64,000 nucleotides of DNA from Styela clava (Eukaryota > Chordata > Ascidiacea > Stolidobranchia > Styelidae). Location: the NCBI RefSeq assembly GCF_964204865.1, contig NC_135255.1:11127135-11191134 (forward strand). The letters run 5' to 3'. Shown piece by piece: positions 1 to 64,000 of this stretch; position 1 is the first letter of the stretch, and each line of letters starts with the position of its first letter. The position numbers and the translations under genes are program-made. The notes beneath the pieces were generated by a model, which worked only from the letters and a program-made list of their open reading frames with translations, searched no databases and was not told where the DNA came from.

Positions 1-588
1 TTTATCTGTGTATGCATTTATGTCATAACAATGGCTGTTGTACTGCGATTGTTTTGTAGTAAGTAGCGTAAACAAAAACTCATGTTAGTTGTATGTCGTT
101 TACTTGCCGAACTTGCCTAATGTCAGTTGTAATATTTTTATTTTAAAGATTTGGCATTTAAATGTCTGAGAAACGTAAAAATGTTGGCGATGAACATTCC
201 AAAGTGCTTTGACAGAAGAAAATTTCTTTGTTAAGCATTATCCAAACCAGTAGCGAGGTCGCCCTATTTTGAGGTTTAATGTGGCGATTGTTTATGGGGG
301 AATATGAATGTCGGCCGCATGTGTGTAAACAAGTGTAAACCGCCGGCTCTGTGTGGAGGCACAGGTTTGAATCATGTGGGTTATTATTATGCGCCATAAG
401 TTGCATGACCGCAACTTATACAATTTCACTCAGCTATCGAATCTGATAAGCGGCATGAAATCCTTATTATCCAAATTAGCTCAAATCTTCAGTTTTATGT
501 TTTAGAATTGTGCAGGGGAAAATTCTGCATAATTCATGGAAAATAATTACCGGTACATGTTTATTTCATTTGGATTATTTTATTTCAG

Positions 589-3303
589 GGATTATATACA
601 AGTAAGATTAAAAATGCATGGGTTATATTATGTACCTAAGGGCAAAATTGAGTCATCTTTTTCAACTCTATTATCAACTTGTATTGTATATGTGTTACAG
701 AAAATGAAAAAGATCTACCTTCTCAACTACCAGCTGATATTGTTGATGTTTTGAAATCGACAAATCTGCCTCTCACGAAAGAAACGAGGCGTTTATTTCA
801 AGCACTAGCTGAGGTTGCTATATGACAAAATTTTAATATGTGTCAGCTTAGTTGTGTTCATCTTCTGTGGTGTAAATACCTGATTAAATAAGTTAGCTTC
901 TTATTAAGTGCTACCATGTGATTTCGTGGTGCTCCCGAAGTATGCGAACCAAGATGGCGGACATCGGATCGTAACATGGGTAACAGGTTAGGGTTAGGCG
1001 ATAATTTTTTTCCAATTTTCCTTATTTTAGTCCTATTATCAGTTCGAAAACTAGCCAAGAGCCTCCCGTATACCTAAAATTATGGCCTAACTCTAACCTA
1101 GTACACATATTACATTCCGATGTCCGCCATCTTGGTTCGCATACTTCGTGAGCCCCGATTTCGTTTTTGATAATTTTATGCAAAAAACATTTACTCTATT
1201 CCAATAGTGTGATAGTCTTCAAAATATCTTTTGCGTAAAATAATGGCACCTATTGTTTCTGTGAATTATAATAAATTTAAATTATGATATTATGAATCTA
1301 TTTCACTGTTTGTATACTATTTCTGAATAACAAAGTGCAATTCAATTAAAAATTTGAAATCTTTAATCTGTCAAAATGAATGTAGTCATTTAAGCTTTTT
1401 ACCTTCACTAGTCTGTGCTTTCATCACAGAATGAACAAAAAGACAGAAAGATTTGGTCAAAACTGGAGAAAAAAGCCGAATCCATGATGGAAAAGTTTGA
1501 ACAATTGCAGCAAAGTATTTTTAATGCTAAGAAAGAATCAGAAGATAGGAGAGATAAGATTCTAAAAGAAATGTACATTGTTCTCACAGATCAGAATGTT
1601 AGTATAAGTTTTATATAAATTAGGATTGAATCCTTATTGATGCTATTTTTTTTGCCTCTTATTTTCAAGCTAGTGAAGATATTATGGTGGTTTGCAATAA
1701 TTAGATGTTTTATTTTTTAGCAGTTGCAATAATGATATCGATTAATTTTTTTTTTTAAATATACCTTAAGAGAATATGCAAGACTTGGCAAACCTGATGA
1801 TTGTGACAGTGTTATTTGATGATAGGAAGCGCTATGTCTGTACTTACAGTTAAAAAGTGTGTCCTGACCACCCTTGTTCACTCCGATCGTTTCAGTGGAT
1901 CTCTTTACTTTTAACTGAGCTCAATGCAGATTCTTAAAAAAATTTGAATCACATCTTCCAGATAATTTTGGGATACACTTAATCCATTATTTTGTCAAAT
2001 TTTATTTATTATCAACATACAACTATTAATTTTTTTTTATCTAATTTCTGTTTTCTTTCAGCATTATGTTCCGAATCACTCCACATCCCATCTTGTGAAG
2101 ACCTTGGATGGTAGGTTTATTAACTTTTTTTTATATATAGGTCAAATTTTGAATATTTAATTATGCATCAGGCATATGTCAATAAGTTGGTATTAACATT
2201 ATTGGTCTTTATATGAACAAATGTTGAGTACTTTAAGCCCTAATATTTCTCTTTATTATCAAAATGTTGAAAATGTGAGACACGTCCAAACTAAAAAATC
2301 AAACTTACATTTTTGAGATGTTAAATTTTGGAGTTTGTGTAAATGTTGAGACCTAGTTATTTGATTCACTTTAATTTATTCGACGAAGGTTGATCTGCAA
2401 ATTATAAATCTAAAGTGTATTGTATAGTGGAAGGGGCCATGTTGTATGCTTTTTACAGAAAATTACCATGTGACAGCCCGATAGATTTCCATTATGTCCT
2501 CTTTCATTTTTCAAGCAGAAAAAAAATTTTGTGAAGATATCCATGAAGAAGAAGATGACGAAGTACCTGAAATATGTGGGGCCTGTGGGAATCCAGCAAA
2601 TAGTGAATGCACTGGATGTAGAAAAGCAACATACTGTTCTACGGAATGTCAAGAAATGGTGGGTCAGGGGTCATAATGATTTTTCAAACAATCTTATGCT
2701 GCTATCGAGAACATTGACATATTGCTGTTACTTGAACATACGACTAAACTATAGAATAGATTAAATCCAAGTATTTTAAAAACTAAATGTTTGTTGGAGA
2801 AGGTTCACTGATAATTTGAATGGTGTAAATTTGAATCCCAATACCAGATTGTCGAGGATAACAAGAGTATGTTTTTGAGTCACCCTCTCCAATGGAATCA
2901 TTGTTAGTTGGTTGAATCGCTTTTATTGTCATGGACTCATGACCAACTTTAAAAAGCAACTTACTCTCTCTTGGACTGATGGCCCCCGTCGTTCACAACA
3001 ATTATTACTCTAAAACACTGGTTCTCAAACTAGTGTGGCCCCTTATTAAAATTTGTCAAGTCTCCTACCCAACCTGAAAAATAACTAGCTAACAATGAGC
3101 TACAAATAACAGATAGTAAGGCGAAAGTATACGGTATTTTATTCAAAAATACCTCGACAGTTGGCGGAAAGGTAAAAAACAAGCCCTAGTTAGCATATTA
3201 TATTTAACTGTTTCAGGATTGGAACCGGGGACACAGAGATGTATGCAGAAGCCTTGCAAATCAAGATTCGAATAGCAGCACTAACACTGAGATACAGATG
3301 TGA
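589..3303 (+). CDS. DEAF1-like MYND zinc-finger protein, C-terminal part (5' end outside or unresolved)
   Basis: Exons that join in phase: 701-813, 1430-1597, 2062-2110, 2519-2658 and 3217-3303 (stop TGA). A 13-nt microexon at 589-601 also fits the phase but is uncertain. The 1430-1597 exon is a charged helix, probably coiled coil (AESMMEKFEQLQQSIFNAKK), followed by an acidic stretch. The last two exons make a complete MYND finger: CGACG, SECTGC, YCSTECQ, then DWNRGHRDVC, giving all eight Cys/His ligands. The protein ends about 15 residues later. Family knowledge: DEAF1 is a nuclear transcription factor with an N-terminal SAND domain and a C-terminal MYND finger that binds co-repressors; its finger also reads SECTGC and is preceded by a similar helix. 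The SAND domain is not in this window. An intron holds a MITE (928-1156). AATAAA lies at 3303 and 3661. Another MYND-finger family is possible; I am fairly sure of the finger and less sure of the name. Confidence 0.62.
928..1156. mobile_element. MITE, GGNGCTCC-terminus family, copy 1
   Basis: A 229 bp element with inverted termini of about 40 bp (GGTGCTCCCGAAGTATGCGA against the mirrored GGGGCTCACGAAGTATGCGA, continuing into AAGATGGCGGACATCGG). It is bounded by a perfect 8 bp target duplication, gatttcgt, at 920-927 and 1157-1164. It contains two TTAGGG-like units inside. It has no coding capacity and sits in the first resolved intron of the DEAF1-like gene. Confidence 0.85.
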
Positions 3304-5033
3304 ATAAATAATGTTATCTTGGTACAATGAAAGTCAAGGGAGTGTTGAGTCGACTCCAGAATGTGCTAAAATTTCAATCACTCAAATGACTCTATGTTCA
3401 ATCAAAAACTGAATTTTTGTGCAAAAACAACGAATTTATTTTTAAAAGACAAGTTTCATCACAATAATATTATACAATAACTTTTCCCTCGATGAATAGT
3501 TACAATCAGCTTAGCATTCAATTAGCCATTTGTAATGAAGTGACGTTTTTTTCTTATAGAAATAGTCATGTACGAATCCCAGTAATAGATACCAAAGGCT
3601 TTGTTATATTTGCTGTAATCTTAATTTGTTATATCTGGATTCTCATCTCAATCATGTTTTAATAAATTGCATTACACTTTGCAGATAAAGATTGTGTGTT
3701 GTTGTTGTTGTTTAGTATTATTTAGTTGGATGTTGGAATAATATGAGTGGCTTTGCAATGTTAGCCCAATAGCAAATCCGGTAAGAATTGTGCATTGTAT
3801 ATGTACATGAGCCCTCTGTTTTCCTAAGCGTGGAATACTATTTCCATAAGTAATCTCTCAGTGCTTTTTCTGAAAAGTTCACTTCGAAAATACATTTGAC
3901 TTTAATTCTAAAACCAAATATATTTCTTCTTTTCCGACGAAAAAGCTCAATTCGCGAATTTCGCAGACTATGGTCTGCAAGCATAGGAAGTCTGTCGATC
4001 TTATCGACGCCTACAATAGGATGAGGGGTTTTTAAACCTTCTATAGACCCTAAATCAAAACTTTATCGACTGAATCAGATAATATTTCAATATTCAATAA
4101 TAATCAACATTCGTTTCACCTAAGACGTCCCATGAATGTATGTTGATTGTCCCGCCAGGCTTTAGTTTAGATACACAGGAGATATCTGGATGCCGGAAAC
4201 AATTCCGTATGTCCCGTGATTGAAACAAGCTAACGTTGGTTGCGCAAACAAGGTAATCAACTTCAAAATAATTAATACATCGTATTATGAACTGATTTTC
4301 ATTAGATTAGTCAAAGATCCAATTATTTTTATGCCTTTGTGCAGATGGGCAGGCTTGAAACAGGCAAATGTTATACAACGCTATCTTTTAAATTCGATGA
4401 AAGTCAACTGCTACGCAGCTCTAGTTTTTTTGCCAGTAATATTTTATGAACGTATATATATTAATATATTTAAAAAACATATATACTTTACTTTTACTGA
4501 TTCTTCATTATTATGTTTAATTATTGAATATTTGGGTATACGGAACTGATTGAACGTAGATTAGTTTTGATTTCAAAAGAGATTATATTCATTCATGCTA
4601 TAGGTAATGCACACCAAGTTATAAAATAAATAAAAGTATTGTATCCAACATTAATTGCATTCAGTCACGTAAAAGACCAAGTTGATAACGCTTCGAAATG
4701 AAAGTTCGATTTTTTGTGGAATCCCCATAGGGCCAGGGAAATAATTGATCGTCCACAATAGTGTGAAAGAAAAACGCAAAAGAGAAATTAATTGTCTGTA
4801 GAATACGATGGACGGACGAATAATCAAAGTCAGCAGTGTAAGTTTATTATTGTAAACGTATGTTTAGATATACCATCTTTAGCAGTGATGGTAAAGTTCA
4901 TTCATTTTCATAGCGAAACCTAAGTGATTTACGCTATTTTATTACACTACAGATCATGAGATATTCACTCGCAAATAGAATAAATAGTTTAATTTGAAAG
5001 TTAGTAATCTAGAATATTGCCTTGGTAAACATT
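3304..5033. other. 3' flank of the DEAF1-like gene and intergenic DNA
   Basis: The probable 3' UTR runs to an AATAAA at 3661-3666. The rest is AT-rich with no supported gene; the open frame around 4220-4549 has no recognisable features. A hAT-like terminus (cactggttctcaaac) lies at about 3016 in the preceding intron, with no partner found. Confidence 0.5.
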
Positions 5034-6553
5034 ATGGAAACTACTGTACCTACTGATGATTTGCACTTGGAGGTAACAGAATGTTTGGTGTGCGATAAGC
5101 ACGATGAACTACACGTCGAGGAAGATGTCCAGTAAGTAAAGGATAATAATATACGGTTTGCTTTCCCGCAGATTATAAGCTGGGTGCAACAAATACAGAT
5201 TAACTACGTTATCCTTTTGTAATAGTATTGAGTCTTGTTTGAGATTTTAATTTTTTTTTTTTTTCAAGGATTTGTGGAAAATAAAGAGCAGTCTAAATGG
5301 AGTTTGCTAAGAATTAAAACAGGCTGTATTTGTACTGCAGTTAGTACATTACGAATCCTATAACCACCAATGGGAGGGCGTCTATATTAAATATTTGGTG
5401 CTCCCAAAGTATTCGTACCAAGATGGCGCACAACCTAAAGATATATATGTACCAGGTCATGGGTTTCAGGTTGTGCGTCATCTTGTTAGGAATACTTCCC
5501 GAGCGCCAAATATTTGACTTGGTATATAACATATATAATTTAATTTATATATCATTGTACTTCAGCAAAATCTTACCGTGGGTGCTAGTGCCTCTCGCTC
5601 TTGTATCTGCTGGATTATTCATGCTATATTGTTGGAAGAAAGTCAGAGTAACAGGAGGGCAGGACCAAGTTTTAGCTGACAACGTTGTGGATAGCTTCAG
5701 GCCTATTTTACCACCCACACAACCGCGAATTTGTAATGTAAGTATTTGGAGCACTGGGATTTACCCAATGTTGCCAGTCTTTTGAGTATTAATGACACTG
5801 AGATACATGTGACATGCCCTGTTTATGGCCCATTCTTATTTATCTATTTATTCAATATATTTCGTCCAAATGTCACCCGTGTTTTGCTCTTGTAATAAAT
5901 TAAATTTATTTCCATTCGCATTCATCTCTTATTCTTAATACTTGAAAAGTAGCCTCTAGTTAACCGTTAAGCATTATGATCACCCAAGTTGCTCATCATT
6001 TTCATGTAGTAACGGACACTGTTTGTCTATTCTTTATGTTTCTTATGTTTCATCCAACTATTTACCACGTGAGAACCGCTGGGTGACTAAAATAAATTTT
6101 CATTTCATGTTGTGTGATGAATATAGTAGCCTACCGTGTGTATTTAATATAGGCCTACTCTGCTCAGTTTTTATTTTATTTGTCTTTTTTGCGCATACAC
6201 ATTTTCTCCATATCCAGTCTTAAAATGGTATTTTAATTTTACCTAGTTAATTCCATAGTATAAGTAACTAAGTGCATTCTTGGCGACCATGACTTATCGA
6301 GTGCGATATCTGCCCGGCCAGGTTATGACCTATGCGTGCACGCTCAATGCTCGTCTATTTAGATCCAATTTTTCGATCCAAAGATAGATATGATTATATG
6401 TATTTTCATATCAACAACATTGACAACAATCAAAACAATTCACTGACTTTCATATCTTCATCAACTCATTATATTTTCCAGGTAAAAGTTCATGAAGTAA
6501 ATGAAAACGCAGTTAACAAATCAAAGCTCCAGAACAGGGAGTTGGCATCATAA
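5034..6553 (+). CDS. Small single-pass membrane protein, family unknown
   Basis: Three exons that join in phase: 5034-5131, 5566-5737 and 6482-6553, each with good donor (gtaagt twice) and acceptor sites, giving about 113 residues. The N-terminal 34 residues are acidic, with a CLVCDKHDE pair of cysteines. One hydrophobic segment follows (about residues 36-55, ILPWVLVPLALVSAGLFMLY), then CWKK and a basic, then polar, tail of about 55 residues. The acidic-outside, basic-inside pattern suggests the N terminus faces the lumen or exterior without a cleaved signal peptide. I do not recognise the family and assign no function. Intron 1 carries MITE copy 2. A candidate poly(A) signal is at 7020-7025. 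The splice phase consistency is the main support; conservation was not testable here. Confidence 0.55.
5397..5507. mobile_element. MITE, GGNGCTCC-terminus family, copy 2
   Basis: A 111 bp element, almost all inverted repeat (GGTGCTCCCAAAGTATTCGT... against mirrored GGCGCTCGGGAAGTATTCCT...). It is flanked by a perfect 8 bp duplication, aaatattt, at 5389-5396 and 5508-5515. It lies in intron 1 of the small membrane-protein gene. Confidence 0.85.
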
Positions 6554-8008
6554 AATCGACATCACGATACCTACGCTTTACAATCAGGATGACAAAAATG
6601 TTTCTTCGTCTGTTTAATTTTTCTTTTTTGTTCAATTTTTTTCTCTGCACTATAATCATTATACTCAAGTTTTTCTCATTCCACATTTACACACAGTTTG
6701 TCTGATGAAATCCCGAGTGCAAATAGACGTACCCACTTAGACGTACGAAATGTACATCTGGTTTGACATTGTTTACATTTTTATTGCGCACCCCATGTTT
6801 CTTGCAATATCTGATATGCGACTAAACTAACCATAGTTAGTAATTAAGTTGAAATTGGATTGTTTCAGTTTCATCATTACAGTGATTTACATTTATGAAA
6901 TATTATTCTTATAACAATGTATGAATTTACCTCATTTTTCGATGCTGCTGTCTATTTACTTAATCTCATCGTTAACACGACAGCAGAAACTATCTTTGGA
7001 AATAAGAATTGAAAATATAAATAAAATCTTGTTTTACGATACAAATGGTGATGCCAGAAAATGAACGATAGCACAGAAGATTTAGCTTTTTTTACGCCAT
7101 ATACTATAAAATAATTGAATGAACCGATGACATCTTTCTGCGTGAATTTCCATATTCATACGAATGAAACATTATAAATAACTTGTCAATGATTGAGTTT
7201 TATTGTAATCGATAATACATTCTTTATATTTGGGGAAGAATTGTGGTCCGTGATAATTGTATTCGAATCTGTTTATTTAAACACATTTTAAAAGTTTAAT
7301 TTTTTCGTAACAGTATTTGATTAAGTGTCGAATTGTTAATTATTTATACTTATTCTCTTTTCTGTCATGCTGTTACATTGTATATCCATTTTTACAATAT
7401 AATGTTACTTTATCAACTTCTGAGATGAAGTTTTGCGATTTGTCGTGAAAGTCATTTCGCCAGTTAAATATAAGTTTAAATCGGCGCTGCAAACGTTCGA
7501 GACCGAAGTAAACAGAACCATATTACAGAGCATTGGATCTGACCCCTACACTACACCCTCAAGGACTTGCTATCGAATTGCGGTGTTTTTATCTTGAACT
7601 TTTGTTTATAAATTTCAACAAAATGACCTAGTACATAACATAATATTGAAGAATGTTATTGAAGAAGTCTTGAGGGTCTAAAAAGTGTTTTAAGCTGCGA
7701 AAAATTGATATGTATGATACAAAATATGTCTTTTTTACACTTACCCCCCCCCCCCCCTGACTACGCACCTGTCAGTGATAGACGGCGCAAAATCAAGGGA
7801 TTAGCGATTAGCGAGTATCAATGATCGTTGGTTATTTACAATAGGATACCACGCACTGAACAGACACACGACTTCCTGCAATTGTACGCTTCTTAGTATA
7901 AGTCGAACCATATGTTACTGCTATCCAGCTGTAAACGTCGATTACGTTATATCGTGTTATACTGAAGTTTCAATTAGGTTTTGATTGTTGACGAAAGGGG
8001 ACTGCACA
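6554..8008. other. Intergenic, no gene seen
   Basis: AT-rich sequence containing the probable 3' UTR of the upstream gene. A 16-base C tract lies near 7743. No gene supported. Confidence 0.5.
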
Positions 8009-11000
8009 ATGGTACGAGGATTATTTTGTCTGTGGCTCGTGTATGCCATTTTTCTATTGCTAACCAAAGCCGATGACAATGAAGATAGAAAAAAAGGAGC
8101 CTACATGGAAAGTAATGCTTTTACCTTTATTACATAGGAATGGGAAAGTACCAGTTGTAGAAAAAAAAGACCCTGTTATAATTTCTATAAGATAACAATA
8201 AGTGATTGCAGTTAGTATATTCGCTCGGTAGGTAAATCAAATTTAACGAAAGTTAATATAATCATCAAAATGTTCTAATCTGGCGATCATATATTTATTA
8301 TACTATTATATGGAAACATATATATATAATCCCCATAAGGCCATCTAAACTCATTCTGGGGAATGAAATCCGACGAGATGCAAGGGGTTCAAAGGTGTAT
8401 GTTGTTGAGCGGTTATCCGCTTGTTTCTATTCATTTTTTTAACCTGTTCAAGTCAGCACTGTTTATTATGATAACAGCAATCCGGAATCAGTTGAAGACC
8501 TATGTATCACCTTCATCGGTTGACTTTTTCTCCGATATTTTGGCTAAAAAAATATACACAAATTATGAGTTCAAAGTTGTTTTGCCACCGAAAGGTACAC
8601 AATGCTATTTTCAAGAAGTGAAGAAAATGGTCTCATTGCAATTCGAATTTCAGGTTAGAATACTATTAATTTCCAGTTTTATCTGACGTATTTCGAGAGT
8701 CGATATTATAAAAAGTAATTTGAATAAAGACAAGAGAGCTATGCTCAAATATATGGACACGTAGCGCCACCCAATGGCAATAATTTTGATGACGTCATAG
8801 CGAAAAAAAAGTAATAGCCTTCTGGTCCAGTATTCGAAGAGAAAAGCGATTTTTTAAAAATGATGGAGACAAATAATAACAATAACAACATAATCTTGAA
8901 ACGATCGTTATGTCCACTACGTGTCCGAAAAAGCATCCTGCACCCGTGCTTTTGCGTTGTATTTAGTTAATGGATGTTGTGAAGACAATGAAATTATGAA
9001 TCGAGTTATTAATGTACGTTGGTTGATGATTATACTTCTTGGCCGATATGGAAATAGCGGGACTAGTTGTATTCATCAACTCAAATATTACAATACATAT
9101 TGTTTAGGGAAGAAATAGCCTATTTTAGATGCAATGAATGTAGATGAAAGTTGCGAGAAATCGCCGGTATCTAGTGTTATGACAATAAATAATTAACATG
9201 GCGAATAAAACTGCATATTTAAGGAGTTTGCATTAAATCCCACTTTTCATTCTCAACATTATTTTGACTGCCATTTCCTCTAACTTTCAGTGTGTCTCAG
9301 CACCTAGTTTCAGGGGTGAACCAGTAGTATCCGCATGGATTTCTCATTTACAAACAGGTAAAACGGTACAAACTGTCGACGAGCAGAGAAAGGGAGAAAT
9401 GCAACTGGCTGTGAAGGAAGTCGGTTAGTTATTTTACGTATTCGTTAAAAATCAGCATGAAAACATCCATTTGAAAGATGTGCAAAATGCAAGTCAACAC
9501 AGGGTCTTGCTATAACACGTTTTATTATTAAATTTAAAAATAATTAGATGATTTCAAAATCGAATCGAATATTTTTTCGAATTGATTCGATATTTAAATT
9601 AATACAACGACGTAATTGTATGTGACCTATTTGTTGTAACGGGTTTTTCAGACACTTAAATTACTAATAACATAGAATGCATCGCTCTGTCAGTTCGCTG
9701 AGTTGTCACCCACAAAAAGAAATGTTTCAATAACTCACGAGGAACAAAAGAGTGATATGTCACATGCATTTTAAAAATATGGCTTCAATAAAAAATTTGA
9801 GTAGTTCGCCTTGACCTTCGGCGGACAAAAAAAACGGCGATTCGAAATTTTCGTCTGAACCGATTCGAAATGCCTAGCCCCAAATTTGGTGATCCCGAAG
9901 TATTCGTACAAAGATGGCACACAACCTGAACATAGCATGTGTAACAAACAGGATAGGGTTGTTCAGGTTGTGCGTCATCTTAGAACGAATACTCTCGGAG
10001 CGCCCTAAATTTGATAGGTAAACGATATAGCGTATAGCCTATAGTACTAACTATAAATTTGAAGGAAAACTACGGCATAAAAATGGTTTGTTGTATTTTG
10101 TTACATCTGAAACTATATAGGAATATCTTCTAAAACAAACATTTAGCCAAGTGCTGGTATAATTGAAAAGTACTTGCAGAAACCACAAAAACTTCTGTAT
10201 TTTGTATATTTCAAAATTGCACAGAAATATCTTTATTTTCCTGCTTTTACTGAAAGATTAATTATGTTTTAGACGCACGAAACATGCGTGATAGACCTTC
10301 ATACCACCATGTCATATTAACAAAGTTAACAATCTGTTTTAAACCCATGTCAGGTACTTACGGATTTTGCGTGGAAAATAAGGGGCGAGATCCTAGATTT
10401 GTACAACTCTCATTTGAAATGCTAAACACGGGTGATATACCGAGATTTCATTTGGAGAATCAAGCTGGGAATGATTCTATGTATCACATATACGTGAGTA
10501 GGAAATAATAGTTGAGAACATTTAGTTTGTAATTTGTAAATGAATTGATTTACATTGAAATAAGGCTTTACCTATAAAACAAAAATGACGTATATATTTG
10601 GCAAGTTTTGCCCAATGTTTTAGCATAGTAAGAAATGTAAATACTTTGGTTAACGAATTGACGTTGTTATGGATGTATTCGGTCACCGTAGATTTAGTAC
10701 AAGCTACCGGTATGTAAGAAGCTACTATATTCTTAGAATAACCTGTTTGGCTTGAATAGCCAATTTATTACACTATGAGCATGAGATTTGAACACGAGCT
10801 ATCAAACTTGTAATGCCAACATAGCCAAGTCCGACCTTTCAAGAACCAAAATTTTTTAAGTTATAGCCTATAGCACAGCGGTTCCCAACCTTTTTTATGT
10901 CGCGGCACACTATTGAGCTATTCAAATATTCGCAGCACACCTATCACAAAACAGGAACATTTCCTACTCATGAAGTCAAACTACCCCGTATTTAAAGTGG

Positions 11001-13109
11001 ATGGTTAATAGTTACCGATATAATAACTGATTTTTTAAAATATTTTACACGAGACCCACCTTCGGAGCACCTCACATTATTGTAAAAGATGCGCGGCCGC
11101 ACTGGTAAATACGTGACGCTAATACGCATTGATTTTTTTCTCGCCCTTCCCCGTTCCACGTTACGCCCTATTATTATAACAGGTGTTCTCACTCTTGCAC
11201 AACCTATTTCAGAGATATGAAAGTGGCAAACAAACCGTATTTCATTATGACAATTAATTATTATGGCTAAAAACACTAAATAAGTGTTACCGATGGACGA
11301 ATCTTTTTACGTTATGAATTTCGTGCAAGGCTCGACTATAATTTGATGGCAAAGATCGTCGCATTTAGTATGTCGAAACGCTTATTCGACTTTTCAGACC
11401 GCAGAAACTATCCAAAAAATAACCGTTTTTGTGTTCGAGATATGAAATAATCGTCAATTTCACCACACTTTCGTGAAATAATGCAATTTAATAAATGTAA
11501 TGAAGGTTTTATTATTAAGTTTCATTGCATCAGTGTTTATGCTACCGCGCGTTTCGCCAGACAACTGGCATGATTACCGATCGCAAGAGTGGGCAAAATA
11601 GAATATTTCTATCCAATCGAATAATTAGAATATTTTTAACTAATTGTCGAATATCGGGTATATTTAATTCACATACAACATGCTTCCAGAATGCTGGGCA
11701 TTCTAATGTTGGTGAGCCTATTACGCCCGTCCTCTCTTTTTTTACAAAGACTACTTCTTACGCAACGTTTGGTTTTATATTTCTGGGAGAACAGTGCGTT
11801 CATATGGGCGACATATATCAAAGACGGCTATTAAATAATGAATTCGGGATTTTATTCTGATTTTTAACTTTTACGCCGTTTTGATCTCTCAACCCACCGA
11901 TTGTAAATAGTCATTGCGTGAATTCCTTAATGTTATATTGAGTTTAAATAAAAATTCGAAAAATCACCAATAATGGCAATATTTACGATTCTACTAGTCA
12001 AATGATAATTCCTTGGTCAAATTTAGGAAAATTTTGCACAATAATTTGTTACCTAGTTTGACTTTTTCAATTTTACGAAACGGTGTTGGCGTGCATTATG
12101 TAAAACATAAAATTAAAACAATATCCAAATACCTGGAATCCGTCTCCTCAAATTTGTCGTTTCTCTCGTTAGCAAGAGCCTAGGGGTAATATTTGTGGAA
12201 TTCAAAAGATTGGAAATTGGAATCACTTGAAAAAAATTCAAAAATGAAATTTCTCCGCGGCACACCAAAATCTGTTTGCGCACACTATCGTGCCGCGGCA
12301 CCCTGGTTGGGAACCACTGCTATAGCGTAATCCCTATTAAATTCGTACAGTAATACGAATAAGCATGTGATGATACCAAATCAAATAACAGTATCAATTA
12401 CCCGAAATGAGGAACCCCACGAAAAGATTCGTTCCATCGAATAACGTTATTTTTATACCGCAACAGGACGGGCTCTTTCAAGTAACGCGTGATGTAAGAA
12501 TAATGAGATCAGCAATGATGCATACACGGTCGATTGTCAGATATGATTACTCAATGACCACATCGAATCTCAGTATGGTCAACAACTTTTCAATCTTGTC
12601 ACTGATATTGATTTTTACAGTCTGTGGAATTCAGGTTGGTGAAAATAAAATTCAGGAGATATATTTGCATTAAATTTCATAGGATGTAAAAGATATTGCT
12701 CAAATAGATAGATATATGAAGATGATATATATATCTATTTTTAATGACTTGGATTTTAGAACAATATTAGGATAGACATTAACAGGTTTTAACATATATA
12801 CACACATTGTCTGAGTGTAAATGAAAATGCATAATTAATTACCATACATTAAGTATAGAGGTTAGGGTAACTCTTCTATAATTATAAAATTAATTCTAAG
12901 CATTGAACCCGCTGTTTTGTAGAGGAGGAGGCCATTCAAATGGTGATTGCGGCCGTATTCCTAACATAATCTTGTGTTTATAAACGAATGTATGACTTGT
13001 AACATGAATTGATATGATACCTCGTGTCTCGCGTATTCCTAAAATACAATTTACTTCACAGATTCATATGGTAAAGAAGATGTTTGGTACACCAAAAATC
13101 GGCGTTTGA
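8009..13109 (+). CDS. p24/TMED family cargo receptor (GOLD domain), divergent
   Basis: Six exons join in phase: 8009-8111, 8478-8653, 9291-9423, 10354-10493, 12467-12634 and 13062-13109 (TGA), coding for about 255 residues. The order is: signal peptide (FCLWLVYAIFLLLTKA, residues 6-21); GOLD domain with the two conserved disulphide cysteines (GTQCYFQ and YGFCVEN); a linker helix; a membrane segment near the C terminus (SILSLILIFTVCGIQ); and a short cytosolic tail (IHMVKKMFGTPKIGV). Family knowledge: p24 proteins cycle between ER and Golgi in COPII/COPI vesicles and help select cargo, using aromatic and lysine signals in the tail; the KK and F here fit that. At 255 residues it is longer than the usual 200-230, and I cannot place it in the alpha, beta, gamma or delta subgroup. 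Introns carry a hAT element (10876-12319), a MITE and other repeats. Confidence 0.88.
8735..8931. repeat. Dispersed repeat starting gagagctatgctcaaatat
   Basis: The same terminal sequence (tgctcaaatatatggacacg) recurs at about 43745-43765 and, inverted, at 46810-46835. The other end (cgatcgttatgtccactacg) recurs inverted at 45445-45470. The middle has an A-rich, AAC-rich stretch. It sits in intron 2 of the p24 gene. Confidence 0.6.
9543..9890. repeat. Degenerate TTCGAAT-rich repeat
   Basis: Clusters of attcgaat/gattcga with an end reading cgattcgaaatgcctagccc. Related sequence lies at 18930-19315 and weakly at 49195-49305. No clear target duplication. Confidence 0.4.
9898..10004. mobile_element. 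MITE, GGNGCTCC-terminus family, copy 3
   Basis: A 107 bp palindromic element (GGTGATCCCGAAGTATTCGT against mirrored GGCGCTCCGAGAGTATTCGT). The flanking 8-mers ccaaattt and ctaaattt match at 7 of 8 positions. It lies in intron 3 of the p24 gene. Confidence 0.75.
10876..12319. mobile_element. Non-autonomous hAT-type element, 1.44 kb
   Basis: Terminal inverted repeats cagcggttcccaacc and, mirrored, cagtggttcccaacc are followed on both sides by a GC-rich cgcggcacac block. The flanking 8-mers are ctatagca (10868-10875) and ctatagcg (12320-12327), a 7 of 8 match and the 8 bp duplication typical of hAT transposons. No transposase frame is evident; open frames inside (for example 11525-11860) show no known motif. 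It lies in intron 4 of the p24 gene. Confidence 0.88.
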
Positions 13110-14680
13110 TAACTAACGAAGCTTTGCAGAAGTCTGGAGCAACAAATGTACTTTCTCTTGTCATATTTTTAAAACTCGAGAATAGATTAACCAGATGAAT
13201 AGCGACCACTGATGTTTGATCGTTAATATTAAACTTAATATTTGGTTTGCGACATGAGACTGAGATTTATGCATCAATGCGATCAAATCAAAGTTAAAAA
13301 GCGTTCTGAAACAGAATATGGGGGTAGAGGGGATTTTAATAAAAGCGAAGTTATTGTTACGCGAGCTCTAAATATTAACTATATATGTATGTCTACACGT
13401 CTTTTCGTTAGATCCATAGAGGAAATTCTTAGACAAACTTGCCGATACGCTTCGTTCTATACATATGTATATTGAATAATCGTGAACCGGCAACGAAATT
13501 GAGCCCGCTGAAAATATCACACTTTTGATGGCTCCACAACCACGACTGAACATCCGATAACTGGTAACCGGACGAGTGTCGCTGTTCCTACATGATTAAG
13601 CCGTCTTATCGGATTTCTTCTCCCCTTCGATAAATATGTCTTAACCAGATGGATGAGTGTACAGCAAGTAACGTCAAAACAAACTTCTTTTTCAAAGTAC
13701 ACTGTTATAAATATCTGAATAAGATTACAAAGATTTCAGTCATCCCTTCAAAATTTCAGGGTATCAACTCATATTTTCTCTGATGTCTGCTTTCTCTCAT
13801 GTACTAACAATCGAGACAGTAATTCAAAAACCAGCATTGGCATTATTTTCCATAAGCAAACAGTCGAAACAAGGAAATGGTAAAAATGAAATAGACAAAA
13901 CAAAACTTTTTGTCAAAGCAACCAAGAGTCAAACAATGACTACTAACATAAAAAAGCAATTTAAAAAAAATGAGCAATAGAAATTGGAAAAGCAGCGACG
14001 TCTGTATTTTGTATGTGGTCAAACCAATATCATAATTAGTTTGATACTAAATATAAGTAGAACACTCTGCTAAACGTTTGCTTTGCTATGGTGTGGAGTC
14101 AAAAATAAGCGCGTACATGTAATCATCCTGGATTCACAGATTCTACTTCTGTCGCAGTCATGAGCGAGAGGATTGATTCTCTGCTATCATTCTGCTTGTT
14201 GGTTGCAGTTATCTCCATTACACATCCCCAAATTGAGCTTGTAGCCCGATAAAAATGTTTCTCAAAAAATTTTTTAATCTCGAGTGGAAAGGTGGAGTGA
14301 GAAATATTAAATTTTTTGAACAAAGGTCCAAATTTTGTGAATTCCGAGTCACAGTCAGAGTCAGTTTTTTAATGGCCCAGGAACTTGTGTCTGTCGGGCT
14401 GTGAAATGTAAAAACTAAGTTTAAATCTCACTAATGATTATCGGAAATGTAAAAAATATTTTTTAAATCACCAGATGAATCAGTGAAGCATTAGTCACAG
14501 TTTTCTCTCAAGAACATTGAACAGCTTCTATCTAAATAAACCATTAATTCTTATGAACCATCGAGACACCATGATCAAGAAACCAACATGGAAAATCAAA
14601 AAAGCATCACTGAAATGAAAAGAACTGGATATTGACAGAATAACTGAAACATGGTAAGTAAAGGCATATTTGCTCAATGT
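13110..14680. other. Region between the p24 and ESCO genes (convergent 3' ends)
   Basis: Contains a partial inverted SINE copy at about 13553-13637. The open frame at 13783-13980 is lysine-rich and of low complexity; I could not support it as a gene. Confidence 0.5.
13553..13637 (+). repeat. Partial SINE copy
   Basis: Matches, in opposite orientation to the 57895 copy, the block containing ccgataagacggcttaacc and the end reading like atatttatccc. Only the part distal to the tRNA-like region is present. Confidence 0.6.
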
Positions 14681-17600
14681 TTATCGCAGAAAGTTATACA
14701 CAAGTATGTTCGGAGTTCCAAAATATTTTGTAGCAAATGCTCGACCATCAGGAGTAGGATCAGAGAAAGCAACCTGAAAATAATAAGCGTAAGAGTGTCA
14801 AATGCAGAAAACTACCTACTTAATATCAGATAGATAAATTGCGGCAGGGATTTTTCGTACAAGATTTAAGGATCTGTGTGTAGTTGTGCAATGCAATGTG
14901 CATCCATGTAAGATAAACTTTCGTCAGTCAAAATGGGAAAAATTTTAAATCGCAGAAGCCAGAAAACTTGGATTTTCACGAGTCTTTAGAGCAGGGGTCA
15001 CCAACGCGTTGCCCGCAGGCACCAAGTCGCCCGCAGGTCTGTTCCAAACTAAGATTAATAACAGCGCTTATAAGTAAGCTACATCAATAAAATTTTGTCC
15101 TGCTATTCTTGTGTAAATCACACTTATATGGGAATCGGGAATGGCACTATATTAATTATTGTAGCCATCAACCTGATTTTTATTTGATCTCAGTAATGTG
15201 ACGGGACAATTAACACTCTTGCAATTATGACATCACACTGATATAATTTACCACGACCCGCGCTTTTTCTTGTTCGTTGGTTTGTGGAGCAGCAATAATA
15301 TATATTTATTGATTCCAAAGAAAAATGGCTGAAAAACCCACCATTTTCACGATGAATGGGGGTGGGTATATTTTTACCACCATGAAAAGAGCCTGCGCGT
15401 GTCTCAATTTGTGGGGCGATTGTAGCGACGACAAAGCGAAAAGATATTTCACGGCTAGTCACGCAATCTACCGCACTAACTATCCACTGGTCAGCGCAGT
15501 ACGGGAAGAAAAACATCGCGACTCAAATCTTACAGCAATTCTATTTTACGAGACCATTGTTCAACATTTTTGCCATAAACTCAGGATAGGATGGGATTTA
15601 CATATTTATCCCGGGGCCGATAAGACGGCTTAACCATATGGCGAACCAAGGCCTCTCGTCCGGTTACCATTTCATGTCGGGTATGGGATTAGTTAGTTAT
15701 TTGTTTTCGTAAGCATGGACTTGATGGCGAAGGAAGCCATCCCAACGACGGCAAGGGGTCCAGCAATCCTCTCACACATTACTATCCTCGCATAGGATTC
15801 TTACCTGCAAACCTAACGCTTAGCACACTAACGATGGCCACACAGCCGCGACTTTTAAGAAGTATACATTGAATTGGTAGCCCGCGGCTTAATCTGTACC
15901 CAGAAAGTAGTCCTCGGCCTCGAAAAGGTTGGTGACCCCTGCTTTAGAGTCTAAAAAGCGTTTCAAGTCACAAAAAACTGCTATGTATGATATGGAGAAA
16001 TACCTTTTTTACATTTCGAAAAGCCAGGGAGAGGGAATTGTCCTGACAAGGAGGATGGGTGTATCAGACTCAACTAAAATACCACTATGATTCTATACAG
16101 CAGTTCTTGGCATTTTGGTGCTTGCCCATAACCTTTCTCAGAGATAACTCCTCTTCTTTCTCTAAGTGAGTGCCTTGTTCCGAGCAACTTCTTTTAAAAA
16201 AGAAACAAACCTGAGATTTATCCAAACAAGACCCAAGTACAAATGACGAGCGGACTGCATCAAGCAGACGAGTTGCAATTTGCTTCCTACGCATTGGACC
16301 ATATGTCCATATTCTCGATACACCACATACAGCAGGTGTAAGTCTGTGATCAGTGAAACACAACACATTTTTGGCAGATGACTCTTCTGTACTTTTTCCA
16401 GGAATTAATCGATGCGCACCTGATATTTTTTCTGCGATCAAGCATCCTGCAATCTGTAAGATATTTTTTATGAGTCTTATGTAATACTTACGTACAGCTT
16501 TATCTTTGAATAACAATAAATCTATTCAAATTCACACAAATAAACAATATAACCGCTTGATTTGAATATGGTTGGACTCCTCTTCATCACACCAATCATT
16601 CCCCTGCGTGGATTCGCAGGTTCGAATCCTGTGAAGATGATTATGTGTGAGAGGATTGCTGAATTCCTCATCGACACAGGTTTGTTCATGTAACCACTGG
16701 TTGTGACCTCAACCATCAAGTTCATGCATCTGAAGCAAAAATCTGGCAACTAACCCCATACTCGACAGGGACTGGTGACTGGACGAGAAGTCGTGGTTCA
16801 CCACAAGATGAAACCATCTCATCATCTTTCCCTCGGGATAAATATGTAAATCCTATCATATCTGATACAGACTGGTGATAGGGCATGGGCCCAACCTATT
16901 ACAAGTTGTCTTGTCGGATTTCCTCTCCTCTGGGATAAATGCAAAATCCTTTACTATTTGGATTTCCAAGTTGTTTAATAATGAGCTAGAACAGTCTTGA
17001 TGTAATATAGTTTCTAACCTTTTCAGTATCAGAAATAAAGAAATAGGCAATTCTTGATGACACGAGTCCAGTCTTTACAGTCTTGAAACCCAAATCAATG
17101 TCAACGATGGTCAGAATGTCAGCAACCTATTTGAAATATTCAAAATTGAAATTTATTCAAGTTGTTTAACAATTATATACAAGCAAAAGTCAAGAAATTT
17201 TTTCTAAAAAAACGAGAAAGCACAGTATTTGTTGATAAATGCATTATATCTAAATATTATGTCATGATAAGATTCCTATATTGAACACATATTCTCATAC
17301 AGGGATGTTGATTACACATAATAATTTGGCTTTGACAGCATATGCATAGGTTGTTTCAAAGTTTGGAAGCAAGTGAGAAATAGTAATTTTACCTTTTTAA
17401 CAGCGTATTTTGGATCATTTGGTGTAACTTTAATAATTCTTCCATCCATAAAACTAGACACAATTCTTTCATTTTTCCAACCTAAAAATCTGCAAAAAAC
17501 GACAATATGGACAACATAAAGTGTTGATTCATTTATTTCCACAGATTAGACAATGAAAGATGGTTTGTGCTACATTCTTGATAACTCAAACAAATACAGG

Positions 17601-20600
17601 GATTAAATGTCATAGGCTAGAAACATATTAATGAAGCCATCTTTCTTTAACAGTGACAGTATATATTTAATAATTATTTTTATTGAGTTTGATTGTTACA
17701 AGACTGAGAAAAGTCTATAATTTGCTATTTTGCTTTTAAGAAATTTTATCAAAATAGGAAAAACTCACTTGACAAAATTAAGGAATCTTTTGTGATAATT
17801 GATATGATCTTGTTCGTCATCTGGATGATTAGCTGAATATACCATTCCACACATTGAACATTGTGTTGCTCCAAACCTTTTCTGACCTTGGAGTTTAAAA
17901 GTTGTTTAATTCAAATTAAGTTAACATGTTCAATTACGATTGCCTTATGAGTAATCAACTAATCATTATTCACTAATAAAGGCTGAAACATTCTTATTAT
18001 GATTTCCATTGAAAGAAAAAAATACACAAATTCAGTTTATTCTTGTTCGAAGAGCTGTGGTAACTGGTAATAATTTTTTTCGTTCTCATTTCCACATGCA
18101 TGTGAAAGCAACGGAGTTCAAGAGTAAAAACCATTTTCTTTAAATTTGGTCTATTTTCCTGATATATCATTTTTTATAAATGGAGTAAAGAAAATTTTGT
18201 TGAAAACTGAAATGGTGCATGTACGAAATGTTAAAAAAAGTTACCAGACTGGTATTTTTCAGAAATAATATTTGATATGATCCAGCCAGAATTATTGTTT
18301 TATTTCATGATTTGATCGAAAATATAGAATAGCAAACTCTATAAAGCATAGGGTTTTGAACAAGATCCTCTAGTTCTGCGAAAAAAATCCTGATTCATTC
18401 AGAAAAAAGATTGTATTTTACCTGCATCTATAATCATTTGTTTACTTGGAGGACTGCTCTTTTTCACGTTGTTTTTTGCTTTATGATTACCGGCTAATGT
18501 AGATGACAAGTTTTCAGGTGTAATGGGAGAAACTAGGAGACAAATCAAAAATTATCAAAAACTAATTAAATATGAATATCGAAATTTGACTGACATAGAT
18601 AACTCTCTTGAGTTTATTGTTCCAGACCTAAAACATAAAATCAAAACTAAAGTTGGGGTTTAAATAAAAATTAGGGATTTACGTTTTATGAATGAAGATA
18701 AATGGCAAAATAGCTTATCCACGTTTGCCATGCAAAATAATAGGCTATTGAACAAGTTTCAAATAATTTAAAACAAAAACATAGAACTATCAATATATAC
18801 ATTGGTTAAACTAAGCCACAAGCCCACAATACATTTCATTGTAGGAAAATTTTTAAGAATTGTACAATTTATGATGACATGGCTAAAACTATCCCCAAAA
18901 TAGCAATGGTTCACATAACTCTATTCTGGCAGGGCTGGGCATTTCAACTCGAATAGTAAATAATTCAAATTGGTTCAGATGAAAATTTTGAATTGTCACC
19001 ATCTTGTTTTTTATTTGGCCGACAAAATTCCAGGTGAATTTCTCATTTTTTTGTTTTGTTTATTGAAGCCATACTTTTACAATGCAATTCCGACATGATG
19101 TGGCTCTTCTCTTTTAATGAGTGAGTTATTGATAAAACATATTTCTCATTGTGTGTGAGCATTCGCAAACTGTCTGAATAATGGATTCTATGTTTTCAGT
19201 AATTTATGTGCCTGGAAGTCCATCACAATAAAAAATTCACATACAATAGAATGTCTTCCCAGTATTCGAGATTCGATTCTGAAATCATGAGGTATTCGAA
19301 AATGCCCAGCCCTAGTATACACAATATTCGTAACCCAAATTAATACTCAAACTTAGTTTAAGTTTCCTACTTATTTTCTTACTCAATTGACTTTTCTCAT
19401 TGTCAGTTTGATCACAATTTTCTGTTTGTTTATTTTCTTTTACACTATGCTTGTTGAAGATTGGAAAAAATTTGCTAGTGCTGTTTTTGTGGTCCAAACT
19501 CTTGTCCTTCTGTGTCTAAAAGAGTAAGATGTTGAATATCATCTATCATATTTCAATAAAGTTTTGAAACGAGACTATATCAGGTTGCAGCGATGGATCT
19601 ATGTGTAACCGCCCTTGATTCCGTTAGTAGAAAATTATTTCAAAACTTTCAAAATTATCAGATACAAATCATACAATGCCAAACTCATTACTCTTTCAGA
19701 ATTTGATCCCCATTTTATCTCGGCACTGACTGTGTAGAGAGTGAGACCCCCAATGCATTGTTTTAATGTTGGCCATGCATAATATTACATTACCTAACAT
19801 TTGTAATTGACCAGCCTGGATGTTAAAATCACATTACAGAACAAGGCTCAAGAGCCGACACTGGAGCCCAGCTCCAATGTAAAAAACAAATCTCCGATAC
19901 TGTTGCGTATGAGCCAGAGCCGAGTCAGCTTTCCATCCAACTCTGTAGAGTGTTACAGTGTGATGAAAATAGAGATCTGTTCACGTCAAAATCAACCAAT
20001 AGCGCCATAAAAAATTCGACACAATTTGGAGTAAAAAAATAGCTACTAACTTTTAGTTGCTTGATTTCTTCAGCTGGTACTGAACGTTCCAAATTTACAA
20101 TAGAAGTAGTGTCACGATGAACGGTATCAATTTTACGCATTTTAGCAGGGGGTTCAGCTTCAATCTCATCACTCACATCATCTTTAACACAGAAAGATGA
20201 ACTTTTACAATCATTATCATCTTGTGGATATTCATTTGAAATGTTCGGTAGGCTTCGGTTGAGATTATCATATGATAAATTCATTATAGATTTCAATTTT
20301 GGAGATTCCAAAAAAATTTTAGTTTTCGAAGTTTTTGATATCCAATGATCTTTAAAATAGCTCCTGCCAAGGGACTTAGGTGCCCAATTGTACTTTCGGA
20401 CTGCCATTTTCTTTGGAGTCGATTGCTTGTTTTCCTTTGCAGTCTTAGTGGTTTTTAGATAAAGTCGACGATTTGTACTTTTTATTGAATTTTTCTGTGT
20501 TTTTATATTTTCTTTGTCATCTTTCATTGGTGTATTATCCAGAAACTTATTTTCAAGTTCAATATTCCTGATATCTCTAATTGCTTTCCGCTCAAGTGGA

Positions 20601-20686
20601 GTCAAGTAATGCTTCATTTTTCCGTCACTCACAGTCGATTTATGATAAAATGATTTCAGTGGTTTTTCATTCAGCATATCTGCCAT
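14681..20686 (-). CDS. ESCO: Cohesin N-acetyltransferase ESCO1/ESCO2 (Eco1) homologue
   Basis: Eight exons on the minus strand join in phase: 20686-20051, 19515-19383, 18532-18422, 17886-17769, 17489-17393, 17126-17019, 16453-16211 and 14773-14681 (TAA), giving about 512 residues. The N-terminal ~210 residues are basic and poorly ordered. [10 protein letters not shown] in exon 2 resembles the FYPIF/PCNA-binding type motif of ESCO proteins. Exon 4 holds the C2H2 finger (CSMCGMVYS, then H-x3-H in DHINYHKRF). Exons 6-8 hold the GNAT-like acetyltransferase core: [20 protein letters not shown] (acetyl-CoA loop) and the signature [16 protein letters not shown], ending NILVYNFLR. Family knowledge: it acetylates two lysines on SMC3 in S phase to lock sister-chromatid cohesion. 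About 510 residues is near ESCO2 (about 600). The start is the first ATG of exon 1; an upstream non-coding exon is possible. The last intron holds a hAT element with a SINE inside. Confidence 0.93.
14992..15941. mobile_element. hAT-type element, 950 bp, carrying a SINE
   Basis: Termini caggggtcaccaac (left) and its mirror (right) are bounded by a perfect 8 bp duplication, ctttagag, at 14984-14991 and 15942-15949. The inside includes a SINE copy at about 15588-15850. It lies in the last intron of the ESCO gene. Open frames inside lack transposase motifs. Confidence 0.9.
15588..15850 (-). repeat. tRNA-derived SINE copy inside the hAT element
   Basis: Shares with the 57895 copy the blocks ccgataagacggcttaacc, tatggcgaacca, ctctcgtccggttaccat and the tRNA-like end. 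The promoter-like end lies at the higher coordinate, so the element reads on the minus strand. Box B is mutated (ggattcttacc). Confidence 0.75.
16553..16940 (+). repeat. tRNA-derived SINE copy in an ESCO intron, rearranged
   Basis: An intact RNA polymerase III box B, ggttcgaatcc, lies at 16620-16630, preceded by gcgtggattcgca. The body follows, with the cgtggttcaccacaag and tcccctcgggataaat blocks; the distal block occurs twice (about 16790-16850 and 16895-16940). It sits in the intron between ESCO exons 6 and 7. Confidence 0.7.
18930..19315. mobile_element. Candidate MITE with agggctgggcattt termini
   Basis: The left end agggctgggcattt is mirrored at the right end (aaatgcccagccct), with TTCGAAT-rich sub-terminal sequence. 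I see no convincing target duplication. It occupies most of the ESCO intron between exons 2 and 3. Confidence 0.5.
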
Positions 20687-23600
20687 TATAAGCTTAAATA
20701 TACCTAAATAATTAGAGAAAGAGTTTATTCAATTCGTCAAACAAACAACATACAAACATATAACATTCAATACATGCAATCATATATGAATAATAAATAG
20801 ATATGATGGTTAGGTGTATGACTGGGAGGCAACGATACGACCTTTTGGGGTCATCAAGAGTCTGTTGCCCCCCATACAATTATATTCTTAGTAATAAAAT
20901 GATTCAACAGGTTCAGTGGTAAATTCTTCAATACCTCTCATTTATTCACTATATACAAGAAATTCCTAATTTGGAAGCATTAAAAAATACTGGTTTGTCG
21001 TAAGATATTCCATGCACCATTTATCCAGCTGCCAATTTGACATGTATTGCATATCTACTGCATAAAACTATGCAAAATATAGAAATGGGTTAGCAAGGAT
21101 ACCAATTATTTGGACAATTTGTCTATTAATAATGAAAGAAACATGGACATGGATTTTGAATATGTAAAGATGGGATAAATTTTATTATAACATACGCAAA
21201 ATCAGTACAAAAAAATCAGGAGCACATGTGGGGCTGACTAAACAAATCATAATATATTTTCACAATACAATTTATCAATTCAGACCAGTTAAGCAAATTT
21301 TGCGATAATTTGTGACTTTGTACAAATGTATTAAGGGTTGAGCATAGGCTCAATGAAGAATTATTGGTTCGAGGGTTGATGGAAAAAAGCTAATTAGTTG
21401 GCATGGCAACTTTTAAAGCTTTGACATAATGTAGAAAAATATAGGATGTAACATTCTTTAACAATGTACCTATACATTTTGTTATTTATTTATTTGGACC
21501 ACTTTAATTATGAACATTATGAAATTCCTTGAGACGGTTCTATAGAACCTGTGCGAGCCGGCTGAATCCAACCACTGGATGTAGTGTTTAGATCTCACTA
21601 CACATTAATTGTTGATTGGTTGGTCGGATAGGTTGCGTCTGAACCCGAGCCGTCCATCTGTCAATAGACTCCGACCGTAGATAATAGTCAGTTGAAACAC
21701 CTTATGAGTTTTCATTGCAATTCCGACAATATAAACAGAATTCAATGTATACACTCTTAGGTTGATTAAGGCCTATAGGATAGGGTTTATCCCGGTGGAG
21801 AGAAAAGCTGATAAGATGACTTAAACATACAGCTACAGCCACCTGTCCGAGTTACCATTCCATGTCGGATATGGGATTAGCTAGTTATTTGTTTCCGAAG
21901 CATGGACACGATGGTGGAGGAAGCCGTAACCGACCAGCGGTTACGTGAACCAAACAGAGTAATCAGAGGGGCGGTGACAAGCGTATTTCTAACGCTTAGC
22001 ACGATGAGCCGCACCGACGCCAATAACGTTAGGAACATAGCAGAATATATAAGTTTCTACAGAGCAATTAAAACATGATCAAGAAACAGATTTTTACATT
22101 AACAATGAAAGAATAACAGGTTATTCCGGTTTCTTAGCAATTTTCGGTTTTCCTATAATCATACATTATTAAAAGTGTTTTCTTAAAACTTAGTACTTGC
22201 AATTAAATTGTTATTGTCAAATCGTAACGATGAGAATGTGTATTTGGTCACGTCCCAACTCAAATTATGCGAATTGAAAAATTGTTCCCAATTAGATAAT
22301 TAGTCTTTACAGAGATGTTTCGAATTTACGTTATTATAATTTTACTGGAAATAAAATTTATCTTTACATTGAATGGTACCCAAAGGCTATTAAAACTTGA
22401 AATTGGATTTCACGAAACTTAAATTACAATTGCTGAATTGTGGGAATAATTAATGCTGTTTTTCATTAGTTTCTCACGAATTGGGTCAATTTGGTGTAGG
22501 TAGTTTTGTAGTTGCATAACAACTAATTGGCTACAATGAGACTTGAGTATCCATTATTAGACTAATAATATCATTGCATTTGCCTTGCCGTTATAGTAAG
22601 GTCGATTATCACGTTATAATAATCGTATTGTTATGTCATAATGAAATTGTAAATCAAGACGTCCACCCTCCACCACGTCTGCACGTTGGCTTGTGCGCTT
22701 ATTTTTAATTACAGAGTTAGGCCAGTAGGCTGACAGGAAAGTGAGTTTTGGCTATCTGCTTACACAGTAACAAATTCTATTAAATCATCGATGCAAAGTC
22801 CATCAAACTAATCTAGTAATTTGCATCTTCATGGCTCTGTGAGCACGAGTTTTCTTCTTTGACTGAAATGAAAAAAAAATGAGCGACCGACCCTCGTTTC
22901 AATTATGTCTTTAAACAGGCACAATGTCTGAATGTCAACATCACATTAACATTTGCAGAACAATTTGTTTAAAGCTCACTTTTTTTACAAGTGTGCCGCA
23001 AAACCTCTTTATATGCTTAGTGCGCCGCGAGCAAAAAAGTTTGAGAACCACTGCACTAGACAGTACCGCATGCGTCAACGAAAACTAAGCAAGTTTTCGC
23101 ACCTACCGTACCTGTGTTAGCCCAGTACATTTCTACATTTGGTAACGGAGCAATATTTTGTATGGCGTCTCATCATTCTGTCCTTGTTATCCTATCCTTG
23201 TATAAACAGCGCACATCGCAGATGCTGAAATGTTAATTCCGCCAGCCAAAACCAAAACTCCCGCCTCGCGGAGCTGAAGCCAACCATGACGAAATTAGCG
23301 AAATCGAATTCGATTTTCCTTGTGTTCAAATTTCCTTGTTAAAAAATTTAATTCTGGATATGCGATGTCCTTGTAAATTGTCCCGTTCTCCTCATATATC
23401 TATTTCAATTTTAGAATTTTTGATTCTTTCTGTTCTTTTTTTGGCAGGTATGATCACTAGATGTTATGCTTGCTAAGTTGATTATTCAGCATTTTTTGTT
23501 GAATTGCTGTTTATTGGTGTATTACTGTACTTGTTATGTTCCAAGAAATTGATAGGTCAGAAATACAGTTAAAATAAGATCTCAAAAAGACCTAAAATCC

Positions 23601-24283
23601 AGGTGCTGAGGTAACAACAATTTCCGAAACTTGCGTTCTGCATGGTGTAAAATGCAAAGGGGAAGCCTGGAGTTTTCACCTATATTTCAAACAATATTCA
23701 AATACAATACCCTAAGAATTGTAACAATGAGTATTCATAGTATTAAGAAGTAACTTTCATAGTAACCGATATTGTAAACCATTTACAATTTAACCTAACT
23801 AATATCATAAAAACATATTGCAATTTGTAATACATTATTAATGATCTACTAAAATTATTATCAAAGAAATAATAGTTATCTCGGTATTTACATTATTTGT
23901 GAAAAATGTTAACACTTTCTGATATTTGCTCGGTAAATAAAAAGTTACCCATTGCGGAGCGCGATGGAGTAGGGTGCTTTGACAAAGAATATTCGACTTC
24001 TATGGATACGGCGTGGTTGAATAAACCACAAACAGAAACAGATTGTTCATATAATGACTTAAACATGTATTTATGTATGTAGACCGTGTGGATGTTCTGC
24101 GATACCCAGTTATCAGTATAGGCTGCATCAGTTTTGTTCAACTTATTTTAGAGATTTATTTTTAAGCCGGATTACTATGTTGAGCTAAAAATCAGAATAC
24201 ATATTGGGTAAAGTTACTGAATAGATTTGTTGTGAAAAAAATCTCTATTTTGCCAATTTAATGAATATAAAGCATCTATTGAT
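20687..24283. other. Intergenic between divergent ESCO and sulfotransferase-like genes
   Basis: Must contain both promoters; no core element stands out. It holds a SINE copy (21770-22018) and a hAT-type terminus (mirrored cagtggttctcaaac at about 23037-23053, with a cgcggcgcac block) with no partner found. No gene supported. Confidence 0.5.
21770..22018 (-). repeat. tRNA-derived SINE copy
   Basis: Body blocks gataagatgacttaaac, gagttaccattccatgtcgg and gtaaccgaccagcggttacg match the 57895 copy. The tRNA-like end, with the box A region, lies at the right. The box B segment is deleted here. Confidence 0.75.
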
Positions 24284-26261
24284 TTGGGTAAATTATCGGC
24301 TATGAAGATAATATGTGCGGGACTCCAGAAAACTGGAACGAAGTCATTAGCTGAAGCTTTACGAATACTCGGATATAACGTACATGATGTCTTTGAGCAA
24401 TTTTACTACGAAAAAGAATTATGGAACAAGGTATTTAACAAAACCAAATGTGTATCACTCTGTAGTGTCCTGAACATCTTTTGACTATTGTCATTGATTC
24501 AGGTTCTCCGTAATACAGCTGTCATTGCTGATTATCAAAGAATTCTCGAGGATGTAGATGCTGTAATGGACTTCCCTGCAGTAGCTGTATGGGAGAAAAT
24601 TATGGAAGCATTTCCCGAAGCCAAAGTAAGCTATTTACATTACGTCATAAGCACACATTACTACGTCGGTACTTTATAGTTTTATACATGTCGGTATTTA
24701 TGCAATATAAATATGCATTTTATTATAGACTGGAGAAGCATAGTATCAATGTTGGGTCTTTAGGAACGACGTGTTCAATTATCTATGTCGATTGTATAGG
24801 CCTATATATATTGCGTTATCAATTTGCATTCTCTTCAAGCCACATTGCTTTTTTTTTAGATAATTTTAACAATCCGATCCAACGAAGATGATTGGTACAC
24901 AAGCATTAAAAACCACATCGAAGTCATTAACCAATATATTCCGTGAGTACGTCTCTAAAAATAAGTTCTGATATGAAATCTGATATCACATTATCGATAG
25001 AGCTTTGTTGCCATACTTGCAGCAGGTCAAACTCGGATTGACACCGATTGCCACATGCCTCATTGATAGAACACGGAAACGCTTTCTCTCCTCAGGTCCT
25101 ATCCATATAATGAAGCAAGAGTCATATTTTACTCACCCACAAAATCTGAACCACATAATGAACACAATTAATCAAATTTAAAGGTATACTAAAGACAATG
25201 ATTGTCAATTTAGGCTACTTCGAAAAATTCTTTATATTGCAATTCGCATCAAATATATACAACTTGCGCTGATTATTTGGTTTCTGCGAGACTAACTACT
25301 TATCCTTCTTCTATGTTTTTGTGCCGGTGGATCCGTATGCATATATTGCGAGGATGCTGTAGCAAGAGTAGAGATAACAATTCTAAGTGATTCAAGAGTC
25401 TTGCTGCACACTAACACAAATATATTTCTGTAACGTTTCGTCTGACCAAGGTCAGACTTCTTCAGACATACATAGTTCAACTACCACGAACCACGATGTA
25501 TGTCTGAAGAAGTCTGGCCTTGGTCAGACGAAACGTTACAGAAATATATTTGTGTTAGTGTGCAGCAAGACTCTTGAATCACTTAGAAATATATACAATC
25601 TATAAATTCTTTATATACCACAAATTTTATTCTGTTATTTCAGGCAAAGTGAATTATTACAACAACTTCTTCATGTGATATTGGGTCCCACGCGACAAGA
25701 ATTTATTCGATATGAATCCGGATTTATACCTGCTTGCATTGGAATGACAAGGATGTGTGGAACACCTAAAGAGCCGATTCTCAGGTAAACATAGGAAAAT
25801 TGGTAAAACTTATAGATAACACGTACGACGTCATTCAGATTTGCAAGTTGAAACTTCGTCACGAGATTAGCAATTTGGCACTCTATATTTAAATTTAAAA
25901 GTTTTTTGGCAGTGAAATAACTTGAGAATTTAGATTTTTATCTTTGTTGTTCAACAGATCTCGTTATCGACAGCATAATTGCTATGTCAAGTCAGCTTGC
26001 GAGAAAACGAAACTGTTGATATATAACGTAAAAGATGGTTGGGAACCTCTTTGCCATTTCCTTAACAAGAAAATACCAGATAGACCTTTTCCAAAGAGGA
26101 ACATAAAAGGCGGAATGGTTCATGAAGTTGCCCAACAGAAATGGGAACACGATTGTGGTTACGCCAAAGCTGTAAACAGAGAAGCGTTGATCAGAATTGG
26201 ATTTTTGATAAGTGTGTTGGTTTCAATATTATCTGTCATCTTGTACTTTTTCACAATATAA
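24284..26261 (+). CDS. Sulfotransferase-like P-loop protein with C-terminal membrane anchor
   Basis: Five exons join in phase: 24284-24430, 24503-24625, 24860-24942, 25644-25784 and 25958-26261, giving about 265 residues. KIICAGLQKTGTKSLAEAL near the N terminus is the PAPS 5'-phosphosulphate-binding loop. Further family blocks are DVDAVMDFPAVAVWEKI, the IILTIRSNEDDWYTSI strand-helix, and NVKDGWEPLCHFLNKKIPDR followed by PFPKRN. The last ~20 residues (IGFLISVLVSILSVILYFFT) form a membrane helix, suggesting a tail-anchored protein with its catalytic domain in the cytosol. Family knowledge: this is the group often named sulfotransferase family 4 or 'NAD-dependent epimerase-like' in invertebrates; substrates are mostly unknown. 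Translation could also begin at the ATG at 24302. AATAAA lies at 26309-26314. Confidence 0.87.
25381..25588. repeat. Near-perfect 93 bp inverted repeat with hammerhead-like cores
   Basis: Arms 25381-25473 and 25496-25588 differ at about one position, with a 22 bp spacer. Each arm, read outward, has CTGAAGA, then an 8 bp hairpin (GTCTGACC/GGTCAGAC), then GAAAC. This is the core order of a hammerhead ribozyme, as found in Penelope-like retroelements. I could not find the cleavage triplet and closing helices. It lies in intron 3 of the sulfotransferase-like gene. Confidence 0.8.
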
Positions 26262-29001
26262 TATTCAGATGCAATACACGTACACGAAACACAAGGTATT
26301 CTACAAGAAATAAAAGTTTTAGCCGGAAGTATACAATTGTTACACACTTTGAAGGAACCGTGCTATGCAAACATACAATAATCAAAAGCCTTGGTGCACG
26401 TATGAAAGTCACTGAACTGAAACAAAGTCTTATTTGTCCAGGCGTCTTGTGGAGGTGAGGAGTCCGTGAATCCTTTTGCAACAAAACTATCTCTGAAACG
26501 GCACGAACGACCGATTTCTCTGAAAGAATTACACATAGGCATTTAAAGGGCATAAGATTAGTCTTGGAAAACAAAAATAAATTAATTATACTTAAGTACA
26601 CTGAGAGCGATAATTCACAAAGTGAACACAGAAAAGGATTTGTTCGGAATGTTGATAGCTCAGAACATCGGGACAAATCAAACTGTGTTGGTTAATATTG
26701 TTGATGTCGCGTCTGGGAATTATTCTATCCAATAAAACTGCCGGTGTGCGTTGACTTGATAAATGTACAATAGACACCAATCTATGAGGTCATACCCGAC
26801 AACAGCACATCTTGGATAATACGATAAATGTGCTACTCAATTAACAATACAGAGTACAGACTGTAGGTACGCATATTTGAATAAACTATGACATAGCGTC
26901 ATAGCTGTAATGAATATTTACTAATAAAATCACCCCACAATGTTATTTCCTGAATTCATTGTAAGATTAGTTCAATTTGGTAAATCCAATTTTTTTTCGA
27001 ATAACAAATATCCAGCTTGTACCAATAACGATACAAACGGTATATCCAAGTGCTATATCATAACATTACTAAGCCTACACGTCTCATAAACCAAACTTGA
27101 TTTTCAGTGCCTCTATCCTTTTGTTTTCAAATATTTTTTCATCGGTACGTCGCATGGCCGGAGAGTTTTTGCAAAGGCGTCTTAACACAAAAATTTGAGA
27201 ACCACTGCTTTACGACGTCTAAATTTCCATGTTTTTTATTTTCCATGTTTGTTGTATATAGAACCTATTTCATTGCATTTCCAAATTTTCCTGTTACAAT
27301 GGTCCTTGCATAATAAATGACATTTTCAGTTAAATTTTTTATTTAACAAACTGATAGCTTCTAGCTGAATGATGCTCATATCATGGCATTTTATTTCATC
27401 TACTTTACGCTAGTTGCAAGTCCTTTTTCATATTTCAATCAACAGCCGTATTGGAATTTCCGTAATACTCCAATTCGTTAACGAGTAGGGTCTCATCCTA
27501 TAAAAATAATCTGGCGATGCTTTCTTGATTATTTAATATGTGACGCCTTGGACTATACATATATGACATTGGCTTATTGTGTACAGTACTCGAGTTGCTG
27601 TATATATGAGTCCATATGAGCGTACTGCATTGGCTGTGAATGTGCATTACTAGATTGGCCGTATTTGTATACCAATTAGGCAGTATATGCATATGGTATT
27701 GATTTTTGTATGTGCATCCCTTTCACATGTCTTTATGTGTATTGTGTAGGGGAAGGTGGGGCACGTTGGGACATGGGGCACAGTGGAAAATCAGCTCTCA
27801 CACTGATACTATATCCGCAATCCTGTCCGCGGTTCGATGTTTCAATCCGCCCTTCGGTGAGTTACAACGTCCCCGCGAACGGACAACGGACGGATAGAGC
27901 GTCGCAAGCTATGAGGCGAAATTGGTTTTGGGAGGTTGGAACTGAAATTTCACCGTTCCATTTTTTTCTTTTCCCTACTTTAGCTTTTCCAACATGACAA
28001 AACAACGTCTGATATTTTTCAGCTTTAGTCCACTGTAAAATATTTATAACGTTGGCGAGTGTATGTGCCTTCCGAATTTCGCCGTGGGATGGTCTGAAAA
28101 TATTTGTTTCCTATGGGGAACAATGGACCGGGGTTCAGTGGGACATGCCCTACAGGGCAAAATTCGTCAGTGTTCGATACAATAAGTGCTTAGAGACCTA
28201 GAGATGCGTTATATTTTGTGTAATATTATGGTTTCTTTCGACCCATGGCCCAATATGGAATATATATTCGAGAATCAATAATATTTCCTGATTTAAATTC
28301 GAGGAAGGAAATAATCAAATTTATTTGCGAAATTTTTTGTCAAAATATCTGAACTATTTCAGTTGAACATTGATTTAAAAATATTAAATCTTCAAATTTG
28401 AAGTCTCCCTGTTCTTTAGACGATTATGCTGAATAATTTCTTATTTTTTAAGGGCATACTTCGTTGAGTTTTGACAGACTGACCCATTGTGCCCCATGGT
28501 CTGTCCGAATGTGCCCCACAAGTGGGGTACAGTGGGACACTTGACAGACGTTTTTCAAAGCATTTTGGTAGTAAGATGTGTGTCACAAGGAAATTTCTTA
28601 GTCGCTGAATAAAAACTACATTTACCCCTCTATGCATTAGTCCCGCAAACGTAAGTGAATATGCAGAATGAACGGCTCAAAATATGCAAAAGAAAAAAGT
28701 GTCCCAACCTTCCTCACTTTCCCCTACATTAACTGAATGGCCCTATATGTATATTTAATTGACTGTATATACATATGACATTGACTGTATATGCATATTT
28801 GGTTGGCGCCATAAGTATATTTTTTACTGTATATCACGTACTGTATATCACGTTACCAACCCCACTCATTTATACTGGAGACGCCTGAAGAAATTACACC
28901 GCAATGATCAAATGACGTAGGTTATCAGTTTATTAATGTTGTTTCATATGTATGCATTTTTATATGGTCTATGATTTAGGCTAATTTTGGAATAAAAAAG
29001 A
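26262..29001. other. Intergenic between convergent sulfotransferase-like and METTL27-like genes
   Basis: Holds the 3' UTRs (AATAAA for the minus-strand gene at 28929-28934), a solo hAT-like terminus (mirrored cagtggttctcaaat near 27195-27210), and the element at 27745-28728. No gene supported. Confidence 0.5.
27745..28728. mobile_element. 0.98 kb element with tgtaggggaaggtggggcac termini
   Basis: The left end tgtaggggaaggtggggcac followed by gttgggaca is mirrored at the right end as tgtaggggaaagtgaggaag followed by gttgggaca. The inside repeats a gtggggca/gtgggaca word many times near both ends (for example 28480-28545). No target duplication is convincing and no coding frame is seen. Superfamily not assigned. 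Confidence 0.7.
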
Positions 29002-32000
29002 TCATAATTTGCGATAAACGTAAATAATTGCCATCAGCTTATTTCCAACTGAAAATTCCACTGCACAATGCTGCATCAGTTTTTCTTCGATTTTTTCGAT
29101 TTCTGCTTCTTTAACAAGTTCGTCCAATGTCTTTTCCATTCGATATTTATATTCTTTTTCGTGATCTGTATGTCGGATGTTCCAAAGAGCATATCCGCCT
29201 AGTTTGAGTGCGCGAACTAAAGGCTGTTGACATTAAAAATGAAATTCATTTTTAACATGTTTTTTTAAAACAGTCATTGATACTGCATGTTATCATTCAC
29301 AAGACGGTGGAGGAAATTAAACTTCACCTGACAGCAACTTTGTGCGGGTTTTCATTTTATAGATCTGTGGTTAAAAAAATTTGATTCTCACTTCAATTCG
29401 AGGCGGCAATACTGAGATCTCAGAATTTGCACTACAAAAACTTGGTGGTTACTATTAAACATTCAACTAGGAACTATCGAATATGAACTCTGACGCTAGT
29501 ATACTCAATAAACTGTAGGCTCCACAGCACTGGCTTACCAATCATAGTGACATACATATGGATCATTTAAAACATTTCTTATTGTTTATACCAATAGTAT
29601 CATAGTTATGCATACCTAAACGATATAAAGACGGTTTTGATTTTTAAATCAAACGCTTCCATGAGCTCAGACTTAGATCTAGTCCAATATTAGGATCAAT
29701 ACCGTGACACATTCAGGTTCCATGTGACCACTCATCATTGTTCCCGCACAAATTACTGCATCGTAGAGGCCATACTCCAGAGGAATTGGTTTGTCAGGGA
29801 AAACGCCAATATTATAATGTCTCCTGTTGAAAGCGTAAATTATTAAGGAACTAATTAAGGATGGTTTGAAGTGTTGTTTTCCTAGGTAAATTAGCATTCG
29901 ATGGATTTCACCCGCTGACCGACCCCAGAAAAATACCCCTGTCCCCTATACATAAGTATTATGGTATTTAACACGCTTCTTTAAAATTATTACTTTGTCG
30001 GAAAATATTCAATTTTTAATTATTGGATATGAAAGAAGTCTCAAAAAACTGCTACTTTTATTCAATTATTTCCGTGTTCTGTTGTGACCAATATTTCAAA
30101 TTTTGCTGTTCTTATTTAATTTATGGAACACTATTATATGACGCCTTCATATGACATCCGGTACAATTATTTTAATATTTGGCTGCAATTTTGCTGAAAG
30201 TGATATAATTCTCACCTATATATGAATTTAGATCTAGCAACGTCCAACATAGCCCTATTTATATCCAATGCGTCTATGATTCCTTTGAATCCTTGCTTTT
30301 TCAAGACCTCTCCACATTTTCCGGTTCCTAAATCGAATGATATCAATGCTGTGTGATGGTTTGTTCTACATTTACACATTCTACCAAATTAGTGACATAT
30401 CGTCACGCTAATAACCGAATTGCGTAAGTCATTTTTGACGAATTTGAGTTTTCTCGTTAAAACCCATTTATATGTTGTTGCGCACCAGCATGTTGAATTA
30501 GTTTTTAATAAACGGATAATAAAACGCTTTACTGGGAGAACAAAACGCTTTGCCTAAGTCATAGATGTGACATACGCAAATTTTGTTTCTAAAGCGATGC
30601 CATCATACGATATTAGGACGTCATACCCATTACATCGCGGTTGTCTTCAGCAGACATCGCCGTAGAAGCCTGCCGTTAGGTTGTGAGCCGTTATCCGATG
30701 TTGGTGTGTCTTGTCATTATATAGCGATTAAAATGAGTGCTTCACTTCTGAGAAACCTTAATGCGAATGAAGTTATTATGAGGATAGAAAATGAAGATTC
30801 AGGTGGGTCTGTAGGTCTATATTTAATTTTTGCAAAGTTTCGTTAATCTACGTACCAACTAAAAATGAGTTTAGTAAAGAACGTACCAAGTATTTTATTC
30901 TTATAGATGACATGCTTGAAACCCAAAGTGTGTCAGATTCAGACCCAGACTTTGTTTTTATTCAAGAGTTTGATGAGGATGAAGAAAATTGGCAAGGTGT
31001 TAAATCTAAAAAATTATCCAACTACGCTCAACGCAGTTCCACAGTGGTTAGTCCTGTTTTGTTTTCAATTTATTTAATATCATCATTGCCGATAACGCTA
31101 CACTTTAAATCATGTTTTCATTACCTGTTTTAGACGTTGGGTAAAAGGAAACGCGTAAAACGGGCGCGCCCCTTTGGATGGAAAAATAATATTTGCAAAA
31201 GGAATCGTCTAGCTGGATTAAATTACAAAAGCCGAAAAGGAAAGCAAAATATAGCAAGGCAATGTGCGAGTTTGACAGAAGATGATAGACAGTGGGTTTT
31301 CAAAAATTTTCGGAAAATGGAATCGTGGTCTGAAAGAAGATCATATGTCAGGGCTTCAGTATCGAAGGTAAACGATATTTAGAAACACTGATTTTATGTC
31401 ACGCTTTCCGCATCTCATTCAATTAAATTTGTACTGTTTCGTAGGTTACCACCAAGCAAAGGAAAATTGCTGAAAATATGTCAAGAAGAAAGTCATCTTT
31501 TGAATACCATTTACAATTACAAAATGGAAAATGCATTCTGGTGTGCAAAAAACTCTTTTCGGCTACAATTGGCATTAGCCAACGAACTTTGCTCTCGTGG
31601 CTGGAAGGTCCCGCACCATTCATAAAGTTTTTGGACCCGCATCGTCCAAGAAAAGGTATGTAGCAAAAAGAGCAATAAATGCACAATGTAATATTCATTT
31701 AATATTCATTGAATAATGACTGAAACATTCATTTTCTATTTTTTTAAGGTAAAACTGCTTTTATCCAAAGGCAAGATATGGATTTCATTATAAAATGGTT
31801 ACATGAACTACCTACATTGTCATCTCACTATTGCCGTTCTAGAGGTACCTATAAGAATAAAAAGTATCTATATCCCGGAACGACTGTTTCAAATCTTCAT
31901 CGCTTATATTCTGAAGAGGCAACAAATTCTGAAAGACGGGTTATTAGCATCGCAAAGTTCAGGGACATATTTAACAAAGAAAATTTTTCATCATTTCGGC

Positions 32001-35000
32001 CTAGAAAGCCCCAATGTGATATTTGTGTGGGATTTTCGCATGGAAATATTGACGACGGGGAGTATAGAGCCCACGTAATATCAAAAGATGTGACGAGAGC
32101 TGAAAAAAATGCCGACAAAGAATCAGCTGACGTGAGCAGATCCGTTTGGACTATGGACTTACAGGCAGTCCTGATTCTTCCCAAAACTCACGCCAGTTCG
32201 ATGTATTATAAAACCAAACTTCAGATGCATAATTTTACTCTTTATAATTTGCAAACAAAAGAAGGATTCTGCTATCCACGGGAAGAGCACGAAGGCGATT
32301 TAAGTAGTGAAGTGTTTGCCTCGCTACAGTTCTCTCATTTCAACCAATATGTTACAGATCATCCTTCAATAAAAGAACTAGTGATATGGAGTGATGGTTG
32401 TGGGTATCAAAACCGTAATGTAATCGTCGCAAATGCATATTTAGATTTGGCACGGAAACATAAAATTAAATCATGTAAAACGTAATCATGCAGTGTGCAA
32501 GACTGGATTTTAACAACAACATCAGGATTTTAAGAAAATGACTGGGAAATACTTTGCCAGTATACGCCCTGGAAATACAGCAGGTGATCCAAAGGTGCAT
32601 CATCTCCGAGCAATACAGTATACTTCCACAATTCACTTCAAAACTACGTTTATGGATGAGTGGGAATTACTTCCACGCAGAATCCATAAACCTGAAAAAC
32701 CATTCCAATGGATAGATTTGTTTCCAGGTCAACTTAAGATAAGCTGTAGAAAATTTTGTGATTTACAAGAAATGAAGAGAGTGCTGCCAACATACGCACA
32801 TTGCTTTTATGACAAAATTCCACACCATTTATAATAAATAACTACCCTATTTTCAAAGAAGAAATGCAAAGTTACGTTAGTTTTCGCTGAGTAGTTAATT
32901 TTACAAAAGTTTTTTTTTCTTCTGTTTTTTCAATGAATTCTCCATTGTTTGTTGAATGGCATTGTATGGTTGTGTTGACAAGGTTAAAGTTATGATCGAA
33001 TTGTATTTTGAATGTCGTACACACCTGCAATTCAGCGCTCTTTTTTATTTTTTTATACTTTATAATCAATATCTATGGAAAGTCTCAATTTTGGTGGGTG
33101 TTTAGAGCGCATTAAATTGTTGAAATATATATTTCAAAATTAAAAAAAATAATGTTATTAAAACAGATAAGCTGTTTTGGGGTTTGGACATTGTAGAGAC
33201 TGTAAATTACATTCGTTTTTTGAATGTTCGCTTTCGAGGAATGATAGTTCCAACAAAGTTGCGAAATTGCGTATGTCACCAAGTCATAGGCGCATTTCTG
33301 CGTAAGTCACAGTGCGCCATTATGACGTCACATGCCTGCGTCATACAAATTAATTTAAATCCGGCTACCGTTAAAATAATGAACCATGGGAAATTATTTA
33401 CTCTACATGGCAAAACAATACCAAGAGGAAGTTTTTTACGTTTTTCTCGAAACTGCTAAAAATGACTTACGCAATTCGGTTATTAGCGTGGCGATATGTC
33501 AATATACATTGAATTGTTAGAATATCTACAGCACAGTAAAAGTATATTGACTTATTTATACTACTGGGATATCATTTGACCGGGCATTCATTTATATTGC
33601 GACTAATACCCGTTCAGAATAAACGTAAGGGATATTAATATCAACATTTATGTACTTCAGAAATAAGGTTGTTTTAGAAGTTATAGTAACTCTGGCTACA
33701 TAGCCCATATGAAAAGATATAGAAAAGGGATGTCGAAGTAATGAGATCAGCCCCATTGAAAAACAAAATATATATATAATGTGTTTATCAACTCAGAGAT
33801 ATATTCCACGATTGGTATGAAGTCCACAAAAACAACGAGTCACAGCGATTTGGGAAAAGATATTTCTATTATGAACGTACCGGAATTAAGAGTCATTCAT
33901 ATATTTTTAAAGATATGATCACTCCCTCTTTGTAATTGAGCTATAAAGTCAATGCCATAATATTTTGTGTTATTCAATAAATATGTCAAAATAGACAACT
34001 CGACATTACCTGCTCCAATATCCAAAATTTGACTAGTCGGCGAGTTATTGACGTATTTCATCATTTTCCCGACCAGATTATCAGGAGTACAATATCCCGT
34101 CGTAATAACATCGTCGTCATACACCTTTGACCATTCTGTGTAAACCTGATTGGAATGAACGAAGCGAGTTGAATCCAAGTATCATTCATGGCTTGCCCCC
34201 AGACATTCAGATATTATTGCACGATAAGTGCATGGTCTACCCCAGTGGTCGGCAACCACCGGGCCGCGGCTCATCGCCAGTCCGCGGAAAGGTTACTGCC
34301 GGTCCGCAGAGAGGTGACACAAAAACGAACAAGGCCGTAATAAAACCTTTACAATCTAATCACAAACCCTACGACTAAAAAACATTGATTTTTAAAATTT
34401 AAAAATGTCTGGGAAACGGAGCGACGAGGGTCGTGCATTCCCAAGTGCTTGAACGGAAAAATAGTTTTCTCTATTGCGCATTCCAAAACCGGTTTGCTCG
34501 ATATGCCCAGTCAGCAGTCAGCATCGCAGTTGTTAAGGGTTTCAATGTTAAACTCGTTACAAAACGAGTCGTCGAAAATTCGACCCCGAGGCCCGGGACT
34601 GCACGATTTATTTATTATACCCGTATTTGAATAATTTTTATGGTATATGAAAAGGAATATAAATGAAATAAATAAATAATTAAAATATTGGATTTACGAA
34701 GATAGGATTAACTTTGGTTTATGAAAATCCATTATAACACAATGTGAATATGAAGATCAATTTCAATTACTACTGAAAGGGATTTTTCAAAGTACAAGAA
34801 GGGGGTTTGTAATCAAATATATAAATAACTAATATCATTTATTAACAAAGGATGAAAAATAGAACTTTGAAACCAATCGGGGTCTGTAGAGATCTAAGTT
34901 CTAGTGTCTACAGAGCGTCAAAATTTCCCAAAAGTATATAGAATCAAATTCATCAATAGCGACAACAACAATCGCTAACTGCAAATTTCAAAGCAATTGG

Positions 35001-35876
35001 TTCAGCACTAAAAGGGGGAAACGATTTTTTCACAAGAAGAAAAAGAAAAATACCAACAACATAATACAATACAAGATGGAAATGTGCAAATATAATGGGC
35101 ACGAAAACTAAGACGACGTAGCATCAAATCTCTTACAGTACTGGTATAGTCTGGTCACGAAATCACTGAAATACGGTCACGGGACCACTACACGGTGGGC
35201 ATTTTTTTTTTTAATTTTGATGACATCATCAGGCCTAAATTAAAAGTGAAAAACACAATCCATAGCCTACTAGCGTAGTTGCAGTTGAAGAGAAAGGCGA
35301 TTTTTTCACAAAAACAACAAGAAATGCAAAATGACAGCGCGTTCCATTTTGTGTCCAAAAAAACGACTTGGGTCCAATTCGTGTCGCATTATTAGCGAAT
35401 GAAACGCCTTTGACGTGATGTCTTCACTACGCAGATGACTGCTTCATCATTGGACAATTTCAATTTGCGCTCGATTTCTGCTACGTTGACTTTTAAAAAT
35501 TTGAGTCTCGCAAATTAGGTCGATTTCATATAAACCATGAACCCCAAAAAAGTTATGTAATAATTTTCATTACGATAGTTTTTCCGGGATCGTTAAAATT
35601 AGCGATGTTCTACGCCGCATAAGTCACGCAGAGTTAGTCTTCTACGTTCGCGTGTATTTGCACCTCGGGTCGAAAAGAGAGATCAGCATTAACGAGCACG
35701 TAATATCGGCGACTGATTAAGAAGTCGTCTCTATTGAAAATCCCGACATATTTACCTCAAAACCATAACGTATCAATAAAGTTACTTACATCGTCGATAT
35801 GTTTATTTGACTTCACATTAGCAGCTTTGGCAACATTTGCCCAGGCCTTTTTTTCTGCTTCAGACATTCTCTTCAT
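29002..35876 (-). CDS. METTL27-like class I SAM-dependent methyltransferase
   Basis: Five exons on the minus strand join in phase: 35876-35790, 34145-34010, 30327-30216, 29823-29703 and 29223-29002 (TGA), giving about 225 residues. After a basic N-terminal helix comes VYTEWSKVYDDDV, the entry helix typical of the METTL27 (WBSCR27) group. SAM motif I is QILDIGAGTGKCGEVL, split between exons 2 and 3. IDALDINRAMLDVA is the acidic-loop strand 2, and LYDAVICAGTMMSGHM is strand 4. PLVRALKLGGYALWNIRHTD is motif III, followed by a charged helix. METTL27 is about 245 residues, so this looks complete. Its substrate is not established. The split of motif I is bridged by a 3.7 kb intron that holds a transposon (30394-33501). 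A later start at 35867 is possible. Confidence 0.8.
30394..33501 (+). mobile_element. 3.1 kb DNA transposon with long terminal inverted repeats
   Basis: The left terminus at 30394 (tgacatatcg, then cacgctaataaccgaattgc, then gtaagtcattttt) is mirrored at the right end (33459-33501) with one mismatch over about 45 bp. No clean target duplication could be picked, because the outermost bases are themselves part of the palindrome. It encloses a spliced transposase-like gene on the plus strand. It lies in intron 2 of the METTL27-like gene, antisense to it. Confidence 0.85.
30733..32834 (+). CDS. Transposase-like protein (DUF7869-like), probably internally deleted
   Basis: Exons that join in phase: 30733-30802, 30907-31046, 31134-31367, 31445-31655 and 31749-32485. 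An upstream in-frame start at 30583 exists. The order is: acidic N terminus; a basic block (KRKRVKRARPFGWK); a possible helix-turn-helix (IGISQRTLLSWLEG); a Cys pair (PQCDICVGF); VWTMDLQAVLILPK with a candidate catalytic Asp; and ELVIWSDGCGYQNRNVIVAN with a second acidic residue. The frame stops at 32485. A second open block at 32538-32834 (FASIRPGNTAGDPKVHHLRA, then a YTS...WELLPRR region) looks like the C-terminal part of the same kind of protein. Only about 50 bp separates them, so I infer that the segment in between, where the third acidic residue is expected, is lost. It resembles uncharacterised arthropod and fish proteins; the superfamily is not assigned. Confidence 0.75.
34243..34620. 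repeat. hAT-like terminus and flanking repeat
   Basis: Starts cagtggtcggcaaccaccgg followed by GC-rich ccgcggctcatcgcc, the style of hAT left ends. The right end is not resolved; gggactgcacg near 34598 is a weak candidate with no target duplication. It lies in intron 1 of the METTL27-like gene. Confidence 0.45.
35120..35400. repeat. Dispersed repeat fragment related to 43735-44120
   Basis: Shares agtatcaaatctcttacagt-like, gaagagaaaggcgatttttt and ccattttgtgtcc blocks with the repeats at 8735, 43735 and 45445. It lies in intron 1 of the METTL27-like gene. Confidence 0.5.
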
Positions 35877-36899
35877 AAGCTATTAAATAAAAGTCTGTTT
35901 GAAATAAAAATTTGAACGTTTATTCAGATATTTATTCCTTTTTTATCATCAAATACGTTAAAATAGTTGAGAAGTGTCGTTTGCAAAATTGCGTTATAAA
36001 TGAAAACATGTTATAACTATTCATGATATCATAAAATTTTTCAAATTAGTATGACATAAATTAAAGGCTATAGAAGCAAAGCGGAAACTTCCACTGGTTG
36101 CAAATTCAATAATGCAGCTGATTTCAATATCAGTGTTATGTCTACAATATATATCAATTGCCCAAATATAGTTATTACTGTAGTTTTTGCAGAAGACAGA
36201 CCTTAGTACGAAAGTTCGCTGACAAAGCTGTAATGATAAAAGTTGCCTTGATTTTGGGACAGTGCAACCAATTTATTTGCAGTATTGACACTATCAAACG
36301 ACATAAGTGGTTTCGCCTATTAAATAAATGACAAGTTGTTAATATGCAGCGTGTCTAAAATAAACATCCACGCAACGCTGGAGGGTCACGTTACATGTTC
36401 GTTGAATTGACGTGAAACAATGACCACGCGTGAAACTTGTGGGCGCGCAGGCTCACCGCGTTTCCCCGATAATAAGACCTAGCCTGAATTTTAAAAATGA
36501 TTCCAATACAAGACCTTCGCTTAAAATAAGACCTAGGCGATAGCGTAAACTTTTTTTGACCTAGCGTGTTGACGCAGGGGCTACGCTCATTTGCTAATTA
36601 AAGCGATATCATGCACACCAGAAAAAAAGGAAAAATGGATCTTAAATTTTGTTTAAGGCTTCCGCAAGAGATGAAAACGATAGCTTGGGTCCTATAAATC
36701 GCAAAGATTTACGCATTTTTCTTAGTTAGCAACAAGAACGACACCATACACACTGAAAATGGAAAACTCTAACTCCGCGTTCAATGTAACTTTTCATCTT
36801 TTGTCGGTTTCAAACGAGTCTTTTCAAAATTGGCGCCACCAATTTATGCCGGATCACGACGAAATGAAATCTAACAACAAGTTTTAATATTGCAACTAA
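35877..36899. other. Intergenic, repeats only
   Basis: AT-rich. A GC-richer patch at about 36395-36545 contains accgcgtttccccgataata, then agacctag, and a nearby second copy of the aataagacctag word. That suggests a transposon end. No gene supported. Confidence 0.45.
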
Positions 36900-38040
36900 A
36901 AAGAAAAAGAAAGGCAATTTGAATAAATTTACACAAAAAAGAATCAAATTCAATGTCCATGTTGCAGCGATTCACACTTTCTGTAATCTCTGCACACAGT
37001 TCAAAGATAAAGGCACTAAACAGCGTAAAGACCTTGTTCGAGAATGCAAGGCATGCTTCAACTGTCTGCGTGCAGGGCACAAGATGGAGGATTACTTAAA
37101 CATGTCAAGATACCAGCTGTAGAAAAAAACATACACTTTTTTATGATGGAACTGATAATTCTAATGTGAAATCCTGCGGCTCCATTGAACCAGGGTTGAG
37201 GAATGTGCATGCAACGATGCTTGTTTTTCATTTGCATAGGCTTTCCTTAATTGCCCCACCTTGATGCACCACCGAGCTTCCTAAGAGATTCTGCATTTGA
37301 GGTGAGACAGAGGAGTGTACGATTCACAATTTTCCACCATCAGTGGTTCCAAGCCCTACACAGGAAAATAGGATTTTTCACAATTACTGGTATTTATAAG
37401 CCTAATGAAATATGCATGGATATTGTTTTAACCTTTAGTGTAATCCTGATTTACGTGACTCTATCCAAATCAGAAAATAAAGAAGCATTATGCACATTTA
37501 CATGGTTTATCTTTCCCTAAAGTGGCACCATTGAAATGCTGATAGGTCCGAATGTATTGGGACAATACCCCATCTCAAACACCTATGCTGGCTAAAAAAG
37601 ACGATCTGATCAGCGACATGCATCAAAGAAATACAGGTTACTCTGGAACTCTTCACGTTCTTGCATCAGTCAAAGATTTTGGATAGCAAGGGGACAATCG
37701 GTTGTTAGGACGGTGATTCAAGAATGTATATCATGTAGATTGTAGAAAAAGGAATAGGAAACTGGAATCAACATGTGATAGACAAAGCATTGTCAAAAAA
37801 AAAAAACCAATGGCACTTCTCATTCCAATGAATCAGCAGTTGAAAAACGATTGGTTCGAGAAGTCAAATAGGATTTTGAAGTTGGCAATTTTTAGTTGAT
37901 GTTTGATGACAGCTCCCTTCGCTGTCATTGGCAAAAGGCTATTGCTGATGAGACATAACCAGACAAGCATGGTATTGTTAGAAGATGGAGGTCCACTCTG
38001 CCAATTCAACTATGTAGGCTAAGGTATTTTCGCAAGTTGT
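36900..38040 (+). pseudogene. Decayed LTR retroelement (BEL/Pao-like Gag-Pol remnant)
   Basis: The open frame at 36919-37122 ends in a retroelement zinc knuckle (CFNCLRAGHK) in which the last Cys is replaced by Tyr. Further on, all frames are broken. In mixed frames, 37655-37750 reads like the H2C2 region ahead of an integrase (HVLASVKDF, then IQECISC). Stops and frameshifts throughout make it non-functional. The BEL/Pao assignment rests on the spacing and wording of the knuckle and of IQECISC; another LTR group is possible. No LTRs found. Confidence 0.55.
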
Positions 38041-38582
38041 GCTTGTGTTAGAGGTCATATAATGAAACGCACATAACATACATGTTATTTTACATAACAT
38101 GCACCTGATCAAACACACATCTTTATATATAATTCAACATGGTACAACAGAAAATACTCATGAATTCTCGTTTACCATGTTTATGTGTCTCTTATGGTGC
38201 TAATTTTTATGGATTATTTATCTCCGATTATTTTTATCGCTCAATATTCTGATATAGTAATAGCCCCAGTTATTACCTACATCCATGAAAGTGGTTACAA
38301 AATAACAAATGCAAATATTATGGTGATGCGAATGTGGAATAGTTACTATGGATTCAAGAAGAGCTGTGTGCCAAGAAGCTTGAACTTTATTATTCTGGCT
38401 TGCTTCCTCGTTATTGATCGATCCGCGCGCGACAAGCTTACAAGCAGTGTCACGATGTCTGTCGAGAAGATTGATGGCGTACTTCGGGCCTTCGGACAAG
38501 AGTTGAGAATAATAATGTTTTGCATGTTTTTCTTTGGCCGGTTCCGATTTGGATATCAAGCGTATATATACTTGTTTTAAGA

Positions 38583-39995
38583 CAGCGGGTCCCAAACGGT
38601 GCGCTGCGACGGTTTGCTAAGTGCACCCCCAAAATTATCAGAATTGTGTTGAACATATATATCAGGGGTGGACAACCTGCTTTCAACCGCGATCGATTAA
38701 AATCTTCAAAAAAGATCGACTGATCTGTAATAAGGTCCTACACAAAAACGAATGGGCACTGAATGTGCAGATAACTGCACACACACATACTAAAAATTCC
38801 CCCGCTGCCAATAAGAAGGCTTTGTGGGCACCTTGTTATTGAAATCGACACAAAATTCGTATTTTTTATGTTCCATTTGAGTTGTTGATTTAATTGCACC
38901 CAGAGTGAATGTTTCATTATTTATTTAAGATTTATTTAAATCGTACAATTCAGATAAAGGACGTGCCTGATTTTTAGTCGTAAGTGTTGAAAATTCTTCA
39001 AGAAACCTTGCTAAGTCATATTCAAACAGCGAAAAATAAATATTCTCAAACCATGAATGTTACATGACTTACATGTCAAACTTCAGTATCTAATTTACAA
39101 TTTCCTCCAAACGCGATTCTTCGCTTGCTTAGTATTAGAACAGATTGGATATTTTGATGCTACTGCTACCATTGCGAATAAAATTTATCACACTATTCTT
39201 GGAGTGAGACAATAACTTTCGCATAGTGCGGAAGTCATTGTAGGATCGTGTGTCAGTCTAGACACGCTATATTCGGCACTGCATTTTTAAACCTTGGCAG
39301 CAGAAAAACTTGCATTTGTTACGTAATATATGCTTTATCGGCGTTGAACAGACTCAAATACTGTATGTGCATATTGTATTATGCACATGTAAAGTACTTT
39401 ATTCTTCCTGTTGTAAAACAAACAACTGGTTCGAGGCAATTTTGGGAGGTATTTCAATAAAATTCCCTCAACATCAGACGCGATCGACTGCTCGAGACGT
39501 GGCTATCGACCGGTCGATCACGTTCGACGTGTTGGCCACCCCTGTCCCCTGATATATATGATTGAATATTTTACATATTGTATTTATTGTAAATGTTTCA
39601 TGGTTTTTATTTCAAACGCTGTGTATATGAATTAATTGATTCATTCCAACTTTCTATGTGGTTTACTTTTTTGTTACGTAGTATCTTCCTCAATTGATAA
39701 CGTAACTCTGATATTTGCTGCAGCCTCGCGAGCTGCAGTTTATTTATCTTCTGAACCGAGTTTAGCAAAATCGATTTAATTTTTTTAGTATTTTGAGGGA
39801 AAATCAGGCAGAGAATTGAAATATTTCCTTTATTCTTTAGGCCTGCATGATTACAGACTGTAAAAGGCATAGAGTACATATTAACAATCTCAAAATTGAG
39901 TTTTATTTAAATGTAGACATTTTTTTGTGCAAGTAGGCCGTGAGTTTTTCCCTGTTAATTTGGCGCAGCACGACCAAAAAGTTTGAGAACCGCTG
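38583..39995. mobile_element. Outer hAT-like element interrupted by a younger one
   Basis: The left end cagcgggtcccaaac with gcgctgcgac, and the mirrored right end cagcggttctcaaac, are near-complementary. Flanking 8-mers ttttaaga and tatcaagg agree at only 5 of 8, so the pairing is tentative. A second hAT element (38663-39551) sits inside. Confidence 0.5.
38663..39551. mobile_element. Inner hAT-type element, 889 bp
   Basis: The left end is caggggtggacaacctg. The right end, mirrored, is caggggacaggggtggccaa, with the terminal caggggt word doubled. Flanked by atatatat at 38655-38662 and 39552-39559; this 8 bp match is perfect but simple in sequence. Sub-terminal cgatcgatt/gatcgactg words mirror each other. 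No transposase frame. Confidence 0.78.
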
Positions 39996-42900
39996 TATCA
40001 AGGGTTAAGTGTGAAACATCTACCTTATGGCATGAGTCCACACAACGTTTCGAGTTCGCTATCTCTTAATATTCTATTTCTCCGTAAAACGTACGATTAA
40101 ATTCAGCAACGATAGAATCGTGAAGCATAAAGGTATACAATTGTAACTAGGATTGAAATTGTCAGGATAATAACAACCTACCTCACTGGAATAATTAATA
40201 TGGTCAATAAAATCTAAAATACTTTCGCTGCCCACTTGGGGTCGCACAGGACACTTGAAAGTTGTGTTTGGGGTCGTCATGAAAGAAGCTTGGGAACCCC
40301 TGGACTAGACTCTGCTTCCCTGTGTCCGTCCCCTGGCCATAGCGATTTAGAGGATTCACCACTTTTCCGAGTCGTGTCTTGACTTTGTTGGTCACTGGTT
40401 CCTAGTTGGGTGCTTATTCCTGCCATGAGATCTGACTGAGGTAGAAATTCTATCGTCAGGTTCGGTTTGTAATAATTCCTCTTTTGCGGGAAGCATCGTT
40501 TCCGTTCGGTTGGTTTTATTTGATTCATAGATATTTACTCGAGTTTATTCTAGTTAAGATTGTAAAGCAAGTTTTTTCCCTTAAAATAATTTCGTAATGA
40601 CCTCTTTAGTTAGGTTGTAATGGTTTCTTGATAAAATCTATTCTTTGGAAAACGTGACTGCAAGAATGTAACCTTTCGGGAATACACCTACGTGATCTAA
40701 CATTCTTGTTCTAGTCGGAAGCTGTCAAACTTGCCTGTGGAAACATATCACGACTTCCTTGTGGAATGGTTAAAATGACAAATATTATAACCGACTTTGA
40801 CCTATTCAGTTATGTGTCTTAAACATTTCGTAGACCAGGGTCAAATTTGCGTAAGAGAGAAATGTTCAAAAGTACTTAAATGTCAGGAATTTTTGAATAC
40901 AGTGATGCCTGCTTCAAGTTCTCGAAATTTCAGATATTGCGCATCTATGAGATCGATTTTTTAAAGACATTAAATGTAGGCTTTTTTGTGAAACACGGAT
41001 TGCGTCGCATTCAGGTAATTGTTATGTCACACAGGTGATGTCGTTTTACAATATAATACATGTTTACATGTTGCTTTCCATTGTCAGCCGTTTGAACTAG
41101 CGCGGATTTCCGATCAGCTGATGACGCGCAGGATTTCTAATCAGCTGATCGAGTGTCTAAAGCGGGTATCTGCTTACCTGACTTTCCGTTGAAACTTCCT
41201 ATTTTATCTGATTTTTAGTCACTTTGATTTTAACGGCACGTGTGAAATAGCAGTTAGAGTCAATTGGCTTTTTTTTCTTCCGTTTTATCTTTAATAATTG
41301 ATGAAAACGTCAACGAGCATGGCCTCATCGTATAAAAATAATCTGGCGAGGTTTTCTTAATCCATCGATATTGTCGCGGACCATAGCGACCGCGTGTATA
41401 TTGTGTGTATATATACTTTTTATGTTTATAGACTGCAGTATGTTCCCCCCAGCTTTTCATTTTAGGGGGTGTGTTTCGAAATTTAGGGGGTGGTAAATAA
41501 TTTGCTATTAGCTATAAAACTATTTGTATCGTTAAAAAATTGGTATGTTTTTAAGAAACGATATACATGAAGGTTCCCCCAAGCTGATTGACCGCGATCC
41601 AAAATACACAGCAGAATAAAATTGGAGGGTCAAAAATAGGAGCGACATAAAGTGCGCGAATACACGGCTAGGGTTCAGGGCGTGCTGAAGCGCCCTGAGA
41701 AAATTTTGAAAAATAGGCACCAAAATAGGCTCTAAGCTTGATTTTAGATACATCTAGCATTGCATGTTGTTATGTTTGTTATATTAATAATTATAATAGT
41801 TAGCTGATGGAATTCCCGAAAAATAAATAACAAGCACGGCTTTCAACAAATAATTCGCAACTGATAGTGACTAATGAAGTTACTTGCTCATCTGGCATTG
41901 TATAAACAAAAAACATCCCAATGTATGTATATATATATATAAAAACGAAATGCCATAATTTTGTTTCATTAAAACGTGGCTCCAATTCATTACATTGTAT
42001 TCCAAATAACGCAGTCAAGTAATTGTCTGTCAGTCTCGACCAAAGTTTTGGTTTGTTAAGGTTCATAATTGAGTTGTTAGAAAGACTGATGCTGGAAAAT
42101 TACCTTTTATATCAGGAGAAATGACTTCCAAAACTTGCAGCACATATTCGCGCGAAAATCCCCCCTCAACAAAAGGGAGATTCTTTTTATCAATGTTGCG
42201 GGCTACACTATAACTGACCAATAACGTAGATCCGCTTTCATTTCACATTTTTTTGAGCATGTTTGATCGACTTTTTTATGAATTAAGCAATGAATTAAAT
42301 TTTGAAATACGCGCGTCAATCGATCATAATGGCGCATAATGTCGTATTTCTTCAGAACTGAAATTTTTTGTTGGCAATGAAGACAATCGCTGAAGTTTGA
42401 TTCTTTTCAATAAAGAAATAAAAACGTTGCCATTCATCTAACAAACGTCTGTTTTCAGTGCCTAGTTTTCGTTTTGTGGCATCTTTGAGCCGTCCTAATA
42501 TACGGCTGATATTCAAAACACTGCAGTGTGTAATCCTAATACGGGTACGTATACATAAGATACCGGTATAATTCAATTGTTAGGAAATAAACGTGCTTAA
42601 ACTGTGATAATGATGTAACCATCGACGATATCTAAAACTCAAAAGGTAAGCACATAAGTGCAGTTGAACTGTTTCTCAAGTTCGGTGAACCATTTTAAAT
42701 CGTTACGCGGACAGTAATTGGCCCGCAGACTGCGATTTGGAAACCCCTAATATACACTGATAAATATGCCATAGTTAATAGTTATGCCATATATATTTAA
42801 AAATAATTATATTTGAATTAGCAATTACTGTGTGGAATCACACCCCAAAATTAGGGGGGGGGGGGGGGGGGGGTGTTTGAAATTTTAGAGGGGGTGTTCA

Positions 42901-44132
42901 CCCCCTATAGGGGGGGTGTAGGGAAATCACTGATAGACTGTTGGGTTGACCCTTATTCAATTCTCACTGCACGTGAGAGAAAAACTGTGTCTTTCGATCT
43001 CTTTCTCCGGCCGACAGGGTGGAGGCAGCATGGAGGAATTATGTGCCGGAAACGTCAACTTCGGGAATGGCGTTTTAAGCGGACCATGACTACAATCTCG
43101 GAAAGGAGCAACCCAAACCCAAAAGGGCGAGGAGTGAGGTTGATGTGTCTTCATTCGGCGGTGGTGAATGTGTACCGGTCTACCCTGACCAGTAGTAGAT
43201 CATGGACCATTATCATGTCAAAAACAATTTTCTTTATAGTTAAGACTTTCGGGTTGAATACCTTGGGTAATGTGTTTTTATTTGTTTTGCACTGAACTGA
43301 TCGACTGCGGTGATGAGAAGTCGGGTGGTAATGGCTGACAAAAATATTTCATAGGCTGTTTTGGGCATGGACTGTTTTGTTGAACACGACCGTACACCCA
43401 TATGTGTAGTGAGCTCGATATGGCGGACGAAAATGTCTAGTGGTAGAAAGACTGTGTGTTCCAAGTTGCAGCAGAGTTTGGGACATGAAATTGTCTCCCC
43501 TTGGCGTAGAACAAGGGCGCCCAACGCGTGGTGTGTATTGTATCTGAGTGTATTGACTTCAGTAGTGGAGCCCTGAAGTGTTAGAATCCCAATGTGTGTG
43601 GTCAATATGAGCTAGTAACCGTTGCACATCGGAGCGGGAGCCATGCGGGGAGGAGTAAATCCGAGAGGGAACATTTCGACAGGGCGTCATAAATAACCAT
43701 CAAGGGTACACGCCCAAAACCTATTTTCATTGGAGCAAAAGAGAAATGCTCAAATATATAGACACGGAGGCCAAAACGAACTAGTATCAAATCTTTTACA
43801 GTACCGCCGAAGTCTTATCGAAAAAATCACTACTTCGCTGATCACCAGATTGCTGAAATGCGATCGTGGAGCCGCCTCATGGTTTGCAATTTTTAATTTT
43901 AATGCTGTCATCACATAGAACTTCAAAGGAATAATCGAATCCCTTGGAGATTCGATTCCACATAAATTTTTAAATTGAAAGTTATAGCCTTTTAGCGACA
44001 ACAGTAATTTTCAACCACGTAATATTTCAAACATCAAATTGGTCCAGAAGGTGAAGAGAAAAGGGAAGTTTTTCACAACTCCAAAAAAAAAAAAAAGAAT
44101 ACAAACAACAACATAATCACAAGACGATACAT
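39996..44132. other. Repeat-rich stretch with no supported gene
   Basis: A hAT-like right terminus lies at about 40289-40303 (mirrored caggggttcccaagc). A pair of related G-rich segments lies at 41446-41495 and 42845-42905. A GC-richer block of unknown origin lies at 42930-43690. A copy of the dispersed tgctcaaatatat repeat lies at 43735-44120. Open frames here (for example 42873-43295, which starts in the G tract) show no known domain. Confidence 0.5.
42855..42875 (+). repeat. Poly-G tract
   Basis: About 20 consecutive G residues inside a ttagggggtg-type G-rich segment. Length in such runs is often assembly-dependent. Confidence 0.9.
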
Positions 44133-44300
44133 AGGTCTATGATGGCCCATCGTTGTCACGCGTAAGAATTAAAAAAAAAAAATTAAAAAGCGAAAATAAA
44201 AAAATTGTTGTGAAAAAACATAAAAATAATTGAAAATTAAAATCAAAAGAAAAAAAAATTAAAAAAAAATAAATAAAAAATTGGATAAAAATAAAATAAA

Positions 44301-45437
44301 AAGGTTGACAACGATGGTCCGCCTCGTGGCCCATCGTTGTCACGCGTTTTTATTTTTAGAAAATTTGATGCTGCTTGGGACCAACGTTGTCAGGCTTAAT
44401 CCTACATGCACAAATGTGTTTCCTGGGTTTCTAACTCACTACTGATTTTCATGAGCAATATCCAATAAATTCAAAACGAAAATGTTCTATAAATTCTCCA
44501 TGCTACAAGTTCCACCACAAGCAATATATTTATAATAATGATAGGAGAATATAGAATTGAATACGAAAATTTGTTTTTACGTGTAAAAAGTAATTGAATT
44601 GGAAAATGCTGCTTAACTGCTCAGTTGTCTGGACACTCGTGCGATGCCGGTACGGTACCGTCTGACCGTACCCATGCAATCACTCATGAAAGAATGGGAG
44701 ATACGGATAGTCTCGTAGAATATAGACTACTGAAACACTCTCTGCGCCTGCCCCATACCGTACAGCCGTAACGTACCGATCCAGACAAATGATGAATCGC
44801 CCGTGCTCAACCATTTATTTCAATCTAAACCTCGACTCACTATATTCTACTAGGATCGAGGTATGGATTGAAATAAATGGTTGAGCACGGGCGATTTATC
44901 ATTTGTCTGGATCGGTACGTTACGGCTGTACGGTATGAGGCAGGCGCAGAGAGTGTTTCAGTAGTCTATATTCTACGAGACTATCCGTATCTCCCATTCC
45001 TTCATGAGTGATTGCATGGCTACCGGGACGGTCAGACGCAAAGCGACTATAACCGACTATCGGTATTTGGTAAGACGGTACGGTACCGGCATCGCGAGTG
45101 TCCAGACAACTGAGTAGTTAAGCAGCATTCTCCAATTAAATTACCTTCTACACGTAAAAACAAATTTTCCGAATTTTCGTATTCAATTCTATATTCTCTT
45201 ATCATTATTATAAATATATTACTTCTTGTTGAACTTGTAGCATTGAGAATTTATAGAACATTTTCATATTGAATATTGCTCAAGAAAATCAGTAGTGAGT
45301 TGGAAACCCGGGGAACACATTTGTGCGCGTAGGATTATGCCTGACAACGTTGGTCCCAAGCAGAAGCAAATTTTCTAAAAATAAAAACGCGTGACAACGA
45401 TGGGCCACGAGGCGGACCATCGTTGTCAACCTTTTTA
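44301..45437. mobile_element. Foldback element, two ~550 bp arms
   Basis: Left arm 44301-44835 and right arm 44856-45437 are inverted copies, with a 20 bp centre. Shared words include gacaacgatggtccgcctcg at the tips, gcccgtgctcaaccatttat near the centre and ctgaaacactctctgcgcct in the middle. The right arm is slightly longer because of an extra block near 45040-45080. The tip sequence also occurs at both ends of the surrounding 44133-47023 element. Confidence 0.88.
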
Positions 45438-45954
45438 TTGGACACGTAGTGGACATAACGATCGTTTCAATATTATGTTGTTGTTGTTCTTGTTCTTGTT
45501 CTTTGACACGTTTTTAAAAAGTCGCTTTTCTCTTTGATTACTGGACTAATTGCTTTGAAATTTTCAGTGGTTGAAGATGAAATTTTTCTCCAGAAGGCTA
45601 TTACTTTTATTTATTTCAAATATTTCTGTTAGCTCTGTAAGATTTGTTTTTGTTTGCTATGACGTCACTAAACGTTCATTGGATATCGGACGCCATTTTG
45701 TGTCCAACGGACCATCTTGCAATTTCAATTCACGCTGTCACAAGACAGGAGTTCTGGTACCGTAACACAGCGCGGTGACACTGAACTAACTCGTAGCTGT
45801 CAAAAGCTTGAAAATCCATACAAATATGAGAAATAAAAAGATGAAACTTGGCAGGTGGGTAGAGTTGTGTTTCTTTTAACCATATTTGAAAGTTTCGCGT
45901 TTCTACATTTGAAGGAGGGGGAATAGGGGGTGTGCATTTCCGATACGTCGATAA

Positions 45955-46765
45955 TATCTTTGTCAACCAATTTGCGGCCACCGTGTTTTCGTCTGTTTGA
46001 TTGCTGTGATGTGGTGCTTTGTTTATAATTTAACGAGTTTTGTTCGAAATAACCGTGTTCTTGAAATATATGACGGTCAGAAATGCAATTAGAAGCCCAA
46101 TGTTTTCACGCTGTCACAAGACCAACAATTGTCAACCAATTTGCGACCAATTTGTGTTTTGTCTGTTTGATTGCTGTATGGCTGCGTATGCGATAGTCTC
46201 GACGCAGCATAAACGATGATCAAGGCTTGAAATCCGTGGTCGCACACTGGTCGTTAGGTCGCAAATACGTCTTTCGAGTGCCGTACTTTGGGGATTTGTA
46301 TAGTTTCAACCCTTTGTCGTAGAAAGTTAATACGAGGTTTAGCGTGTAGAATAAATGCCGCCAATGCACCCACGGTGAAAAAATTAACGGGTTAGATATA
46401 TTGGTTTTTGTTTTATAGCGGTTTGAATGCAATTGTCCGCAGACTGGCTACACCACCCTAGGCCTGGTGAGTTGTCCGTGTAGTCGAATTGTCCATCAGC
46501 CCTAAACGGCTATGACAGTCACTGTACCAAAAATTGTACCCCGATTCGGCTGGTGTTAAGTTGACGCATGTTATTTAGTAACGTTTTTATGTGAAATGTT
46601 TGACTGTGGTTCGGTACCTGATCCGATAATACGGTACATAATTGACTCATATCACGAGATATTTCAACTGATGTTTCAATTGTCACAGGACCTAAAATAT
46701 CTATGACAGTCCCTGTACCGTCACGGTACCCCGATACAGGTACTGGTAAGTCACCGCCGGTATGT
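45955..46765 (+). repeat. Diverged direct duplications
   Basis: gtcaaccaatttgcgg/accac...gtctgtttgattgctg occurs at 45961-46005 and 46128-46173. A second pair, ctatgacagtcactgtacc... with ccccgat...ggt, occurs at about 46507-46565 and 46698-46765. Function unknown. Confidence 0.6.
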
Positions 46766-47023
46766 TAGTCGCTGGTCACCGCATATGATTTTTGGGGAAT
46801 TGTTCTGCGTGTCCATATATTTGAGCATTGCTCTCTTGTTTTCTTTTTATTAAATTTTTTTTTTTTTTTTAATTTTTTTTTTCCATTTTTTTCCGTTTTT
46901 TTTTTAATTTTAATTTTTTTATTTTTTTTTCAATTATTTTTATGTTTTTTCACAACTATTTTTTTATTTTCGGTTTTTTACTTTCAATTTTACGCGTGAC
47001 CACGATGGGCCACCATATAGGTC

Positions 47024-49745
47024 CACTTCTTGTCCAACGAGGTAAATATAGGCCTATAACGCGCTTTAAAAGGGCTTTCTGCTTTACAAAAAGTACGGTT
47101 CAGCACAGTGGTTCTTGAACATTTCCTATCACAGACCCTCAAAATATTTTATTGATCTGTGCGGTCTCCTTCGTGGCCTGTCAAAAATATATATACAGAC
47201 AAAAGCGCAACTTTAATGTAAGCGATGCTGCTGTGTGCCTTAAACAGCCTCCTTGACAGGACGACATGTCATCATTGGAATCCAACCGGTTTTGACTTTA
47301 AGTTTTGATAGAGAGCAAATATGAAAATCTTGACTCTCTGTATATTCTGCTATTATGCGACACAATTTCAATATATAAACGCAAAAAGCGATCTGCACGA
47401 GATCGGCAGTTTTTGCACAATTGGTTTATTATGATTGCAATTTATATTCGCGTTTATATGCAAAACAGGCCAATGAACTGCCTCGCACATTTTCCCATCC
47501 CGTATCCGCGATAATCGCATAATCCTAAAATTACATTTGTGACGTCAAGAATTGAGTAAGGAATTGCTAGAACTGTTATGCTAGATCCCAAATAAATGGG
47601 CAATAAGGATTAAAAACAAAGCCGCAGGCAAAAATATCAACTATTCTTCAGAAAGTTTTTTAATTTGTATTCATCTCATATCGGGTATTACCATAATTTC
47701 ATTTCTAAAATCTTTACTGGTCCTTCACCTTCCCCTTAAAACTTCGTCACGTATTTCTTGAGGGTCTACGAATTCCAATTCCAAAGCCCGTGGTTTAGTA
47801 TTAGAGAAATAAATCATTATCAGCATATATGACGATTGAGGTGAACCAATTATTAGCGGATATCACAAAACAAGTAAATGAAGGTTTGGGTTCGCCTTTC
47901 CGTCATGGCCGCACTATCGCAGTCAAGGCTATCGTTATTTACGCTCAAGAGTGCCGTACGTAATGCATTATTGATTTGTATTGATTAATGCTGGGAGTCA
48001 CCGTGAACGAAATCGCCCATATCGAGTGGTTACACTTACGGCATCTTTTGCAATCCAGTTTTCAGCTGAATATAAAATGTACTGTATAGCGTGTTTCTAC
48101 GTAGCTATGCACAAGTATAATTTATGAGTTGTTTTCACAGCTCGAGATAAAAAGTATGATGAGAATTGTCAGAATGATGCACGACTGTAAGCTGCTAAAT
48201 ATGATTAGCCCGATTGCAGTCAGAGATTCAAACAAAAGAAAAGAATTTATCTTGACCAACAACAATAGTATGAATACGTTACACATTGTAGACGCAGTGG
48301 AGTTTAAGTTAGGCCAGGGGAGTAGCCTACCGTATGGGGTATAGGTATAGCTCAAAAGTTTAGTGTAGCTTTAGTAACTGTGGCGCACTTTTAGTACTAT
48401 ACGTGAGACAGATTGCGTACAGTTAGGTTACGAAAGAGAAAAGTTGGATTTTCATTTGTTCGTGAGTAGCGGTATTTTACACACATCCATGAATTGAAAC
48501 AGGTAATGATAACGATTTTACAGCAGTTGCCACGAATCAAGTTTGATACAGTATACGACATAATTGCGCAGGTTCAGTCACGAAAGAGGAAAGTTATACT
48601 TTCATATTTTTTGTAAGCAGTAGTGTCCAACTGTAAGTACACAGCCATCAATTAAAATTACAAATAAGGAATGATGATCTTAGGAGATTGATTGTCTATC
48701 TTTTGTTCGAGCGTGCGCCATATATTGTTGAGACATCTTTGCAAGAGTGCTTGGTGGACATTGCCGCCATTCCCTTGCAAGGTTTCTAATTTACACATTC
48801 ATTTCGATTACGTCGAAAAATTGAAAATTATGTCAAGCCGTCATTATTACGATACGCAATGAATTGTCGCAAGTCGGAAAAACAAGTTAATTTATTAGGA
48901 AAAATAGGTTATACTTTTTCCCACTTTGGCGAATAATTTTTATAATGATAGTTAAAAGTTCCGACTATGTTCAAATCCATGACCGATACCAGCATTTAAA
49001 ATGTCTTGCCGTGTTACGGTAATTTAAATTTATTTAACGTAACTCATGGCTGCGTCGACTTACGAAAAAATAAAAGCATTAGGCTACTACTCTGAAAAAT
49101 TACCCCAATCTGCGGACATAAAATGCCTGGTAGATAGCCAGGTTGTAGATAACCGTTATTGCATTGTTCATTGTATGCAAATTCCTTCATATACTAAAAA
49201 AGCTCGTTTTGATTTTATTTTCGAATGTATTCGATATTTCATATTCGAAAGTAATACTTCCGAATGTTTTCGAAATAGTGACTTATTCGGCATTGGCCAT
49301 CCCTGAGTCTAACTTCTCCACAAAAAAATAATCTAATTGAAGTCTTGTTCTTCCGGGTGGTTTGTTTTGCTAAGCTTTGATCATATCGAAATATATATAG
49401 GCTATACGAGAACTATATACGTCATTAATCATAGCAAGATTGGTCAACTCATATTACAATTAAAATATTTCATCCATCTGGTTTATGGTAGCGAAATAGG
49501 TGCCAAAACATCTGGCCTCTAACGTTCCGTGTTATACATAAATTAGGTGTAACTTATCTTGTGAAACATAACATACAACACAAATTACACCACAATAAAA
49601 ATACAGCTACCATTATACGTTGGATGTTTCTGCCTTATAATTTCTCACCAAATCATGTGATTTTAATTTATATTAATAATCAAGAAAGTTTAGTAATTCA
49701 ATTAACTAAAAAATATGGATAATACTAGAGACTAGACTGTGGGAA
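47024..49745. other. Intergenic upstream of JIP1
   Basis: A hAT-like left end (cagtggttcttgaac with a cacagaccctcaaaa block) lies at about 47121. A possible mirrored agaccctcaag block lies near 47758, but no target duplication is seen. The TTCGAAT-rich repeat reappears at 49195-49305. The JIP1 promoter should lie near the right edge; no element stands out. Confidence 0.5.
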
Positions 49746-52700
49746 ATGGCAAACTCGCTTTCTAGTGATGATTCATCGAGTTCGGATATAGAAATTTCTT
49801 GTGGAAATTTACAAAGGTAAGTCGGGGGATAACGTATTCGCCAGAAAGTACACACATTACTTTCATCGTTTAGAACAGCAAGAAACACAAAATGTTTTTA
49901 TAATGCCAATATTATCATTTCAAATTTATCATAACACCCCAGCGTTCTATCGACGAGGGCTGTCATCTCTACGTCCAAATTTGGTGGATAATATATATAT
50001 ATAGTTCAAGTACGATTCATCGATTGTTTTTTTTTTGTGCTTTATTACGTTGGAGTGAATATCACTGGTCGACAAGTCTGTCAGTCTCTTTGTGATACCA
50101 TGAGATAAGTGAAATACGCATTTTATTGTTGACGCCTGTTTGAGACTGAATCCGCCCGTGTTTAGACTTTCATTTTAGGTTCATTTTTATTTTCTAGTCT
50201 CACTGCAGATCTATCTATTGACGATTTCAATGACGAAGATCTTAGCGAAATAACAGAAGAAAAAACTCTTCGTCACAGCTTCGTAAATGGGCGATACAAG
50301 GTAAAAAACAACTCGAGTGGAAAATATTTGTGACATATTTGATATAACCTCCACTATCGCAAGTGTACTAAAATGTTTAACTTTTGAAACACACCCAACC
50401 CCTAAAAGATTATAAAATATTGCAAATAGATTTATAAGTATATAAAAATGCTCTTTCTCTGTAATTTGCAGAAACATAAGGTAAAAATGTCACCGAGTCA
50501 AATCTCAGAACATATGAAAAAAATATCACCAGACATGATTCAGCTTGACTTATCTGGAGAGAGTCCGATCGACAACAGCGGAGTGGTTTTAGAAAATGGA
50601 AGGTGATTATGAATGTTGAATGTTCGATACCTGACTGGTCCGAGTTCATTCAAAGCTGAAAGCTTAACAAAAAATATTGTGAATAAATACAAATATGTGC
50701 TTAGCCTCAATATTAATCAAATACTTTTAAATGTACGTGTCTAGTGCGCTAAACCACTTTTACGTTAGCGGAAATATTTTTTGACACGCCATGTCAATAA
50801 CATAAATTCAGTTCGAAGGAAATAAAATAATTAGATGTTGTTTCCACTAAAGAAGAAGTTTTTCTACTTTTACGGAGTAAATATTCAGGTATTATGCGCT
50901 GCGGCGCTATGTGAAAAACCCGAAATAGTCAAAACGTGTGAGCATCCAAAGCCGAATAAGCAAATGATTGCTATGAATTTTAAAATGAGTGCCTCTTGTA
51001 GCTTCTAATGTTTTTATGCCACTGCTCCATTTCATGTATACATTATACTTTGCGAGAAAATCTTAAAAGTACGATACACGACTGCTGTATAATGTTAGTT
51101 CCAGAGCCACGAAAAGTTTTAATTTTTATATCCTTTTTGATAAGAAGATTTTGAATTCTAAGGTAATAATACATCTTACAGAAAATCACAAATTTCACCA
51201 CCGAGGCCCCAGACGTTGAACTTATTTTCTGAATCAACCACCTATGGCAGTTCTACTGCAAGGAATGGAATCAGGAGCAATTGTCAAAATGGAAGAGGTT
51301 GGTTGTTAATAAGTTTTATGTCTGATTTACACAGTTAGTTATTGACGAGCACATAGAATTAAACACATAAACAATATAATATTCTACAAGTAGGGCGGTT
51401 CGAAACTGTAACTCAGATCAGGTTCGGAATTACCAAATAAATCTTTGTTTACATCTGAATAAATGACGAATTTTTTATAATATATTTTGAATAAAACGAC
51501 ATCAGAAATGACTATTGTTCAAGTTTTGCTTTCGGGCCTTGTACATATAGCTCCGAAAAATATTTTTTAAAGATTGCGGCTTGTTTACTGATTCAACCCG
51601 GTACGCACCGAAAACAAATCCCATTTCTCACTATATGTGATAGTTTTATTTTCTATTCACCTGCTGCGAGTTAAAACAACTGTTTTCAGTTTTACTCTAC
51701 AATATCAGCACGATGTACTTGCGGTAAAGACGGACTATATTAATAATTCAGTAACTGAGTTGATGTTAGAATAAATTTCAGCTAGCGAGGGCCATCTGTA
51801 GTCTATGAATCAGAATCCTTCTTTTACTTTTGATCTTAAGTGTTGACTTCATACATAGGTAATGTTTTCAAATGTGTGACCAATTTGTTCCATTTATTTT
51901 CTTACAGTAGTACAATCCACATCACAGGACAGTCTCCACAGTCGGGTATGAAACCATTATGTAGTATTATATATATGCTATATATTTGGAAAAATCCAAT
52001 TTATGAAGACGAAAATTTGTAAATTTAGTTATTTAAATATTGTTTCTGTTTCTCGAAAGTTATATTTTCATTCGACGGAGTTTTTTTTCACGAGAAAATA
52101 TGAAATTCGACACTTTCGGACGAAAATTGGATCTTGGACTTTTTAACGTTAGTCTTTATATATATATATATATATATATATTGTCGCCAGTACCCCAATC
52201 TGTTACGGGACTATTGAGAATTTATCTTGTGATATTTTTTGTGAAAGTATTACATATTATTTAAATTAGAAATTCTACTCAAAACAGAGATACAATAATG
52301 TATGTATTTTCGATTTCATTTATATATAGGTGCCTTTGAAAACAAGTGAAGACTCAAAAAATGAAGCGAATCGCGATGAAAATAACAAAAAGTTGGTTAC
52401 TTTATTATATCAGATTGACGTTGATATATTTACAATAAACGTGCTCTGTATGTTTGATATTTCAAAACATGAACTTTTCAAATTTCAAAAATTAAATGTA
52501 CGCTTTTGAAAATAATTTTAATTCTGGTCACGCTCAGAAATTGTTGATTAAAACGATATAGCAAGAAGAGTAATAAGATGTTTATTGAAAACCGTCCAAA
52601 TATTTTCTAACAAATAGAAGATAATAAATTTAATATTTTTCTCAGGGAAAAATCGAAAAATGAAAAACAGGATAAAAATCGATCAGACCAATTCTTGACA

Positions 52701-55700
52701 AGAAGTGCTTCAGAATGGTGTAAGTTTTTTTCACTCGGTTAAAATTGTTTTCCGGTTAGTTGATTTTTCTAAGAAAGAAAACATAATGTATATAACATAT
52801 TGCATTTCTGGGGAAAAGTCAAATTTTTCGTTATAAAAATTGAAATGGTGAAAAAATATTAAATTCAGAGTAGTAAAATCTAATCCAATATGCTTCGAAA
52901 CCGACACGCTAAAAAGTACAGTTATAGCCTATGCGGATATTTGATATTGAAATTATAGCCATTAGATTGGCTAGCAATAATTATATATTTCAAGCATTCC
53001 TACATAATAGTCCTATTATTCTTTGCACTCAAGAGTATTGTTTATATACATCTTACAAATGCTTCGTTTTTAGCGATTGATGATCCAGAAAGTGTGGAAT
53101 ATTGTTATTTGAATGGAGAAATAAAGAAACAAACACACGTTGCTGCCTTCAAATTTGTTCCTAGGCACTCTGACGAGCTGAATTTGGAGGTGAGTTATGC
53201 AATGTTCTTGTTTTGAATAGTAAATGATTTGAATAGTTAATTGGTGTAAGATATCGAATTACGCTGTTTTCTAATTGTCTGTGTGTGTAGTATGAAAGTA
53301 AAGGCACATATAACAATTAAACACTTTTAGCCTCAGACAATTTGAAACAAACTTTTAATATGCCTATACTATTCACCTAGTGGACTTCACGAAATGAAGT
53401 AGTGAAGATATATTTAAGGGCTACCTATAAATCACTTTAATTTTTCTACACTTAAATGTTATGATGAAAAACTACAGAGAAACACCAATATTTCAATAAT
53501 CACCTAGTTTAATATGGTGCCAAAATAAAAGTGACCAAATACGAAACATCTCTCAGAGCGCAAAAGTTTCGATTTAATGATTTAATTCTGTTAACAATGT
53601 ATTGATTAATTATTCTTTTCGATCTTACGATGGAAAATTGAAAGGTGACGTCATAAAAATTACGGGGATCATACATTTCCCCCAAAACAAATTAACCTGA
53701 ATACCATAGCTTCAAACCCCACCATTTTCTGAAACCCGATTATCGATGTAGGCTAGTTTATCATCAATTGATCAATATCGGTGCCTTTGGGTTTTCAACG
53801 CGCCCTTTACGCTACAACGTACCTAATGTTTAAAAAGCGTTGACAATATACAAAATTTTTATTTTCCTACCTACTTTGCCCTTTTTTGAATAGATATATG
53901 ATCCAATCCATGTAGAAGTGCAGGCCGATGATCTTTGGTACGAAGGACTGAATATGAGAACAGGAGAACGTGGTGCCTTTCCATGTTATTATGCTCAGAG
54001 CATTGTGAGCTACCTGGATGAATTAACCGGTACAAAAACTTTTAGTTCAAGTTTTCTTCATGTTGAGTAATAAGTCGGATGTTAGTTAATTAACCTTGTG
54101 TTTATAATGACGCTGCCCCTATGGCCCACCCGTGCCACCACAGCACCCAGGGTGTAAAATTTGGGTAGGTAATGATGAAGGCAATTTGGTACTTCAGTAG
54201 TATGTGTGACAGATTAGGGTTAGGGCATAATTTTATTCCGATTTTCCTCATTTTAGTTCTATTACGAGTTCGGGCGTGGGCTGTCTGTGTCAACCAAGTG
54301 AATATACCCCCTGCCCATAGATTTCAGTCCCTTCACACAACTTTATGTAAAATAGGCAAATAACATTAGTTACCTCCATATTGATGCACATACTTCTGGA
54401 GCGCCGATTCAATTTAACATCACAAAGAAAACACTATCGTAGTCCGTATGGAAGCAAAAGCATGGTCAACGACTGCTAAATAGCCATTTAGTTGTTCAAG
54501 TATTGATGTTTGATTTCCAATAGTGTTCAACTAAACAAACAAATATTGTAATTGAGTAATAACGTTGTGTATTGATCGTTTTCTAGTATGCGAAGATGAA
54601 GTTTGGGAAAGATTCTTTTTGTATTTTATTGGATCAGTGGAAGTACCATGTCACAAAGGAAACGATGTTTTATGCCAAGCTATGTATAAGGTGACGTAAA
54701 ATTATATTTGCTTTAAAATAGGAAAGAAGCATGCAGTGTAAAAATATCAGGCTTGCAATATAACACACAATATAACCTGAGAGTTTTCGATGGTTTTGTG
54801 AGCAAATAGTTTTTCGAAAATTTGTGGCATATTTATGGAAAATAGTTTGCATTGTCAAATGCGTTTTATTTATTGCCTCTTTACCGTTATATACTTTTAT
54901 TTCTTAATTACATGGTTTGATTCCGACTCTTAGAAATATTCAACTCATAAATATAATAGATAAGTGGAATAATCAGTTATAATGGCCTACATTAACAACA
55001 AAAATAATAATAATTCGTATTAATATTGAATAAAAAAAAATGCCATTTTATGACTGACATACTGCATGGCCGGGACATTCAAGTTTACCTGGCGGGACGC
55101 CGGGACAGCTTGTCAAACCGGGGCGTATGGTAAGCTTAGGCCTGTGAACCAGTGTTGTTACCCAATACGAACGGGAACCATAATGCATGATATATGAATT
55201 ATTTACAAATCACTTACTATTTTTAAAAAACAAGCAGGTAGCTGAAGCCAGGCGTGAAACTTTACATTCAAGTCCACCAGCTTACGTTTGCCTGATGGTC
55301 GGAACTCGAGGAGTTAAAATGATTGATCAGTCGGATTTGAAATATTATAAATCGAATCGGACTACCAATGCTAATCGACACCGGTTGTTTAGCTCAAGCT
55401 GCAAGGTAATTGTGCACTGTTCACCATTTCCTAGTTTTATTCATCCATTGCTTGTTATTTATACCATTTGTATTGTTGATGTGAACAAGTTGAATAATTG
55501 CTCCACAAATTTTATATATATATAAGGTGGTCTAGGGGGAAATGTATATGCCTAGATTCCTAAGATTTCCATAATTATTTTGCATTTTTTTTTTCAGGTA
55601 AAGCAGCAGACTCATTTTTTCCAGTTGAAAAATGTGTCTTTCTGTGGTCATCACCCACGAAACCAAAAGTATTTTGGATTTATCACTCGACATCCAACTG

Positions 55701-55840
55701 AATACCGATTTGCCTGTCATACCTTTGTGAGCGAACATTCCACAAGACCAATCATCGATCATTTCGGGAAAACGTTCAGTCAGTATTTCCAAGATTACAT
55801 GGAATTTGTTCAACCGTCCGATGATATTTACTTGGAGTAG
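49746..55840 (+). CDS. MAPK8IP1: JNK-interacting protein 1 (MAPK8IP1) homologue
   Basis: Twelve exons join in phase: 49746-49816, 50198-50300, 50472-50602, 51182-51297, 51908-51945, 52330-52391, 52646-52719, 53074-53189, 53894-54029, 54587-54690, 55238-55405 and 55598-55840, giving about 453 residues. N-terminal [17 protein letters not shown] matches the conserved acidic JIP1 segment. RPQTLNLF in exon 4 is the JNK-docking motif, followed by a SQDSL block. The SH3 domain lies at about residues 215-275 (AAFKFVPRH... [20 protein letters not shown]). The PTB domain follows, about 285-450 ([52 protein letters not shown]). The C terminus DDIYLE is the kinesin-light-chain-binding end. Family knowledge: it is a cytosolic scaffold for JNK, its upstream kinases and kinesin-1 cargo. 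It is shorter than the 711-residue human protein; the missing part is the low-complexity linker. AATAAA lies at 55861 and 56031. Confidence 0.95.
52157..52182 (+). repeat. TA microsatellite
   Basis: An uninterrupted run of at least twelve TA units in a JIP1 intron. Confidence 0.9.
54110..54410. repeat. Degenerate relative of the GGNGCTCC MITE family
   Basis: Shares with copy 1 the internal gattagggttagggcataat and ttccgattttcctcatttta words. The right end, mirrored, reads ggcgctccagaagtatgtgc followed by atcaatatggagg. The left end is unclear and no target duplication is assigned. It lies in a JIP1 intron. Confidence 0.65.
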
Positions 55841-57894
55841 ATTACTAGGAGTAATTTATAAATAAATATTCTAGCCACAACATCTAAAGCGCTTGGGGTT
55901 TGATTGGATTGTTTTTCACTTGAAACGTCAAAATTCATTGTACTGTAAATTGTAATTTAGTTTGACAATGTCCGAATAGACCATTTCTGATTGAAATTAT
56001 TTGCACTTTCCGTTGTATATATTATTCTCAAATAAATTGATGTTTATTCGGCCATGAACCACCATTTCACAATTGCAAAATTTTTTATGCTCATTTCAAG
56101 ACAAAAGACCGGCGAGTTATTTGATTCATATCTGTATTCACGACACATATCTAAAAAATGGATGGCCAATGGGAGTCTAAACAACAAATGCGAACCAACG
56201 TTCACAACCATAGCAGTTGTATTGCACATGTATGTTCCTGTCTGCGAAGGCCAATTTACACGAAAAATAGCTTTATGTTAACTGTTATCAAGTGATCTAA
56301 TCTGATATATATTTATAGGATGTCGTTAGAATAATAATACTTTATATTATACGAAAATTTTTATTCGTCTTTGTGTTTGCATGCTACTTCGTATTACCGT
56401 GAGTTTACTATTTATAGCATGCGACATCTATTCGTTTTAATTGTATATCGCATTTATCGACTTTGTTTTATGATTGATTGAAAAGTTGGAACCCCCAAGA
56501 ATACAAATGTCGACTTCTCATTTAAGAGTGTATTTACACAAACAAACAACTCTCTGATGCGTTTGAAGATATAGCGCCTTCGCCAATAAATTGCACTTTT
56601 TTTAATTGAAAAGTTATGCCGTTTGTTCTCTATATAACCTTTTCAGTGTATAAATATACAAATATTTGAACATTTATTTTGCTTATTGCAAAGGTTGTTC
56701 GGATTATAAAGGAGCGAGCTGCTTGGTGTTCGCATATACATTAATTGAGAAAGCTAATTTCATGAACTGTGATAATAAATCTTTTCTTTGAATGTATACC
56801 TGTGTCATTGAGTTATGCAGCTTTCAGTTATTGTTATAAAACTTCAATGATATAAAAAATAGGTAGTCCTGAATAGTTACTTAATTAACAAAGTAGTTTT
56901 TCGAACGGTTTGAGCAATATGCATTAAATTATTTTAGATGGACTATAATAATGAAATTCAGGTAAAATTATTTTACACTAGTTTCTGAACGAAATGTTAT
57001 AAATAATAATATCAATTTAACCAGTGATACAAGGTAAATTCGAAGGAACATAAAATATGCTTTTAACGGTTCTGAAAACATTTTCATAGTAGTTCGTGCG
57101 TCGCCTCAACAATAAAACGAAAGTCAAGGACGAATTGCTTAGAAAGTACCTGATAACATGGGTCTGACTCTGAGACTCTTCTAACAAAGACAAGTAAAGA
57201 GCGCTGAGCTGCCAACTTGACCTTCTACGCAGCAAGTTGAGTCTGAAATCACCACTTTTATTAAGCTTCAAATACGTGATTTGATAACACTGAATATTAA
57301 ATGATGAAAGTATTACTGACACATATATGCTCATTTAGCCAAATGTCAGTAAAAAGAGGAATGGGAGAAAACAAAAATCTCATTATTTTACGCTTACAGT
57401 ATGTCGGCAGTTTTTCCATGTTTCCACCTTGTATGACAATTACGAAGTTATTTATCGAATATTGGGGGACAACAAAAATTAAAATACCAGCTATGCAACA
57501 ATTATTCCCGTTAGCCCTATAATTATCGCACTAAAATTTTCTTAAACACTTAAAAGTTATAAAGGTTGGCGCTAAGGCGCAGCAGTAAACGTAAAAATAG
57601 ACGCCATCATGCATATGACGTCTTGTGACCACTGAGGTGTACACATTAACGCTTTTGACGCTATCTTTTTAGTAACGGTATCGTGCTTTTTCTGACATTG
57701 CTACCGTGTAAAGTTTGTTCGAAACATTACTGCATTAATCAGCATTGCATGCTATAAGGTACCGGTATTCCAGTATTTTGTAAAAACTGGTTCGGGTATT
57801 AAGAGAGCAAATCAAAACCGAAAATACCGGGGTCTCGTGTACCGTAGTTTCGTACCTAACGTACCGTACTGGTAACGTTTGAAATTAGGATTAG

Positions 57895-58225
57895 GATTTA
57901 TTTACATATTGATCCCGGGGGAGAGGAAAGCCGATAAGACGGCTTATCCATATGGCGAACCACGGCCTCTCGTCCGGTTACCATTCCAGGTCGGGTATGG
58001 GATTAGTTATATTGTTTGTTTTCGGAAGCATGGACTTGGTGGTGGAGGAAGCCGTAACCGACCAGCGGTTACGTGAACCACCCAACGACGGCGAGGAGTC
58101 CAGCAATCTTCTCGCACATAACCATCCCTGCATGGGATTCGAACCTGCGAACCCACGCAGAGTATTTAGAGGTGCGGTGGCGAGCGTATCCCTAAGGCTT
58201 AGCCCGTTGAGCCGCGCCGCAATCT
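57895..58225 (-). repeat. tRNA-derived SINE, best-preserved copy
   Basis: On the minus strand it starts with a tRNA-like region: a box A-like ggctcaacggg (58203-58213) and a perfect RNA polymerase III box B, ggttcgaatcc (58135-58145). A unique body of about 240 bp follows, ending in gggataaat...cctaat. Related copies lie at 13553, 15588, 16553 and 21770. No intact tRNA cloverleaf can be formed, so this is a SINE and not a tRNA gene. Confidence 0.85.
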
Positions 58226-58451
58226 ACAAAATAAACTAAAAGCTGAAAATGCATTACCGGTACCGGTACTGCACAAGCTGTTAAATAATGTAGGCTACTT
58301 CCATAGGTTTTTCACATGTCCATAAAATGTGAGGGCTGTTTATTTGGCATATACGGTAGTTTAAAGAATCCATTAGTTTATTGTGCAGTGCCGGTTTGCC
58401 GATATGGATGCCCAAACTGTCTTGTTAAGGATGAGTTGGCACTCACTGTTA

Positions 58452-58894
58452 GGGTCTCATGTATTTTCGTACCTAACATACTTCTAGTGGGCGTAGCATG
58501 ACAATTTTTGCACGTATCAATCCTAACCCACACCTGACTATACCATGTGAAAATTACGTCATTACGACATCACATTGACGTAATAGAGCCCTTCAAAATA
58601 TACGAACTGCCATCCAAGACGCGCAAACGAGCACCCGAAATCGAACAGTTGTTTCTCGTCGCAACGATTCCGATAGGAGAGAGGTCGATAATGTCAGTCA
58701 GTTCTTTATCGACGGCGCCAATGCTATTTCGGGCAATCGTACGTATATTTGGCAAGCTCTATGACGTGATTGTGATGTCGTAGTGATGTAATTTTTGGAT
58801 GGCGTGGTCAGAATGGGGTTAGGATTGACATATCAAAAAATTGTTATGCTATGCCCACTAGAAGAACGTTAGGTGCGAAACTACACGAGACCCC
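58452..58894. mobile_element. MITE with ~143 bp terminal inverted repeats
   Basis: The left arm 58452-58594 (gggtctcatgtattttcgta, then cctaacatacttctagtggg) is mirrored at about 58752-58894 with roughly 80-85% identity by eye. A further fragment of the same end (ggggtctcgtgtaccgtagt, then ttcgtacctaacg) lies at 57830-57870. No convincing target duplication. The 157 bp centre is GC-richer and has no known motif. Confidence 0.75.
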
Positions 58895-59495
58895 ACTGGT
58901 GTTATACCGTAAAACTGGCTAACTTCGAATGATTTCACTATACTTAAATCAATTACTCAGCCATACTTTAAATATATTACATTGATGTAATTCTCTATAC
59001 ATGCATTTAATTTTCTTGTCGATCGGATCATTTTTTATGTCTTAATTGTCTCATTTTTCACTACGCCACTAAATATTTAACTTCGGATGGGGAATCACCT
59101 CGCTGCGTCTCGCAACTCGAGTGAAAAGTGCGTGCGTGAAGACAAAACACGCTTTACATCGTTGCGTAAATGCCAGATGTTCAATCCATGTCGCGAGCGA
59201 CGGTGATAATGACGTCCGTAGAGTTTCCAGTGCGGCACTTTCAAGTTGTTTCAATCTAAAACGTCTCGTTTTATTCTCTATTATTTTTGGAATCTGGCCG
59301 TACTGTAGTTCTCAGTATTATAGTGAGTTCCATGTGCGAGTAGATCAGTAAATACACCATGGAATAACTATGATATGCATTCGCAGTATTATATTTTTTG
59401 AATGTTTTTTTTTTCTGTAACATAATATTTGTTCTATTTTTTATATATTCGCATAGCAATAATTTTGAAGTTGCTGCTATCTAGTCGACACCAAT

Positions 59496-61616
59496 ATGAG
59501 TGTTGGTCCACTCGCATTGGAACTTATTATAGTATTTTGTCTCGCAGTATTTCTCTTGCATCATTATGGAAATATTACAAAGCAACATCCATTGGTTACA
59601 TTCGTGACATTAACAGCGTGGTATTTCAGCTTGATCATTGTTTTTATTCTACCATTGGATGTATCATCAACATTTTATCGACAATGTCAAAACATGTCCG
59701 AAGAAAATGAAGTAGAAGTTATTGAAAATAAAACAATCAAAGGATCAAATTACACTCAAAATGCTACTTCTAATGGTACTGATGACGATACAGTAAAAGA
59801 TGTTAGTGATAAGTACTGTGAAATGCCATGGAGTTATGTACCGTCATACACACTGCCAATAATGTGGAGAATCGTTTATTGGACTGCGCAATGTCTTACT
59901 TGGGTAATCTTACCTTTCATGCAATCATATTCATGGTCAGGACAATTTTCTACAGCAGGAAAAATCAAACATGCATTGATAAAAAATGCTGTTTATTATG
60001 GAACATACTTGCTGATTTTCATTGTCTTATTAATTTATGTCGCAACAAGACGGGATATCACTTTAAATTTTTCTCAGCTCAAAGTGATTGGCATTACTGC
60101 ATCCAATACGTGGGGTCTATTTTTGCTTGTGCTTCTTCTTGGTTACGGCCTCGTTGAAGTTCCAAGAACTGTATGGCGCGCTGCAAATCCTGTATTGATG
60201 ATGTCATACGTGCATTTCAAGCTTGCAAAACTAAGCACAGAAAAGCAAGAAGCTTCTGAAACAATGGAAGACATTCTAGAGGATGTGAAAAGAAACTCGG
60301 AAGCTATTCGATACAACCATCCTTTACGAAAATATGTAAACACAATCATTGCTAAATGCCCTGATGAATTTCAGGATAAGATTAGTCAGGGAATGGATGA
60401 TTATGTTGAATACGAAGATCAGAGACATGGCCAGGAAAATGTTACGGAAAAATCACTTGTCCGATTGCATACTAGAGTTATTGATGCTGCTCAGATGAAA
60501 AAGCGTACTGTCATTCAATGGAAAATATTAATGGATAAAGCAATACATTTAGACACAGTTGTGAAGAATATAAGAAATGGTGATGGTCTATGGGTAGATA
60601 GCCCAGTTATTGATAAACGAAAACTACCATTTTTCTGTACACCTACTCTAAAATGGTATTGGGAATGCAAAATCAGACCCATTCTCCTGAAAATATCAGC
60701 ATTCTGTTTAATGATTTTATCTCTTATGGTGGTTTGGTCTGAATGCACATTTTTCAATGCTAAACCTGTGTTATCGCTTTTTGCGATCTTCATCAATCTT
60801 GCTAAAACAAGTTATAGTTATTTCTACATTGAACTTGCTTGTTTCGCAACAATATCTTATCTTTGCATTTGTGCATATTACACTATATTTCGCATGAAAA
60901 TCTTCAACATTTATTATATTGCGGGCCATCACCAAACGAATGAACCAAGCTTAATGTTTGTCGGAATAATGCTATGTCGTCTCACACCACCAATGTGTTT
61001 GAATTTTCTTGGTCTTATACATTTGGACACTCATATATCCAGTTTCACGAATATTGAAACATCCTATACACAGATCATGGGTCATCTCGATGTGATCCCA
61101 ATTATTTCAAATGGATTCAACATATACTTTCCTATGCTGGTCGTTCTCCTTTGCATCGTAACATACTTCAGTTTAGGACACAGACTTCTGGCTTTTATAG
61201 GTTATGAACAATTTATAGATGGCAATGTCAAAGGTGAATTCACAGCAGATTTTGTAGAGGAAGGAAAGCAACTTGTTAACAGAGAGTTACGACGTCAAGA
61301 AAGAGAAATAAAGAGTTTGAATCGAATACAAATGCATGGTACTACAAGCGACATATCAACACGACAATGGCAAGGAAGAAGCATGCGAGAAGTTGAAGAT
61401 AAACATTTGCAGTCAATGAGAACAAACGACAAGGTAGAACTTTTGAGTGATACTGAACCTTTGGATTACAGCTCAGTTAGGGGTGAACAATCTGCAAATA
61501 CTAGTGATAGCTTTTCAGAGAGAGACAGTGGTAGCAGATGGGCCTCATCCAGAAATTGGTCAACGCAACGAGTAACTGCGAAGAGACCTCCGAAAAATAT
61601 TTTTGATGATGTGTAG
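59496..61616 (+). CDS. LMBRD2: LMBR1 domain-containing protein 2 (LMBRD2), single coding exon
   Basis: One open frame of 706 residues matches LMBRD2 over its whole length. The N terminus MSVGPLALELIIVFCLAVFL is the first membrane helix, followed by FSLIIVFILPLDVSSTFY. A glycosylatable loop (several N-x-T/S) comes next. About nine membrane helices follow, with blocks RIVYWTAQCLTWVILPFMQS, NTWGLFLLVLLLGYGLVEVP, VVWSECTFF, AGHHQTNEPSLMF and CRLTPPMCLNFLGLIH. A charged helix (about residues 235-385) splits the membrane part. The cytosolic tail is charged and ends LSDTEPLDYSS...NIFDDV, as in vertebrate LMBRD2 (near 695 residues). Family knowledge: it is a polytopic membrane protein reported near GPCR signalling, with biochemical role uncertain. 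Vertebrate genes have many introns; this coding region has none. AATAAA lies at 62625-62630. Confidence 0.97.
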   Translation: MSVGPLALELIIVFCLAVFLLHHYGNITKQHPLVTFVTLTAWYFSLIIVFILPLDVSSTFYRQCQNMSEENEVEVIENKTIKGSNYTQNATSNGTDDDTVKDVSDKYCEMPWSYVPSYTLPIMWRIVYWTAQCLTWVILPFMQSYSWSGQFSTAGKIKHALIKNAVYYGTYLLIFIVLLIYVATRRDITLNFSQLKVIGITASNTWGLFLLVLLLGYGLVEVPRTVWRAANPVLMMSYVHFKLAKLSTEKQEASETMEDILEDVKRNSEAIRYNHPLRKYVNTIIAKCPDEFQDKISQGMDDYVEYEDQRHGQENVTEKSLVRLHTRVIDAAQMKKRTVIQWKILMDKAIHLDTVVKNIRNGDGLWVDSPVIDKRKLPFFCTPTLKWYWECKIRPILLKISAFCLMILSLMVVWSECTFFNAKPVLSLFAIFINLAKTSYSYFYIELACFATISYLCICAYYTIFRMKIFNIYYIAGHHQTNEPSLMFVGIMLCRLTPPMCLNFLGLIHLDTHISSFTNIETSYTQIMGHLDVIPIISNGFNIYFPMLVVLLCIVTYFSLGHRLLAFIGYEQFIDGNVKGEFTADFVEEGKQLVNRELRRQEREIKSLNRIQMHGTTSDISTRQWQGRSMREVEDKHLQSMRTNDKVELLSDTEPLDYSSVRGEQSANTSDSFSERDSGSRWASSRNWSTQRVTAKRPPKNIFDDV

Positions 61617-64000
61617 ATGTTACCTTCAAAATTCATTATGTTATAATATAATCTTCAAGCAATTTTCAATTTAATATATTTTACTGATAGCTACTGTATT
61701 TATTGTATTGTGCAACTAATGTTTTATATTTCTCCATATTGTTCTTTGCCTGATGTCTATTTTTAACTGTATACCATAGTTTTTAGTCTAAAATTGTCAG
61801 TATATTCAGATTTAAATACTTCTTAGATTAGATTTGTTGAAGGTACTTTTTGCAACTTCTGTGTGTGTGTGTTTTTTTTGCCTCAAGGGTATGATAAATA
61901 TGTGTTTGATATGTATGTGATTCCATATAGCCTTCAATCTACATTCAACAAATATACAACCACTGACCATGCTAAATTATTCAAGAAAGGCTCGTCAAAC
62001 CAAGAGGGATTAGGACATATTTTATTTACATCGATGCATTACTGCTTTATTAATCAATATTTTCCACTAATTAGTTCACCTGCTTGCAATAATAATATAG
62101 CTAATCAAACCAGATGCCTTATGTTCATTTTCATATTTGTCCGCAAATTGAAAGTACGTCATCAAATAATATTATACATTCTGGATATTACATCTTGGTT
62201 CAAACGTAATTGACAATAATAGTATGGAGCTAGCTGTTATTATTGAAATTTTCGGGAGTAATTTACCATATCAATGTATAATAATGGAACCTAACATATT
62301 TTAGTATTAATCAAAATTCAAGATTTAAACCTTATGCTGCACCGTCGACTTTATAAATGGTGTATTCACCTATTAATTTACTACAAACAGATATAAGTGT
62401 GTATTATTGGATACACCAAACTTAGTTTATTTCTTGCCTATCTTAGCTTTTTATTTATATATATATATCCTTTTATGGTAACGGTTAGTTTATCTGTTGA
62501 GGAATTTGATATTTTAAGTCACACAGTCGAATGTAAGGTTTTGTATTGCAAATGCACTTATTCGTAATTCAAATGAATCATAACGTAACATTGGGATGCA
62601 TAACATTACCATTCAGATTGACTAAATAAACTTAGCTTGATTCACTCATTTTCAAATAAGAATTGGTATTGTAAGTTTGCTATATATTTTTTAGTTTGAC
62701 AGTCTATTTTTTTTAATTACTGACCCACAATGTCAAATGAGAGTGACCAAGACTCTGAATGAGCCTACAATAAAAAGAGTGAAGATATTCATACTTAAAA
62801 AGGGTTGCATTTTAAAGTCCTTTGCTGCTAATATTTTAGTACGTCTGTTCATTTGTTTGACAATGGCATTCTTGTTTGATTACACCTATGTAATTAAATT
62901 ACTGCTGAGTTGAATGTTGTCACATTGCTTCTATGTCAGTAGTTCAAACAGAAGAAAAACATGGAAAAAGTGTAACAAATTTTGTTTTGTCGTTATTGTA
63001 TTCCTTTAATATTTTACATTTATATTGCTGTTATCAAAGTACCAATTTTTTCAAGTACAATAGTATCACCCTAGTTTGTAGTGCAATTTTATCAAGTACT
63101 TTTTTGTCATACTATTCATTATTAGTACTTTAATGCAGTAGTTGCAGTCAATGCTTCTTTCATTGTCATAATTTTTATTGCTTATTTGACATAAAATCAA
63201 CATGTCATCATCAGTAGCTTCACAGATATACTAATAATAATATCTGTTCCCCAAATCAGATAACGTGACTCTGACTGTAATGGGCATGCTTTATACTTTT
63301 GATATAATAGGCAGAGTGCAGTAGCTAAAACCCTTCGTCATAGTACAATTTCAACAGGATTGGAAAATGCGTCCATATTTTTCAGAAATCACGTTGTCCT
63401 ACGACCTTAGCTTCATCGTTTCACATAGAGTCGACTCTAGCTTCTATTATAGTTCTTTTCTCTATGTGATGGTTCAACGATTATTATTATTGCATTTATT
63501 TGCCTGGTTGGGAAAAAATGTCTATATCGTGTAATATTCTTATTGAAAGTACCGGTAGTTGGGCTGTGCAAAAGCTTTTATTTTATTCAAATCACCATCG
63601 GAGCACTTGCATTACTGTGCTCTATCATCTTCACTATTTGAATTGTCTGTTTTCAAGTTATGATCTATCTATTCGTTGACCATAGTATGTAAAAAGCTTA
63701 TAAGTGATTTTGCTCATTTGCACACAACTAATTGATATATCACTGATCCGTGTGTGTATATATAATAGTTACTGTGGTAGGATATGTTTTTCTACTTTGG
63801 TGCAGTTTGAATTCGTTTCACTGGGAATCAATGAAGTTTGGCTGGTTAGAATAATGTCATTCTAAGTGAAATAGGGACATTGCTGCTGTTTTAATGCTTC
63901 ATTGCTTTTTGGAATAAGATGTGATCAAATTGCACTAAAGTGAACCAGATCCCAAGTAGGCCCCACTTCAATTTTAAACCAGTGCACAATGTTAAAATCT
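61617..64000. other. LMBRD2 3' UTR and downstream flank
   Basis: AT-rich. An AATAAA at 62625 would give a 3' UTR of about 1 kb. Open frames at 61863-62213 and 62933-63133 have no signature of coding and are probably chance frames. No other feature seen. Confidence 0.5.

Follow-up and report, generated by a model that had tools for sequence, protein, structure and literature searches.

A decayed, non-autonomous transposon copy with a DUF7869-group transposase, probably of the Sola2 type, in an intron of Styela clava

Sola transposases are DDD enzymes, and Tc1/mariner elements generate a TA duplication. For Sola2-type elements, the excerpted text of PMC3627910 gives 4-bp AWWT duplications in Dictyostelium fasciculatum and the duplications ATAT, AAAT, and ATTT in Polysphondylium pallidum, and it states that a length of 4 bp is consistent with Sola2. 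Sola2 has also been counted in bivalves, as stated in an excerpt of PMC10294476, and TTAA is given as the duplication of Kolobok and piggyBac in an excerpt of PMC9587614. Superfamilies in Repbase are defined by PSI-BLAST convergence (E < 0.005), according to the partial text of PMC4455052. DUF7869 (PF25273; model length, 192; curated cut-off, 26 bits) is a domain of unknown function in Pfam.

We analyzed a stretch of 64,000 nucleotides of Styela clava DNA, hereafter called the window. It contains a transposon of 3,093 bp (30401-33493) between two copies of ATAT, and the features of this locus are summarized in Table 1. A sequence-only reading of the same DNA had placed the element at 30394..33501, with inverted repeats of about 45 bp and one mismatch. 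The matching ends are real, but comparison with other copies moved the bounds inward; the outer 7-8 bases are not repeat but duplication and chance palindrome, leaving a 36-bp repeat with one mismatch. The inverted arms, including the duplication and flank (30390-30436 and 33458-33504), are 47 nt long and 96% complementary. Their longest exact inverted match was 33 nt, compared to at most 20 nt in 200 dinucleotide shuffles of 29900-34000. The TGAC and GTCA outside ATAT are host sequence, a palindrome that the target site has by chance; it explains both the wider bounds and the TA reading of the window copy.

Table 1 Features of the transposon and its surroundings, in positions of the window.
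Feature	Position	Strand	Basis
Host intron holding the transposon, SAM-methyltransferase gene, 3,682 nt	30328..34009	-	predicted
Left target-site duplication, ATAT	30397..30400	.	boundary set from other copies
Left terminal inverted repeat, 36 bp, differing from the right repeat at one position	30401..30436	+	other copies and arm comparison
TTGCGTAWGTCA motif inside left inverted repeat	30420..30431	+	motif scan
TTGCGTAWGTCA-like motif, subterminal, 1 mismatch	30550..30561	+	motif scan
TTGCGTAWGTCA motif, subterminal	30568..30579	-	motif scan
Transposase exon 1, from first ATG	30733..30802	+	predicted
Transposase exon 2, acidic	30907..31046	+	predicted
Transposase exon 3, basic block	31134..31367	+	predicted
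Transposase exon 4	31445..31655	+	predicted
Transposase exon 5, to stop after deletion	31749..32485	+	predicted; aligned with three DUF7869 families
Internal deletion site, 45 nt (164 nt in L009/L010)	32471..32515	+	alignment of copies
C-terminal block of transposase, 106 aa, now out of frame	32514..32834	+	open frame; L010 frame
TTGCGTAWGTCA motif, subterminal	33267..33278	+	motif scan
TTGCGTAWGTCA-like motif, subterminal, 1 mismatch	33298..33309	+	motif scan
Right terminal inverted repeat	33458..33493	-	other copies and arm comparison
TTGCGTAWGTCA motif inside right inverted repeat	33463..33474	-	motif scan
Right target-site duplication, ATAT	33494..33497	.	other copies

The element's own assembly (376.6 Mb, 379 contigs) was searched for further copies, and the copy numbers given here are lower bounds. 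At least seven other gene-bearing copies (L009-L015) were present among the matches listed. Both ends were found in two of these (L009 and L010), one end in four, and neither in L014. Identity to the window element at aligned positions was 97.3, 96.6, 92.9, 94.2, 81.7, 76.7, and 88.7% for L009 to L015, respectively, the lower values, that of L014 foremost, being depressed by forced alignment of stretches that include flanking DNA; the pieces of L014 found in the own-genome search were 90-94% identical. At least 43 distinct short derivatives, 721-862 bp long, were cut from 62 loci, 32 of which (L016-L047) came from the own-genome search and 30 (L048-L077) from a biased pattern search, which favored ATTT/AATT ends. 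Divergence of these derivatives from their majority sequence was 3.6% on average (range, 1.1-14.2%). The majority sequence was 82% identical to the right end of the window element and 71% to the left end, suggesting that the short derivatives are a related deletion-derived family and not direct offspring of the window copy. Copies with the same termini, which the sequence-only reading had suggested looking for, thus occur in this genome both as gene-bearing elements and as many short derivatives.

The same comparison gave the length of the target-site duplication, which the earlier reading had left to be defined from full copies. The sequence CGTCACGCTAATAACCG, read inwards, was common to the copies with both ends with at most three mismatches; immediately outside it, the four bases differed between copies. 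The flanking 4-mers were identical on both sides in 35 of the 46 distinct insertions for which both ends were found, window copy included (ATAT in 28, ATTT in three, AAAT in three, and AATT in one), and none of the 46 had 4-mers that matched in inverted orientation only. When the loci of the biased pattern search were left out, the 4-mers were equal in 29/32 insertions, again including the window copy. Six asymmetric duplications were found as direct repeats, namely L018 in the unbiased set and L049, L051, L058, L063, and L076 in the biased set. Because membership in the inverted repeat would set ATTT on the left opposite AAAT on the right, the four bases are the target duplication. Unequal 4-mers flanked 11 of the 46 insertions; ATAT was present on one side in eight of the 11, and eight of the 11 came from the biased search, whose targets were ends other than ATAT. 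Of the two long copies that are complete, L010 has unequal flanks (ATAT/AATG). L048 and L050, whose flanks are almost identical, do not count as independent insertions. The target-site duplication of the window family is 4 bp, mostly ATAT. Neither the TTAA duplication of Kolobok and piggyBac nor the TA duplication of Tc1/mariner was found in the flanks of this family.

The five exons of the predicted transposase gene are bordered by GT-AG and keep a consistent phase, and together they encode 463 aa up to the first stop, in agreement with the five phase-consistent exons reported earlier. The basic block, the Cys pair (QCDIC), and the acidic-residue blocks VWTMDLQAV and IWSDGCGYQN, also named in that reading, are all present in the predicted protein. 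The candidate Asp residues in exon 5 lie at 32156-32158 and 32393-32395, with 78 residues between them. The longest open frame, which lies in this last exon, is 245 aa long, compared to a maximum of 228 aa and a median of 101 aa in 300 shuffles. Three acidic blocks are conserved across the family and three DUF7869 families, and the third candidate residue could be the E or D of QxExD. A single-sequence structure model of exon 5 was poor, with a mean pLDDT of 34.6.

The C-terminal block had been noted to follow after a gap too short for the expected middle segment, and alignment of the copies bears this out. At this point, 45 nt remain in the window, compared to 164 nt in L009 and L010, a net loss of 119 nt, and the C-terminal block has changed phase because 119 is not a multiple of three. 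The lost segment encodes GHTQMEVDSMHSMIEKK, which likely carries the third acidic residue of the transposase. An open frame of 281 aa in L010 spans this region, running through ...ANTYLDLARKHKIKITQKFLTTGHTQMEVDSMHSMIEKKVV...HQDFKKM... on to the C-terminal block, and keeps GHTQMEVDSMHSMIEKK. The segment is present, small changes aside, in all seven other gene-bearing copies. As none of the seven shares the deletion of the window copy, the deletion may have occurred in place after insertion. The earlier description as a recent internal-deletion derivative is therefore supported by comparison with regard to the deletion but only half shown with regard to a recent derivative. Without this segment and its likely third acidic residue, the window copy is a decayed, non-autonomous transposon copy. 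In none of the seven other gene-bearing copies does one frame run uninterrupted from the beginning of exon 5 through to the C-terminus, suggesting that the family may currently be inactive. Tblastn with the L010 frame also detected relatives in the same genome, about 50% identical, that have stop-free frames of up to 663 aa, such as those at C14:20189929, C4:11921052, and C8:23138568.

We evaluated the likeness to DUF7869-type proteins proposed in the sequence-only reading using a profile search. The window protein itself gave no match to DUF7869; much of the region matched in sister copies is deleted from it. The L010 frame matched model positions 59-162 of 192 with an E-value of 1.2e-5 and 25.4 bits, 0.6 bits under the cut-off, and L014 scored 16.7 bits, far under it. 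A DUF7869 profile scan of the own genome gave 12 matches, all over the cut-off, and the window family's own copies were absent from these 12. Tblastn with the L010 frame reached all 12 loci at 30-34% identity (E-values, 3.3e-17 to 9.0e-5). Exon 5 of the window copy aligned with the 774-aa frame of L082, which scores 37.2 bits against DUF7869, at 28% identity over 229 aa (E 5e-18). The blocks in common with three over-cut-off DUF7869 families are D1, SSxYY, NFT, DxCxxQNxN, GH(S/T)QxExDxxHSxIE, and the C-terminal P...FY, of which GH(S/T)QxExDxxHSxIE is absent from the window copy. By protein homology, the predicted transposase of the window thus belongs to the DUF7869 group, as had been suspected, though its family falls just under the formal score. 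This conclusion is independent of the fish- and arthropod-type fragments that served as early leads.

Among the other DUF7869 loci, ends were read in two of three sister families, the third being that of L093, L094, and L096. L090, L091, and L092 represent a 3.8-kb DUF7869 element with the ends CGCCGGATGAGAACAG... and the duplications ATAT, ATTT (direct and asymmetric), and ATAT. L095 is flanked by two copies of AACT and has the ends CGCTGCCCTAGAACAAG... Both of these sister families start with CG and have 4-bp duplications, indicating that duplication of 4 bp also occurs outside the window's family. Counted on the printed ends, position 25 of the repeat is occupied by TAAGTCA in the window family and L090-L092 and by TATGTCC in L095. 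The DUF7869 loci L080-L082, L085, and L078/L079/L086 share the conserved blocks with the window family but differ from it in their protein sequence (30-34% identity) and in having a long, apparently unspliced transposase exon, with open frames of up to 891 aa. DUF7869 can be tied to DNA transposition because L090-L092, L095, and the window family are all bounded by matching inverted ends and 4-bp duplications, and annotators could relabel DUF7869 proteins of this kind as transposases.

Beyond the own genome, relatives of exon 5 were not found in phages, plasmids, or viral_contigs, and those of the C-terminal block were not found in viral_contigs. A DNA-pattern search gave no relatives in viral_contigs or genome_contigs. 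Alignment scans of these two sets also gave none; because of the fragment used as confirming sequence, they test the window protein weakly.

The motif TTGCGTAWGTCA is repeated near both ends of the element. At one mismatch or fewer, six sites were found in its outer parts, where 500 shuffled versions of the element averaged 0.026 sites, and seven were found in the whole window.

The window transposon represents a new family of ordinary animal cut-and-paste element, and it very likely works like a cut-and-paste DDD/E transposon. Sola2 resembles the window family, as far as the Sola2 passages of PMC3627910 go, in a 4-bp AT-rich duplication of the AWWT type; the three acidic blocks may be a further likeness. 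The same passages give terminal repeats of 12-13 and 21 bp for the slime-mould elements, compared to 36 bp in the window. We consider with good confidence that the window copy is a non-autonomous cut-and-paste element with a DUF7869-group transposase, most likely of the Sola2 division of the Sola superfamily. The name Sola2 is itself probable for the family, which was likened to Sola2 by printed descriptions. The earlier statement that the element could not be placed in a named superfamily is softened accordingly: the 4-bp duplications match the AWWT type of the Sola2 cases in the excerpt of PMC3627910.

DUF7869 transposons could instead form a separate superfamily, with no more than the 4-bp AT-rich duplication in common with Sola2. 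The window protein had no Pfam match over a cut-off, with only weak matches to helix-turn-helix models (E 0.057 and 0.24), no NCBIfam match, and a single chance-level match in PDB (E 0.59); likewise, a literature search gave no paper with the word DUF7869 and none with QNRN and transposase. We nevertheless consider a separate superfamily unlikely, as the three acidic blocks would fit the DDD nature of Sola transposases. The length of the duplication and its A-W-W-T sequence also agree with the Sola2 cases printed in the excerpt of PMC3627910. It is equally doubtful that DUF7869 transposons are an undescribed animal superfamily apart from Sola2, marked by CG ends, TAWGTC at position 25, and A-N-N-T 4-bp duplications.

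A TA-duplicating element of the Tc1/mariner or Mirage kind was plausible from the window copy alone, which has TA outside both ends. This candidate was rejected because the flanks of other copies are 4-bp direct repeats: the four bases outside CGTCACGC vary in these copies as a direct repeat, and no mariner-type Pfam match was obtained, making such an element extremely improbable. Hardly more credible is a domesticated host gene with flanking repeats arisen by chance. The predicted spliced gene with its five phase-consistent exons would suit it, but the frame is broken by the deletion in the window copy, and near-identical copies with the same ends, as well as short derivatives without the gene, are present elsewhere.

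In the favored Sola2-type reading, the 36-bp ends and the subterminal TTGCGTAWGTCA sites would serve as binding sites for an intact transposase. Its acidic D-D-D/E active site, putatively within an RNase-H-type fold, would excise the element. Insertion would then take place with a 4-bp stagger at targets of the form A-N-N-T (mostly ATAT), giving rise to the duplication. The window copy, frameshifted and without the likely third acidic residue, would move only with an enzyme provided by another copy.

As an intronic insertion, the decayed window copy is in itself unremarkable. The transposon is oriented opposite to the predicted host methyltransferase gene, which lies on the minus strand. Of the eight Pfam methyltransferase matches in this gene, two exceed the cut-off. 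Removal of the intron joins ...TSQILDIGAG to TGKCGEVLKKQGF... in frame; the host protein is probably left unchanged by the insertion. Elsewhere in the window, an LMBR1-family gene was detected at 59496-61613 (E 1.3e-184).

Three short derivatives of the window's transposon family (L020, L022 and L029), all located on contig C6, had identical flanks. Because of this identity, a single insertion that was later duplicated seems a better account of them than three insertions, and they were entered once in the tally of distinct insertions and target duplications.

Other repeats in the window are summarized in the table. The members of the interspersed family were 74–82% alike, and a GGTTCGAATCC-like tRNA B-box sequence was found close to them, at 16580–16636 and 58128–58184. 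The nearby B-box sequence suggests that the family is a tRNA-derived SINE, although ARAGORN and Rfam at gathering scores reported nothing.

Repeats and palindromic features in the window
Feature	Position	Description
Interspersed repeat	15596–15813
Interspersed repeat	16604–16851	inverted member
Interspersed repeat	21786–21952
Short foldback	25381–25588	arms 96 nt, 98% complementary, 16-nt spacer
Interspersed repeat	57900–58153
Large nested palindrome	44138–47017	outer arms A/T-rich

Within the large nested palindrome, 44295–45439 matched its own reverse complement at 83% across 1.2 kb. No open frames of at least 130 aa were found in this palindrome, which has the appearance of either a foldback element or a set of nested MITEs.

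Two minus-strand frames with the look of other mobile elements adjoined the DUF7869 elements of two loci fetched from the same genome. The 167-aa frame of L082, which starts at base 2 when the locus is read as its reverse complement, resembled a retrotransposon integrase region when judged by eye. The 194-aa frame of L084, which starts at base 2790 in the same reading direction, had by the same visual judgement the look of a psq-type helix-turn-helix, like that of a pogo-type transposon.
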